A DNA stretch of 64,000 bases. Source: Hydnum rufescens UP504 (taxonomy: Eukaryota > Basidiomycota > Agaricomycetes > Cantharellales > Hydnaceae). The notes beneath the pieces are model-generated. The model had not been told where the DNA came from and did not search any database. It was given only the letters and a program-made list of their open reading frames with translations. Below are positions 1 to 64,000 of this stretch, piece after piece. A program made the translations under genes and the position numbers. Position 1 is the first letter of the stretch; each line of letters starts with the position of its first letter. The DNA is taken from NCBI GenBank assembly GCA_014904985.1, contig MU128933.1:62001-126000 (forward strand), read 5' to 3'.

Positions 1-138
1 TGATAGGTAATACTACGTTAGAGCCCTACAGGTAGCTGCAATCCGACATCTCCCGCCGTGGGGAAACTCCCTCTTCGCACGGTGAATTTTCAACCTTATT
101 CTTGTGACCTGTGGCTGATAAGCACATGGCAGAGAATT

Positions 139-876
139 ATGGCTACCCGTTTATTATCTCTTCGCCATACGTGCCCACCGATATCGGGGATGCGCTGCAG
201 CACGACTGTACGATGGTATGAAACTGACGTGCGACGACGAGTTCTTAACGAATACATCAAGCACGCGGTGGTCCGCCTCGTGAATCCCACAACAAAATCC
301 CTGGAGCCGCCAAGACCGCTCGAAGATGTTCTTTCGTCGATCGACAAGACCAAGGACAATCTCGAACTAGTCGCGGTCAAACCTGAAGCAATCGTCCGCA
401 TAATATCCAAGACAGACACGCGGAGGCTTCATGAGCAGGACAAAGCTGAAGCGCGCGCTCGACGCAAGTCTCAGGGGTCGAAAAAGCAGATTCAGATGTC
501 GTGGGCTGTCGAATCCCGCGATCTCATGCGTAAGCTCGATAAGGGGCGGAAGGAAGTTGCGAGGGGGAACATGGTAAACGTCATTCTCGCCAAGAAAAAG
601 GACGTGCCATTACCGAGTAGGGGACAACGGATGAGGAAGATGGACGAGATCGGGGCCATGATGGCAGATGTGGCGGACGAGTGGTCTCCGAGGACAATTG
701 GGAAACAGCTTGCGGTCATGTTTTTCAAACCCAAGGGGAAGGAGGCCCCCAGTGCGGCGGAGGCCTCGGCTTTGCGCGCCGAAGTACAAGAAGTTGTTGA
801 CGTCGAGGCTACATCATTATCTAGTGCAGAGAATGGCGACGACGACGACGACGACACGTCCGGCCGTGATTCATAA
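139..876 (+). CDS. Mitochondrial translation initiation factor IF-3
   Basis: Encodes a protein of about 245 residues in a single exon. It would bind the mitochondrial small ribosomal subunit and keep it free for initiation. I chose the ATG at 139 because it gives an Arg-rich, acid-poor leader (MATRLLSLRH...) typical of a mitochondrial presequence; an upstream in-frame ATG at 58 is less convincing. After the leader comes an IF-3 N-domain (RVLNEYIKHAVVRLVNP, then LELVAVKPEAIVRII). The C-domain contains the IF-3 pattern KQIQMSW...DLMRKLDKGRK...GNMVNVILAKKK. The C-terminus is an acidic Asp run. Fungal mitochondrial IF-3 (AIM23-like) diverges strongly from bacterial IF-3, which fits the weak C-domain match. 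A broken inverted copy of the 5' part lies about 310 bp downstream. Confidence 0.8.
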   Translation: MATRLLSLRHTCPPISGMRCSTTVRWYETDVRRRVLNEYIKHAVVRLVNPTTKSLEPPRPLEDVLSSIDKTKDNLELVAVKPEAIVRIISKTDTRRLHEQDKAEARARRKSQGSKKQIQMSWAVESRDLMRKLDKGRKEVARGNMVNVILAKKKDVPLPSRGQRMRKMDEIGAMMADVADEWSPRTIGKQLAVMFFKPKGKEAPSAAEASALRAEVQEVVDVEATSLSSAENGDDDDDDTSGRDS

Positions 877-880
877 TCCG

Positions 881-1184
881 ATCCGATGTAGCAACGTTCT
901 TTCCTCAAGTTCGAGTACAGCATATACTGTATACTTGTTGGGAAGGGCTCGTGCCACCAACTACAAATATAGACACGCCGAAGACATCAGTGGAAGACTG
1001 AAACGAATTCTCCCCGTCAACTTCGAGTATTCTGACGCCATGATGTCAATTTTCTTGGGGAGCATCAGAAACTCATTTTAAGGCCACCGGGGTATTCCGT
1101 GCCTCCGAGAGTCTTCGTTGGAGGCTAGACGACTGGCTCAGGATTAACTGCAACCGGCTCGAGGCTATCCGTCCTGGCGTGGAC
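881..1184. other. Intergenic stretch, no gene seen
   Basis: Lies between the IF-3 stop and its inverted broken copy. A short open frame crosses from the IF-3 tail to 1081 but has no recognisable protein features. It probably holds the IF-3 3' UTR. Confidence 0.4.
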
Positions 1185-1371
1185 GAGAGTGTGTCAAGCG
1201 GTTTTGTTAGCTCCAGGGATTTTATTCGCGAGGCGGATTACCAGGTGTTTGAATTGATGTATTCCAATCCGTTAAGAACTCGCCGTGGCATATCAGTTGC
1301 AGCGCATCACCGATATCGGTGGACATTTATGGGGAAGAGATAATAAATGAGGAGTCGTAATTCTCTGCTAT
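1185..1371 (-). pseudogene. Inverted, decayed fragment of the IF-3 gene
   Basis: Read on the minus strand, this segment matches about 130-350 of the intact IF-3 gene upstream. Shared blocks include cgatatcggtggacat, gaagagataataaa, ccgttaagaactcgcc, cgaggcgga and agctccagggatttt. Small insertions and deletions (for example an extra atcc in attccaatccgttaag) break the frame. It has the 5' leader and the start of the N-domain only, so it cannot make a factor. It lies in inverted orientation about 300 bp past the parent gene, which suggests a local inverted duplication followed by decay. The match was made by eye. Confidence 0.75.
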
Positions 1372-2804
1372 GCTTAGAGAGCATCGAGGAACCTAGCCTG
1401 TCGGACCTCGAGCTATCCTGAAGCCCCACCAAATCAAAATGGAAGATTCAGCGTGCTTTATGGGTTTCCATCACAGAACATCAGCAGCGAGAAACATGCA
1501 TATCAGGGATTTCACTACCTACTGCATTCTTATCCTATAGCTGATAGAGTCTTTCAAGGGGGTTTCACAAGAAAATACCCAATCAAGTCAGGAACAATTG
1601 CAAAACTCAGCTTTCTTATTACATAAAGCTAGTCTTCTAGGGGGGGTTCCTCTGGTAAAGGTTTTTCCACTCTGAATCTCCATATCTCGACGACCCGACG
1701 GGATGAGCCCCAAGTTGGTCTACGAATTGACCAGGCCTTGCTAGTTATATGTTGTTTCGGACCTCACCTGCATCTCGAAGGCTCCAAACGACTCACCGTC
1801 GACATGCCCTCTGTGTTCTGGGGGCGGGGGGGAACGGAAAACGACTAATATAGGTAATTAGACGTAAAGAGGGGAGATAAATGGCCTTCAAGTCGCCACC
1901 ATATCAACGTTCATTTCTGGGGTGCTGTATTTCATTGTCATTGGGTTCATCGTGGTGATGCCGCTATAGCAATAGCCATGCAATAGCCCGCCCCAGTCAC
2001 TGTTACCCATATTACTGCAGGCGGCCCGACATGATGTATAAAATGGACCCCACCACCGCCGACCAACAGGATAACAACATGCAGATATGTCGGGATTATA
2101 GTGATTGCAGGGGTTTAGATCCTGGTGGGCGGATATTGTTTATGGATTGATACCTTGCTCCAGCGAACTTACATACTGTATACAGCTACGTAAAGTTGAA
2201 TCGTGATGGAACATAAAATTTCCGTGTGCTGTATCACCCCCGCCAGTTGTAACGAGGGCAGGGGGCGGTCCATGCATAAGAGGTGTAGCACGACATTGCG
2301 ATGGATACAAGGGCGCTCCTGTCCTGATTGGCTGGTAGAGCACGCGGGGCCATCTGTCATGTATCCACCTACAAAAACGACGCCGTTTTTTCTATCTGGA
2401 TTGGATTCCCATATTTAGCTTGGTGTTGAGTTTTTGGAGTGGAGTTTATCTGCAAAACAGCATCACCGAAGACGTGGATGGAAACGGAAATATTACTATG
2501 TATTACTATCGAGAACCATGTCAACATTCATACAGTACGAAAAGCGTGCGGTCGCCCCTCCACTGTACTGCGAATAGATTCCAAATAGTGCCTGATGGCG
2601 TTCCTCCTTGATTTATTTCTTACTCATGGCTGAAAGCCTTGAGTCGCTCTTTGAAGGAGTGGTCCTTTTTGAGGACAATAGCACATTGTTACATCCGGAT
2701 TATCCATCCGGCAATCCCCGCAATACATAGTAAGGGGCTCTTGACCTGGGAAATTCGACGATTGGACGAATCCCTCAGCTCCTCGCCCAAAGCTCCACGA
2801 ATCC
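1372..2804. other. Intergenic region with an isolated TATA-like box
   Basis: No convincing gene is visible in this 1.4 kb. A TATAAAAT box sits at 2037-2044 on the plus strand, but nothing recognisable starts just after it; the next gene begins 760 bp on. Short open frames around 2140-2620 on both strands show no domain and overlap each other, so I treat them as chance. Confidence 0.4.
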
Positions 2805-5144
2805 ATGGCTGCAGCGCGGCCAGTCAAAGGACTCTCGAAAACTGGTGGATATTCTCCCCCTGGCTTTTATCATGGCGAGACATCCTCGTCCGAGTCCAAC
2901 TATGATTCGTCTGTGGGGAATGGTGGCCCAAGGCCTGCCGTAGTCAGCGCCGGACTCATCGGTCGCCCCATGGCCCCCAACAATTCAAGACGGCAACACA
3001 CTCCTTCAGTCGACCCATCATTATTGTCTACTAGGCCATCATCTGATACACCTGAGGACGATGATGACGACGATATACCCTTAGCCAAGGCGATACCTAC
3101 AGCACTCAAGGCTCAAAAGTCTATTCGTTCTCTACCGCATCGCACTCCGCGCGAGAAGAACCCCAAGACCACCTCCGTATCTCATAACCCATTCAGTGTC
3201 CAGTCCAACTCTTCTCATCGCCGTGTCGCTTCGCGCACCACTAACAATACCTCTCATCGTCCCTGCTCCCGATGATCTTGCTCAACGACTCCTTGAACTT
3301 CAGACCGAGCCGGTTTTCAGCCGGACAAACACTCAAAAGCGGACACCAGGGATGTTCTCTCCAGCTAGTCCTGGGAGCCCTGGACCACCATTGAGACTCA
3401 AGATACCCCCTCTTAGCGAATCCCGTCTAGAGTCGGGATACTATACCCCCCACTCTGGAGGTCAACAACCCCCTCAGGTTTCCAGTTCTGCCCGGGAAAC
3501 AAGCCGCGAATACCGCAGTAACGATCTCGCTCGCTCAACATCTCGTAGACCTTCCCCCCCTAAATATACCGAGGCGCTTCCAAAGCCCCCACTTACCAGA
3601 AGTAGATCGAAAACTGTAGATGGATCAGAAGGCCGCCCTTCATTGCAAAATAACCCTGCTCCGATTCCCACTCGCGTCCCCATCCCCAGTCCTGCACCTA
3701 CACCCCTTCCATCTTCCAAAAATCCGGCCGAAAGGCCACCCTCTTGGATTGACTTTCCGGAGAATGGTAGCGCATCCGTTCCCCTCTCTCGCCGACCTTC
3801 CATTGGTGAAATGACCAGAAACCCATCGCACGACGACCGCAATCCACCTTCGTCCCGCAATATCCGCTCGCCTATCACGCCAGTGTCCGCCCGCTCGCCT
3901 CCCACAGCCAGGAAAGACTGGCCAACTTCGGTGCCGACATCGAGCGCGAACAATGTATACAAGGAAGAGGCACTGACTGCTGCTGATATTACGGAGGAAC
4001 ACCGCGTATTTATTGAAAACCGGCAGCGATTCTGCCTTGTTAAAATTGGAGCTAGTACCAGAGCGAGGGATGTGCTAGCCCTTGTGGCTGCGAAGAATGA
4101 ATTGCACGGGACGAGCTCTGATGACCGTTCAGAGGGAGGGTGGATGGTGTATGAAATGGCAAATGACTTTGGCATGGGTGAGTTCCTTCGTTTTCTTGTG
4201 GCGTGTTTTATACTTCCTCTCGACTGGAGCTGATCCCTTCTCGGAGCAATAGAGCGACCCATTCGGGACTATGAGATGATTGCAGATATATTTGCCTCCT
4301 GGAACCAAGATATGCGCTTGAACACGTTGATGGTCAAGAAAACCTCTTTGCGAGCTCCGTTGTCCTTCAAGGTGTCTTTCATCATCTCTTATATGTTGGA
4401 TTACATGAATGCTAACAGTGCAGAGCATTTAGAATATGCCATCTTCTTCTCCAACCCACGAGGGAATGATTTATTGGGAAGGCAAAAAAGGGAAATGGTC
4501 AAAGCGGCATCTTCGTCTCCGTGAACATTGCCTCTTTCTTTCAAAGAAAGACTCTGTAAGCTGCCTTCAATCTGAATTGCACTGGGTTGGGCTCACCGTG
4601 CCATCATTGACGATTACTAGGGCAAGGATGAAACACTCTTATGCTCTCTCAGCAACTTTGACGCTTATACCATGTCACGAGTATATCGATCCCCGAAACC
4701 CTTCACATTCGCTTTGCGGTCGACGGATAATCTGAGCATGTTTGAGAACCCGTCCGACTCATTTCACATCTTCTCATGCGATAAATCCGAGGGAGAGATA
4801 TGGACGCAAAAAGTCATGTTAGCTAGAGTAAGTTTGCGGTTTAGCATATCTGTCTCATACGCGTATTTATGCTCTTGCTCTGCTCCTTGCAGTCGTACGT
4901 CTTACTTAAGGAACGCACCATTCTTTTCCAAAACCCGCAGCAGCCCCCTCCATATACGCACATTATGACACCGCCGGCGTCAGGTGGGCGAGCCGCGCCT
5001 TCGCGAAGTATGGGAGCGCACAAATCTACTGGTACTCTACGACGACCGGCGACTAGCGATGGTCGCCCACGCCCCCCACTAGCCCTCCGCTCCTCTCATT
5101 TCTTTCAAAACTACACCATTCGTCGAGGGGTCCCTGTTAGCTAA
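2805..5144 (+). CDS. RA-PH domain signalling protein
   Basis: A multi-exon gene for a protein with a long Ser/Pro-rich disordered N-terminal half, a Ras-association domain and a pleckstrin-homology domain. That order resembles the animal MRL/Grb7 adaptor families that link Ras-type GTPases to membranes and actin. The RA region begins near DITEEHRVFIENRQRF (about 3985) and continues after an intron at about 4175-4252 with ERPIRDYEMIADIFASW. The PH domain starts at THEGMIYWEGKKGKWSKRH (about 4450) and continues over introns near 4555-4620 and 4829-4892 to SYVLLKERTILFQ. An acidic DDDDDD run sits near residue 85. The frame changes between about 3190 and 3290; an intron or frame error there could not be resolved, so that join is approximate. 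The gene converges with NOC4. Confidence 0.72.
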
Positions 5145-5588
5145 AGCTGCACTTGCAAGTGGATCTTGATCTATTTATTTTCCCTCTTTTTAAATTCTTT
5201 TCTCATATATGAACTCCCTGCTAACTCTGTGACACCTTACCTACCTTTCGCGATTCACTCGTTCTATTGTTTAACCAACTTTATTTATTTGTAGTACTGT
5301 AGTGCGCGTACTCCAGGAACGCTATTTTTTTTGCTATCGATTTGTCGTGACGTGACTCACCGTAGTTGCGCGCGCTTGTTGTTATAAGTACAAGTCCCCT
5401 TTGATTCATGACTGTACATGCGAATGGTAAATTTAGTGTTTTTTTCCCCCTTGTCCGGAGACCGTCGTGAGTCGCACAAGCCATACGTACTCAAAGTTCT
5501 TGTGAATGGCACAGATAGGTCAATTCGTTGCCTATTTATGTAGGTACTCTCGCTATTGTGACGTCAAAATTGCCAAAATGTGGTGACT
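5145..5588. other. Convergent 3' region between RA-PH and NOC4
   Basis: About 440 bp between two stop codons that face each other. It is AT-rich with T-runs and should hold both 3' UTRs. No gene is seen. Confidence 0.5.
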
Positions 5589-7646
5589 TCATCCTCGTCC
5601 TTCCCCTGGTGATCTGAACTCGAACAACAATGCCGGCTCTTTCCTTATCTTGCGCCGAGTCTCCGCCTCGAATAACTGCGCAAAGCAAGGGGAAGGATAG
5701 GGAAGCGAATTTAGACGCGTAAATAAATTTCTTTAAAAAAAAAAAAAAACCCCCCGTGCAGGGACATGATCTTGCTTGGGCGCTTACCGTAGTATACGTG
5801 TGATCCAGAAAATCCTCCATGGCATAGGAAGGTTTGGTAAAGGCATCGCGGAAAATACGCGCCATCGTTGCCACGGATGGCAAATAGTGCTCTTGATGCG
5901 ACGCGAGCTCCCAGAGAGAGGAATCTATTGCATTCGTGAGCAAGGGTGATTTTTGGTCGGGGTCGAATGCGTCTTTTGTTGTTCGAAGGGGAATAGAGAG
6001 AGAAATGGTGCACATTAGAGAAGCGAATCCCCGAGAACGACGGGTGAGGTTGGATGATTCATACCATTTTCGAAATCCGACGTTGGGTTGTGTATCATCA
6101 CCATGAGGGCTGGGTGCCGCTTGAGGATGTTATATACGAACGGGAGGAGCATGACTATGGCTGCGGGAGGGGCAGATAAGGAAAGGCGGGATAGACGCTT
6201 TACGAACGAGGCTAATAGAGTTGCAGGTAGATGTCTGGGGGGTCGGGAGTTGTTGGACGAGTCCAGCCGTCAGAGATGGTTGGATACAGAAGGGTAGGGT
6301 AGACATTACGTGGAAGAAAGGAATAGCTCCGCTAAACGGAAGAATCTAGCGCGATGTTTGAGGTGGAGTACGTCGCGATCAAGGAATGCGTATAAACGCA
6401 AGTACAGATCTGGATAGTCGCTTCCAAAAATCTCGATATTCAGATTGAAAGTTTAAAAAAGAAATAATGGTAGTGAACTACATACAGGTTATATTCTGTG
6501 ACAAGCTGATATAGAGCATTGAGAGCTAGAAGTCCAATCGATCCACCTGAACCAGTCGGTTAGAAGAATACCGGCACATCCAAAATACAATATCACCATG
6601 GTCGACACAGCCGGCCACCCAATCCATTAGCCTCAGCGGCTGATTCATATGGGGCATTACACCACGATGCAGTACGGCAAGTGCACGAGCAGATAACGAA
6701 GAGGACGTTGAAAGCACAGGAAGAAGAGACAGCCAGCAGGAGGAGATTTGAGTGCGAAAAGAATTGTGTTCAATTTGGGGGGATGCTTTCTCGTCCATCC
6801 ACTTTGCTCCATCGCGGGAGGCGGGGGCATCGTTGAGATGAGCTCCAGAAACGACAGAAGATTTTGTGGGACGGAGGGATGCGATGCCGTAGATTGATCT
6901 GATCGTAATAATGAACTTCCCATGAAGCTGGGTAAGTAATGCGATGGCCATATGGGGGCGGAAGAGTGACTAACGTTGATTCTCGAAGAAAACTCAAACG
7001 AATGTCGTCATAGGCGCCGAGCCAATGGTGACCAACAGAGTCCCGTACATCGGTCTCGACTCTCCCCTCGCCTTGTCCAAAATCCGGGGATGACGCAGCT
7101 CTCTTAGATGCAGGACAAATGAGAAGGGCACGAACCCATTTACGCAAACAAAGCTCATGCATATGCCGCGTCCCCATTTTCGATACAGATAGGTGCTTTA
7201 CCAATGACATCAGCACCTGTAAAGCGGCAGTCTAAAGAGAAAGGAAGATTAGCTCCGGAATCATGGAACACCATAGGAAACAGGCAGACCCGAAGAGGTT
7301 CTTGATCGTCCTTCAAATACCCGCACAAGAGGTCGATGTATTCTTCAAACCTCGCCGATAGCCACGAACGAACGGCTTTAACCTCATCTGGTTGGTCTTT
7401 CCCTCCTTTTAGCCGTCCGGATGATATGACCAGAACAAATATTCGATATAGGGCATAGATCGCTTTGTGGGCTACAAGGGGATCGGAAGTAGAAGAGAGC
7501 CGAAAAATTAGGTCGACCAAAGGATTAAGAGAAGTGGAGTCATTGAGGGCTACCGTGACCTCCTGCTCAATACGTGCAACTCGAGAGACTGCATCGTCAG
7601 TCGATTCACGCATATTTTTCGGACGGGATTTGCCGTACACAGCCAT
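5589..7646 (-). CDS. NOC4: Ribosome biogenesis protein NOC4 (UTP19)
   Basis: NOC4 works in the nucleolus with NOP14 on 40S subunit maturation. The first exon (7646-7290) reads ARIEQEVTVALNDS..LNPLVDLIF, then PLVAHKAIYALYRIFVLVIS, the conserved N-terminal part of the family. After an intron (7289-7217) comes VLMSLVKHLSV..., then WVRALLICPASKR and a YDDIRLSFLRES segment. Further exons give VPQNLLSFLELISTMP, the CBF/NOC signature VLHRGVMPHMNQPLRLMDW, GLLALNALYQLVTEYNL, and DYPDLYLRLYAFLDRDVL...RARFFRLAELFLSS. The C-terminal exon is LFEAETRRKIRKEPALLFEF. I took MAVYGKSRP (7646) as the start; an ATG at 7700 is also in frame. All recognisable parts join through short introns without a forced frame break. 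An intron near 5735 carries an A-run. Confidence 0.85.
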
Positions 7647-7700
7647 CAATTGAACACCGCCAGCCTTGTCAGCTGGGACATTCAAAGACTTAGCCCACAA

Positions 7701-8050
7701 GCTCCCCTTGGCCAGCGTTCTGCCTCGATCGCACTACGAATTTCTCATCTAAATAAATTTAGCACAAATGCAATTCTGCTTTCCGACTTTTCTCCTATCC
7801 AGAGACTGTGCCTTCAGGTGAATAGTGTTATCGGCGGTCTGGCCGAACCAAAGTATCCCACCCCTCGGGTTTTAGCGGATCCTCCCCCTAGTGGCAGTTG
7901 GGTTCATATCTGGATCAACGATAGTACCCTCGGGCCGTGACTCTGTGGATCGCGAGATCCGAGTACGGTGTATTCGCCTGAGGATTCAGCACAATCAGCC
8001 ACCTTCCCTTGTTCGGTTGTCGATATTACAGTATCAGTTTGTCCATCCCC
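7701..8050. other. Divergent intergenic region between NOC4 and the DUF1479 gene
   Basis: About 350 bp that should hold the upstream regions of two divergent genes. No coding feature is supported. Confidence 0.4.
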
Positions 8051-8058
8051 TATAAATA
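8051..8058 (+). promoter_or_regulatory. TATA box of the DUF1479 gene
   Basis: TATAAATA lies 47 bp upstream of the chosen ATG at 8105. This spacing fits a short 5' UTR. The assignment rests on motif and position only. Confidence 0.55.
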
Positions 8059-8104
8059 ACCGGGTTCTCTGGCCTGCGGGGTTTCTTCAAGTTATATATC
8101 TGCG

Positions 8105-10385
8105 ATGTTTCGAAGTACTGAAGCTCATGCTGCGGCTCCTCACATAGCCCCCACTCCTGTAAATGGGGTGTTTGGAACTTCTCCTCTCGCGCCCAAATTC
8201 TCTCGCAGCAACAGATACGCCTACAACCAGAGTAAAGGGGGCGGTGATATTTCTGATGCCTTTTCTTCGCTTGCTGGGGCCGAGTTCGGGCAGCTCCCTG
8301 CTCGATATGCCGATATCAAACGAGCCATAATACCAACGAAGGAGGAAGAAAAGACACTGGTGAAGACGTGGACTCAGATACTTGCTGGTTTGGAAATCCT
8401 CGTTGCTGAGATCAAAGCTCGTGGTAGTGAGGTGGGTGTATGATCTTGCATCCTTCTCGTGTTTTCTAGTGTCGAATAATGTTTTGTCCAGATTATTCCC
8501 AAGGTCGAGTACAAAGAGATTCAGGATGGTACTGTATCTGCGGATCTTCTTGATCGCATTCGCACCGTTGGCACCGTGATAGTGAAAGGGGCCGTTCCAA
8601 GCGAGGTGCTGAAAAAACCCTCATCATCGTCATCCCACTTTACTCTAATCTCTATTATAGGTGGCTCTTGGTTGGAAGAGTCAGATTCAAGAGTACGCTC
8701 GCACGAATCGTGACTTGGCTACGGGTAAGATTTCACCCTCACCGTTCGAATGGTGGCTCTGTAATCTATGTAACATTTAGGGTTTCCCCGGGAAAATCCC
8801 CAGGTAGGCTACCCGTGTGCAAGTCATGTTAGAAGTGACGGCCCACATGACTCTGTGATAGGTTTGGGAGTTCTATCATTCTAAGGCCCAGATCCAGGCG
8901 CGTACGCATCCTGGAGTCCTTGGTACCCAGGAGTATTTGCTTTCGCAATGGCACGCTTCTCCGGACGTAGAAGTCTCATTCCAGACTCCCATCTCGTACT
9001 TCGATCGTCTTCGGATCAGGTTTCCGGGAGATAATAAATTCTCCATAGGTGGATCGGGTGCCATCGATTTGGAACGTTGACTTAGCTTCATTCCTAGGTC
9101 CACATGTGGATGGGGGTTCCGTGGAACGTTGGGAGGATCCCAGTAGGTGGACTCGTCGCGGTGTTGCGACCTTGTAACGATTTCAAGCATCGTCCACACA
9201 GCCTATCGAAAGTGTTACAGTAAACTCTTCTCTTCGGCTTGGGAGGAGTATGATCCCTTCGACGGGACGCACCGAGTTCATAGTACCATGGATCTATACA
9301 AAGGGCAGGGTTCCGTGCGTGGTGGCTTACATCTATTATTATTGTTATATGTTGACACTTGGGCTCGGGCTAGTGCAACGTGTTCCGTTCATGGCAAGGC
9401 GAGTCCATAGCATTCCGGCGTACCGCTCAAAGTACTGCTGATCAATCCCTGTCCCTGACATCGATATCCCAGGCTGGTTATCAATGAGCACAACCAGTGC
9501 CAATGAAGGCACATTACAGGTTGTTCCAAACGTCAAAATGGTCTCCGCTTACATTATGCTCCGCCCGTTCTTCCGGCCACGCCAATCCCGCGGCGAGCTT
9601 GAAGGCGATGAGGACAAATTCCTTGCTGCTGAAAATTGGGTGCTCGATCTGGAGTCCACAGACTTCCCCGGAAGCGTCCCCAGCAGAGGTATGTGTTTGC
9701 TTCAAATTCACCAGCCCATTGAATCGGTTTAGTTGATGCCGTGTTGTTCATGCGCGATAAGGACAAGAATTGTCCCTTGAAACTCATCCTCACATTTGCT
9801 TTATGGATACCGTGACTAGCATCCCTCGTGTAACTGATTCGACGTGTATGTCTTTGGGACTTCATGCTGACGTTCGTTCAGGTAGAGCCAGGGGACCAAG
9901 TTTATTGGCACTGCGATGTGATTCACGCTGTCGAGGTCTGTTACGCGTCGCTTCACGTAAATATTCGCGTTTTTGACACTCGCCTCCATAGAGAGTAAAC
10001 CACGGAACGGGGGACGCATCTGTGATGTACATCCCGGCAGTTCCGCTCACTGAGAACAAGCAAGTTATATTTCCTCCGACTTGATCCCCACTCTCAGCCG
10101 TCGTCAGAGTCGACTGACACTGTGGACAACACGCTTTTCTGCAGCGCCGAGTATCTCGCAGCCCAGCTAGGAAGTTTCTTAGCTGGATACCCCCCTTACG
10201 ATTTCTCCGGAGGTGCGGGCGAAGGCGCCTTTAAGGATCGCTCTACTGCGGATGACGTCTACCCTAGCGCGGTTTCAAGAAGGGCAGTGGGGTTGGAAAT
10301 GTTCCCTGATACCAGCGAGGGGCTGTCATCGGCGCAGCGAGATCTCATGCGTAAAGCGAATGAATGGTTGCTTGGACAGGCTTGA
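8105..10385 (+). CDS. DUF1479 family, Fe(II)/2-oxoglutarate oxygenase-like protein
   Basis: A multi-exon gene matching the DUF1479 family of fungi and bacteria, whose fold belongs with Fe(II)/2OG oxygenases; the substrate is unknown. In order: LPARYADIKRAIIPTKEEEK, an exon VEYKEIQDG...GTVIVKGAVPSE, then VALGWKSQIQEYARTN, VWEFYHSKAQIQART, and TPISYFDRLRIRFPGD. The metal motif is seen in GPHVDGGSVERWEDP (H-x-D) and the distal His in DQVYWHCDVIHAVE. Then follow SKLFSSAWEEYDPFDGTHRV, GWLSMSTTSANEGTLQVVPN, LRPFFRPR and AENWVLDLES, ending in a VYPSAVSRRAVGLEMFPDTS tail. A 25-nt microexon (about 9374-9398) coding CNVFRSWQ is needed to connect YKGQ to GWLS, and the intron after it begins GC rather than GT. 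All key residues are present, so the enzyme looks intact. Confidence 0.85.
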
Positions 10386-10744
10386 GTAGTCTCGGTTCAG
10401 TGTTGGCATCCTTTGTACTTGTATGTGTGTGTGTTTCGGCGCCGTCTATCTTGTATTGCATCACCACTTGTATGTTGAATTGAGCTATTCCATATTCATT
10501 GAGCTTACAGCTAACGGAGTATTTCTTTGGGGATCGTGATAAAGTATACTTCGCAGGTTCATCATGGCTAGACGATAATAAGACGTTTGCTAAGGCTATC
10601 GACCTCATCTTCTATGTCTCCAGCCATGTACGCGTTGTGGTCCCCCATACGTAGTTCTGCTCAATAATGGGCAAAATATAAAGCTGATTTTCTTCGAGTT
10701 CGAGTTGTGGGGAAAGGGATCAGTGGAGGAAGGCAGGTCTTTCT
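10386..10744. other. Intergenic DNA upstream of repeat copy A
   Basis: Holds the 3' UTR of the DUF1479 gene, including a short tgtgtgtgtg run near 10424, and the left flank of the repeated element. The RNase H sequence that flanks copy B is not present here. Confidence 0.4.
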
Positions 10745-13690
10745 ACTGGACGAGGTGAATTGCAGTTGAGGACGACGGCAAAGACGGTCCGGACGCGGAC
10801 CTTTTTAGTGAACAACACCTACCGCCACTGCCCTCACAATGCCCCCGCTCCCTTCGAGGAAGTAGATCATCTTGGGAAAGGGGACAGGGCGAGATCCTCA
10901 TTGTCGTTATGGGGCGAGCAATGTATTTTCCAGGCGGAGTCCGTGAAATCTCGTCTCACGGCATCGAGTGATCCTCTGGTTGGTTTAGTCGAACATACAT
11001 AAACGGAGGCACAGATACTGGGACGGGTCCTCAGATATGCTGTCTTCAATCTGATGGTCTTCGAAGCCACCAGGAGGGCACTAGACTTGGCAGATCATCA
11101 GAGACCATCATAGCGAGCTTCTGTCCCTGCTGCTCCCCTCTTTTATGGGCGCGATCACAAGTTGGGTTCACTTCAGAACAATAACTAGTGCAATAGGGGA
11201 ACGGGACGATGCAAGTCGAAGACGACTTCACTCTCACATCGTCCGGTTCTCTGGTGCATGAAGAATCCACTACAAGGCAGCTCTATAGGCCGCTTAGACT
11301 AGCAGATCGATGATCTCAGACGGCGAAACGCATTTCTGGCCCCGTGGCGTTGGGCCAAAGAGACACGCCTTGCTGGTAAACCTCATGTGCAAAGTTTGCG
11401 CTGCGAGCGTCGGCATGTAGGCGAATTGGAAGCACCGCTACCCGGCGCCGCCGGACTTCAGCCAGAGATGTCCTCACCGGTCATGTGGGTGTTCATGACG
11501 GGTGAGGACACCTTTCAAGTGTCTCTAGGTCTCTTTTGCACAGGTGCAATAGATTTATTCACAGAGCAGACACTGACACGGGCACGACAGCCAACCAACA
11601 TACGCGACATTTCCTTATATCTCTGCCGAAGCATCCTGGGGACACGATATCGCTTTGTCGAGTTGCTCTACTGCCTGTTGCGAATCTTCTTGGTGCTCTC
11701 CAGCTGCGGATAGGCAAATAAGGGTGGGGAACGATACCGGCAGCATGCCAGACGCATGCATTCAAATCTGCTGGCATCCACAGCTGTAGCATCAGGCGAA
11801 GACTTTCGCTAGGATGCATCACGATAGGCGGCCGCAGGACGAAACGCCACACAGAGAATGAGACTGTCGCGGCACTCAGAAGCTGGGGGATTGAACCTGG
11901 AATAAACTCCAGGGTCGTCTGGTCAACAAACGTGGAAGCGTTGGTGTTTACAGATGCCCACTTTAGCGAAGGCTTTCACTGGTGTGCTGACATGTTCTGC
12001 CTCCAGGTTGATGGTGGCGGGTCGTTGCTTCCGAAATCGTCAGCTACGTTGGTGTGGTTGCCACCACTGCACGCCTTGTGCCTCTGCTACATAGTGGATC
12101 TGTCGCCTATGGTCAACGATCGCCTCGTATTGTCTGTCCCCCGCTATGCCCTGGGTTCAGCTACGTCGGATGCCGTACAGGTACGGATTTGGATTTGAGA
12201 TGTTCCCTGGGGAGAAATTTTAGTAAGAGACGCTTTCGGCATGCTTTCGGACTAACCGTATATGACATCTGATCATTATTCCTTTCTACCTAGTTATCCT
12301 AAACTGAATGCAGAAATATACGTGCCCTTCCGTTGCACGTCAAGGTGTATCCCCAATCGACCCGCGTATAGTCCTGGGTGGGCGGATGTGTTCGGCGGGG
12401 ATGGAAACACTCCATCGGCGGAGTTTCTTCTCCTGGAATATGTACGTTCAGGGTAACGCTCTTCTTTTGTCCTTCATGAGCCCATAAATCACTTATCTAC
12501 GGGCATCTGTATATCTCAAATGTGTCCTTTAGAAACCGAGTCCTTGGCGAAACTAACAAAATGATGAGCACGCCCCTTCATGCACGTATCCTTCTTCGAT
12601 CAGAAGCCTGTGCCATTAAATTCTCATATGCGAGATGCGGGCCCATGTCACTATTCACTAGCTGGCCCGATCGGGGCTGCTATTCCACTACCGTTGCAAC
12701 GGCCGTTTTCGCATATTCCGAGAGCTTCGGATAGCCGTCGGATTTCTTGCCACTGACATATTTGGCTGCCCCAGGAAAATTCTGATTTATCCAGATAGAT
12801 CCCGCTTCCGCTTGTGCCTTCGCCTGTCGACCCGGATGCGTCGTGGATGTCCTACATTGGAAATGCTTGATCGTAGGGTGAGATCAGAGAACTAAGGGGG
12901 AAGGTTTCAATCTCAAATCAGAAGTCTTTTTTTTTCCCCTCGTAACTAACGAATTAATCTCGTTTGATCTCGCCCACCGGAAGACGCCACAGAAGCGAGC
13001 AAGCTACAGATGCAAACTTGGATAAAGGTTTTTCGTGCGGTATCAGAGTGAAGCAAACAGACGTTGTTGGTCGAGCCGGATGCAAACGCTGCCAAGACGC
13101 GAACAATGGCCACACGAAATTGCCACAAAACGTTCCCAAACTGTGCTGGGGAGGAGTGACAACACCGGTCCATACACCTCTAACCCTTCCAGGCGGTGTT
13201 GCTTCGACCGATGGCCTACGATCTCTGCATCAAGATCTAAGCGCCTGGATGACAAAAAAAGAGACGTGTGGCGAGTAGGCGTCATGACCAATCAGCTGAT
13301 GCTCCAAAAACAAAGAAAAAACCTTGCTTACAGCCTTTGTACGTGATTCCTGGGTGCCGTCTCAGATTCGATGTTCCTTTTTGGGAGAGGTTTTGCAACG
13401 AGTGAAGGCGGCTCGAGGCACCCTATCAACATCACCCTCGTGTGTGTGAGAAGCCAGATCGTTCACCCCCCGTCATTATCGCCTCGACGCTTTCGTCTTG
13501 CCACTCCTGGGTTGTACTGGTCCAGTGGCGTTTCCGTGGACAAAGGGTTGGGACTTCCACTCTTTCCATTATTGGTTAGGGAAATAACACCACAGTGCGT
13601 ATTTACCCGAAGAATGGCACTAAATGGCGGGATTCTTTTCCCATTCCGATTGTCAGACTCTGGCATTGGCCGAAAACGCCACCTGTGGGG

Positions 13691-13698
13691 TATAAAAG
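13691..13698 (+). promoter_or_regulatory. TATA box inside repeat copy A
   Basis: TATAAAAG within ggggtataaaagtgcttgat, conserved in copy B as tataagag on the other strand (about 39975-39982). It is followed by a long CT-rich tract (about 13732-13815), the usual leader of strongly transcribed fungal genes. This suggests an internal promoter reading toward the hammerhead. Confidence 0.6.
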
Positions 13699-14538
13699 TG
13701 CTTGATCTTTGAGAAAGACAGCCCATCAGCCCCCTCCCCTCTCTCGTCTCAACACTCTCGTCTCCTCTCTCTCTCCTTTCCGCTCTGCTCTTCTCAGCTC
13801 CTCGACTCATCTCTTCCCTCTATTTGGCTCACCGTATTGTCTGTCTGCCCGACGACACTCCTCCGTGCGCCTGGATGGCCACTAGCTCCTCCTCGTCTCC
13901 TTTCATGCTCTGGGAGCCATTGTTCCTCCGTGTGCCACCACCCTCTCGCCATCATTGCTGGTGCTCTCCGACTCTCTCTGAGGTCTCTCGCCTAGACGAC
14001 ATCGGCATCAGTATAATCAGAGGTGGTTCCTCTGACTCCATGAGGACTTTAGTCCTCCGCAGGCGTCCTCTGAGTCCCAGCATCCCTTCAGGTTGGCAGC
14101 TCCGGAGGGAGGATCAGCCTTGGGGGTGTTGGGGGAAGTGGTGCCAAACCCAGCTACAGGCAAGCTCATCCATGTCTCTAATAACGTGATATGATGCTGA
14201 AGGGCCTTTCGGATTTCCTTTAGTGGGTATGATTACGCTAAATTGGCAGAGGCCAACGGTCGGCCTGTTTGGGTTGAGGTGCTTCTCAATCCGCAGGTCG
14301 CGATGTGAGGTCGTGTGGTCGAAAGATAAGTTTTCTCCTCTTCGCTGGTGTAACCTCCAGGATACTGATGGGCATACGTTAGCTGTCCCCCTCAGACGTG
14401 TGTTGGTGCTCCATGGCCCCGATGGGGCAGCCCTATGCCTGTGACAGTCTTGGCCCCCCCGGGACCAAGCTGGCCATGGGTGTGAGGTTGCAACTGGTGG
14501 ACCATGATGTGTCGCCAACGGTGCGGCCAAGGACTGGG

Positions 14539-14564
14539 CAAAGCGCCTGCGGGCGGGCGCTTTG
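14539..14564 (+). other. GC-rich hairpin upstream of the ribozyme
   Basis: caaagcgcc and ggcgctttg form a 9-bp perfect stem around an 8-nt loop. The hairpin is also present, slightly changed, in copy B. It lies 44 bp upstream of the hammerhead on the same strand, and its function is unknown. Confidence 0.6.
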
Positions 14565-14608
14565 TTCAGTGTGGCCTGTTAGCCAGCACGTCTGTCATCG
14601 AAGTTAAC

Positions 14609-14674
14609 GGGGGGCGGCGAAACAGGTGGACTTCGCCACCTGTCGTCGCTCAGCGGCCTGATGAGCCGTCCCCC
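14609..14674 (+). ncRNA. Type II hammerhead self-cleaving ribozyme motif, copy A
   Basis: The 66 nt fold as a complete hammerhead. The 3' half of stem II (14609-14618) pairs with 14665-14674 over 10 bp with one G-U. Core GAAA (14619-14622, in CGAAAC) follows. Stem III (CAGGTGG/CCACCTG) closes a 6-nt loop at 14630-14635. The cleavage triplet GTC is 14642-14644. Stem I is GTCGC/GCGGC around a TCA triloop. Core CTGATGA is 14658-14664. Stems I and III are closed and stem II holds the free ends, which makes this type II. The predicted cut is after C14644. Every nucleotide I know to be essential is present. Activity is inferred from the fold; with a triloop on stem I, the loop-loop contact that speeds natural hammerheads may be absent. 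Confidence 0.85.
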
Positions 14675-14735
14675 ATGTGTTCTGGACCTTTTGGGTTCAA
14701 ACTGTTTAATTGCCACGCTTGCAAGGTCACTTCCA

Positions 14736-15002
14736 CCCTGAATAGTATCTAGTCATCGTGCAGATTTGAGCATTCCGATTGGCTCTCCTGTGTGATTGCA
14801 TTTCTTACCTCTTTGCCTAATTCTTTTTCTGCTAGGGTGGGCGCCAAGGAGTACACCAGTAGCAAGATCATAGTGTGCTTTCTCCTGCCAGGATGTCGAT
14901 TATCCTTGCCGAGCTCGAGACATTCACGGCTCTCGAATCTGTACAGGTAAAATGCCAAACTGACATGCCAAAATGGGCAAAGGGCACTCTGAATGCCCTG
15001 GC
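14736..15002. other. Flank between repeat copy A and the palindrome
   Basis: No gene or repeat is recognised here. It does not match the sequence beyond the corresponding end of copy B. Confidence 0.35.
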
Positions 15003-15182
15003 CATCTGTAGTGCAGCTAATGCAGTGCTCAATCTGCAGTTACCCTGCACTGCAGTGCGGACGCCCCCAAGCGACCGTGAGGCTCATGGGACTTCTCATG
15101 AGCCTCACTGTCGCTTGGAGGTGTCCGCACTGCAGAGCAGGGTGACTGCAGACTGAGCACTGCATTAGCTGCACTACAGATG
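15003..15182. repeat. 180-bp near-perfect palindrome (MITE-like foldback)
   Basis: Two arms of about 86 bp, starting catctgtagtgcagctaatg and ending in its reverse complement, match at about 80 of 86 positions. They meet at a short centre in gaggctcatgggacttctca. No clear target-site duplication flanks it. The form fits a miniature foldback element; a structured RNA precursor is the alternative. Because it reads almost the same on both strands, similar chance open frames appear in each direction. Confidence 0.8.
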
Positions 15183-16389
15183 AACCTTGGTATGACTATA
15201 ACTTTCGTGAGCACACTTTCCCTCCGAGTCCTGCCCTATGACGGTCCCGAGATAAATTACTCTACTGTATAATATATATTTTATAAAATTCGTCTGTGGC
15301 GGTACCTATGGGGAAGGCCATCCACCAGAGGACTCCTTATGTTAGGAAGAAAAGCCCAAATGGGGACACAACAGCACGCAGGGGATGCAGATATTCTAGG
15401 GATCCGGCCGATTCTTTGAGATCAGTCTTCCCTCCTGGCGCTTGTTTCATTTCATGTATCGGCTTAGCGTGGAGCCTGAGGGGACAAATTGTGGTGGAAC
15501 CCTTGGAACATGATGTATTTGCCACATCAAATTAGAACATTGATGCAAGGGAATGTACGGACAGAGAACAAATGGCAGTGACCAGTCTGGGTGTCCAACG
15601 AATATGACTATGATTGCAGTGTGATAGTGGTGTACCGTGATACCAGTAATGAAAGTGCCCAGATCGGTTGCAAAAGTCCTGAGGCGGGGCTGTTATCCAG
15701 TATATAGACAGCCGAAACGTCGTGGAAATGGATATTCAAAGGGGGGGCGCCAGTCGAGACAACTGGAGAGCGGAAGAATTAACAAAGAGGAGCGACAGGT
15801 GAGTAATACTGGAACTCGGATCAGGCAGAGGCCTCTCTCAGAAATGTACTTGGCTCTCAAATAATACGTTTTTCGAAGCCCCTGGCTCCGACTCGTATGG
15901 CTTCCCACCAGCTCCCATATGGAGGCGACAGTGATCGAAACCTCATTCTCAGTAAGCTAAAATGGGCAGCGGGACACATAGATCACGGATGGGCCCATAC
16001 ACAAACGAGACCAGGCTCATGCACATAGGACGAGGGCCAAAGAACACTTTGATGGCAAATAAAAAAGATGGCAGAGGTTTCCCACATAACTAGTGAGAAA
16101 GCGACGGGCAAGGTGGATTGACAAATATTTGCGACAAGCCCAAAACAACGTACAGATGAATATGGTTTGGCTCCATCTGCGAAAATTACATAGTGACGTC
16201 CCGAAATTGAAAGATCTATCGAGGAAGTGAGCCAAGTGCAGCTGAAAGCCTGCAACCATAGCTGCGTGAGCAACTTGGCAAACCACGTCAAAATTTTTGG
16301 GGATTAGCTGAAGCGGAAGCCTGTGTCCCGGCTTCTGCCGATTCCCACGGTTGTATGGGATAACTTGTTGCCTACAGAAAGTAAAATTT
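15183..16389. other. Gene-poor relic DNA
   Basis: About 1.2 kb without a supported gene. Short open frames on either strand show no domain or splice-consistent extension. Confidence 0.35.
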
Positions 16390-17542
16390 TACACAGGCAA
16401 CAGAACATGAGCGCTATGAATCTCGCTCAGGCGAGCTTGAAACGGTCTCTGGTTGTACGGTGTACTATGCCACGACGTCCAGTTGTCTTCTCGAAACGGA
16501 CTATGAGCTCTCTCCGCCAATGGCTATGTGCCCAAATCCGACCTGCCTTGGGCGGTACGTGGGAGACATTTTATCTCAACATTCGCCGATTTAATCCAGC
16601 TCTTTCGTTTACTCGCTGTAGATTGGTTCGGCAATAGGGATAGTGGTTGGGGTGAGTACACTGAATACGACGCATATGAGAAGAACGGACGTCATCACGA
16701 TCTCAAAAAATTGGACGCACTAGCTTGCTATGGGTGTATAGAATGCCTTCTTCTGTCGCCGACCATCATGCCGAGGAGCACGACGCGAAGCACGCTGCTA
16801 AGCACACAGAAAATCCAGCGCTGCAGCCACACCCCTGGTAAGCCCGCAACGTCATCGTCACAAAATGGAAGGCCGATTTATCGTGGACAGAAAGAGGACG
16901 GTGAAGCCGAAGCCGAAACACTGCAAGTGGAAATGAATCTATTAATGGATCGGTAGGTCTTGAATTCCAATCCATTCTATACTGAAGTGTATTCATACAT
17001 GACCAGGAAGTGCCCGAGGTCGTAGGGGGTGCAGGACGACTTGGAACTTCCCGGGACCTTGGAGGGAGAGTCCACCGTAGATGCGGCAAGAACGGATGAG
17101 ACGGTGGATTCTATAAAAGAAGCCCTTGTGCGTTAACTCAGCGGGTTCTCTCCGTCTTTCACATCTAGTAGATTTTGACAATGTGAATCCTGCAGGACTC
17201 CAGCCTATCCGCAGTGACGAGGGCTTCAGAAAAAGAAAAATCCTCGGATTCAGATGACTTCGTCAAAATTGAAAAGGAAGACGCTAACCCGACGCAACAG
17301 GTACGTCTACACGCCCTCATTCTCTCATCTTTATATTGGTACTGTTATTGCGTTTTCGCTTATTCCGGATGTACGATACTTCGCCCATTCTCGCTCCCCA
17401 TCTCGTTCTCACTTGTTGGGGGTCTTACCCTACGAAATGGGACACCAGACTCACTACACTCTCACCCCCGTCCCAACAGGATACCGACGTCACTACATCG
17501 AAGAAAACGACCAAGAAGGCGGCCTCTTCGGAGAAGAAATAG
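16390..17542 (+). pseudogene. Coding-like debris of an unrecognised gene
   Basis: Several protein-like stretches lie in different frames without clean joins. They are ADHHAEEHDAKHAAKHTENP near 16760-16820, GEAEAETLQVEMNLLMDR ending near 16954, then after a possible intron VDAARTDETVDSIKEALVR (to about 17137), and KSSDSDDFVKIEKEDANPTQ ending at about 17300. A possible last exon, DTDVTTSKKTTKKAASSEKK, precedes a stop at 17540-17542. The acidic/Lys-rich character and usable splice sites suggest an old gene. A frame change is needed near 17035. I cannot name the family, and part of this may be chance. Confidence 0.3.
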
Positions 17543-18669
17543 AGAATCTGGAGTCCCACTCACTAACCGATAAGCATAATGGACTGTCCCGTCCTCCAGG
17601 CTACATGCACGTCCATGTGTTCGTGCAGAATTATTGAGTTTGACGCGTCAATCCTATTGCATGGATTCTATCCTGACTTGGGAAGAAAACTGGAGCCGAA
17701 CGAAATGCCTTTTCCACAGCCCCATGCCCATGCTGGGTCGACGCGCCATAAATGAGAAAGTGACAACCTTAAAAGACAATCTGCACTCTCAGTTGAAGGG
17801 AGATGACTGGCTGGGTCGCCGATCGTAGACCATCCTGATGTACTACGACTGAGAACAGTCTTCGCTTGCTGGGACTGAAAGGTAACAGTAATATATTGAC
17901 ACAGATTTGTGCAACGCTGGACGCGGCCGATGACATGTCTTGGTTCTCAGCGTTTTGATCATAATCACCCTCTTATTAGATGAGCAACTACGGTGCTGCT
18001 GGGTCCACATCACCCCTTGTCTCTAGTTGAGGGGCCGAGATGCTCAATTGTACTTTCTCCCCCGTCTGTACGCGCAACCTGATTGTGGCCGAGGTTACCA
18101 AGGTCTCTATTGAAGAATCGAATGAATTCAAGGATCCCCTACCGCCCGCTACAGCCTTTGGTGGAAGAAAAGGGAAATCGAGGTCTATCATAAATGTAAA
18201 TGGAAAGTATCGAATGGCCTCAGAGCTAGAACCTTATGTGCCAACCACAGATGGGAATTACAAGTGATTCAGCCAACAAAATACCTCCATCCATCTGCGA
18301 AGCGGGTTCTCCATTCTAGGGTCCTATTTCGCAAAAGATGGCACCTTTTGACTTGCCGCTCAACCTGCACATGTCTGAGCAGCACTCTTGCCGACTTCAC
18401 CAGCATCAATGCCATTGCCATTGTCGTTGACACCGACACCTCCCCTTCAGAAGAGGAAGAGATCGGCAATGGGTAAAAAAAGACAACGAACGCGTCAAAA
18501 ATTTGTCCGATTGCATTTCAGTCCCCAGTGCTCGTGCACCCTCTTCCTTTTTTCTTTTCCAGCCCCATTCGTACTGGGCCGCATGACCAGTGTGTGGCAG
18601 GATCATTCAAGTGTACCGAAAAGAGAATAGATGCGCTGGTTGCTGAAGGATTTGTAATAGGGGTCTGAA
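17543..18669. other. Gene-poor stretch with one weak coding-like patch
   Basis: A frame at 18040-18267 reads VSIEESNEFKDPLPPATAFG and onwards to a stop. It looks somewhat protein-like but is isolated. No promoter or family is recognised. Confidence 0.25.
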
Positions 18670-19480
18670 CAGCTAGCCACCTTCAGCAATGACCGTGAGT
18701 CGGTGCCAGATGGGTCCCCGAGATGGAGTAAGTCGGGTTCCCAAGTCTTTGCCAGGAGATTTCTGCTGGTAATGACGAATTCTGCGATCCTTCAGCATCC
18801 AGTTTTGCTTCGAGGATTCTACTATCTTGGGCGATCGCATTGCGTCCCCCAAATGGCCAATGTGGAGGATGCCCGTAAAACCAGCCGCTTTCAATCCGCA
18901 GCTTCGTGGACGAGACATACAAGTACGCGAGGCAATAAACTCTGTCACTAGTCCCTTGTTTTCCTCCTGTCACATACTGTTTATTTGCTTCGACGAGATC
19001 GCATCAATTTCCTAAATTGGTCGAACGCTTTCAAAACAATAATGAGATTTGTTGTACCATAACTAGAAGCTGTGAGGCCGCCGATCTAGGACCGATTCAT
19101 TGTGATGCGCAAGATCGATGAGAGGTTCACTCACGTAAGTGCTATGATGCGTGCAAGCTCCAAGATCACTGCCCCCCCCAAAGCGGCCCAGTTCAGGACT
19201 GCCTATGAGTGTAAAAGGGGTTTCTTGAGTCCACCAGATCGCGTAACTATTAACGACCTGCCAGCGACATGTTCGAAGGTTTCGTGATTGATTCTGCCAA
19301 AAACGCACGCATTCCCAAGGATCGAAAGCAGAACACCGAGATCAAAAGGGCAGTGCCACCGAATACCGCGTGCCACTCCTTCCCGTGGTCCCATATTTCG
19401 AGATCGTGCCCGGTGGTGGCCGCAATCAAGCATCAGAACCAATCCGGCACCTATGTCATGTGGCAAAGTGCGTAAGGGTG
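18670..19480. repeat. Degenerate dispersed repeat, copy 1
   Basis: Blocks here recur in the same order at 25340-26170, at low identity with many indels. Examples are gatgggtccc...gttcccaa..ctt...gatttctgctggtaatgacg, and later the pair gatcgcgtaactattaac / atatcgcgtaattatcaac, followed by cttccc(g/a)tgg...atatttcg.gatc. It is probably an old transposon; no protein domain is readable. Confidence 0.5.
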
Positions 19481-19639
19481 GTATGCACTAGCTCAGAGCG
19501 TTTTTCCCGTCTCTCACCTAGTCCGATTGCACGTCGCATAGATATCTGCTCCCGCCGTGAGCTTATTGAAAAAATCTGTGACAAAATGGTATCCCCATGC
19601 GGCAGGAAGCTTGCGATCGCGGGTTCCAACTCCTCACGA

Positions 19640-21249
19640 TGAGAATTACAGTACACCAACAAACCTTATAATGGAAAATATCGGGAGCTGCGGATTCCCA
19701 GGTGCCCTTGCTTGTGAAGTGGGCAAGGAGATCAACGCCCCCATATTGAGACCCCCCCCCCGAGGTGGTGGGCAGGGAGCCTGTGGGAGGCCCACAAATT
19801 TGTCATTGACACTGCGCAGATTTCTGCTGGGAAAGGAGGGGCGCTACCGATACGTAAGAGACTGGGTAGGAGTCTGGCGTTCTACATAAATCGTAGGTTT
19901 GGTCACAGGTCACAAAGGATTCGTCGCTGTCACGCATGACAGGTCACTGAGAACCCGAAAAAGTGCCCTCAGAATCAGATGAGGTTGGAGCTCTGCTACC
20001 GCTGCAACTTCCCCTCAGGATGAACTGATCTTTGTCTTAGTCAGAGCTCATTGGGGCTGGCGAAATGATGAACTACCCGTTTTGAGGTGTCACAAGAATT
20101 TCGTGCGAACCTCCCATCGAAGGAGGAAAGAAATCCGCACGTCACGAACTAGATTCTTCCCAGGTGTCCGCAACCGGGTGAGGTAATGTAATGCCATACG
20201 TTCTTTCCTCCACGAGCCCAGCAGCTATATTTTTTAGATGAACCGTGCGCCTTCGGTTGTATCTGGATGACGCGACCTCCGGGGACTCTTTTTTTTTTTC
20301 TCTCTTCTTTTTTTTGTTCTCCCAATTCAGGATGGGCGGTGTCGAGGGCATCTGATATTACCTTGACTTCACTGCGTCCACCTGTGTTTATATCTCTGCA
20401 CCTGGTCTTGAATAATTACTGACAACATATTATATATATGGGAGCACTGATACACTAACCCTTGCAGCATCGAGTGAGTCGATTCAGACTCTGACATCGA
20501 GAATCACAGCAAACCACTCGGCGGATCGCCTCTGTGGAATAGGGAATAGTCCCGTGGGGTTTTTCGGCATATCTGGGCTACCGGGAGGCGTTTTGCGAGT
20601 GCCCTGCCCCTGGGCACCGATTGACAGAGTGGGGGTAGATTGGGGAAATGACCGTCAAGAATGATCGGGTAAAAAGCAATCATTGATGGATCCTACACCC
20701 AGGGGGGAGAACAGTTGGTGCGTCTGGCTCGTGTTCCTTTGCTGCCCTTTGCGTTTTTCCATATCCTCAGGGCCCCCAAGGGTTCTATTCCACAGACAGC
20801 ACGTAAATTAATCTGCGCGGAGGGTACGGAAGTTATCCGTCAAAAAGGTTTACTTTGTGCCGGTGATTTTTTCGCACCCTCGAGATTCTTGTTTCGTTCA
20901 ACGTTCCGAAATTTTCGATTGCGCGTCGTTGATTCCTCGCATTAATCCGCCCCCTCCCCACGGATGTAAGTTATCTAAGTGTCATGTCCATCTGATGTCC
21001 TTTCTTCTTCAAGTCTGAATCGTGCACGTACATCTGTCCGAAATCGATATACACAGTCGTAGCCATAGATACACCACACATGCACAACATGACTCCCATG
21101 AATAAGCCAGAAAATGACGACCGGTCATAAGGAAGGAGATTGTGGCTAGAATCCCTGTGACTCGACTCGACCTCCAGGGAGTACGGCCTGCTCCATATGC
21201 CCATTAAAAGCTCCAGTGTCAATTTTCAACCTAACATCCATTATACCAT
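19640..21249. other. Gene-poor region with a poly-T/CT tract
   Basis: No gene is supported. A T/CT-rich tract lies at about 20288-20320. A minus-strand open frame (20971-21222) encodes a possible membrane helix, LFMGVMLCMCGVSMATTVYI, but I could not join it to the kinase gene next to it. Confidence 0.35.
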
Positions 21250-24115
21250 TTACGACGAAGCCTTGTGGTAGGACTCATAGGACACCATCGACGAGTAGGG
21301 GAAGCGAAATTTCACAGAGTACTCCGTCCATTTTGACACGTGCGGAGGCTTCTCCGATGATGATGCATCTGTCCCCGAGAGAGAGAAAGAAGCATCGGAG
21401 TCATCTTCCGAATCTACCAAGACCTTGTCAGCGTTACTTGTGTCAGAGAAGTGAAGGTGCAATGCACCCTCGATGTTCTGGTTATCCATCAATTCCCAGC
21501 GATAACGCTGATAAATCGGGACTTGGTGGTATGAGGTCGAAGACTTCACCACAATGCTCAGTCCATCGTCGTCCACCCACATCAGCTTTGCTTGTTCAAT
21601 GCCAGGAAGGGACATAAATCGAACATGCCTCCCCTGCAAACCAATAATTTGGGTGCAGTAGAGTACTATCCAGAGAGAGCACGTACGATTCCTTGTTGCG
21701 ATGCCCAAGTTTGTTCGATAGGTATGGTACAAGCAGCGCTTTATAGTGTCGATGATTAAGTTCAATGGTGGCCGACTCGATCGGTCGTGATCCCAGCAGC
21801 ACTTCAAAATTCGCAAAATTGAAGGAAAAGTGACTTCCTCATTCAATGGTTCAAACGGAGGCTCATGATTCGATATAGCACGTATTAAGGGTGCCTCTTT
21901 GGAGAGTTGGTGGTAGGGCTCCTGGTCAAACAAAATCTACGGGGAATAAAGGATTATAAGCTAGGTACAAAGCATGCCGCCCGGCAAGAATGGATCGCAC
22001 CTCAATACAAGTGCAAGCATAGGCATATATGTCCGTCTCCGCAGTTCTAGTGTTTTCGTCGAGAAGTTCGGGTGCCAGAAATCGCAGTGAGCCACCGAAG
22101 TTCGATGATGTATGGCCAGTAGGTCCCCCATCAAGAATTATAGACAGTCCAAAATCACAAATGCTCGCTCTTCCTTCTCCATTGATCAGTACATTCCGCT
22201 GAGCATGTCAATTCATCAGCAATGCATCACCGCTTTGTGTATTCAACCATACCCCTTTAAGATCACCGTGTATAATTTGAGGCTTGTGTTCATGCAAGTA
22301 TTGTAATCCCAGCGCAACATCTGCAGCCTGTAAAGATCAAGCTCAATTAGGGGAGGGCCCCATATTCGAGTGAAAGTATACCCATGTAAACGTACGATAA
22401 CCTCTCGATTGACACTTGGATTCTTCGCTAGGAAGCTCAGGACATCACCGTGAACATACGAGATTGAAACGAGACCAGGCCCTTCGCGTTCTTCAGTATA
22501 ACCTAATAATCTCACCACGTTCTCGTGACGCAATTGGGCCCATATTCGGAGTTCTACATGCAGATGCTACAGCTATCATGAACAGAAGATCCATGGTGCA
22601 ACTATCGGATAAAATTACCTTGTGGAGTTTCCGTTTCACTGTGGACTCATCTGTATACGAAACATGAAGCACTTTGAGGGCAACCTAGGGAATCGGTTGT
22701 TAGCGCAGGCACCCTCCGCGAGCCATCAACTGAAAAGAGCACCTGAAGAGATCGGTGAGGGTTGTCCAAGGTGGCAGAAAGCAAGGTGCCTCTCCAGACT
22801 GAGGAGTACCCTCCTCTGGCCATGGGTGTTGAGCCTGAATGAACAATGCGGCCAGTCAAGTTGGGAGTGTCAGCGGGACTGGGTTGGGGATTGGTAAATG
22901 GTGGGCCAGCATGTGGGTCTTGTCCCGAGGCTTCTGCAGAAGGAGCTATAATCACATCATGTTGCAGGATGGACGTGGCTTTGTCTATTCCGGTGGAAGT
23001 CGGAGTGGGAGTCAAGGATGGGTTGGCAGGTTGCACGGGTCGCCTTTCATCAGTTTGGCCAGATAAGGTGTTCCTGGTTCGCGATATTGAACGACGATGC
23101 GACTCGTATGGTGTCGGGGATTCGACACGCTTTGAGGCGAGTACATTGGAGCGGTTAATTTCGCGACCTCGAGGCGGTTCACCACCATTCTTCTCAGCGC
23201 CGGTTGCAGCAGCAGGTACTGCACCATTCGCATTGGGAAACTGCACTACGTGAGGTCGTTGGAAATGTTCCTCCGGTGAGATTGATGCTGAGCCAATATG
23301 TGTTATTTTCCCATTCGTGCCTGCTAGGGTTAAATCGGCTGGTTGAGACAGAGAAGTGGGCACATTTTTCCATCTCTCCGGGTCCCTGAGTGAGATGTTT
23401 TTCGCGTTAGGATACTGGATAGCAAATAGGTGGTGCACAGATTCTATAGAGGCAGCGTGGGTTGCGAAAAACTTGAGGCTGTCCTCGACCCAGTCTGGTG
23501 GGGGCGGTTTGACCCAAGATCCCCCGAAGCCTTGATGAAGCATTCCGAGGTTGATGCAAGCCCACCACCGAGAGTAGATCCAAGTCGTGGGGGCTACTAC
23601 ATTAATATTATTGAGAAGGTCTATGACGTGACGGAAATTCAGGGCAGCAAACGTGGTGGCCATGGTGTAATTGTCGCGTGGTTCCTGCAAGTTAGAGTGG
23701 TTGGCAGAGAATCGGATTGTACCCGGGCCATGGAACCGCCTCTCCGCCCGCAACCAGACAATTGGCACCGTCTGGTTCTGGATGTGAACACTTAAGAGCA
23801 GGTCGTTGTACTGGAAGTCCATTCAGCCGCGTGGAATGCAAGGACATGATAAACTATGCCAACCGGGTTTCCGTAGCACGCAATGTGGCGGACATCCCCT
23901 GATATAAATGCACGCAACCTAGCAAAAGTCTCCGTTATTATGCGGCTGCACGTATTCAACGAGATGACTTACGGAGACTTAGGAGAGGTGAGCTCCCTAT
24001 AGAAGTCAGAAATGCCCCAGACGACTGGAAGGACTGCCTCAGCGATAGCAGCAAAAGAGCCAGGGGCACCAGCGCCGGATCCAGAGGGAGACAGGACCGT
24101 TGTCTTTGGAGGCAT
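21250..24115 (-). CDS. TKL-like protein kinase with a long N-terminal region
   Basis: A multi-exon minus-strand gene of the tyrosine-kinase-like type that is expanded in Agaricomycetes. The N-terminal part (23822-22647 and an upstream exon) is unrecognised, then Ser/Pro-rich. The glycine loop is GSTPMARGGYSSVWRG. The ATP-binding Lys is in VALKVLHVSY. Helix C follows, then LRHENVVRLLGYTEE. The catalytic loop is split by an intron: LQYLHEHKPQIIHGDLKG, then RNVLINGEGRASICDFG; the APE motif is LAPELL. A C-terminal lobe (CCWDHDRSSRPPLNLIIDTI) is followed by an acidic tail (SEDDSDASFSLSGTDASSS) ending at 21250. Catalytic Lys, HGDLK..N and DFG are all present, so activity is expected. The start (MPPKTTVLSPSG at about 24115) and first introns are tentative. 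Confidence 0.75.
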
Positions 24116-24708
24116 AAGAACGGGCAAACCCGCTCTGTGCGAACTGCGCGACTTACGACGGAGTCTGAGAATCCCCGTTCCATCAAGCCTCGATCTTCGT
24201 CCCTGGGGTATGTTAGATTTCGCCACCACTCTTATGCTTAAGACCATTATCTGGTCCCTGCAGGAAAATGGGATCGCCACAGCTAGATTAGGGCTCTCCA
24301 GTTTCACGTAATTACCTGTCTGAAGTAACCGGGACTCCGAAGTCAATAGTGGTAAAACCAAACTGCGATGATCCCTGCCACGCTGTTTGTGTGTGCACCT
24401 CAGGCACGGCGATAGGGCAGGCGGGCAGGAGACTGGGAAAAAGCCAGCGAGGGGGAGGTAATAGTATTATGAGTCTAAGGAGGTGCCTTCAGAGTCGGAG
24501 ACCCAAGGACTGCCGTAGGCGCCCGGTCACTTCTCGTAAGCAGCCTGGTGCAGTATATATAAGAGCCGACAGCAACGAATGGGTGATTATTGAAAAAGGC
24601 AGAATCGCCTGCTATGTCCTTGTCAGAAAAATAGCATCATAGGGTCTATTGTAAATGACCAAGTATGGAATAGCCCTTGAGCCTTAGGCGCCCCTGGGGG
24701 TTATAAGG
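24116..24708. other. Divergent region between kinase and C2H2 gene
   Basis: About 590 bp with no supported gene. It should contain both upstream regions. A short plus-strand open frame to 24642 has no recognisable feature. Confidence 0.35.
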
Positions 24709-25313
24709 ATGGAGAGGTTCGAGTACATCGGCAAACACAATTTGTTCCATCCGAGAACGTCCTCCATTTTGGGATCCCGTTGGCAAGGACGGTGCCCTTC
24801 ATCCTCCAGCTCAATCCACACCCGCAATATCCCTAACTGCTGCATCGCCATCCGTCTTGCCTGTGTCACTGCCGTCACAGTCACAGTCACAGTCACAGCC
24901 ACCGCCACCAGCCACCATCATCGGAACCAGGGGCGTCACCACCCCTACCGCTCCGTAAGAAGAGGAGAGGGGAAGGACGACGTGAAGAATCCGCCGAATC
25001 CGGTGGAGGATACAACGGATTCTGGAGATGCGACAAAGAAATACAAATGCGATCTCTGCCCGAGGTCATTTGACCGTCCCAGCGCACTAGCACAACACGA
25101 TAATGTGCATACTGCCAAAAAGCGTGCGAATTAACTGCTTACTTGATCTGCTATGTCACTCACTGCAATATTCTCTTCTCAGCCCACGTTTGCCTCCATT
25201 GCAATAGGGTGTTTTCAGTTAAGAGCAACGTGACCCGGCATCTGGACACATGCCCGGTCTACAACGCCTCACCCTCGGTGCGTGGGATCATTAGATTCCG
25301 TCAAAATGTGTAG
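24709..25313 (+). CDS. Small C2H2 zinc-finger protein (two fingers)
   Basis: Two exons. Finger 1 is YKCDLCPRSFDRPSALAQHD (C-x2-C ... H-x4-H), close to the Agaricomycete pattern CxxCxxxFxRPSAL. An intron at about 25123-25183 joins VHTAKK to PHVCLHCNRVFS; the join makes a TAKKPH linker equivalent to TGEKP. Finger 2 is CLHCNRVFSVKSNVTRHLDTC, a C2HC-like end (H-x3-C). The upstream part has a Val-Thr run (VTVTVTVTATATSHHH) coded by tandem gtcaca repeats at about 24870-24900. It probably binds DNA as a transcription factor; targets are unknown. The start at 24709 is the first ATG; an upstream exon is possible. Confidence 0.65.
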
Positions 25314-25339
25314 AGAGCATCACTGACAGATTTATAACA

Positions 25340-26170
25340 GGGTTCCGGGCAGCGGGGTGCCATTACCAACGCCCATGAGGCGGATGGGTCCCAAGAGGGA
25401 GTGACTCAAGTTCCCAAACTTCTCTATTTTCATCGCAGAGATTCTTGCTGGTACTGACGACGTCTGATCTATTAGCCTTCCACATCCACGAGTGTGGCGT
25501 AAACCGATCAGAATGTCAGGGGCAGAGGACTCCCCTGCCCCGTGCGATCGTGTGTCCGCCAAAGCCCTGATGCAGAGGAGGCCCATGGATTGGTCGACAA
25601 TTTCAATCTGAGCTCGGCGACACCTGCGGGAGGGCAAGGCAAGGCAATACCGTCGCCATATATAATAAAACTTTACTTGTTTCCTCTTCTTATCATATAC
25701 AGATCTATTACTGCAGCACAACAAAATCAATTCCCTTTGTGGGCCACATGAGCAAGAGTTGGCTTCGCAGGGGCCATGGGATCCACGGACTTAGGACTGA
25801 CTGAAGAAAATGGAAAAAAAATCGATAATCGATGGGGAGATTTGGGCGAACACAACAGTTTCCCCATACCAGGCGGCGAAAAGCCCCCAAAGGCACTCAC
25901 TGCATCCACAAGCACAAGGCAGTCCAAGATCCCTACCCCCCAAATGTAGAGCCATTTCCGTTGAACTCATCATATCGCGTAATTATCAACATGCAGCCAC
26001 GCCTTGGAAGGATCCACAAACGCGTCTGCCGGAAATGCATTCCAAGTGAGAAGATGGCTAGAAAGGCGTTTCTAGCGAATCCTGCAAGCCATTCTTCCCA
26101 TGGGCGGATATTTCGGGATCTTGCGGGGGTATGGATTATTGGATCAAATCTGGTTGATACCTACCTCGCA
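25340..26170. repeat. Degenerate dispersed repeat, copy 2
   Basis: The partner of the repeat at 18670-19480, in the same orientation and order of blocks. Both copies are far diverged. No open frame conserved between them was found. Confidence 0.5.
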
Positions 26171-28277
26171 TGAGAGCCCTAAACGTCGGCTCATTCGTTT
26201 CTCCAAGATATTTATTACCGTCATCTAGTTCGCATCATTCGTTCTTTGTTCGACGGATGTGGGCATGCGATCTGTGCCTTCCACCGGCTTGTTCGCGGCT
26301 CTGGGGAAGAATAATGTCCTACATCCCTGGTGTACGTCTTGCCAGAATTCCCTTCGAATTCAAAGACCCCCCGACAAGAATTACTGGGACGAAATTCGTC
26401 ATTGGCCGTAATCGGGCCTATTTCCGCTAGTGCTCATCGGAGGAACTGGCAGAAGTGATCCGCCCCATCGCATTTGGCGGCATATTGAGCTCTCCACCTG
26501 CGACAATGAGTATGAGATGGTCCCGCGGATAAAGAGCTTTATCCAAACGAAGGGATAATCGGGATGTCTTGGGTCTATTGGCAGTTTTCAGCATGAAGGG
26601 TAGCAGAATAGTACTTCGTACTATGCACTATTAGGCCCGCTTTTGAGTTTGCCGCCTCCCTGTGGAAACTACCTCTAACACCACCACTCTCAGATAACGA
26701 ATAGAAAACCATAGAAAGCCAGGGCCAGAACCAAACGTTTGGCCGAGCGAGGATGAGATCTACGTCAAGTGTCGAGCAGATGGGATGTAACCCAGTGGGC
26801 ATTCACCTCTCATTTGCGACGGCTGGATACCAATGTTATACTTCACCAAGACTAGCCTTGTCTTCCACATAAGCGCCGAACGCTACTTGTCACGCACGAG
26901 GCCACAGCACATGCCCTGTGGTCATGCACTGGTAGAATGGCTTGCGGTCATATGGGTAATCGAGATGCTCTGAATACAGGTGGAAGCAGCCGAAATACGA
27001 AGAGAGGCGAGTTCCTCTTGCATCTTTCAGTATCGCGAGTCGTAATGGCAACAACGGCGAGGTTTGCGGTCCATCAGCCATCTGCTAGCCTTGCCTCGGC
27101 CAAGCGTAGCTTGTCACATGTAGTACAGAAGCCGGAACCGTGGTTTTCCCCATTTCGCCACTGCAATCACCGTCGAAACCGGCGTCGAGGTTTTGGGGCA
27201 CGTTTGTCGACAGCGAGGAGCAGATCAGTAAGGAGAGCCACTAGCATTCGTAATTCTTCGAGGCTCCCGCAATTCTCAAGGCTCGGGAACGTCCACCCGA
27301 AACACAGGAAGGCCTTACGTAAACATGCTTAGTCGCGGTCACGTGAGATCTCCCGACACCGTATCCAGCCTACCCACACCAACCTAAGTCACTGGATGGC
27401 TTGGTCGATCGAAGTATTTTCAGAAGGCCTGAGACGACGCGGGACATACGTACACTGGGTAAACCTCCTTGTGAAGGAATTATTTCATTTTCCGACACCT
27501 TCATCTTTAAAGTTTAGGATTCTTTCTTAGGTTGATCTCGCTAATAGATCATCTGTGCGTTTCTGCAAGCGCCCATTCTTACTCCTTCTCGAGTTTTTTC
27601 CGGATGGAGACGTTGGTTTCACTCCTGCACAGCGGCAGCAGGGGATTGGACGCATGAAGTCGTCCAAGGCACCTTCGGGTCTCATACACCATGTTTTTTT
27701 TTTCTCCCGAAAGGAGATGGGCTGCCGATTACGAGACCCACAGATGAATGGTACCCTCATCGACGTGCTTGACATTGGAAACTGCCTCTGCGTTTGTATA
27801 GATCATGGTTATCGTCGAGTGGCAACCTTCCAACTCCGCTTCCTTGCTGCAACTCTTCAAGTAGATTTGGGACCAAGCCGCTGGAGACTGGAGAGCCCCC
27901 GAAAAGGAGGTCAGTTGACTATGGGTGTAGAACCAGCGGGAAGTAAGCTTGGGCCTCGAAATCCTCTAGGGAGTATTTCAGAGAAACTTCCTCCGCCTTA
28001 GGGTTTTCCCTGGCCTCGAGATGGGAGGAACACATCTGGGTATCCTCTCCGGCGTCAATGGGCCTATACCCTGACACAAAACCTGGCACCACATGACAAT
28101 CAGTAGACTAATCTCCAGATTTATCAGAGTCCACTACATGGTACATAATTCACATTCATGGAAATTACACCTATACACAGTATATGATCCACAGTAGTAG
28201 AGATCCGCCAGGACACCGGTGACGTTGAACAAGAGCAGTCTACCCACCTACCCGCCATCAGGGCATTATGGAAGGAA
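26171..28277. other. Two kilobases without a supported gene
   Basis: Open frames at 26937-27332 and 27555-28001 show biased composition but no domain or convincing introns. A T-run lies at about 27692-27701. The last bases are the 3' flank of alpha-actinin. Confidence 0.35.
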
Positions 28278-31225
28278 TCAATTGAACACACGATCCAACC
28301 ACACTTCATAGTCATACTCTGCTTCCTCTCCACCTTCGGATGACGCTGTCGTTGGAGGCATGACCTCACGCAGGTAGTCGATCGCACTCTGCGGGAGCAT
28401 GGCCATCTTAAGATCGAGTTCCGTGACAAATGGCTAAGAACATCGGATGGCAGGTCGTTAGTCATTATTGTACAATGAAGCAATCGAAGTAAATTTCTCT
28501 AGCTTCGCCGACCTTGTCATGAGCCAGTCCACGGAATGCATCTCGGAGTTGGTCGGGAGTGGTCTGGTCTTCCGTAATTTCAACCTGAAGGAAAAATCCC
28601 ATCTAATCCACTGGTCAAGCTGGAGACGTAAGAAAACGCACCAATAGGTTGATGAAGGCCTCAAATGTTACATCGCCGTATTCTCCCACAAGCTGCGCAT
28701 GTATTGCGTCGACATCCTCATCCTATATCGGCTGAATCATCAGCCAGCCACTAATAATGCGTTATATCGCCCAGACGAAACTCACCGAATAGACAATCCC
28801 AAGACTAGCGAGCGCAGCGGTCATCTCGTCCACATTGAGTGTATTGTTCCCATTCCGATCGAAGTATCGGAACGTGCTCTCAAACTGTTCCAGTTGAGCA
28901 GGTGTTAAATTCGACATATTACGCGCCACGATCTAAGGAAGTAAACGGGAGAGATGTCATCATACACCCATGCAGGTTTTGCATTCTCGCGCAGTATTGG
29001 TATGAAGACCACTGACCTGGTTTTCAATGAATTTGATCTTCTTGACAACGGTTTGTTGAACTAACCGGAGTTCAAAATCGAGATCTTGGTATGTATAGAC
29101 TGTATGGTCGTTTTCTTCAATATTGGCGGCCTGAACTTCATCTTCGATTGCCGCCACATGTGCAAGATCCTTCGACAGGGGTGCCAATCGCTGTTGGATC
29201 TGGTCAATCTGGTCTTGCTGGTTCTGAACGACCAACCGCATCGCATAAGTTGGTTTATGTGACAGACGTTGCAAGAAATGAGAAACATACTTCAAGGGGA
29301 CCGACCATTGATGAAATCTGCGATGAGATCAGGCGAAGCTGTCGCTCGAACTCGTTAGCGGCATTGGCGAATTTCTGTCGCAAATCTTCCTTAATTCTGG
29401 AGAACAATAAACAGGATATTGAAACTAGGAACGATTATGCATTCGAGGAGCCTATCACCCACTTTCGTATCTCGCTGTTGATCTTGCGAGACTGATTGGC
29501 CTCAGATTCCAGCAACTTGCTCCACGCGGCCTCCATATCCTACAAGAATGATCCATGTCAGACACGAATAGAATATGTGAGAATTCTCTTTCACCTCGAG
29601 ATCCAATCCAGGCGGGGGTAAATATGGCCTCAAATTGTACGTTTTCAATTTCGTCTGCACATTCCCGAAAAGGCTGGCGAGATCCTGCTTCTCCGTGACC
29701 CATTCACGCTTGGTCGTTTGCTTGTAAACATTGAGTTCAGTGGAGTGGTCCCGCGCATCAGTATATGTCCCTGTAAAAGTTGTTTGGGCCCACTCTGTAC
29801 GTCGCTGTCCTATGGCTGCCAGTAGCTGTATAAATAACCCAGAGATGAGGAAGGAACAAAAGATGAGACATGAGGAGAGCCTGACTTTCCGTGTTCGTGT
29901 CTCGTAGTCATTTCGACTGGACCAGACAGATTGCATTAAATCCGCAAATTTCTCCACTCTCCTGGACACAGTCTCAGCCTGATCTAAAACCGGCTCATTG
30001 AGGCGCAAAACATAGGATCATGTATGCATAATACGCACCCATGGATGAGAAGGCATGGAAAAACCCGCCACATAGGTCATGACACTTCGCTCATCTGGCG
30101 GGCGAGCATCGCACAAATCTTCAACTTCTAACAATTGCTAAGCATACATAGTCAGTGGGCGTAAAGATGCGTCGAGATCCCGCGGAGTCGCTCACTGGGA
30201 TACCTAGAAAATCTTGCGCAATCGTGAAAGCGCGTCGAGTATTTCTATGGCGATCATTCTATTTTCGGAAAAATGATGGCGTCAGTCCACTAACAGGGGA
30301 CTAGGGGGATACGAACCAACATACGAAGTCGAGTGAATAGAAATCCAGGAGTTCAGGCCGATGTCGATGGATCAGCGCGCATCTAGCTAGATCACATGAA
30401 TGAGAACTATCCGTAAATGTGGACCGCTCGAAACTTACAGTGCCAGGCCATCTGACCAGCTGTATGTGAAGTCTTGGACATCCACCTCCTTATAGGGCGT
30501 AGTTTGTCGTTGACACCATAAAAGAAGACCCTCCTTGGCGGATAAACCCTCCTCGCTAAAGCAGGAGGGAGAATAAGGATGAAAGAGGGGGAGCGGAGAA
30601 GCAGGAACCGCACCTAATGTCAGCGATCGTGAATCGCAGGATCAAAGTCCATATCATTCCCAGAATAAGCTTCAGGTTCCCATCGATAATATCTTAAACC
30701 AAAGCTCTGTGACCCGAATTTTTCATGGAGGAGATGCGACGGGAATCCCACCTTCAGGCCCGATATTTGTCAGTTTGACTCCTCTAGATGCGATAAACTC
30801 CAGCGCCTTGGTAACATTCTCTGCCTTCTGGACCCGCATCCGGGGCACTTTGTTATATCTCCCAAGAGATACGTCCCCTGTAGGATTCCCCGCCTGAGCT
30901 CAAGGCTGTAGTTGCGTAGGTTGATACCGAACATACCCATAATCTCCTGGAGAGAGAATGTTAGAACGGACGCGTTCAGAACATAAATTCACCCACCATG
31001 AGCTGTATTAGACGGACGCCATCTGATAGATCGGTAACCAAGGATGTCTATTTGCATGGTCATTCATAAATAGTTGTTGACTGTGGGTGGTGCGCGTGTG
31101 ACTTACCATTGGCGGATAGTCGCGGGCTTCGAGCTTGGTATTTAGCCTATGTAACGTTAGAAGCGCTCCTTTACACAATGTACCACTAACCATTTACAGA
31201 ACGTTCGCTCCTGGATGGAATCCAT
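28278..31225 (-). CDS. Alpha-actinin (actin cross-linker)
   Basis: Cross-links F-actin, for example in the cytokinetic ring (Ain1 in fission yeast). It is a many-exon gene. The N-terminal exon [12 protein letters not shown] leads to [13 protein letters not shown], the first calponin-homology domain, with [20 protein letters not shown] and LTNIGPE. The second CH domain shows [17 protein letters not shown] and [19 protein letters not shown]. The rod has spectrin-type repeats, including [20 protein letters not shown] and [17 protein letters not shown]. The C-terminal calmodulin-like part has an EF-hand, [12 protein letters not shown], whose loop positions fit calcium binding, then [20 protein letters not shown] and a last exon ending VWLDRVFN. 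Exons checked at the C-terminus join cleanly. The start at 31225 lies only 69 bp from the divergent POB3 start. Confidence 0.87.
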
Positions 31226-31294
31226 TGATGGGGCCGACGAGTTCAGTACCTACGGAAGTTGCCGTGGCGCGCCACAAAACTCTGCGCGCCCATA
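31226..31294. promoter_or_regulatory. 69-bp shared divergent promoter (alpha-actinin / POB3)
   Basis: The two start codons point away from each other with only 69 bp between. Both promoters and 5' UTRs must fit here or overlap the opposite gene. No clear TATA box is seen. Confidence 0.6.
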
Positions 31295-33642
31295 ATGACA
31301 ACCCAGTTTGAAGGGATCTACCATGGCCTTGGCACGGATGTGGGAGGTTAGATCTGCACTCACCAATGCTATACCATCCAATTGAAGGATTTTTCTCTTC
31401 TCCCAGAATTACGTCTAGCTACTATCGGTTTGGGCTGGAAGTCGGTCACGACCGGAAGTCAGGTCACGGTCGCGGCAAGCGATATAAAATACGTCCAATG
31501 GCTTAGGTGTGCCTGTCTCGCGTTGGCCATGTGCGCGTCAACGTGCTTATGACACCTACATGAAAGGGTGGCGCGCAACTTCCAGTTACGAATAATCCTT
31601 AAAGATAATCGTCGACGAGAAACCTTCGATGGCTTCCAGCGAGAGGTGCGCTTTCTAATGTCGGATTAAAATGCTGGATCTCATTTGGGGAGAATTAGGA
31701 CCACGAAAAGATCTCGCACGTTGTAAAACAGCACTACAATGTGATCCTAGAGACCAAAGACGTTAGTCTCAAAGGGTGGAATTGGGGGGCTCTGGATGTT
31801 CAAGGTCTGCAACTTATACATTTTGGGGCCCTATTTGTTGACACTCACGTTGCCCCAGGCTCAGACCTTGCATTTCTGGTGTCAAATAAGACAGCCTTCG
31901 AGGTTCCCCTGTCACAGATCTCCAACTCGAATATCGTTGGAAAAACAGAAGTGTCCCTCGAATTCGCAGCCCTTGAGAAGAAAAACCCGTCCACACCTAG
32001 TGCCAGTAAACGGAAGGATGCAGACGATGAGCTGGTCGAAATGCGCTTGCATATACCGGGAACGCACTACGAAAGACCAAGAGGACGAGGATGGAGAGCA
32101 TATGGATGTGGATGACGATGATGAGACCCCGGCTGCCCAGGCATTCCACGACATGATCAAAGAGAAGGCCGATATTGGGCAGGTCACGGGAGAAGGTATT
32201 GCCAGCTTTGCGGAGGTCACCGTACTCACACCAAGGTATACATTTCATCTGCCTTCTTTATTATGTTTCCTGACTTGGGGACTCTGCAGAGGACGGTATG
32301 ACATTGACATGTTCCCGGCATTCCTTCGGCTCCGTGGAAAGACTTACGACTATAAGATTCTCTACACTTCTATCACTCGACTCTTTTTGCTTCCCAAACC
32401 AGATGATGTCCACATTATCTTTGTGGTGAATTTCCTTCCTGACGGTTGATCGGTCACTGTCTCATTTTCCCACGTACCCTTTAGGTTGGATTAGACCCGC
32501 CAATACGACAGGGTCAGACCCGTTACCCGTACCTTGTCATGAGCTTCAGCCGGGATGAGGAAGTCGAGGTGGATCTTCAGTTAGACGAGTTAGGTTTTTC
32601 AATTGTGGAGATCATCGTGCCATGATCATGTTAACACCTACAGGGCGACAATCGAGTCCCAATACAATGGAAATCTCAAGAAGCATTATGAAGCGCCGAT
32701 ACACGAGGTTATTTCTGCCGTCTTCCGGGGCCTCAGTGGGAAGAAAATCACAGCACCTTCTGGGTCTTTCACGAGGTCAGGAGTGACAGTTCCCCAGGCT
32801 AATGTGATATCTGATAATAGTTTGGCACATAGCCGAGATTCTCATACAAGCATCAAAGCCAATTTGAAGGCCGCACAGGGTGATTTGTACTTCTTGGAGA
32901 AGGCGCTATTATTCCTGGTCAAGCCTACGACCCTTGTGGAGTACACAGACATAGCGTCTGTCGTCTTCTCCCGGTATGAGTGACTTCTCTTGCCCCTTAT
33001 CCCCCAGCACTGATGCTTCAATCACGCTCTAAACGCAGGGTCGGAGGTGGCATGGCGTCCGCAAGGACGTTTGACTTGAAGATCCTGCTGAAAATGAGTC
33101 CAGAAATCGTTTTCACCTCCATCAACAAAGAGGAACACGAGCTCGTTGAAGAATTCCTGAAGTCGAAGAAACTTCGGGTGAAGAACGAGATGAACGACGA
33201 TATAGCAGCAGCAGCAGGTCTTGACAGTGACAGTGACGAGGACATGCAAAGTGTTGCTTCTGACGGGGAGGATGCCCCTAAGCCCAGACCTGCAGCCGGG
33301 AATGATGAAGATAGCGAGGAGGGTACGTATTCGAAGCCTTCCGACGTGTCCATGGCTCATCCTGGATTTGGGGCGATTTCGGATCTAGATGATGACTTCC
33401 AGGCTTCGTCCTCGGATTCAGGTTCGCCCTCAGCATCTGAGTCTGACGACGGGGAGGGTGCTGTCACAGCCAGTGACGATAGTGGGGATCGTGATCTCAT
33501 CAAAAAGACTAAACCAAAGAAAACCAAGGAGAAAAAGGACAAGGTGGACAAGGCAAAGGGTTCGAAGGAGAAGAAGGGGAAAAAACCTGTTGATGATGGG
33601 AATCCTCGGCCAAAGAAAAAGGCGAAAAAGCAAGACGACTGA
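31295..33642 (+). CDS. POB3: FACT complex subunit POB3 (SSRP1-like)
   Basis: Part of the FACT histone chaperone with SPT16, acting on nucleosomes during transcription and replication. Exons in order: [93 protein letters not shown]; then an acidic linker [20 protein letters not shown]. The middle domain has [39 protein letters not shown] and [20 protein letters not shown]. The C-terminus is acidic, then Lys-rich ([12 protein letters not shown]...KKKAKKQDD). It lacks an HMG box, as fungal POB3 does. One oddity: between RLHIPGTH and [10 protein letters not shown] (32061-32072) the frame shifts by one base with no room for an intron. Otherwise every exon is intact, so an assembly error is possible. 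Confidence 0.85.
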
Positions 33643-33887
33643 GGGATTATGTCCATTGTCGAGCATTCCATCAACTAATGCCCCATTTTACTGTACATAT
33701 CGGATTCCGTGTATACATTATTGTTTTCTTCGATGGTGTATGCACGTGTGTGGTCTTCGGACGATTCCGGCAATTTTAGGCTGCTTCCGTTACAGCGAAC
33801 TATCTCCTATTTGTTAGTCCATCTCTTGCTGTTGCATCCAACGTGAAGCCCATAGTTGTTGACATTATCCAGGTTTTGCGCTCGACC

Positions 33888-35063
33888 ATGTCTTTGCCAC
33901 AGCCCGTACCGCCAAACTGGAAGGTGAAAAATCCTTGTCGTACCTCCATATAGAGCACACCTACTTATAGGCACTAACATATTAACAGGATCTTGGCAAG
34001 AGCTCCAGTGATCTCCTCAACAAAGATTTCCCCACATCTGGAGCTTTACTTGAAGTAAAGACTAAGACTGCGTCGAATGTCACGTTCAAAGTTGCCGGCA
34101 ACCAAGACTCTCGGACCTCCGTCATCTTCGGTGACATCGAGGCCAAATATACCGATAACAAGAAGGGTCTTGTCTTTACACAGACGTGGAATACTTCCAA
34201 CATACTCCGTGCCCAGCTCGAACTTGAGAACCAGATTGCGAAAGGCCTGAAACTTGATGTCACGAGCTCCCTTGACCCCGTCAAAGGCGGGAAGAACACG
34301 CTTTTTAATGCCATATACAAGCAGCCCGGTGTACATTCGCGCGCGGTCCTCGATGTATTCAAGGTGAATTTTCGCAACGGCAATTCTTCCTCCCCGTTCT
34401 TATTCTTTTAAACCTCCAAGGGCCCCACCTTCACCGCTGACACCGTCATTGGCCGCAATGGATTCTTGTTTGGAGGGGAGGCCTCGTACGACGTGACTCA
34501 AGGGAGGATTACGCGCTATGCGGCTGCCCTTGGTTTCAATGCCACGGAATATGCTGTCGCACTCCACGGACTGAACAATGGCCAGGTTTTCTCCGCCAGC
34601 TACTATCATCGCGTCAGTCCAGATGTCGAGGCGGGTGCTAAGGCCATCTATGATACGAAGAATACCACCAACGGCGTCACTCTTGAAGTCGCGGCCAAAG
34701 CGTAAGTCTACTATTCCTCGGTCAATTTTGGCGCCTCATGCCTATCTGTCCCCTAGACATTTCGATCCTTCCGCCTTTGTGAAGGCGAAGATCAATAATG
34801 TTGGACTTTTGGTAAGCTACCTTCAGGATGTATTTCCTAGGCAGATATCTGACCCTTTTCGCAGAGTCTCGGGTACACGCAGACTCTTAGGTAATGATGC
34901 TTTTTCGTACCGGGGACCGTGTGAATTCCGAACTAATAACCTTGATCCTTTTAGACCTGGTGTGAAGGCCTCGTTCGGTCTCCTTCTGGATACGCAGCGA
35001 TTGAACGACACTACCGGTGGCTCGCCGCACAAGGTTGGCGCCAGCTTCACCTTCGACGGTTGA
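33888..35063 (+). CDS. Mitochondrial outer-membrane porin (VDAC)
   Basis: A beta-barrel anion channel of the outer mitochondrial membrane, moving ATP/ADP and other metabolites. The first exon MSLPQPVPPNWK is followed by an intron with a cactaac branch site. Then DLGKSSSDLLNKDFPTSGAL gives the VDAC N-terminal helix and first strand. Strands follow in FKVAGNQDSRTSVIFGDIEA, NILRAQLELENQIAKGLKL and KQPGVHSRAVLDVFK. After the next intron comes GPTFTADTVIGRNGFLFGGE, then EVAAKA, HFDPSAFVKAKINNVGLL, SLGYTQTLR and PGVKASFGLLLDTQRL, ending HKVGASFTFDG. The usual length (about 290 residues) and all expected parts are present. It lies 245 bp downstream of POB3 on the same strand. Confidence 0.9.
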
Positions 35064-35353
35064 AAAACTAGATGAATACCTGATGCATGCATATTTGTAC
35101 ATGCTTTGGTTGATAAAATCATAATGCGTAACTAGTCTCGAACGATCCTTGGTGAGGCTGGTTTTTGCCCTTGAGATCTCATGCTTTTCCATAAGTCAAT
35201 CATCGTTGAAGGTTGTCAGACTCGGTACGTTTGCCGCACTCATGTTCACCTTTGGGATAAGCATAAGAGTAGAAGTAGCAGTGGGCCACAAGATTTCCCC
35301 ACCAGTCCTGATGTACACGGATTCAAAACGTGCCGCAAGCTGCCGGGCGCTTG

Positions 35354-35361
35354 TATATAAA
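35354..35361 (+). promoter_or_regulatory. TATA box within a hairpin, possible small transcript
   Basis: TATATAAA sits between nearly complementary ccgggcgctt and aagcgccggg. A CT-rich leader follows, with an ATG at 35468 and a usable intron from about 35496 to 35549. The open frame after it (reading on as GRNARHSLQIMYS...) is short and unrecognised, so I annotate only the promoter. Confidence 0.4.
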
Positions 35362-36587
35362 GCGCCGGGTGCAGCGCGTCCCCTCTCTTCACTACACCAC
35401 CATCTCCTCTTTCCAAATCTTGCACATATACCTGTTCATTCTTCGCTACGAGCCAGACCCTGGTGAATGGAGCCTTTCTCGGGCCGAATGTCTGGTGTGT
35501 CCCCCCTTTCACATTCCAACCCTGTACTGACACGCTTCTTCGATGCAGGTCGAAATGCCCGTCATTCTCTCCAGATAATGTATAGCCTGAGCTCGGCAGA
35601 GCGGACTCCTCGCAGGCGGAAACTTCAAGGTTAAATCCAAAGTTGTTTGCGAGTTTGAGAGGAAGCTCTTAAGTCCACCTCAGGGTACTACCAGACCAAG
35701 GTATTCCTTGTATTTGCGAGGATGATCCTGTGGATAGCCTGGGATCCGGAGAGATTGACCGGCGCAGTCCTCACGAACTTGTCGAATCCAGGCTCAGCTC
35801 GCATACGTGTATTAGGAGGATATGGCGGTGTTTATGGGGCTAGATTGCAGGGGCGAACCTTGATTCTTCATCTCTCTCCTTTGTTGTCGTTGCCTGTCTT
35901 TACTTTTCTCGCATCGTTGTAAAGCTATATGTTGTCTCTCCGGTGACACATGTGCTCGACTGTCTTGCACGGAGAATATACTGCATTGTATCGTTGTCTT
36001 TCTTTCGAAGCGGGCTGCCTCAGATTGTATGCAAATATTATGAGTAATATGATACGACAGAGCCAGTCCTGCAACCGCGAGTGGCTCAACTTCTCCCATT
36101 GTTGAGAAAATGAATTTCAAGACGGACATTTTGCGCAGTAATGAAAAATAACCACGTGACAACTCTTAAGAGTTGGGGATTGGCGCTTGCCGCCGCTACC
36201 CGATTCATTTGGGCTTGTGCTTCCATCTATGGTCTACTTTCTATATATTCTAACGTAGGATCAGTTCTTGGATCAGTTTCGTTGTTTCCCATTCTTCGTG
36301 ACCCGACAGCCCGCACGGTTGTTTCCCGACGGCTTTTTTTGACACTGGTCATAGTCGGACACGCGCGGGTCAAATTGTCGACCTTGCCGCCACCTCGAGG
36401 CTTGGCAATACATATGTAAAGGCGTCACAGACAAGTCCTTGGGAGGACTATTTGGAGTCTAGGATCGTTTTTAAAAATTTGGAAATTCACTTGCACCATA
36501 TGCGGGTGGGTCAGCTATTTCTACCTCATGAAACCCATGTAATCTCAGCAATCTGGCCACCAACCATTTCCCCCTTCTCACTAGTTC
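35362..36587. other. Region with a possible small gene and a short dispersed repeat
   Basis: Beyond the TATA box there are protein-like scraps such as GGNFKVKSKVVCEFERKLLS (about 35620-35680), with no full model. At 36017-36054 lies a 38-bp sequence that recurs near 43133. Confidence 0.3.
36017..36054 (+). repeat. 38-bp dispersed repeat, first copy
   Basis: gcctcagattgtatgcaaat and the following 18 bases match 43133-43170 at about 33 of 38 positions. The origin is unknown. Confidence 0.5.
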
Positions 36588-38309
36588 ATGTCTTCCGCGG
36601 CCGCAACTTCATCCTTTAACGCAGCTATAAATTTGTCCAGGGCGCACAGATCCGCAGGTCCCTTTCGCATCCAGTTTAGATCAGACTGGCAAAGCACTCG
36701 GATCATGGAGTGGCATCATTCCCTTGGCTCTCGTCCTACCAAGATCAACACGCTTCAACTTCGTAAGGAGAAATCAGAACCATTCACCCACCAGTATGTT
36801 GTCCTCATCCTTTCCGACGACTCCATATTGCGTTTGGACCGGAGAGGTGATGAGAATAACCCAATGGACGCTATGAGAAGCGATGGAATCGAATCGATTG
36901 ACACTATTGCGGATGTTAATTCATTGTCCGACCTGGACCAAACCTCCTACTGCTTGGCCGAATTGCATTGTCAGGCCAGTGACGTAGATCTTTCGAACAT
37001 CATTAAAATCTGTTTTGGCATTCACAAAGATCCCAGGGCGGGACGTTACACGCTTCAGCGCTTCAATTGCTACTTTTTCGCTTGGACGATCCTTGTTGCC
37101 ACCGCACGATACGCAGAGCCATGGGATACATTCCGATTCGATTCGCCATGGAGAACGCTGTCTCAAACCTTGGCTGACGCACTATCAACCAAGTTTGCGG
37201 ATGCCTTGATCAATATATTAGTCGATGGAGCCGTAATGATGATCATGGCGATCCAGCTTAAATTGAAGCCACAGCTGTGGCGCGCTGTGTCGCGGCGTGC
37301 CCGCTTAGCCTGGGCGATGCCGCAATGGCTCATACGCCTTGCTTTGCGGCTAATGTTCCGAACCTCGGCGAGGTCGAGGGTGTACCCCGTGCTGCGATCC
37401 AGGTTGCGACCGGCGCTACTCTCAGCACTCCAGCCAACTCTCCATTCTGCATTGGCGGATCTGCGAGTCTCCACGCTCCGAACCACACTCTGGAAACATG
37501 ATGTCGAGGATGCTGTGCGAGACGCCGCTCGTCGAGATGTCATCGCTAGCCTCCTAAATGCCGGGACCGATGCATTGTCAAGTATTAGACTCACAGTCGG
37601 AGGATCTTCGTTCCCTCCAGTCTCTAGCAGTGACCTTTGCGGATCGAGACTTTTTTGAAGGTCGAAGGGGGGATTGGCCTGCCGCAGTTATCGCAGCGTT
37701 TCATGCCATGCTGCAAGCCGCTCGACTATTCGCGGCTGATGGCGCCGATGGTTTCATGACCGATGACGTGAAGTGGGACGAGGTATGGAACTCGATGCGG
37801 GATACCGTTCGAGATGCACTTAAAGACGCGATGAAAGGCGTGGAGGAGGGAGCATGGGCGGCACTATGGGACGGTTTGATGGAAGAGTGGGTTGCAGCAT
37901 GGGAACTCATAAGCCCTAAAATGCGGGACGCTGCACGAGGCTCTATGAAGGAAATGACGGATTTGGTGAACGATGCGCTGGCCTATTCCGTGGTCAAGAC
38001 TCTCCCAGATACTCACGTTCATATCGCTTGGGGACACACGATCCCTTCTCGTCTCCGTCACGTGTCCAACTCCAAATTCATAGCTGCCTTGGCCGATCTC
38101 GCGGATTCCGAACTGCAGCCGTATATGTTAAAACTTATCCGACAACATGGCAGTATGGTGGGCGCTATAAACTCGGTTCTCCGGCCAAAGTAGAGAATGA
38201 TATGCGACAGGCAATGGATCGGGTTTGGAGGGCAGTGGTAGAGTTGGAACGAGGGGGTGTGGACGCGAACGGCAATCGCAATATAGAGTCTCATAACCAC
38301 CATATGTAA
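36588..38309 (+). CDS. Agaricomycete-type hypothetical protein with papain-fold-like N-terminus
   Basis: The N-terminal ~190 residues show HQYVVLILSDDSILRLDRRG, a Cys-containing ELHCQ, then RYTLQRFNCYFFAWTIL. A His on a beta strand followed later by an N-C-x-x-F helix is the layout of LRAT/NlpC-P60-like papain folds, so Cys in NCYFF and His in THQYV could be catalytic; this is inference. The C-terminal half is helical and Ala/Arg-rich, with repeated Asp-Ala patterns (RDTVRDALKDAMKGVEEG). Two introns restore the frame: 37581-37626 (joining DALS to TVTFADRDFFEG), and a very short one of about 38 nt at 38151-38188 leading to ENDMRQAMDRVWRAVVELE. If that second intron is not used, the protein stops at 38193. 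The function is unknown. Confidence 0.6.
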
Positions 38310-38561
38310 TCGAATATTCGATTAGATCTGTGAGCGATGACGCCCCTAATATCCATTGTAACGGACTACTGTATCTCGAATTCGTCCTCACCCGCTTAGT
38401 AATCAAGGGGAGCTCTCGCTGCGAATACCGTAACTCTCACTATGATCCCCCAAGGGCCCAACATTAGTCCATTCCTAGGCTCCACACTAAGCCTGGTACA
38501 TGAAATGAAACAAGCACCAGAGAAGGGAAGACTGATTTCAAAGAATCAGAACTTGTTACCA
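38310..38561. other. Short intergenic flank
   Basis: Holds the 3' UTR of the preceding gene and the left flank of repeat fragment C. Nothing else is recognised. Confidence 0.35.
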
Positions 38562-38774
38562 TCGCTCAGCAGCCTGACAAGCCCTCCCCCATGTGCTCTG
38601 GAACCTTGGGTCTAAACTATTTAATCTAAAAGAGTCATATCTAATTTATCTTTGGCAATGGCATGCACTCTTAGTCTCATATGTAATCCCTTTAATCCTT
38701 GAGGTTAAAATTAGTCTGACAATCCACACAATATGAATTCTATGGTGGCAGAATCTATGGGAAAGGCTGATCAT
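38562..38774 (+). mobile_element. Tail fragment of the repeated element, copy C
   Basis: Begins tcgctcagcagcctgacaag, which matches the element only from the predicted hammerhead cut site onward. It continues cctcccccatgtgctctgga and through about 130 bp shared with copy B past the gtttaat point, up to the palindrome centre. The ribozyme core is damaged (CTGACAA for CTGATGA) and the CGAAAC half is absent. It is joined to copy B tail-to-tail. Confidence 0.7.
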
Positions 38775-38981
38775 CCTTTCCCATATATTCTACTGGTCAA
38801 AAATGAACCCCATAGAATAGATACTATGCGGACGACCAGACAGATTTTAACATCAGGTATCAACGGGATCACATGAAATTACATGCCAAGGATAGATTGT
38901 GCATGCCTTCTGAGATTAAACAGTTTGGAACCCGAGGGCTCCGGACGACATGGGGGAGGGCTCATCAGGTCGCTCGGCGAC
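38562..38981. repeat. ~420-bp imperfect palindrome formed by the tails of copies B and C
   Basis: The centre is near 38774, in ctatgggaaaggctgatcat read against its mirror tcctttcccatatattc. Matching blocks on each side include gaggttaaaatt / attttaacatc, ggcatgcac / gtgcatgcc, and cctcccccatgtg / gacatgggggagg. The arms are about 70-75% identical by eye, so this is an old inverted junction and not a recent foldback artefact. Confidence 0.7.
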
Positions 38982-39018
38982 GACAGGTGGCGAAGTCCAC
39001 CTGTTTCGCCGCCCCCCC
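38952..39018 (-). ncRNA. Type II hammerhead self-cleaving ribozyme motif, copy B
   Basis: On the minus strand: G-run with CGG (stem II 3' half), CGAAAC, stem III AGGTGG/CCACCT with an identical ACTTCG loop, GTC, stem I GTCGC/GCGAC with a CGA triloop, CTGATGAG, and stem II 5' half CCCTCCCCC. The core is identical to copy A. Stem I replaces the T-G pair of copy A with T-A, so pairing is kept. Stem II has one C-C mismatch. The predicted cut falls between 38982 and 38981. Confidence 0.83.
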
Positions 39019-39974
39019 GTTAACTTCGATGACAGACGTGCTGGCTAACAGGCCACACTGAACAGAGCGCCCGCCCGCAGGCGCTTTGCCCAGTCCTTGG
39101 CCGCACCGTTGGCGACACATCATGGTCCACCAGTTGCAACCTCACACCCATGGCCAGCTTGGTCCCCGGGGGGGCCAAGACTGTCACAGGCATAGGGCTG
39201 CCCCATCGGGGCCATGGAGCACCAACACACGTCTGAGGGGAACAGCTAACGCATGCCCATAAATATCCTGGAGATTACAACATCAAAGAGAAGAAAACTT
39301 ATCTTTCGACCACACGACCTCACATCACGACCTGCAGATTGAGGCGTACCTCGACCCAAACAGCCGACTGCTGGCCCCTGCGTGTCAGTCTACCTTAATC
39401 GTATCCACTAAAGAAAATCTGAAAGGCGCTTCAGCCTCATATCACGTTCCTGGAGACACGGATGAGCTTGCCTGTATCTGAGTTCGGCAGCACTTCCCCC
39501 AACACCCCCAAGGCTGATGCTCCCTCCCAAGCCGCCAACCTGAAGGGATGCTGGGTCCCAGAATGTAGAGGACGCGTACAGAGGACCGATGTCCTCATGG
39601 AGTCAGAGGAATCACCTCCGATGATACTGATGGCGACATCGTCTAGGCGGTAGACCTCAGAGAAAGTCGGAGAGCAGCAGGCACGACGGTGGGAGGGTCG
39701 TGACCATATAGGCGCACAGAGGAAGAATGGATGCCACAGCATGGTGGGAGAGGACGATGAGGGGCTACTGGCCATGCAGGCGCATGGAGGAGTGTTGTAT
39801 CTGTCAGAGGGGAAGAACAGCGGGCAGAGAAACAAAGCGGGGGACCAAATAGAAGGAAGAGATGGGCTGAGGGCTGAGAAGAGCAGAGGGGCCAGAAGAG
39901 AGACACATGGAGGCGGGGAAGCTGAGAGAGAGGGAGGGAGGGCTGATGGGCCATCTTTCTGAAAAATCAAGCAC

Positions 39975-39982
39975 TCTTATAC
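39975..39982 (-). promoter_or_regulatory. TATA box inside repeat copy B
   Basis: tataagag on the minus strand within cctgtggggtataagagtgc, the counterpart of the box at 13691 in copy A. Confidence 0.5.
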
Positions 39983-42552
39983 CCCACAGGTGGTGTTTTC
40001 GGCCAATGCCACAGTTTGACAATCGGAATGGGAAAAGAGCCCCGCCATTTAGTTCCTTTCTTCCGGTAAACACGCACTGTGCTATTTCCCTAACCAATAA
40101 TGGAAAGAATCGAAGTTCCATCCTTTTGTCCACAGAAACGCCACTAGACCAGTACAACCCAGGAGTGGCAAGACGAAAGCCTCGAGGCGATAATGACGGG
40201 GAGTGAACAAGCTGGCTTCGACACGCACGAGGGACGATGTCGATAGGGTAGCTCGAGCCACCTCACTCGTTGCAAAACCTCTCCCTAAAAGGAACATCGA
40301 ATCTGAGACGACACGCAGAAATCACGTACAAAAGGCCGTAACCAAGATTTTTTTCTGTATTGCAGGGACATCAGCTGATTGGTCATGAACTCGCCACACG
40401 TCTCTTTTTCATCCGGGCGCTTAGATCTTGATACCGCTGTCTTAGGCCATCCGTTGACAGAGGGAAAAAAATCGACGATCACTCCCGATTTTAGATTGAC
40501 ACCTTCCTCTAGTTATCCGATCTCATCCACAGTCAAGCATTTCCAATTAGGAGATCCACGATGCATCGGGGCTGGAAGACGAAGGGACAAGTGGGATCTA
40601 GCTGGACAAATCAGAATTTTCCTGGGGCAGCCAAATATGTCAGTGGCAAGAAATCCGACGGCTATCTGAACTTTCTCGGAACGGGCGAAAACGACCGTTG
40701 CAACGGGCAATGGAGGAGCAGCCAATATCGGGCCATCCAGTGAATGATGACATGGGCCCGTATCTGGCATATGCGAATTTAATGGCACAGGATTCTGATC
40801 GAAGAAGGACGTGCTCACCGTTTTGTTAATTCCGCCAAGGACTCGGTTTCGAAAAGACACATTTGACGTATACAGATGGCCATAGATAAGTGATTTATGG
40901 GCTCATGAAGGACAAAAGAAGAGCGTTACCCTGAGCGTGGATATTCCAGAAGGAACTCCGCCGATGGAGTCTTCCGTCCCCGCCAAACACACCCTCTCAC
41001 CAAAGAGTACACGCGGGTCGATTGGGGATACACCTTGACGTGCAACGGAAAGGCACGTAGATTTCTGCATTCAATCTAGGGGAACTAGCCAGAAAGGAAT
41101 GATAATCAGATCTGACATACGGTTAGTGGGAAAGCATGCCGAAAGCGCCTCTTACTAAGATTTCTCCTCAGGGAACATCTCAAATCCAAATCCGTACACC
41201 TGTACGGCATCCGACGTAGCTGAGCCCCAGGGTACAGCGAGGGATAGACAATACGAGCCAGTCATTGGCCATAGGCGACGGATCTGCTGTGTACCAGAGA
41301 CACAGGGCGGGAAGCGAGGACAACCGCACCAACGTAGCTGACGATTTCGGAAGCAACGAACCGCCACCATCAACCTGAAGTCAGAACATGTCAGCACGCC
41401 AGCGGAAGTCTTCGTTAAAGTGAGCATCTGTAAATACTAACGCTGCCTCGTTTGTTGACCAGAGGACCCTGGAGTTTATTCGAGGTTCAATCCCCCAGCT
41501 TTTGAGTGCTGCGACAGTCTCGTTCTCCGTGTGGCGTTTCGTCCCGCGGCCGCCCACCGTGATGCATCCTAGCGAAAGTTTTCGCCTGATGCTGCAGCTG
41601 TGGACGCCAGCAGAGTTGAATGCACGCGTGTGGCTGTCGCCGACGACTCCACCCTTATTTGTCCATCCGCAGCTGGAGAGCACCAAGAAGAACCGCAACA
41701 GGTAGCAGAGCACTCGACAAAGCGATATCGTGTCCCCAGGGTGCTTCGACAGAGATCTAAGAGAATGTCGCGGATGTTGGTTGGCTGTCGTGCCTGTGTC
41801 AGTGTCTGCTCTGTGAATAAATCTATCGCACCTGTGCGAAGGAGACCTAGAGACACTTGAAAGACGTCCCCACCCGTCATGAACACCCACATGACCGGTG
41901 AGGACATCTCTGGCTGAAGTTCGGCGGCGCTGGGCAGCGGCGCTTCCAGTTCGTCGCCTAAATGCCGACGCTTGCAGCGCAAACTTCGCATATGGGGTTC
42001 ACCATCACGGCGCGTCTCTTTGGCCCAACACCACGCGGCCAGAAATGCGTTTCACAGTCTGAGATCATCGATCTGCTAGTCTAAGCGGCCTATAGGGCTG
42101 GCTTATAGTATGCACCAGAGAACCGGACGATGTGAGAGTGAAGTCCTCTTCGACTTACATCGTCCCGTTCCTCTATTGCATTAGTTATGGTCCAGAAGTG
42201 ATCCCAACTTGTGACTGAGCCCATCAAAGACGTGGGTCAGCGGGACAGAAGCTCGCTATGACGGTGTCTGAAGATCACCAAGTCGAGTTCCCCCCCGCTG
42301 AGTTCTAAGACCATCATATTGAAGAGAGTATGTCTGAGGGCCCGTCCCAGCATCCGTGCACCCATTTGTGTGTATCCCACTAAATCGACCACAGGATCAC
42401 TCGATGTCGTGAGACGACATTTCACGGACTCCGCCTGGCAAATACATTGCTCACCGCGTAATCACGATGAGGACCTCGTCCTGTCCCCTTTCCCAGGATT
42501 ATCCACTTCCTCGAAGGGAACGGGCGGCTTGTGAGGGCGACGACGGTAGGTC

Positions 42553-42921
42553 TTGTTCACCAAGAAGGTCCGTGTCCGGACCGTCTTTGCCGTCTTCCTC
42601 AACTGCAATTCACCTCTTGTTCTTGCGTCGAGTGTCCCCTCAAACGAACCGGGGGACTCGTTCAAAATGGAATGGGCAGCTACTCATCGTAGCTTTTCCC
42701 GTTCCGTAGAACAGAGCACGGACCATCTTCTAGTCTACACAGATAGATCTCTGACTGTAGAGCAAGGCGTACGACGTACGGGCACTGCGGGATTTAGCGC
42801 GATCACGTACTACCAGGACCAGATTGTACGTGAGACCTTCGGGGCCCTAGGACAAAAAGCTGAAGTGTATGACGCCGAGATGGAGGCCCTAGCCGCCATC
42901 CAGCAGCCTACTGCGGTATAA
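42553..42921 (+). pseudogene. RNase H domain fragment of a retroelement
   Basis: Reads HLLVYTDRSLTVEQGVRRTG ... GFSAITYYQDQIVRETFGAL, then AEVYDAEMEALAAI. The first catalytic Asp (YTD) and the Glu of the AExxA-type helix (DAEMEAL) fit the RNase H domain found at the C-terminus of fungal LINE-type polyproteins. The Gly of the usual TDGS is Arg here. The frame opens upstream into copy B (antisense to its ribozyme strand) and stops at 42921 after the second motif, so the domain is truncated. No reverse transcriptase motif was found next to it. Confidence 0.6.
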
Positions 42922-43270
42922 ATGCACAGATACAGCTCTTGGGTCGAGTAGAAGGACCTGCCTTCCTCCCCTCATCCCTTTGCCCACGACTCCAAGAAAA
43001 TCAGCTTTTATATTTTACTCCCATTATTGAGCGGAACTACTCGATCCGTATGGGGCGTATCATCTGGGCCGCAATGCGTACATGGTTGGAAGCATCAAAT
43101 AATGAGATGGGGCGAAGAAAGTACAACGAGCCGCCTCAAATTGTATGCAAATTTTATGAGTAATACGATTACAGCACACGCACATATAGAAATCGCTCCA
43201 ACCAAGGGATAGATCGATGAACTGGATGCGGGGTCGCAGGGAATGAAAAGGAGAGGCTCGGGGTAATGAA
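42922..43270. other. Flank between RNase H fragment and MCM6 pseudogene
   Basis: No gene. Contains the second copy of the 38-bp repeat at 43133-43170. Confidence 0.35.
43133..43170 (+). repeat. 38-bp dispersed repeat, second copy
   Basis: gcctcaaattgtatgcaaat and following bases; the partner of 36017-36054, in the same orientation. Similarity drops quickly outside. Confidence 0.5.
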
Positions 43271-46720
<3,450 letters not shown>

Positions 46721-48661
46721 CGAGAGGGCACGCCTTCGGGCATTATAAGCACCCCGAGGGTCCTCCAGTTTGTTCCGATCATAACTCTGGGATGAACCAG
46801 AAAAGGGCGGGCAGGAAATGCCCGAGGTGGAGGTTAGTATTGATCCGAGATTCAAGCACTGAAGTGAGGAGACGCGTGAACAAGCATAATTTGAGTCCGA
46901 TGGCGTTTCCACCCGTCACACTGTCACACCGCGTTTTGTTTCCTCACGACGACGCTCACGTAACCCGCTCATTTGAGCTACAGTACCTGACAGGCGCAAA
47001 TTCTTCGAGTCATTCTAACTGAAGCAAGCGCAAAGGGCTTAAATTTCTTCTAATCCGCAACACCACCACGTCCTATTTCAGGGGTCCTCACAAGTGATGA
47101 TTCCTCGTTCAAGGAATCAGCACTTTATGGCACAGCAATCTCACTAGAATTCAGTTCTGCTTGGATCCCCAACTCTAATAAGCAGTGCATTTGCATTCGA
47201 AAAGGGGTCTTAGTGTTCCATTTCCTAAATTCGCGTGATGTTGCGTGTTGATCCGTCGTTTACTCAGCATTCCGGGCGTCGCAAGACTCACAGCTATTTC
47301 GGATACCTGTTAATCCAACACTTGAGCCCCGAACGATTGAAAGAACCCAGATTTTTTGAACTGTTCAGGGGCCCTAATCTCCAGCGACGTCACGCGGAAC
47401 GACAGCTTGTCGGGTTAGATACTAACTATTCGGCTTTTGTGGAGGAACATCTCATGGAGGGGATCGACCTCATTCTTACCATTGTGGGGTCCTCATGCCC
47501 ATCGGAGACTCCCAGGAATATGCAAGTATAAACCACGATCTTCCGAACGAGGCATCATCGTTCGCATTTCCCACGACGAAGAGCGTGGGAACTCGTAGTA
47601 TGACAAGTGGAGGTCTTTTGTTTCCATCAGTTAGTTTTCATGTCGAAGGGATTACACACTTCCTTGGTGAGGGAGTCGCCATTCCCCAGGTGGTGGACGG
47701 CTGCTGGAGCTCCGTGGTTTCTACTTAAACCGATGCATCATTCAGCTGATAATTCATAATCACATTCATAAGGCCGCCCCAGAGTGGATCACAATTCGCA
47801 AGAGATTCAGAATGTATGGAAGAGGCACGGAGGCGGAGCGGCGCAACCCATGAATCACGCATCACTCTCGGTTGGAGACGGTGACGCATGACTAGCGCCT
47901 TGATCTGATTGTGGGAACACAAATTCGCTCGGTCTCTTGTTCTCACGCTCAAATTTCCACCTTTGGTAAGACCTCTCACACAGCCAAAAGCAGGTTAGGA
48001 AGCGAGTTGCTTGTCATTTGATAGGCTACCGCTCCAGAAATGGACGTTCTCTCAGATTATTCTGCCACAAATTACGTTTTTCTTTGCTGCCTTTTACAGC
48101 AATAAACAAATATCGTTTTGGGGGGGAGGGAGTTCGACCTCAAATGAGCCCGAAATAGCCATTGACAACTAAACTGGATAGCTCTTTAGTTGTTTGGGAA
48201 CGATCTATAACTAAGTATCGGGCTACTCAAGCCACATTTTCGGCTCGAGGTGCATCACAGTCAGTCGATTCTCCAACATGTTCCTGCATTGCAGATCTAG
48301 GGCGGATTGGCCGTGGGAAGGCTGGTCCGGTGCCCATCCGATAGGGCCCAATCGATTTGAAGCTGCTATTTGGATTTGAATAGAACTTGAAATTTTCTCA
48401 GCTATCAGTGATTCGGTGTTGAGGCACCGGATCGGCACTTTGCGTGTGCAGGGCCACAATCAACCGTAGGCTCTCGACAGCGTTAGCAGCGATTTCGCTT
48501 CATTATTGAGGAATATGCTTGTCACCCTTTGTGCATTCTCATTCGTCCTCCTGCTTCTTATGCTCAAAACAGTCACTGCCTCTGCGCATTTCGCAGGCCT
48601 TCCGGATCATATTGCCATTCTTTGTCAATAACAACGGATCTCCAATCACCAGGGCCTCGGG
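46721..48661. other. Two kilobases without a supported gene
   Basis: Open frames at 47235-47531 and 47495-47728 (plus) are the longest but match nothing I know and have no domain. A G-run lies at about 48120. Confidence 0.35.
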
Positions 48662-48669
48662 GGTATTTA
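48662..48669 (+). promoter_or_regulatory. TATA-like box of the ALDH gene
   Basis: tatttaaa, 55 bp upstream of the ATG at 48724, followed by a CT-rich leader. Confidence 0.45.
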
Positions 48670-48723
48670 AATCGTACACCTTTCCTCTCTTGACTTTGCC
48701 CATCCCCCCTGAATTGTACAATC

Positions 48724-50978
48724 ATGTCGACAGCTTCTCAAAAGCCTATCGAGACCCGTCTCTTCATCAATGGCGAGGTAGCCCAACTCATCATGATTGC
48801 TTTCTGCTTGCTAAACTGCTACGCTGTACCGCCCTTGACCATAGTTCGTCAACGCCACTAGTGGGAAACGATCGACTTGGTGAACCCCGCCACCTCGAAG
48901 CTCGTCGCTAAAGTCCAGATTGCGTCCAAAGCCGACGTCGACAAGGCTGCTGATGCCGCGCAAGCCGCCTTCCCAGGTTCGTCTGACTCCATAATCCCTC
49001 CCCCATTGTGCCTTCAAACAACACCCAACCCATCGCCCCCCTTTGTATCCCCTGCTATCAATCATGATGATTGACGAGATGTTCCTATGTTCAGCGTGGT
49101 CCGCACTCACTGGGAAGCAACGGGCACAATATATACGCAAGTTCCAAGAGAAGCTTGCAGAGGCCAATGAGGAGCTTCACGACCTCGAGATTGCGTCTAT
49201 GGGGAAGGCTCGCTCTACTCTTGCTTACGAAGTAGTATGGGCGAATGAATATCTTGAAACCCTTGCCGTCAGTTACTTTCTCCTGCCCACTGGCACGCTG
49301 GAACTTGAGATTTACCAATCTCACTTCTTATCCAGGGCCAGGCAGAGGCAGTGTACGGCGATAGCTCCCTCAACCAGGCGGGCCACCTTAATCTCACATT
49401 GAGACAACCCTATGGTGTCGTCGCTGGGATCATCCGTGCGTCATCCCTCGTCGGTTTCCTGGGATTGATATGCTAATGTTTCATTCACGATAGCCTGGAA
49501 CTTGGGAACTCCTATGTGGCTGTGGAAAGTGTGAGTGTACCGATGCCAGCGTGGGTAAACTCCATCGTTCTCACGATCTTGATGTCATGCTATATCACGG
49601 ATAGTGGCCCTGCCATTGCTGCAGGCAACACCATCATCTTGAAATCCTCTGAAAAGTCCCCTCTTCTGGTGTGTCTATATCTATCATCACTCTTAAAGAG
49701 ATCTTTGCCAGAATTCTCATCTTCCATTAGTCCCTCGGTCTCGCCAAAGTTATCGCCGCGGCGGGCTTCCCACCAGGGGTGATTAATATCATCAGCGGTG
49801 CCGGCCCGACTGGTGGATATCTTTCCGCCCACCCCCTCATCCGAAAGATCTCGTTTACCGGTTCGACTGCCACCGGGCGCAAGGTCCAGCAAGCCGCCGC
49901 TGACTCCAACCTGAAAGTTGTCAGTAAGTGGCACAGATTGGTCATGGAGGCAGGCGAGCGCTCGTGCTGATCGGTTGCTCTTTCCACTCCCAGCTCTTGA
50001 ACTTGGAGGGAAATCGCCCACAATCGTCTTCGCTGATGCTGATTTCGTGGGTCTTCCTTACCTGCGCCTGCAGTACCGTCTCTGAAGAGAGACTTTTCTG
50101 TTTCATTGTAGAAAAATGCCGTGGAGACTGTCGTTCTGAGCTCCCTTGTCAATGTGGGCCAAGTCTGCACTGTACGTCCTCCCAAAATCGCGATCGCTAT
50201 TTCTGCATACTGAAGTATGTCCTAACAACGAAACAAACTATTACAGGCCAATACACGAGTCTACGTCGAGGAATCTCTCGCACCGCTTTTCCTTGAGCAC
50301 TTTGAAGGGCAACTTCGCCGGATGGAGGCAACTGCAGGGCGACCCTACGAATATCAATACTGTCATTGGCACAGTAGCTGACGCTCTGCAGGTCAAGTCC
50401 GTCACTGGTCTCATCGAGATCGGAAAGACCGAAGGCAAGCTGGCCATCGGTGGAGACGCAGACGGCGCCTATGTCCATCCAACTATTTTCACCGACGTGG
50501 CTGACAACAGTCAGATCAACACGAAAGAGGTGAAAGGAAATCCTTACCCTGAGAACCATTTCCTTGTGCTCATTCATCTGTCAATCCGCGTAGGTGTTCG
50601 GTCCCGTGATGGTCTTCCACACATTTAAGGACGAGGCCGAGGTCATCAAGCGCGCTAATGACACCGAGTACGGGCTATACGCATCTGTGTTCACTAAGGA
50701 TATCGATCGTGCTATTCGAGTGGCCAAACAACTCGAAGCTGGTATGGTCGGCATCAACACTGCCTCACCTACCCTGCACTACGATGTTCCCTTCGGTGGA
50801 TGGAAGCAATCCGGTTACGGGCGGGAAATGGGCAGGACATGGGTCGAATCTTGGTTCGTTTCCGTTTCTTCCTTAGTATATCTCGATTCCCCTGCAAGCG
50901 AAGGCTAATGCTGTTCGTGTTTCCATCGCTTTCAGGACCCAGGTCAAGACCCTCTACATCAAGACTGCCTCTCTGTAA
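48724..50978 (+). CDS. NAD(P)+-dependent aldehyde dehydrogenase (two frame lesions)
   Basis: Oxidises aldehydes to acids. Exons read: [62 protein letters not shown] then [50 protein letters not shown]. The catalytic Glu is in [18 protein letters not shown] (after an intron) and the catalytic Cys in [18 protein letters not shown]. Next come [40 protein letters not shown] and [13 protein letters not shown], ending [13 protein letters not shown]. Two one-base shifts are needed: a missing A in gggaaacg (about 48866) between VNATSG and TIDLV, and an extra base near 50338 between EATAG and [10 protein letters not shown]. Catalytic residues are intact, so this is either a recently broken gene or one with assembly errors. 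Confidence 0.8.
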
Positions 50979-51838
50979 ATTCTACTTTGGTTGCTCTCCT
51001 CCCATGGCCACCCTCTATACCTCACCCTTGGGTATCGAAAAGAGCGATGTAACATATGTTTGGTTTTCCGTAAATAATGCCCCAATGAACATTGTATTGT
51101 CGAGACCTTGTTAGATATGAATACATGGATTATCAATTATGCTTCATAAAGCTCGCATGCCACGAAGACCGGGTAGATCCCGACCGTCAGAACCTACGCC
51201 ATTAGGGATCTAGTACCGTATTGTTGGGGACTGTAAACGCTACTCGGCCCCAATGTCCGCTCATCAAGGAGAACACAATCTAGACTGCCCCCTCAGAAAA
51301 GCGATATGGCACCAACTAGGCAACAATTCCAAAATACGTCAATAGTCATCTAGCGAATTTCACACACTTCAATTATCTACTGTATCGTCAAGATGGTGCA
51401 GATATACTATCGTATATGTGCGTGAGAATGTGGCCCAAGGCGGAAGCTCGGGCGTGAGAACAGGAAATCGGCTGTGCTTTTGCTTCTCCGGCGGTTTCTC
51501 AGGGGATATTTGGCAGAATTGATTTTGAGAATGGGGGGCGATCGACGAGTCCCCCGCGCGACCACATGGATTAATCGAAAGCCCCATTCTGCTAACTGAC
51601 CTTGGAAATTAGACAACAATGTACCACAGTACCCAGAGAGTCGGCACACGTTCCCACCAATTCCCCACTCCCACATTCCAAGAACAAAAAGAAATTTGAA
51701 CACTTGGGAACGATGGGATGTGCACATGTGACGCAGCAGATAAAGTTGTATAGAAAAAAATTACCACGGAGTAATGTCATTGGTGAGAGGGATGATATAC
51801 GACGCGGTATGAGAATCCTTTCATTCCATCGGGCATGA
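50979..51838. other. Convergent 3' region between ALDH and the F-box gene
   Basis: About 860 bp with no supported gene. A minus-strand open frame to 51592 is an extension past the likely F-box stop and is not used. Confidence 0.4.
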
Positions 51839-53472
51839 TCACCACACTCCTTTCGTTCTGCGTGAGAAGATGACGAGGAAGGTGTCAGACCAGATTTCCT
51901 CTGAGGAAACAATTCTTGAGAATCACTGACCGTCCAGCGAGATCGACCGAGAAGCACGATGCTTCGGAGGTGTGGCACCTCCTTGAATATATGACGGACG
52001 ATGCTTGGTTCCAAGTCGGTGTGGTTGACTTCTAACAGCGACCGCAATTGAGACGCGCGTGATAAGGAAACAATAATTTGGTCCTGTTCCGAGATGACAG
52101 GAAAGTCGGGTAAGACTCAGTTTCGATTAGAACAGAATCAGACTTGCGATATATTCCGTGTAAAGACCACAACCCAACAGCTTCAGGTCCTGAAAGTCAA
52201 CACACAGGAGTTTGATGACGGGAGGGGCGATATAGGCGCCTGATACCACGAAGGCTTTCAGAGTAGCTTTATGCAGATAGAGGAGGTCCATTGGAAGATT
52301 GACGGGGGACATGGGCGATCGGAAAGAGGTGCCCAATGACAACGATATCAACTTCGATGCTTTGACGCACCCTAAAGAGTAATTCCAGGCATCGTGGAAG
52401 CCTGGAGTCAATCCCAAATTATCCTCGCGATTTCCTGCATCAATTTTGAGATGGCGCAAATGGTACAATCTGATGGATGGCGGAAGTCTGGGCATCGTGA
52501 TTCCTTCCTGTGCACAATACGTAGATCATTATACTCAGCCAAACTAGAAGCAGGAACGTAGTAGAAAATGACAAACCTCGGTGTGAATGCAGAGATACTC
52601 AAGCGACGGACATGCCGGGGCGACGGTCTCAAAAATATGGTGTAATCGAAGCTGCCAGCACTTCCGCACAGAAAGAGACAACAGACGAGGAGTAGCAGAA
52701 AGGATCATGCCCAAGATCCCTCGATTAATTCCACCAGAGTGCTTTTCCCATCCAGACTCAGAGATGTAAAGACCACAGATGAAAGGGAGCTCACTGAAAG
52801 TGAAATGGTAGTCAGAGAGGAGAGATTCGGGATCCACATGGGCAACAAACTGATGACTGGATCGCTGGGCCTCTCCAAATTAATTTCTCGAAGTCTAGTG
52901 AGCGACACGAGCATAGTAGCATGATCTTTATCTAGAGCTGCATCAAGTTTGATGGCTTGCAGCTTTGCTTTGTTCCGCAAGCCGTCGAATAGTATCCTTG
53001 GTGACAAAGGCTCGAACGAAGGCGACACGAATCTGATAATTCCATCACAGAGCCCTAGAGCCGATGCACATTCCTTCAAAAACTTAGGGTCTGGCCCATG
53101 CGCTGTAGTAGGAATCTGGGATATGTCTGCAAGTCACAATCTTTTGAGAAGGAGATTATGCCTCGTCGCAACGCCAACTCACCAAAAGTGCGCACGTAAA
53201 CCGCAAGGTGGGGTCGCTGAATAATGACCTGAAAGGGTGATAGCTACCAGGCGAAATCGAACCCGATTAATTGATATGACAAAAGTTATCTAGCTCACGA
53301 ATCGGCCATAATTAGAGCACTGTCTCCGGCCAAAGCGTAGACATGAATACATAAAGGGGATTATGGCGGAATGTAGAGACTTGCTGACGAGAGACACAGC
53401 AGCCCGGTCACTAGGAGAGATCCATGCAGCGATCAGATCGAGAATGTCGAACGGACAATTATCGATCCTCAT
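51839..53472 (-). CDS. F-box protein with leucine-rich repeats
   Basis: The N-terminus is an F-box-like motif: FDILDLIAAWISPSDRAAVS, then LVSKSLHSAIIPFMY. After an intron come repeated hydrophobic segments such as LQAIKLDAALDKDHATMLVS, LTRLREINLERPSD, LSSLTTISLSVSSLS, LLSLSVRKCWQLRLHHIFE and VPHLRSIVLLGRSRWT, which look like irregular leucine-rich repeats. F-box proteins recruit substrates to SCF ubiquitin ligases; Agaricomycetes carry large, fast-changing families of them. The last exon (EIWSDTFLVIFSRRTKGVW) to 51839 is a best guess from splice sites. It is divergent from the HIT gene, 132 bp apart. Confidence 0.65.
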
Positions 53473-53604
53473 AAAGAGCCACCGGAAGGCCGGCCTAGGG
53501 AGACTGAAAGCCCCACGAATGTCCAGACGCTAGAAAGTTGGTCGGTTAAAATCCACTGGCCAAGTGGTTCACGGAAACAACCGAAAGACCCTCAGATATT
53601 CAGC

Positions 53605-54293
53605 ATGGCTGGATTAGTCGCCAGTTGCCTCTTTTGCAAGATAATAAGGGGCGAAATACCCAGCCTGAAGTTGCTGGAGACTGAGAAATCGTGGGTCCCA
53701 TTGACAATGGTTCTAAATCTTTGGCAATCGATGCTAGACCGTATGTCAACTTTCAGCTTTGCATTTCTCGATATCGGTCCTCTTTCCAGAGGCCATTCCC
53801 TTATAATTCCTAAACGCAAGTGTACAAAATCAGTGTCAATTTGTCTGACTCCATCATAATGAGTATTCTTTGCGGTTATGACGATTTCAGACCATGGCGA
53901 AAAGCTCACTGATATCCCAGACGACTACCTCACTGATATCCTTCCTATCGCCAAAAAGATAGCGCTCGCAAGTGGAGTCACCGATTACAATATTCTGCAG
54001 GCCAGTTCAATTCGCACAGGTCCACCCACGCAATTAGATGTACTAATGCTTCTAGATCCCGATCAGAATAACGGCCGGAATGCGCACCAGGTATCTGTGA
54101 CTCCCGCCGTTTCGAGCTCCTTGATGCATACTAATAGTAATCGAATCCACAGGAAGTTATGCATGTGCACTTCCACTGTAATTCCTAAACCATCTGCGGC
54201 AGACGATGCTGGACTTGTGATAGGCTGGCCAGCCAAGAAGGCTGTCAAGGAAGACTTCAGGCTCTTCTTGACGAGATGAAAGGCAAATTGTGA
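53605..54293 (+). CDS. HIT-family (HINT-like) hydrolase with two frame lesions
   Basis: A small nucleotide-binding hydrolase. Exons: CLFCKIIRGEIPSLKLLETE; FAFLDIGPLSRGHSLIIPK; HGEKLTDIPDDYLTDILPIA...YNILQ; NNGRNAHQ; EVMHVHFH then VIPKPSAADDAGLVIGW. The His triad motif H-x-H-x-H is HVHFH. Two introns start with GC instead of GT (after IIPKH at about 53817 and after YNILQ at about 54000). An extra T near 54177 breaks the frame inside the triad, before VIPKP. A missing base near 54250 is then needed to reach the normal end RLQALLDEMKGKL at 54293. The two shifts cancel, so only the part between is affected. Either decay or sequencing error is possible. Confidence 0.75.
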
Positions 54294-54580
54294 AGAGCTA
54301 AGAGAGGTTTTCGTGTACAACAATGTCGTTTGTTCCATAGTCTCCGCCGAATCAATTGTTACAAGTTGGAGACCCTGTAGTACGAGTAATTGGTCACCAC
54401 ACCTTAGGCAATGCTTAGATGTAGGGCCGGATCCGTGGAAACCAGGAGAAGTAACCCCCTGCTGTTCGCGGCAACTTCGTTCGATGCCGTTTACATGCCA
54501 TGCGGTGCGAATACCATTAAACCATGCGTCTAGATTGGGAATATACCGATACAGACAGCTGAGCGACAATGAGACGAATG

Positions 54581-56396
54581 TCATGAAGGAAGGGAAACGT
54601 CCGAGATGACTCGTGCGAGTGATTTTGCCCATGTTGCATCCTGACCAATTGTGCTCGCCAAAGTGTTACCCAACCCGGAAGATAACGCATCGGCCGCTGC
54701 CCTGTCCTCATCGTCCATGTCATTCAGAGGATGAAGGGGTACTCCGTCTGTCGCTGGATCTAGACGAGGTTGTAGAACTTCGAGAGAATCCTAGAGGTCA
54801 AGTCCGACGAAGAGAGTGAAATCATTCATGCACAAGCAGAAAAGGGAAAAAAAAATACGTACCATTAGGGCTTGTTCCACGCCCCTTGTATCCATCCCCA
54901 TTTCCCTTGCCCTGTCCATATCGTCACTTACAATCTTTCCCCCACTAGCCTGCAGCAGGCCCCGTTTTACAGCCTCCCGGCCAACACTAATCAACCCTCG
55001 TAATGCGCCTTCGCGTGTGCCTAGCATTCGGCCAGGCTCAACAAGGGCTGCCAGAAGCGTTTTAGTGACGCGCGACGCTAATGAGGGGTAGGTGGCGGAA
55101 TGCTGAAGGAGTAGGCGCGCAAGGACTGATGACGAATGGGTGCGAAGATGGGAGGGAGATGGATCTGATGGGGTAGGAGCGAGAGGCTGGGGAATAAAAA
55201 GAGTAGACGTGAGTAGAATAGAGAGGATGGGTGGGAGAAATTGATGCAACTGGATATTTGATTAGACTCAGCATTACTTGTCATGGAACCCAGAAAAATC
55301 AATTCCTACGTATGGTTCGACGAACAACCGCTCATTCTCCAGGAGAGCACTCAGGACATCGAGATATATGTCAAGGCTTCGACGGTCGAGATCCATTTCA
55401 TCACCCTCAAGCCCTTCCCGCCTAAGGGTATTTACGACGCCTTCCCCCACCCAGCGAGTTATGTAAGGGAGCACTGGCGCCAATCCTGCATCTGCTCGGA
55501 GGCTTGTCAGGGCAGCTGTCTTTTTCCTCTCTTCGGCAGAAGGTACTAGCGAAGATACAAGCCGCTGATAGTAGTGCTGAAGCTCCGGCTGAGATGGGTT
55601 TTAACGGAAGGCGGTCTCGCCACTTGTCTTGCAGTCGAGTCAGCGGGGGCGCTTGACGTTGAGCCATTTTGGGTTGGGGGGGGAGTCACAAGAGCGGAAT
55701 TAGCAGGCTGATCTGCAATGGCCGGCACTTCCGGCGGGGGGTTTTCTGGGATAAGAGGTTGTATGCCTTCGATCGCTAGCCAATGCGCTACACGACAAGT
55801 GGGGGTCAGGAAACGGTATGCAGTCAATGCCTCGACTCACCAGTATACCGCACGCTTCGCGGAACTGGAATGGGATCTTCCTTCAAGACTGTTTCAAAGT
55901 CTACTTCCTCGTCCTCCAACACATATATCGGTGGTCCAGCAGGAGGCTGCACACGCCGAAACGAGAGGGGTGTATGTGCGGAGTGGCCATATACGGGCTT
56001 CTCATATATCTCAGAGGCACCAAAGCGTAACTATTTGAGTCCGGGTTACGAACCTCGATATTGAGAGTCTTGAATGCCTGATCGACGTCCGACGTGGTCA
56101 TAATGGTCCGACGCGAATGACGGGTGAAGCGTGACGCTTCCTGAGTTGGAAAGCGATAAATCAGCGTGAGAACAGTGTAAAACTAAAATGTATTCACCTC
56201 GATCACTTGGTGCAGCCTATATTCAACATCGCTAGCGAGGGCATTGGCAACCTCCTCTGATAAGTTCGTAATGCCTAACGAGTCAGCAACGTCCTGAGGA
56301 AATGAATGAGCAAGTTGGATACTGTGTCTATTAAGCACTGACAATAATCGAGTCTGCTTTGTATATCCCTGGTCTTGGTGTTGGTTTCGAGTTCAT
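54581..56396 (-). CDS. TAF6: Transcription initiation factor TFIID/SAGA subunit TAF6
   Basis: A histone-fold subunit of TFIID and SAGA that pairs with TAF9. Exon 1 MNSKPTPRPGIYKADSI joins DVADSLGITNLSEEVANALA and SDVEYRLHQVIE; then EASRFTRHSRRTIMTTSDVD completes the histone fold. Next come PVYGHS..., YVLEDEEVDFETVLKEDPIP, and AHWLAIEGIQPLIPENPP, the TAF6 C-terminal start. The HEAT-repeat part includes PELQHYYQRLVSSLV, LPYITRWVGEGVVNTL, RSLDIYLDVLSALLENERLF, LHQFLPPILSILLTSTLF and REGALRGLISVGREAVKRGL. The end is TWAKSLARVISDVSLPS. One base is missing at about 55588 (between VKTHLS and PELQHYY), otherwise the frame is clean. It converges with HIT. Confidence 0.85.
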
Positions 56397-57239
56397 AATC
56401 TTCTCGGAGATCTCCGAGGCCCGGGCGGTGCCGCGGCGAGACTGATTGGAAGGAGTAGACTATGTGGATTAACCTTGGGATACAGTAACGCCAGATAAGC
56501 TAAATATGCGCGAACTGGGATTCCAGCTTGATAAGGGGTCAGTCAGGGATTGGGATTTTAGCAATCTGTCCTGGAATTCACGCTCGATACGGCAAGACTT
56601 GACTGGCCTTTACACGAGTTGCTCGCGCCTCGGACTAGTTTGGCAATCACCGACTGCTAAAGGAAGCTCCTGCTCTGGCAGTATTGGGAAAATCCATGAG
56701 TGGATAGTATGAACCTGTCAAATCTGAGGTCCCAATCGTTACATATGCTGATGATTAAGATCAAGCCGGCCCTCCACATCGAATGGTATACAAGGCAATT
56801 GTGCTAGAACTCAACGTCCTTTTCACATCCTTTTCAAGGGGCCGGCATCAACGCGGGTGAGAGCAAGAACTAATCCAGCGGAGACGCAAAGGGGAATTCT
56901 AACAAATGGGAATTTTGGGGGCATGTGATACCTCATCTTATCTCTAGATTCTGCTGTACGCTTATAACCTTTTAGAGATAGGGTAGACTAATAATATAAC
57001 AAAGGGCTCTTAGCTTAAATGGTAAAGCAGGACTGCATAACATTACGGTGTGTCAAGGCTTACTTATAGCGATCTCATCAAAAGGCAATCCAATGCACCA
57101 GATACTAATTAAAGCACGAGTAGCACACGATCGCTTACAACTCGGGTCCAAACAGGAATCGCACAGTGCCCCCGCCCACAGACTGCGCGCTCTCGTCTTC
57201 CCGTTCTGGGTCTTCGGTTCCTGGAAAAATAAGCTATTA
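56397..57239. other. Intergenic region with a tRNA-like scrap
   Basis: The only recognisable item is the tRNA-like sequence near 57004, in locally AT-rich DNA (about 56940-57060). A plus-strand frame at 56506-56712 has no domain. Confidence 0.35.
57004..57053 (+). pseudogene. 5' part of a mitochondrial-type tRNA-Cys (GCA)
   Basis: gggctcttagcttaaatggt followed by aaagc gives an acceptor 5' strand and a D-arm (gctt...aagc). A gactgcataa segment then presents GCA as anticodon. The T-arm and 3' acceptor strand are missing. The D-arm style and AT-rich flank resemble organelle tRNAs, so it may be a nuclear insertion of mitochondrial DNA. Weak evidence. Confidence 0.3.
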
Positions 57240-58629
57240 TCACGACCAGGAATGGGACCTCGGTCGCGCGGAGAATAAAGATGCGGCCGTTCGCGAAGGA
57301 ATATCTTGAGTTGAGTAAGTGGGCTGAGGTATAAAGCGGTTGGACCTGCAAAACCGTGCCATACTCGACGGCGTGGGGGCAGACGTGTGCCCAGGAGTGT
57401 GATAAGATGAGTAAGAAGAGGCGAAGTAGGCGTATTAGGAGTCTGGGGGACGTCGTTACGACTGTCGTTGTTGATGAGGCACTGAGGAGAAGGTCAAGTA
57501 TTGTATGACACACTTCTGCATATCCTGAACGTAAGCGTACGCGATCAAAATGGTGACAGGCGGCTTGCCTTCGAGATCTTCCACTTGGGCATGAAACCGG
57601 TCTTCCCATGGACCCTTGTCCCCTAAGAGTGCAGCAATTTCATGACTACTTCGCTGGTCGTCCGTTGCCTTGACACCGAACGGGCCTTCTCGCGAATCCA
57701 GGAGTGCAGCTAGAAGGATCGATGCCAAGGCTAGCACATGGGGTGGATATTGCAAAGGGGCAAGAGTTCGGTGGCTGGGAATAAGAAAGACAAATGCAGC
57801 CAGGGTTAAAGAAAAATGGAGTCGAAAGGTGATATCCAAGGCCAACCTATCGATGGAAAGCCTCCAGGCCAATTTGGTCAATTGTTTCCCAACTGCAAGG
57901 AATTAGTTGGATTATAGTCTGGAATGGACGAAGCGTATGGAGAAAATACGCCATACCCTTGAGCTCTCGGGCCACCTTGATAACATACGAAAAAGGCAGG
58001 CGGACGCGGAAATTGAAGCATATGGTCTCCATCACGGATCGCTCGATGCCTAACAATCTCCGACGATCCTCGTCCACCGTCTAAGCAAAGGTGATGAGGG
58101 AACAAGAAAATATTCAGGGCTTGACGTTGGCCTACAGCAGGGTCCATTTCCACTTCGCCTCCCCCGTGTTTTACTTTAGCTGCCAATTCAGGATACCGTA
58201 CACCGTACGAGACCATAAGGAGATCCCTTGGTTTTTTTAGAGTGTCATGCATTTTGCTCGACACGTACAAGGTTGCCATTGCAACATCCTGCAGGCGTGT
58301 AAGCGAAAGTATATCAGAAAGTGATGTCCAGACGTACGTGATAGTTGAATGCCTTCCACGGGTAAAACAAATAAAATCGATGGAACAAGGTTTGTGCAGT
58401 GGCAATTGTGGCCCGTGGACTGAGTCATGAGATGTATTCAGTCTCATCAAGAGTCGCAGAATACCACGGAGCAGACGCACAAGCCGATCTTCGAGCTTAC
58501 AGCTTCAATGAAAGCGCACGCATGAAGCCGTAGTTTCCCTTCCTGTGACTCCGCCATCTTACCACGCTGCCTTTCACAGAGAAAGGCCACCTCATTAGGA
58601 CTAAAATATGGATGGTTTACATTCGTGGA
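57240..58629 (-). CDS. CTK2: CTD-kinase cyclin subunit (Ctk2-like)
   Basis: The regulatory cyclin of CTDK-I, which phosphorylates the RNA polymerase II tail. The start MSTNVNHPYFSPNEVAFLCE gives the family N-terminus; an ATG 33 bp upstream is also possible. The first exon runs on to CAFIEAVSSKIG. An intron joins to FPRATIATAQTLFHRFYLFY and PWKAFNYH, the cyclin box. Then come DVAMATLYVSSKMHDTLKKP and DLLMVSYGVRYPELAAKVK, RRRLLGIERSVMETICFNFR, and a second fold with TLAPLQYPPHVLALASILLA. After WEDRFHAQVEDLE, a GC-AG intron (about 57535-57577) leads to EVCHTILDLLLSASSTTT. The tail to 57240 is low-complexity and uncertain. No lesion was seen in the cyclin boxes. Confidence 0.78.
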
Positions 58630-59464
58630 CATAGCCATTGGGATACTCGGGCTGAGCGACACCCCACGTGCGTCCGGATTCCTCCGAAAACAGGCCTGTT
58701 TAGACTTGCTGCATCCCGTTATCCTTTCACCTCGGATATTGATGCCGTTTAGGTGGAAATGCTAGGCTTGACAACGATTTACCAAGCTCCTATAGCTGCA
58801 GCGGATGTCTGTGCTTTCGGAGGCGACGTTACTCAAGAATCTGTGCACACTATGGGCAATCTCTGGTGCCTTTGGACCCTTTTACCGCATCGTGAGTGAG
58901 TCTCCGCTCTGCCGTTGAACAGGCTAGTGCAGCAGAGGAGCCAGATATATTCTGCCCACATCTCAGTCACTCCGTTTGTGGCCTCTGCTAATCTTTGGCA
59001 CTTCAGCCACTACGAACAAGTGTCCAAGGAACGGAAAAGGCCGTAGCCGATTGCCGAGATGTATTCCCCTTATATCGCTGACTCTCTTGGCAGCCTTTCG
59101 GTTTGTCCTGAATCTGGCTGCCATGAGGAGGCTATCCGAATGTTCCTTCATGTGAAAGGAAATGACAAAGCAATTTTCATCAGTCGCGCTCTCGATTATT
59201 CTCCACAGACCCCACTCTAATGCAGTATTGTGTGACCATGATCACGTTATTCAAAAGGTTCTGTAGTTTCGGCCTCCAGGGTGGCATTATGGTCTAGCAT
59301 ATACAGGAAGAGGTCAAACTGTGAAGGTGAGGAATTGAGCCTCCACAAATTCAGAATACATATTTACCCGAGTATGAAACTTTCGCTATGTCTAAACCCT
59401 CAGCCTTGCCTGTGGTACATTCTGCCTGCATATTGCCATGCTCAACGTGACTTTTCCCAACTGT
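58630..59464. other. Gene-poor region upstream of the cyclin gene
   Basis: About 830 bp with no supported gene; it should include the cyclin promoter. Confidence 0.35.
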
Positions 59465-60052
59465 GACTTCTCCCATGTCAGTCCCGACGATTTTATGTGA
59501 GAAGAGAATGGTGGTGCATCTGTCCTAAGCGCTCTCTCTGCCACCCTTGTCAGCCTCAGAGATGCCCCTTCTTCTACACATGGGTCCCAACTCTCTTCCC
59601 GCACCTACTCATTCCTGACCCACATGGATGAGTTCTTCCCGTCAACTAACTCAGCTTCATCTTCTCCCATCAACTCAAGTGCCTTTGCTACAATGAATGC
59701 AATCAACTCGGCTCCACCTATTGTCACCAACACACACCCAACCCTCTTCCGTACTCTAAATGATGTCATAACCCTCTCAGAATGCAAGGTCTATTCCTAC
59801 GTCCCGGATATCTATTTGTACCCCCACGCAGTGGGAGGTGCGGATTCCGAAGAAGCCTCGGATTCCACTTCATCCGATTCATCCTCAGGTGCCTGGGACA
59901 GAGATGACGATGAAATCCCCTCTGACCCCTCCCGAAGATGTTCAATTGCCCCAAAAGACTCCCTTTTTCTTTGATGATGATATCAAAACGCCCCTGTTCC
60001 TTCTCGGAACAAGCCCTCTCTCATCTCCAACACAAGTGATCCGCTTCCAATA
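59465..60052 (+). pseudogene. Protein-like Ser/Asp/Pro-rich sequence, unrecognised, possible broken gene
   Basis: A long frame reads SVLSALSATLVSLRDAPSST, then MDEFFPSTNSASSSPINSSA, and LNDVITLSECKVYSYVPDIY into an acidic Ser-rich stretch (EEASDSTSSDSSS). Around 59910 the frame seems to change to another one reading LTPPEDVQLPQKTPFFFDDD, then IKTPLFLLGTSPLSSPTQVI, ending at 60052. The low-complexity style looks like a disordered C-terminal part of a fungal regulator. No domain is visible and no N-terminal part was found. Confidence 0.35.
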
Positions 60053-61321
60053 ATGCCATCCTTTTTTGGCTTTAACACCGACTTAGATTGTTCCGTGCTG
60101 TGCCGCCAACCCTGTACACCTTTGGTCAGACACACGCCCCAGACAACACAATGAGGGCGCCTGACAGCACCTTCATCTATCGGGATGATGATCCCCTTTC
60201 ATATCATCTCCAAGCGGTGAGGATCTCAATCCACAGAGCGCCGTCACTGCAAATTCCATAAATTCGAGAAACCCATTCATTGTTTTGCTAGGACCATAGA
60301 CGGTCGAGACGTCATCGTTCGACTAGCACTACTTTCAGTTCGTGCATAGCATACATTGTGGACATAGTCATCTGCAAACCGAACACATGTCCTGAAAACA
60401 AATCCCATCTTGCGACAATTCACTAACCTATGCATGCAATCTGAGAATCCGTTCGTGTGCAGTGTTCGGTCGGCCACGGATACGATAGGGATCCTCCTTG
60501 ATGGGAATGAGACTTCTCAGGCAATGCGAGTTTTGAGAATAGAACCAAAGCTCATTTTCTGACCGTCGGCAAGTGTTGCAAAGTTGATTGGCTCGGCTAG
60601 TTAGAGATCAAGAAATATGCAGAGCCGTGTGCTGTAACACTGGCAAGACAAGTAAGAACACCATTTTCGTGTCATGGAAGAACTATAAGCAAATGCATGC
60701 ATCCACATCTACCCAGGGTCATTGCCGCGAAGCCGGCCCTCCCAAGTTCGCTAGTTTTTGCTAGCGTAACGCGAGATAGGCTCGAGTTATGATGTCCGCT
60801 CCGCGGACCGAAACTCCTCGCCAATGCTGGATGAGATGAGCTCAGTGTCTCTTACTGCGTGTGGGCGGAGAAGTCCGAAGGACGCCGAATTCTCATCAAT
60901 TCGGGCAGCGCTGAAGCCTTAGCCTCGAGAGAAGCTGGACTGAAGAATAGGCTTACAGCGTGTACTTCGGGCTCTCGGAGCGTGGGAAAGACAAGCTGCA
61001 ATGACTATGCAACCCTGTCTCAGACACGCATTGTTTTGACCTGATCAAAAGGGATGGTGGGCGGGTGAAAAGAGAATTCTTCGTCTCGAGAGCACAGCAG
61101 AAGATATTCTCGGCTAAGCGACTACAGTGTGAGTGAAGCACTGTCGTCTCCAGGAATCCGGCATCTCCCGGATTGGCGCCGGCTCGAACTCTAACGCCGG
61201 CCTCATCCAGCAATATCTCGCTCCGCTACGCAAAAACTAGCCGTGGCCCACGTTCCACTCGCAAGCTCGCTCACGTGGTCTCTAAGCTCAAACTGCGGGA
61301 TCGGCAACTACCGGCCCTGGC
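60053..61321. other. Intergenic, no gene seen
   Basis: About 1.27 kb with only short chance frames on both strands. It probably includes the ATG15 upstream region. Confidence 0.35.
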
Positions 61322-62897
61322 ATGCTCCTGCTATGTCCCTCTTTCCTCCTATTAGCTACATATAGAGCTAGCGCCAGCCCGCCGCAGATACCGCTATCGA
61401 ATCCATCGAAAGCCGATCAGTTGACTTTTGAATTACGACACCTGCACACGCTTGACTAAGTTACAAACGACAACATCTTTCAAGACGTACCCTCCTCATT
61501 CGGGAGGGATGACCGTACCGTCCGCGTGAACCGCCTGCTGGTGCATCGACCCGTCTCACAAGACGATTTTCGCGAGGCCAGAGTTATGTCACGGCGCGGC
61601 AAGAATATGCATGTCGAATGGAAAGAAGACAAAGTGCTTGCTACGAACGTTGCCGACATTGACACCCTGACCGTCCTGGAGAAGATGGCGAGCGATGCAT
61701 ATGTTCCTCCTGGAGACTCGTCCTGGTACGGGCTTGGAGATGGATGGAATGTGGTGCGCCACTTTTATTTGTAATGTTACTTTCCGCACGATTTGGATAG
61801 TTTCTTTTATGGAAATTGCCAATGGTAGAGCCATCCGTATGGCTGGGAGCCCGACGCAGACGGATTTCGGGGCCACGTGTTCGCCACACCAGACAATAGC
61901 ACTATCGTCATTGCTATCAAGGGGACGACAGCGAGCTTCTTGGGGAGTGGTGGACCGACAGCCAAGAAGGATAAATTGAACGATAATTTGTTTTGGTCTT
62001 GTTGCTGCGCTCGAGTTGACTGGACGTGGACCCCTGTGTGTGGATGTTATTCTGGCACCGGAAAGTGCGATACCGATTGTCTTGAGGATGCATTGCAAGA
62101 GGAGTCTCTCTTTTATCCGATTGGAACCGTAAGTTTATTGTAGCATTGCGATGCGTCTTATGATCAAGAATCAAATTCTTTTTCTTAATGCCAAGAATTT
62201 ATATAATAAGATCGTGTACATGTACCCAAATGCTATATCTGGGTGACTGGTAATTTTCCCACTGGTTGTGCATTTTGGTCTGGATGCTGATTCAAGCGAC
62301 TGAGATAGGACACAGTCTAGGTGGTGGGCTCGCGTCTCTGATTGGAGTGACTTTTGGCGCCCCCGTAGTGGCATACGAATCCCTAGGGGAGCGAATGGCA
62401 GCCGAGCGGTTACATCTTCCATCACCAGTAAGTTCGGTCTGCTCTATCCACCTGGTTTGATCACATCATAACCCCGCACTACTTGGTTGGATGCAGCCCT
62501 CAGCGCATCACGTCACGCATGTCTATCACACGGCTGATCCGGTTGCGATGGGTGCCTGCACGGGAACATATTCCACGTGCTACATCACTGGTTTTGCAGT
62601 CGAGACGCATTGTCATCTGGGAAGAAGTATTGTGTATGACACTGTCACAAGGCTGAAGTGGGCTGTCGATATCCGGACGCACCCCCTCAAGGTCGTCATT
62701 GAGCAGATCCTCAGTCTTGATTGGGAGGTACCTCCGGCCGATATCGAAGAGGATTGTGTGGTGAGTCCTCGACCTTTTGCACCCATGCGAGGATGCATGC
62801 GATCATCCAGATGTCAATTCCGCAGGAATGCTACGCTTGGGAGTTTGGGGACTTCAAAGATAAGAACGCTACGCTGAAGGCTTTGCCTCCAGTATGA
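61322..62897 (+). CDS. ATG15: Autophagic phospholipase ATG15, with a stop and a frame lesion
   Basis: A membrane-anchored lipase that breaks down autophagic and cytoplasm-to-vacuole vesicles inside the vacuole. It starts with a signal anchor ([19 protein letters not shown]), then [12 protein letters not shown], followed by an in-frame TAA (61457-61459). The same frame continues [20 protein letters not shown] and [17 protein letters not shown]. Later exons give [57 protein letters not shown] and the Cys-rich [20 protein letters not shown]. The nucleophile motif GHSLGG follows IWVTG across an intron; then [38 protein letters not shown] and [17 protein letters not shown], ending [21 protein letters not shown] base is also missing near 62235, between YPNA and IWVTG. 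The stop could arise from CAA by C-to-T. Probably a recent pseudogene or an error-bearing assembly. Confidence 0.82.
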
Positions 62898-64000
62898 TTC
62901 ATGCGCGCACACGACTTTACTGAATCATTAATAATTAATTCTTACTGTACTTACGCAGACACAGGTCACGCCTGCATTTATACCATGACATTACTTGTAC
63001 ACTTGCCACCCTAAGGTGTTGGACCAAATCAGGGTGTATCACTGGAATCCTTTGAATGCTGTCTGGATTACGATTTACAGCGTTCGGTTTTTTTCCCGCG
63101 TCTTCGAGTCCGTTCCGCGATGCCCGCTGTGGATTCTTAAAACAGGATGATTTTGGGAAGCAGCCCTTGGGACGTGAGTGCTTGCGTTGCCGCCCCAAGA
63201 AACGTGATATTAGAGGCTGTGCGCACGACTGTCCGACTGTATGGCTCTACAATCTGATTCTTTGTCTGGGGAAGAATATACCCTTTTTAATCACCAGAAT
63301 ACGAGCAAGAACCTAATTCCTGCAGCCGAACGAATCCGTGAAGTTGGTTGGAGACCCATAACCAGTGCATATGAGCTTCTGTTATTTTCCACTCAGTATC
63401 GAATTGATAGCTATTGGGGCATGCTACGCGTCCATTTTGATGGTGGGGATGACGGCCCCGACCACACATTCCATAGGCTGAGAGGCCGAGGTCCGCCCTC
63501 CGGAAGTGAAGGAAGAGACTGCGGAGTTACCTGAAAAACCAGTGTCATACCCAAACACGTTATGTGGTTCCCGACGACATGATAGGATTTCATCTAGCCA
63601 AATGATAGGGGTGACTGCGCCCATGGTCACAGTCACAGTTGTGACACCCTCGAACAAATCGACAACTTGCGGAAGCTCGATTAGACACATTCAAGATCCC
63701 TTCTATTCTTTCTTTTTCTCGATGAGGTACGTTTGACTGTCGAGATTAACCTCGCTCCTATCCTATAGCGAGTTGATCCGGAGATTCGCTATTTCTTCTC
63801 TGGACGCGGCGTTCTTGCCGATTTCTTTAATGGAGGTTGATAGGCTGTTAGGAGGGAAAACGGTGAGTCTTCCGTTCCATTTTGTAGGGTGGCTCCACAC
63901 GAGTGTACTGAAGGGCATGTGGACGAACCTCCCCACAGCGAGCATCCTCCTTTTCGACTTCGAATCCATCGGAATCACTGGGTTTTAAGTCTTCGGCAGT
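62898..64000. other. Window end, no supported gene
   Basis: Open frames on both strands (for example 63056-63316 and 63773-63988) overlap and show no domain. A gtcacagtcaca run occurs near 63626. Confidence 0.35.

Follow-up and report, generated by a model that had tools for sequence, protein, structure and literature searches.

We analyzed a 64,000-nucleotide stretch of the Hydnum rufescens UP504 genome, referred to here in its full length as the window, and found that its plus strand carries a complete type II hammerhead motif (copy A) within a degenerate repeat that is present again in the window as copy B and on another contig as copy C. The features of the locus are listed in Table 1. 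Copies A, B, and C all contain the hammerhead core (CUGANGA, GAAA, A15.1-U16.1, and H17) together with three stems, and the layout is that of type II, with stem II open and a loop capping each of stems I and III. The minimum-free-energy fold of positions 14606-14676 is the hammerhead fold itself (-41.5 kcal/mol, z -4.94), and none of 200 shuffled sequences was as stable. A first-pass annotation of this DNA had called a complete type II hammerhead here with stems of 10, 7, and 5 bp, a call that is borne out by sequence, by fold, and by covariation between the copies. On re-reading, the stems came to 10, 8, and 5 bp, stem III consisting of the seven pairs already described plus A15.1-U16.1. The position of the GTC (GUC in RNA) triplet, and with it the predicted cut after C14644, also agrees with the sequence. 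By eye, copies A, B, and C share no consistent pseudoknot between loop I and the tail of the motif; loop I reads UCA, CGA, and AAA across the copies, and three loop-tail pairs are possible in copy B only. Therefore, cleavage may be slow.

Table 1. Features of the hammerhead locus and its copies (window positions unless a contig is named).
Feature	Position	Strand	Description or evidence
Type II hammerhead, copy A, open stem II	14609-14674	+	sequence, Rfam 25.2 bits, fold, three compensated pairs
Copy A stem II	14609-14618 with 14665-14674	+	10 bp, one G-U
Copy A GAA	14619-14621	+	
Copy A stem III	14622-14629 with 14636-14643	+	8 bp including A15.1-U16.1
Copy A GUC triplet	14642-14644	+	C17 is C14644
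Copy A stem I	14645-14649 with 14653-14657	+	5 bp, one G-U, 3-nt loop
Copy A CUGAUGA	14658-14664	+	
Predicted cleavage site	14644/14645, after C14644	+	GUC triplet; right edge of conserved block 14635-14646
Conserved structured RNA unit, predicted mature RNA	14377-14644	+	268 nt; conservation, fold z -4.98 (14370-14644)
Helix P1, 5' strand	14377-14384	+	pairs with 14602-14609 in the precursor; consensus fold, energies
Switch strand GCUGUYCCCC	14382-14391	+	near-copy of stem II 3' strand; predicted partner 14609-14618 after cleavage (P1')
Degenerate low-copy repeat around copy A	10651-17346	+	homology to B (10651-14710) and C (10772-17346); insert at about 14711-15409
Type II hammerhead, copy B	38952-39018	-	C-C mismatch in stem II
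Conserved unit, copy B	38982-39251	-	270 nt
Repeat around copy B	38467-43040	-	homology
Hammerhead, copy C	contig C31:270197-270263		

Comparison with covariance models, which the first-pass annotation had proposed as a check, gave a divided answer: the type II model of Rfam (RF02276, Hammerhead_II) matches copy A with 25.2 bits (E 0.0042 in a 301-base search, 0.011 on 821 bases, and 0.097 on 7,001 bases), but the score misses the gathering cut-off of 37 bits, and a gathering-threshold Rfam scan of the window accordingly returned nothing at all. Copy B scored 21.9 bits against the same model (E 0.63), and nothing was listed for copy C at E<=1. An Rfam scan of the whole copy A repeat returned a single ribozyme family match, on the plus strand. 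When the genome was searched by Rfam family at E<=10, no match was returned and the three known copies were missed too, so this search is without power here. A strict type II descriptor, composed after the sites were already known, found copies A and B only in the window and had no matches in 126 Mb of sequence simulated with a first-order Markov model to have the same composition as the window. A looser pattern run genome-wide gave 20 matches (13 + 7) versus 32 (15 + 17) in a reversed control, and 3 of the 20, namely copies A, B, and C, show the stems when the listing is judged by eye.

DNA and pattern searches of the genome (63.2 Mb in 539 contigs) recovered the three copies, a count that the search method makes a lower bound, with one hammerhead in each. 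Between copies, 3 of the 23 hammerhead pairs are altered on both sides with pairing kept, and no such change was seen in any of six slid controls. This covariation was equalled by 42 of 500 shuffles when the hammerhead was considered by itself, so the support it lends is modest, and both covariation and divergence rest on three sequences from a single genome. Changes are distributed unevenly over the motif: stem III and its loop, which would stay with the 5' product, are invariant over the three copies; stem I and its loop, which would leave with the 3' product, differ between copies with pairing retained; and CUGAUGA and the next base are identical in all three. Two 30-mers taken from the unit and from stem III had no matches among viral contigs, one of the two had none in a collection of genome contigs, and a 298-nt query matched no phages or plasmids. 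Copies A and B (10651-14710 and 38952-43040) make up an inverted duplication whose matching arms are separated by 24-31 kb.

The hammerhead of each copy terminates a highly structured, apparently non-coding unit of about 268 nt. The upstream domain of 232 nt, which was absent from the first-pass annotation, and the hammerhead form one conserved unit. Only 12 of its 268 gap-free columns vary, versus 223 of 1109 and 426 of 2030 in the flanks. With gap columns excluded, divergence in the flanks is 13-15% for the pairs AB, AC, and BC, the adjacent stretch 14250-14375 included; it is 1.3, 5.2, and 3.9% in 14376-14608 and 0, 2.8, and 2.8% in 14609-14644, then 13, 23, and 23% in 14645-14674, and 15-19% between copies in 14675-14710. 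Past the predicted cut, divergence is thus back at the level of the flanks, the catalytic core excepted. The contrast between 14376-14608 and the flanks is significant (Fisher p 1e-10), and every other 233-column window upstream holds at least 29 variable columns, versus 12 here. We also fitted a two-edge likelihood change-point model, blind to the cleavage site, to variable and invariant columns, allowing left ends no earlier than 14000, right ends no later than 14710, and blocks of 30 columns or more. The fit placed the conserved block at 14377-14645, with edges within 2 log units at 14376-14396 on the left and 14635-14646 on the right. Since conservation stops where the cut is predicted, the RNA to the left of the cut would be the part that is kept. 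Conservation of this unit in three old copies suggests a host-selected function rather than a dead element. The 12 variable columns split into 2 for copy A, 0 for B, and 10 for C, an unevenness that may reflect relaxed constraint in C or gene conversion between A and B.

RNAalifold on copies A, B, and C yielded a consensus of 111 pairs, 99.1% of whose 332 cells are paired. The fold begins with helix P1, in which CGUUAGCU, with 14377 as its first base, pairs with AGUUAACG; P2 follows, then a three-way junction bearing a rod of about 120 nt and a hairpin of about 65 nt, and directly after it, with no spacer, the hammerhead. In copy A the outermost P1 pair shares G14609 with stem II. On this consensus we counted four pair changes on both sides, three in the hammerhead and one upstream (RNAalifold's own count is 3); this number was equalled by 15 of 500 shuffles, and none of six slid controls had any such change. 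In copy C, pairing is lost at three of the upstream pairs. The fold z was -4.98 for the plus strand (14370-14644), -2.89 for the minus strand (14377-14644), and -1.08 for the 277 nt preceding the unit. Apart from the hammerhead, the upstream domain gave only chance-level matches to Rfam at E<=10.

The unit also contains a possible switch. When the RNA ends at 14644, its predicted optimum shifts from P1 to an alternative helix, P1', in all three copies. P1' is formed by GCUGUYCCCC (14382-14391) and the freed stem II strand GGGGGGCGGC (14609-14618). The 5' product is predicted to favor P1' over P1 by 8.7, 7.3, and 9.0 kcal/mol in A, B, and C, and the precursor to favor its own optimum over P1' by 8.2, 6.6, and 5.3 kcal/mol. 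A 10-bp complement of this kind arose in 302 of 3000 shuffled domains, or about 10% by chance. With folding unconstrained, the precursor optimum is more stable than the hammerhead fold by 0.9 kcal/mol in copy B and by 2.2 kcal/mol in copy C, where the hammerhead is missing from it. These energies come from a model that leaves out tertiary contacts.

The surrounding repeat is a degenerate three-copy segment of about 4-6 kb; it begins some 4 kb before the ribozyme, and copies A and C continue for about 1.9 kb past it. The longer BLAST blocks show 81-86% similarity, versus 77% for the downstream portion common to A and C. The first-pass annotation had placed the hammerhead in a fungal repeated element, and the sequence is indeed repeated, in three copies; its being transposable found no support, as six frames of copy A (10500-17500) contained no Pfam domain at E<=1, reverse transcriptase included, and self-comparison of the three stretches gave no direct terminal repeats at E<=1e-3. 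Pfam scans of A, terminal-repeat comparison, and copy count thus left a transposon with no support beyond the three copies themselves. A coding remnant across 10760-14680 is opposed by stops common to all three copies in all six frames, 19-28 per frame, and by codon-phase counts, which show no clear pattern over the repeat. One plus-frame stretch, 13710-14192, is stop-free in all copies, without a phase pattern, and short exons are possible. Overall, the 4 kb that precede the ribozyme lack a coding signal.

Several further structures were observed in and around the repeats. An unrelated repeat, parts of which match 11 other contigs, is inserted directly downstream of hammerhead A at 14703-15409, and it carries a 91% inverted repeat at 15003-15182. 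Rfam microRNA models matched at 15037-15148, all below their cut-offs, and we traced these matches to the hairpin of the inserted repeat. Copy B has an inverted repeat of about 420 nt at 38562-38980 (arms of about 210 nt, about 66% alike, fold z -17.1). It begins with the 3' part of the hammerhead, its outer end is a few bases from the cleavage site, and its far arm contains a broken half-motif, CUGACAA. Copy C has traces of either arm, and copy A has them at a borderline score.

From these observations, we consider it likely that the locus gives rise to a non-coding, structured RNA of about 268 nt and that cleavage by the type II hammerhead generates its 3' end, with release by strand exchange as a possible additional step. 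Formation of the 3' end of a non-coding RNA by a cis-acting hammerhead is the most economical reading: selection on the mature RNA would explain both edges of the conserved block, and selection on the ribozyme alone is insufficient, since stem III and stem I are treated differently. In the scheme that we infer, for transcription, cleavage, 3'-end formation, and strand exchange alike, a precursor would be transcribed across both ribozyme halves, with its upstream domain closed by P1 and abutting the open stem II. The hammerhead would cut after C14644, leaving an RNA with a 2',3'-cyclic phosphate, which hammerhead chemistry generally places on the upstream product. The 3' product, consisting of stem I, the CUGAUGA segment, and a single stem II strand, would be thrown away and the upstream product kept. 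Because stem II is about 10 bp long, release of the 3' product may need help from the near-copy strand at 14382-14391; this strand may recapture GGGGGGCGGC, and the mature RNA would gain P1' as its closing helix. More tentatively, and as something we regard as possible rather than probable, the locus could represent a new class of fungal RNA, in which a selected RNA of about 268 nt receives a hammerhead-made 3' end and cleavage triggers an exchange of P1 and stem II for P1' that ejects the 3' product. The hammerhead would there replace the usual cleavage and termination machinery, and the exchange would lock the mature fold. The RNA upstream of the cut may thus belong to a class not described before, which one genome cannot establish.

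We find it rather unlikely that the locus is instead a decayed non-autonomous retroelement, retrozyme-like or Penelope-like, whose hammerhead processed its transcript, with the unit alike in all copies as the element's working RNA or homogenised via cDNA of the cleaved RNA. Hammerheads of eukaryotic repeats do reside mostly in retroelements, according to the available excerpts of PMC3088659 and PMC6155905, and the three dispersed copies, the inverted repeat of copy B with its start near the cut, and the identical right edge that cDNA conversion would yield are all compatible with such an origin. Conversion via cDNA of cleaved RNA would likewise imply cleavage in the cell. However, Pfam domains (copy A) and direct terminal repeats were absent, stops are shared, only three copies were found, and dead copies would be expected to decay evenly, which the unit does not. 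Still less probable is that the unit has stayed similar through gene conversion between the copies instead of selection and that the match of edge and cut is coincidental. As conversion would have it, A and B are inverted relative to each other at a distance of 24-31 kb and differ at 2 of 268 columns, with 10 changes in C; yet copy C is also conserved relative to its own flanks, both edges coincide with independent structural marks (the start of P1 and the cut), and stem I covaries just outside the block. That the motif is a functionless look-alike or inactive relic is very improbable, despite the missed Rfam cut-off, the lack of a clear tertiary contact for the 3-nt loop I, and the judgment in the excerpted PMC3088659 that a putative human type II motif was a likely false positive, given that the core is retained in three copies while its neighbors change with compensation, that chance yielded 0 matches in 126 Mb, and that the block stops at the predicted cut.

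Comparison of this locus with known systems relies on excerpts of the papers cited. The first natural type II hammerheads were described in PMC3088659, which reports them as very common among bacteria and as occurring in some archaea; a pseudoknot between loop I and the tail is common in them, not universal. The motif resembles these (RF02276) in its open stem II, looped stems I and III, and core, and differs in its location in a fungal nuclear genome, in a 10-bp stem II joined to a structured domain, in a 3-nt loop I without the common pseudoknot, and in a score below the Rfam cut-off. In fungi, the same source reports hammerheads in Yarrowia repeats and finds the vast majority of eukaryotic repeat hammerheads to be type I; PMC6155905 describes hammerheads in retrozymes and Penelope-like elements, with type III in plant retrozymes. 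Our locus shares with Yarrowia repeats, retrozymes, and Penelope-like elements a sequence with several genomic copies. Unlike them, it is of type II and has a conserved non-coding unit that ends at the cut. It has one hammerhead per copy and none of the direct terminal repeats that in retrozymes carry a hammerhead each, and, in six frames of copy A, no reverse transcriptase domain as in Penelope-like elements. Fungal viroid-like RNAs, ambiviruses, and ribozyme-bearing mitoviruses are described in PMC11721086, and they resemble our locus in combining a highly paired hammerhead RNA with a fungal host. They are circular replicons, with ribozymes in each polarity in ambiviruses, whereas here we have DNA copies with the ribozyme on one strand and, in a Pfam scan of copy A, no sign of the polymerase gene of ambiviruses. 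The HDV-like ribozymes of fungi, reported from a comparison of fungal genomes (PMC5640933), are likewise self-cleaving, structured RNAs, cleavage being predicted in our case; they belong to the HDV class, and the word hammerhead is absent from the main text of that paper. In the titles and abstract openings surveyed in the open-licence literature, no type II hammerhead was reported from the nuclear genome of a fungus, a weak negative. Comparative support would set this eukaryotic type II hammerhead apart from the human candidate that the excerpted PMC3088659 judged a likely false positive. For a genomic hammerhead outside retroelements and infectious RNAs, the evolutionary footprint at this locus makes 3'-end maturation of a defined RNA a directly testable function.

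Other contents of the window were also noted. A tRNA scan (ARAGORN with the bacterial code) listed none, and one open reading frame matched mitochondrial IF3 with 29.8 bits, below the Pfam cut-off of 33.8. This name, that of the FACT subunit described next, and the size of the genome would fit a fungal source. Positions 17062-17542 contain the end of a gene or a remnant of one, acidic and then lysine-rich, which is present in truncated form in copy C and had no other match in the genome or the PDB. Between copies A and B, at 31796-33642, lies a gene for a subunit of FACT similar to SSRP1/POB3, whose PDB matches are POB3 and SSRP1 chains.
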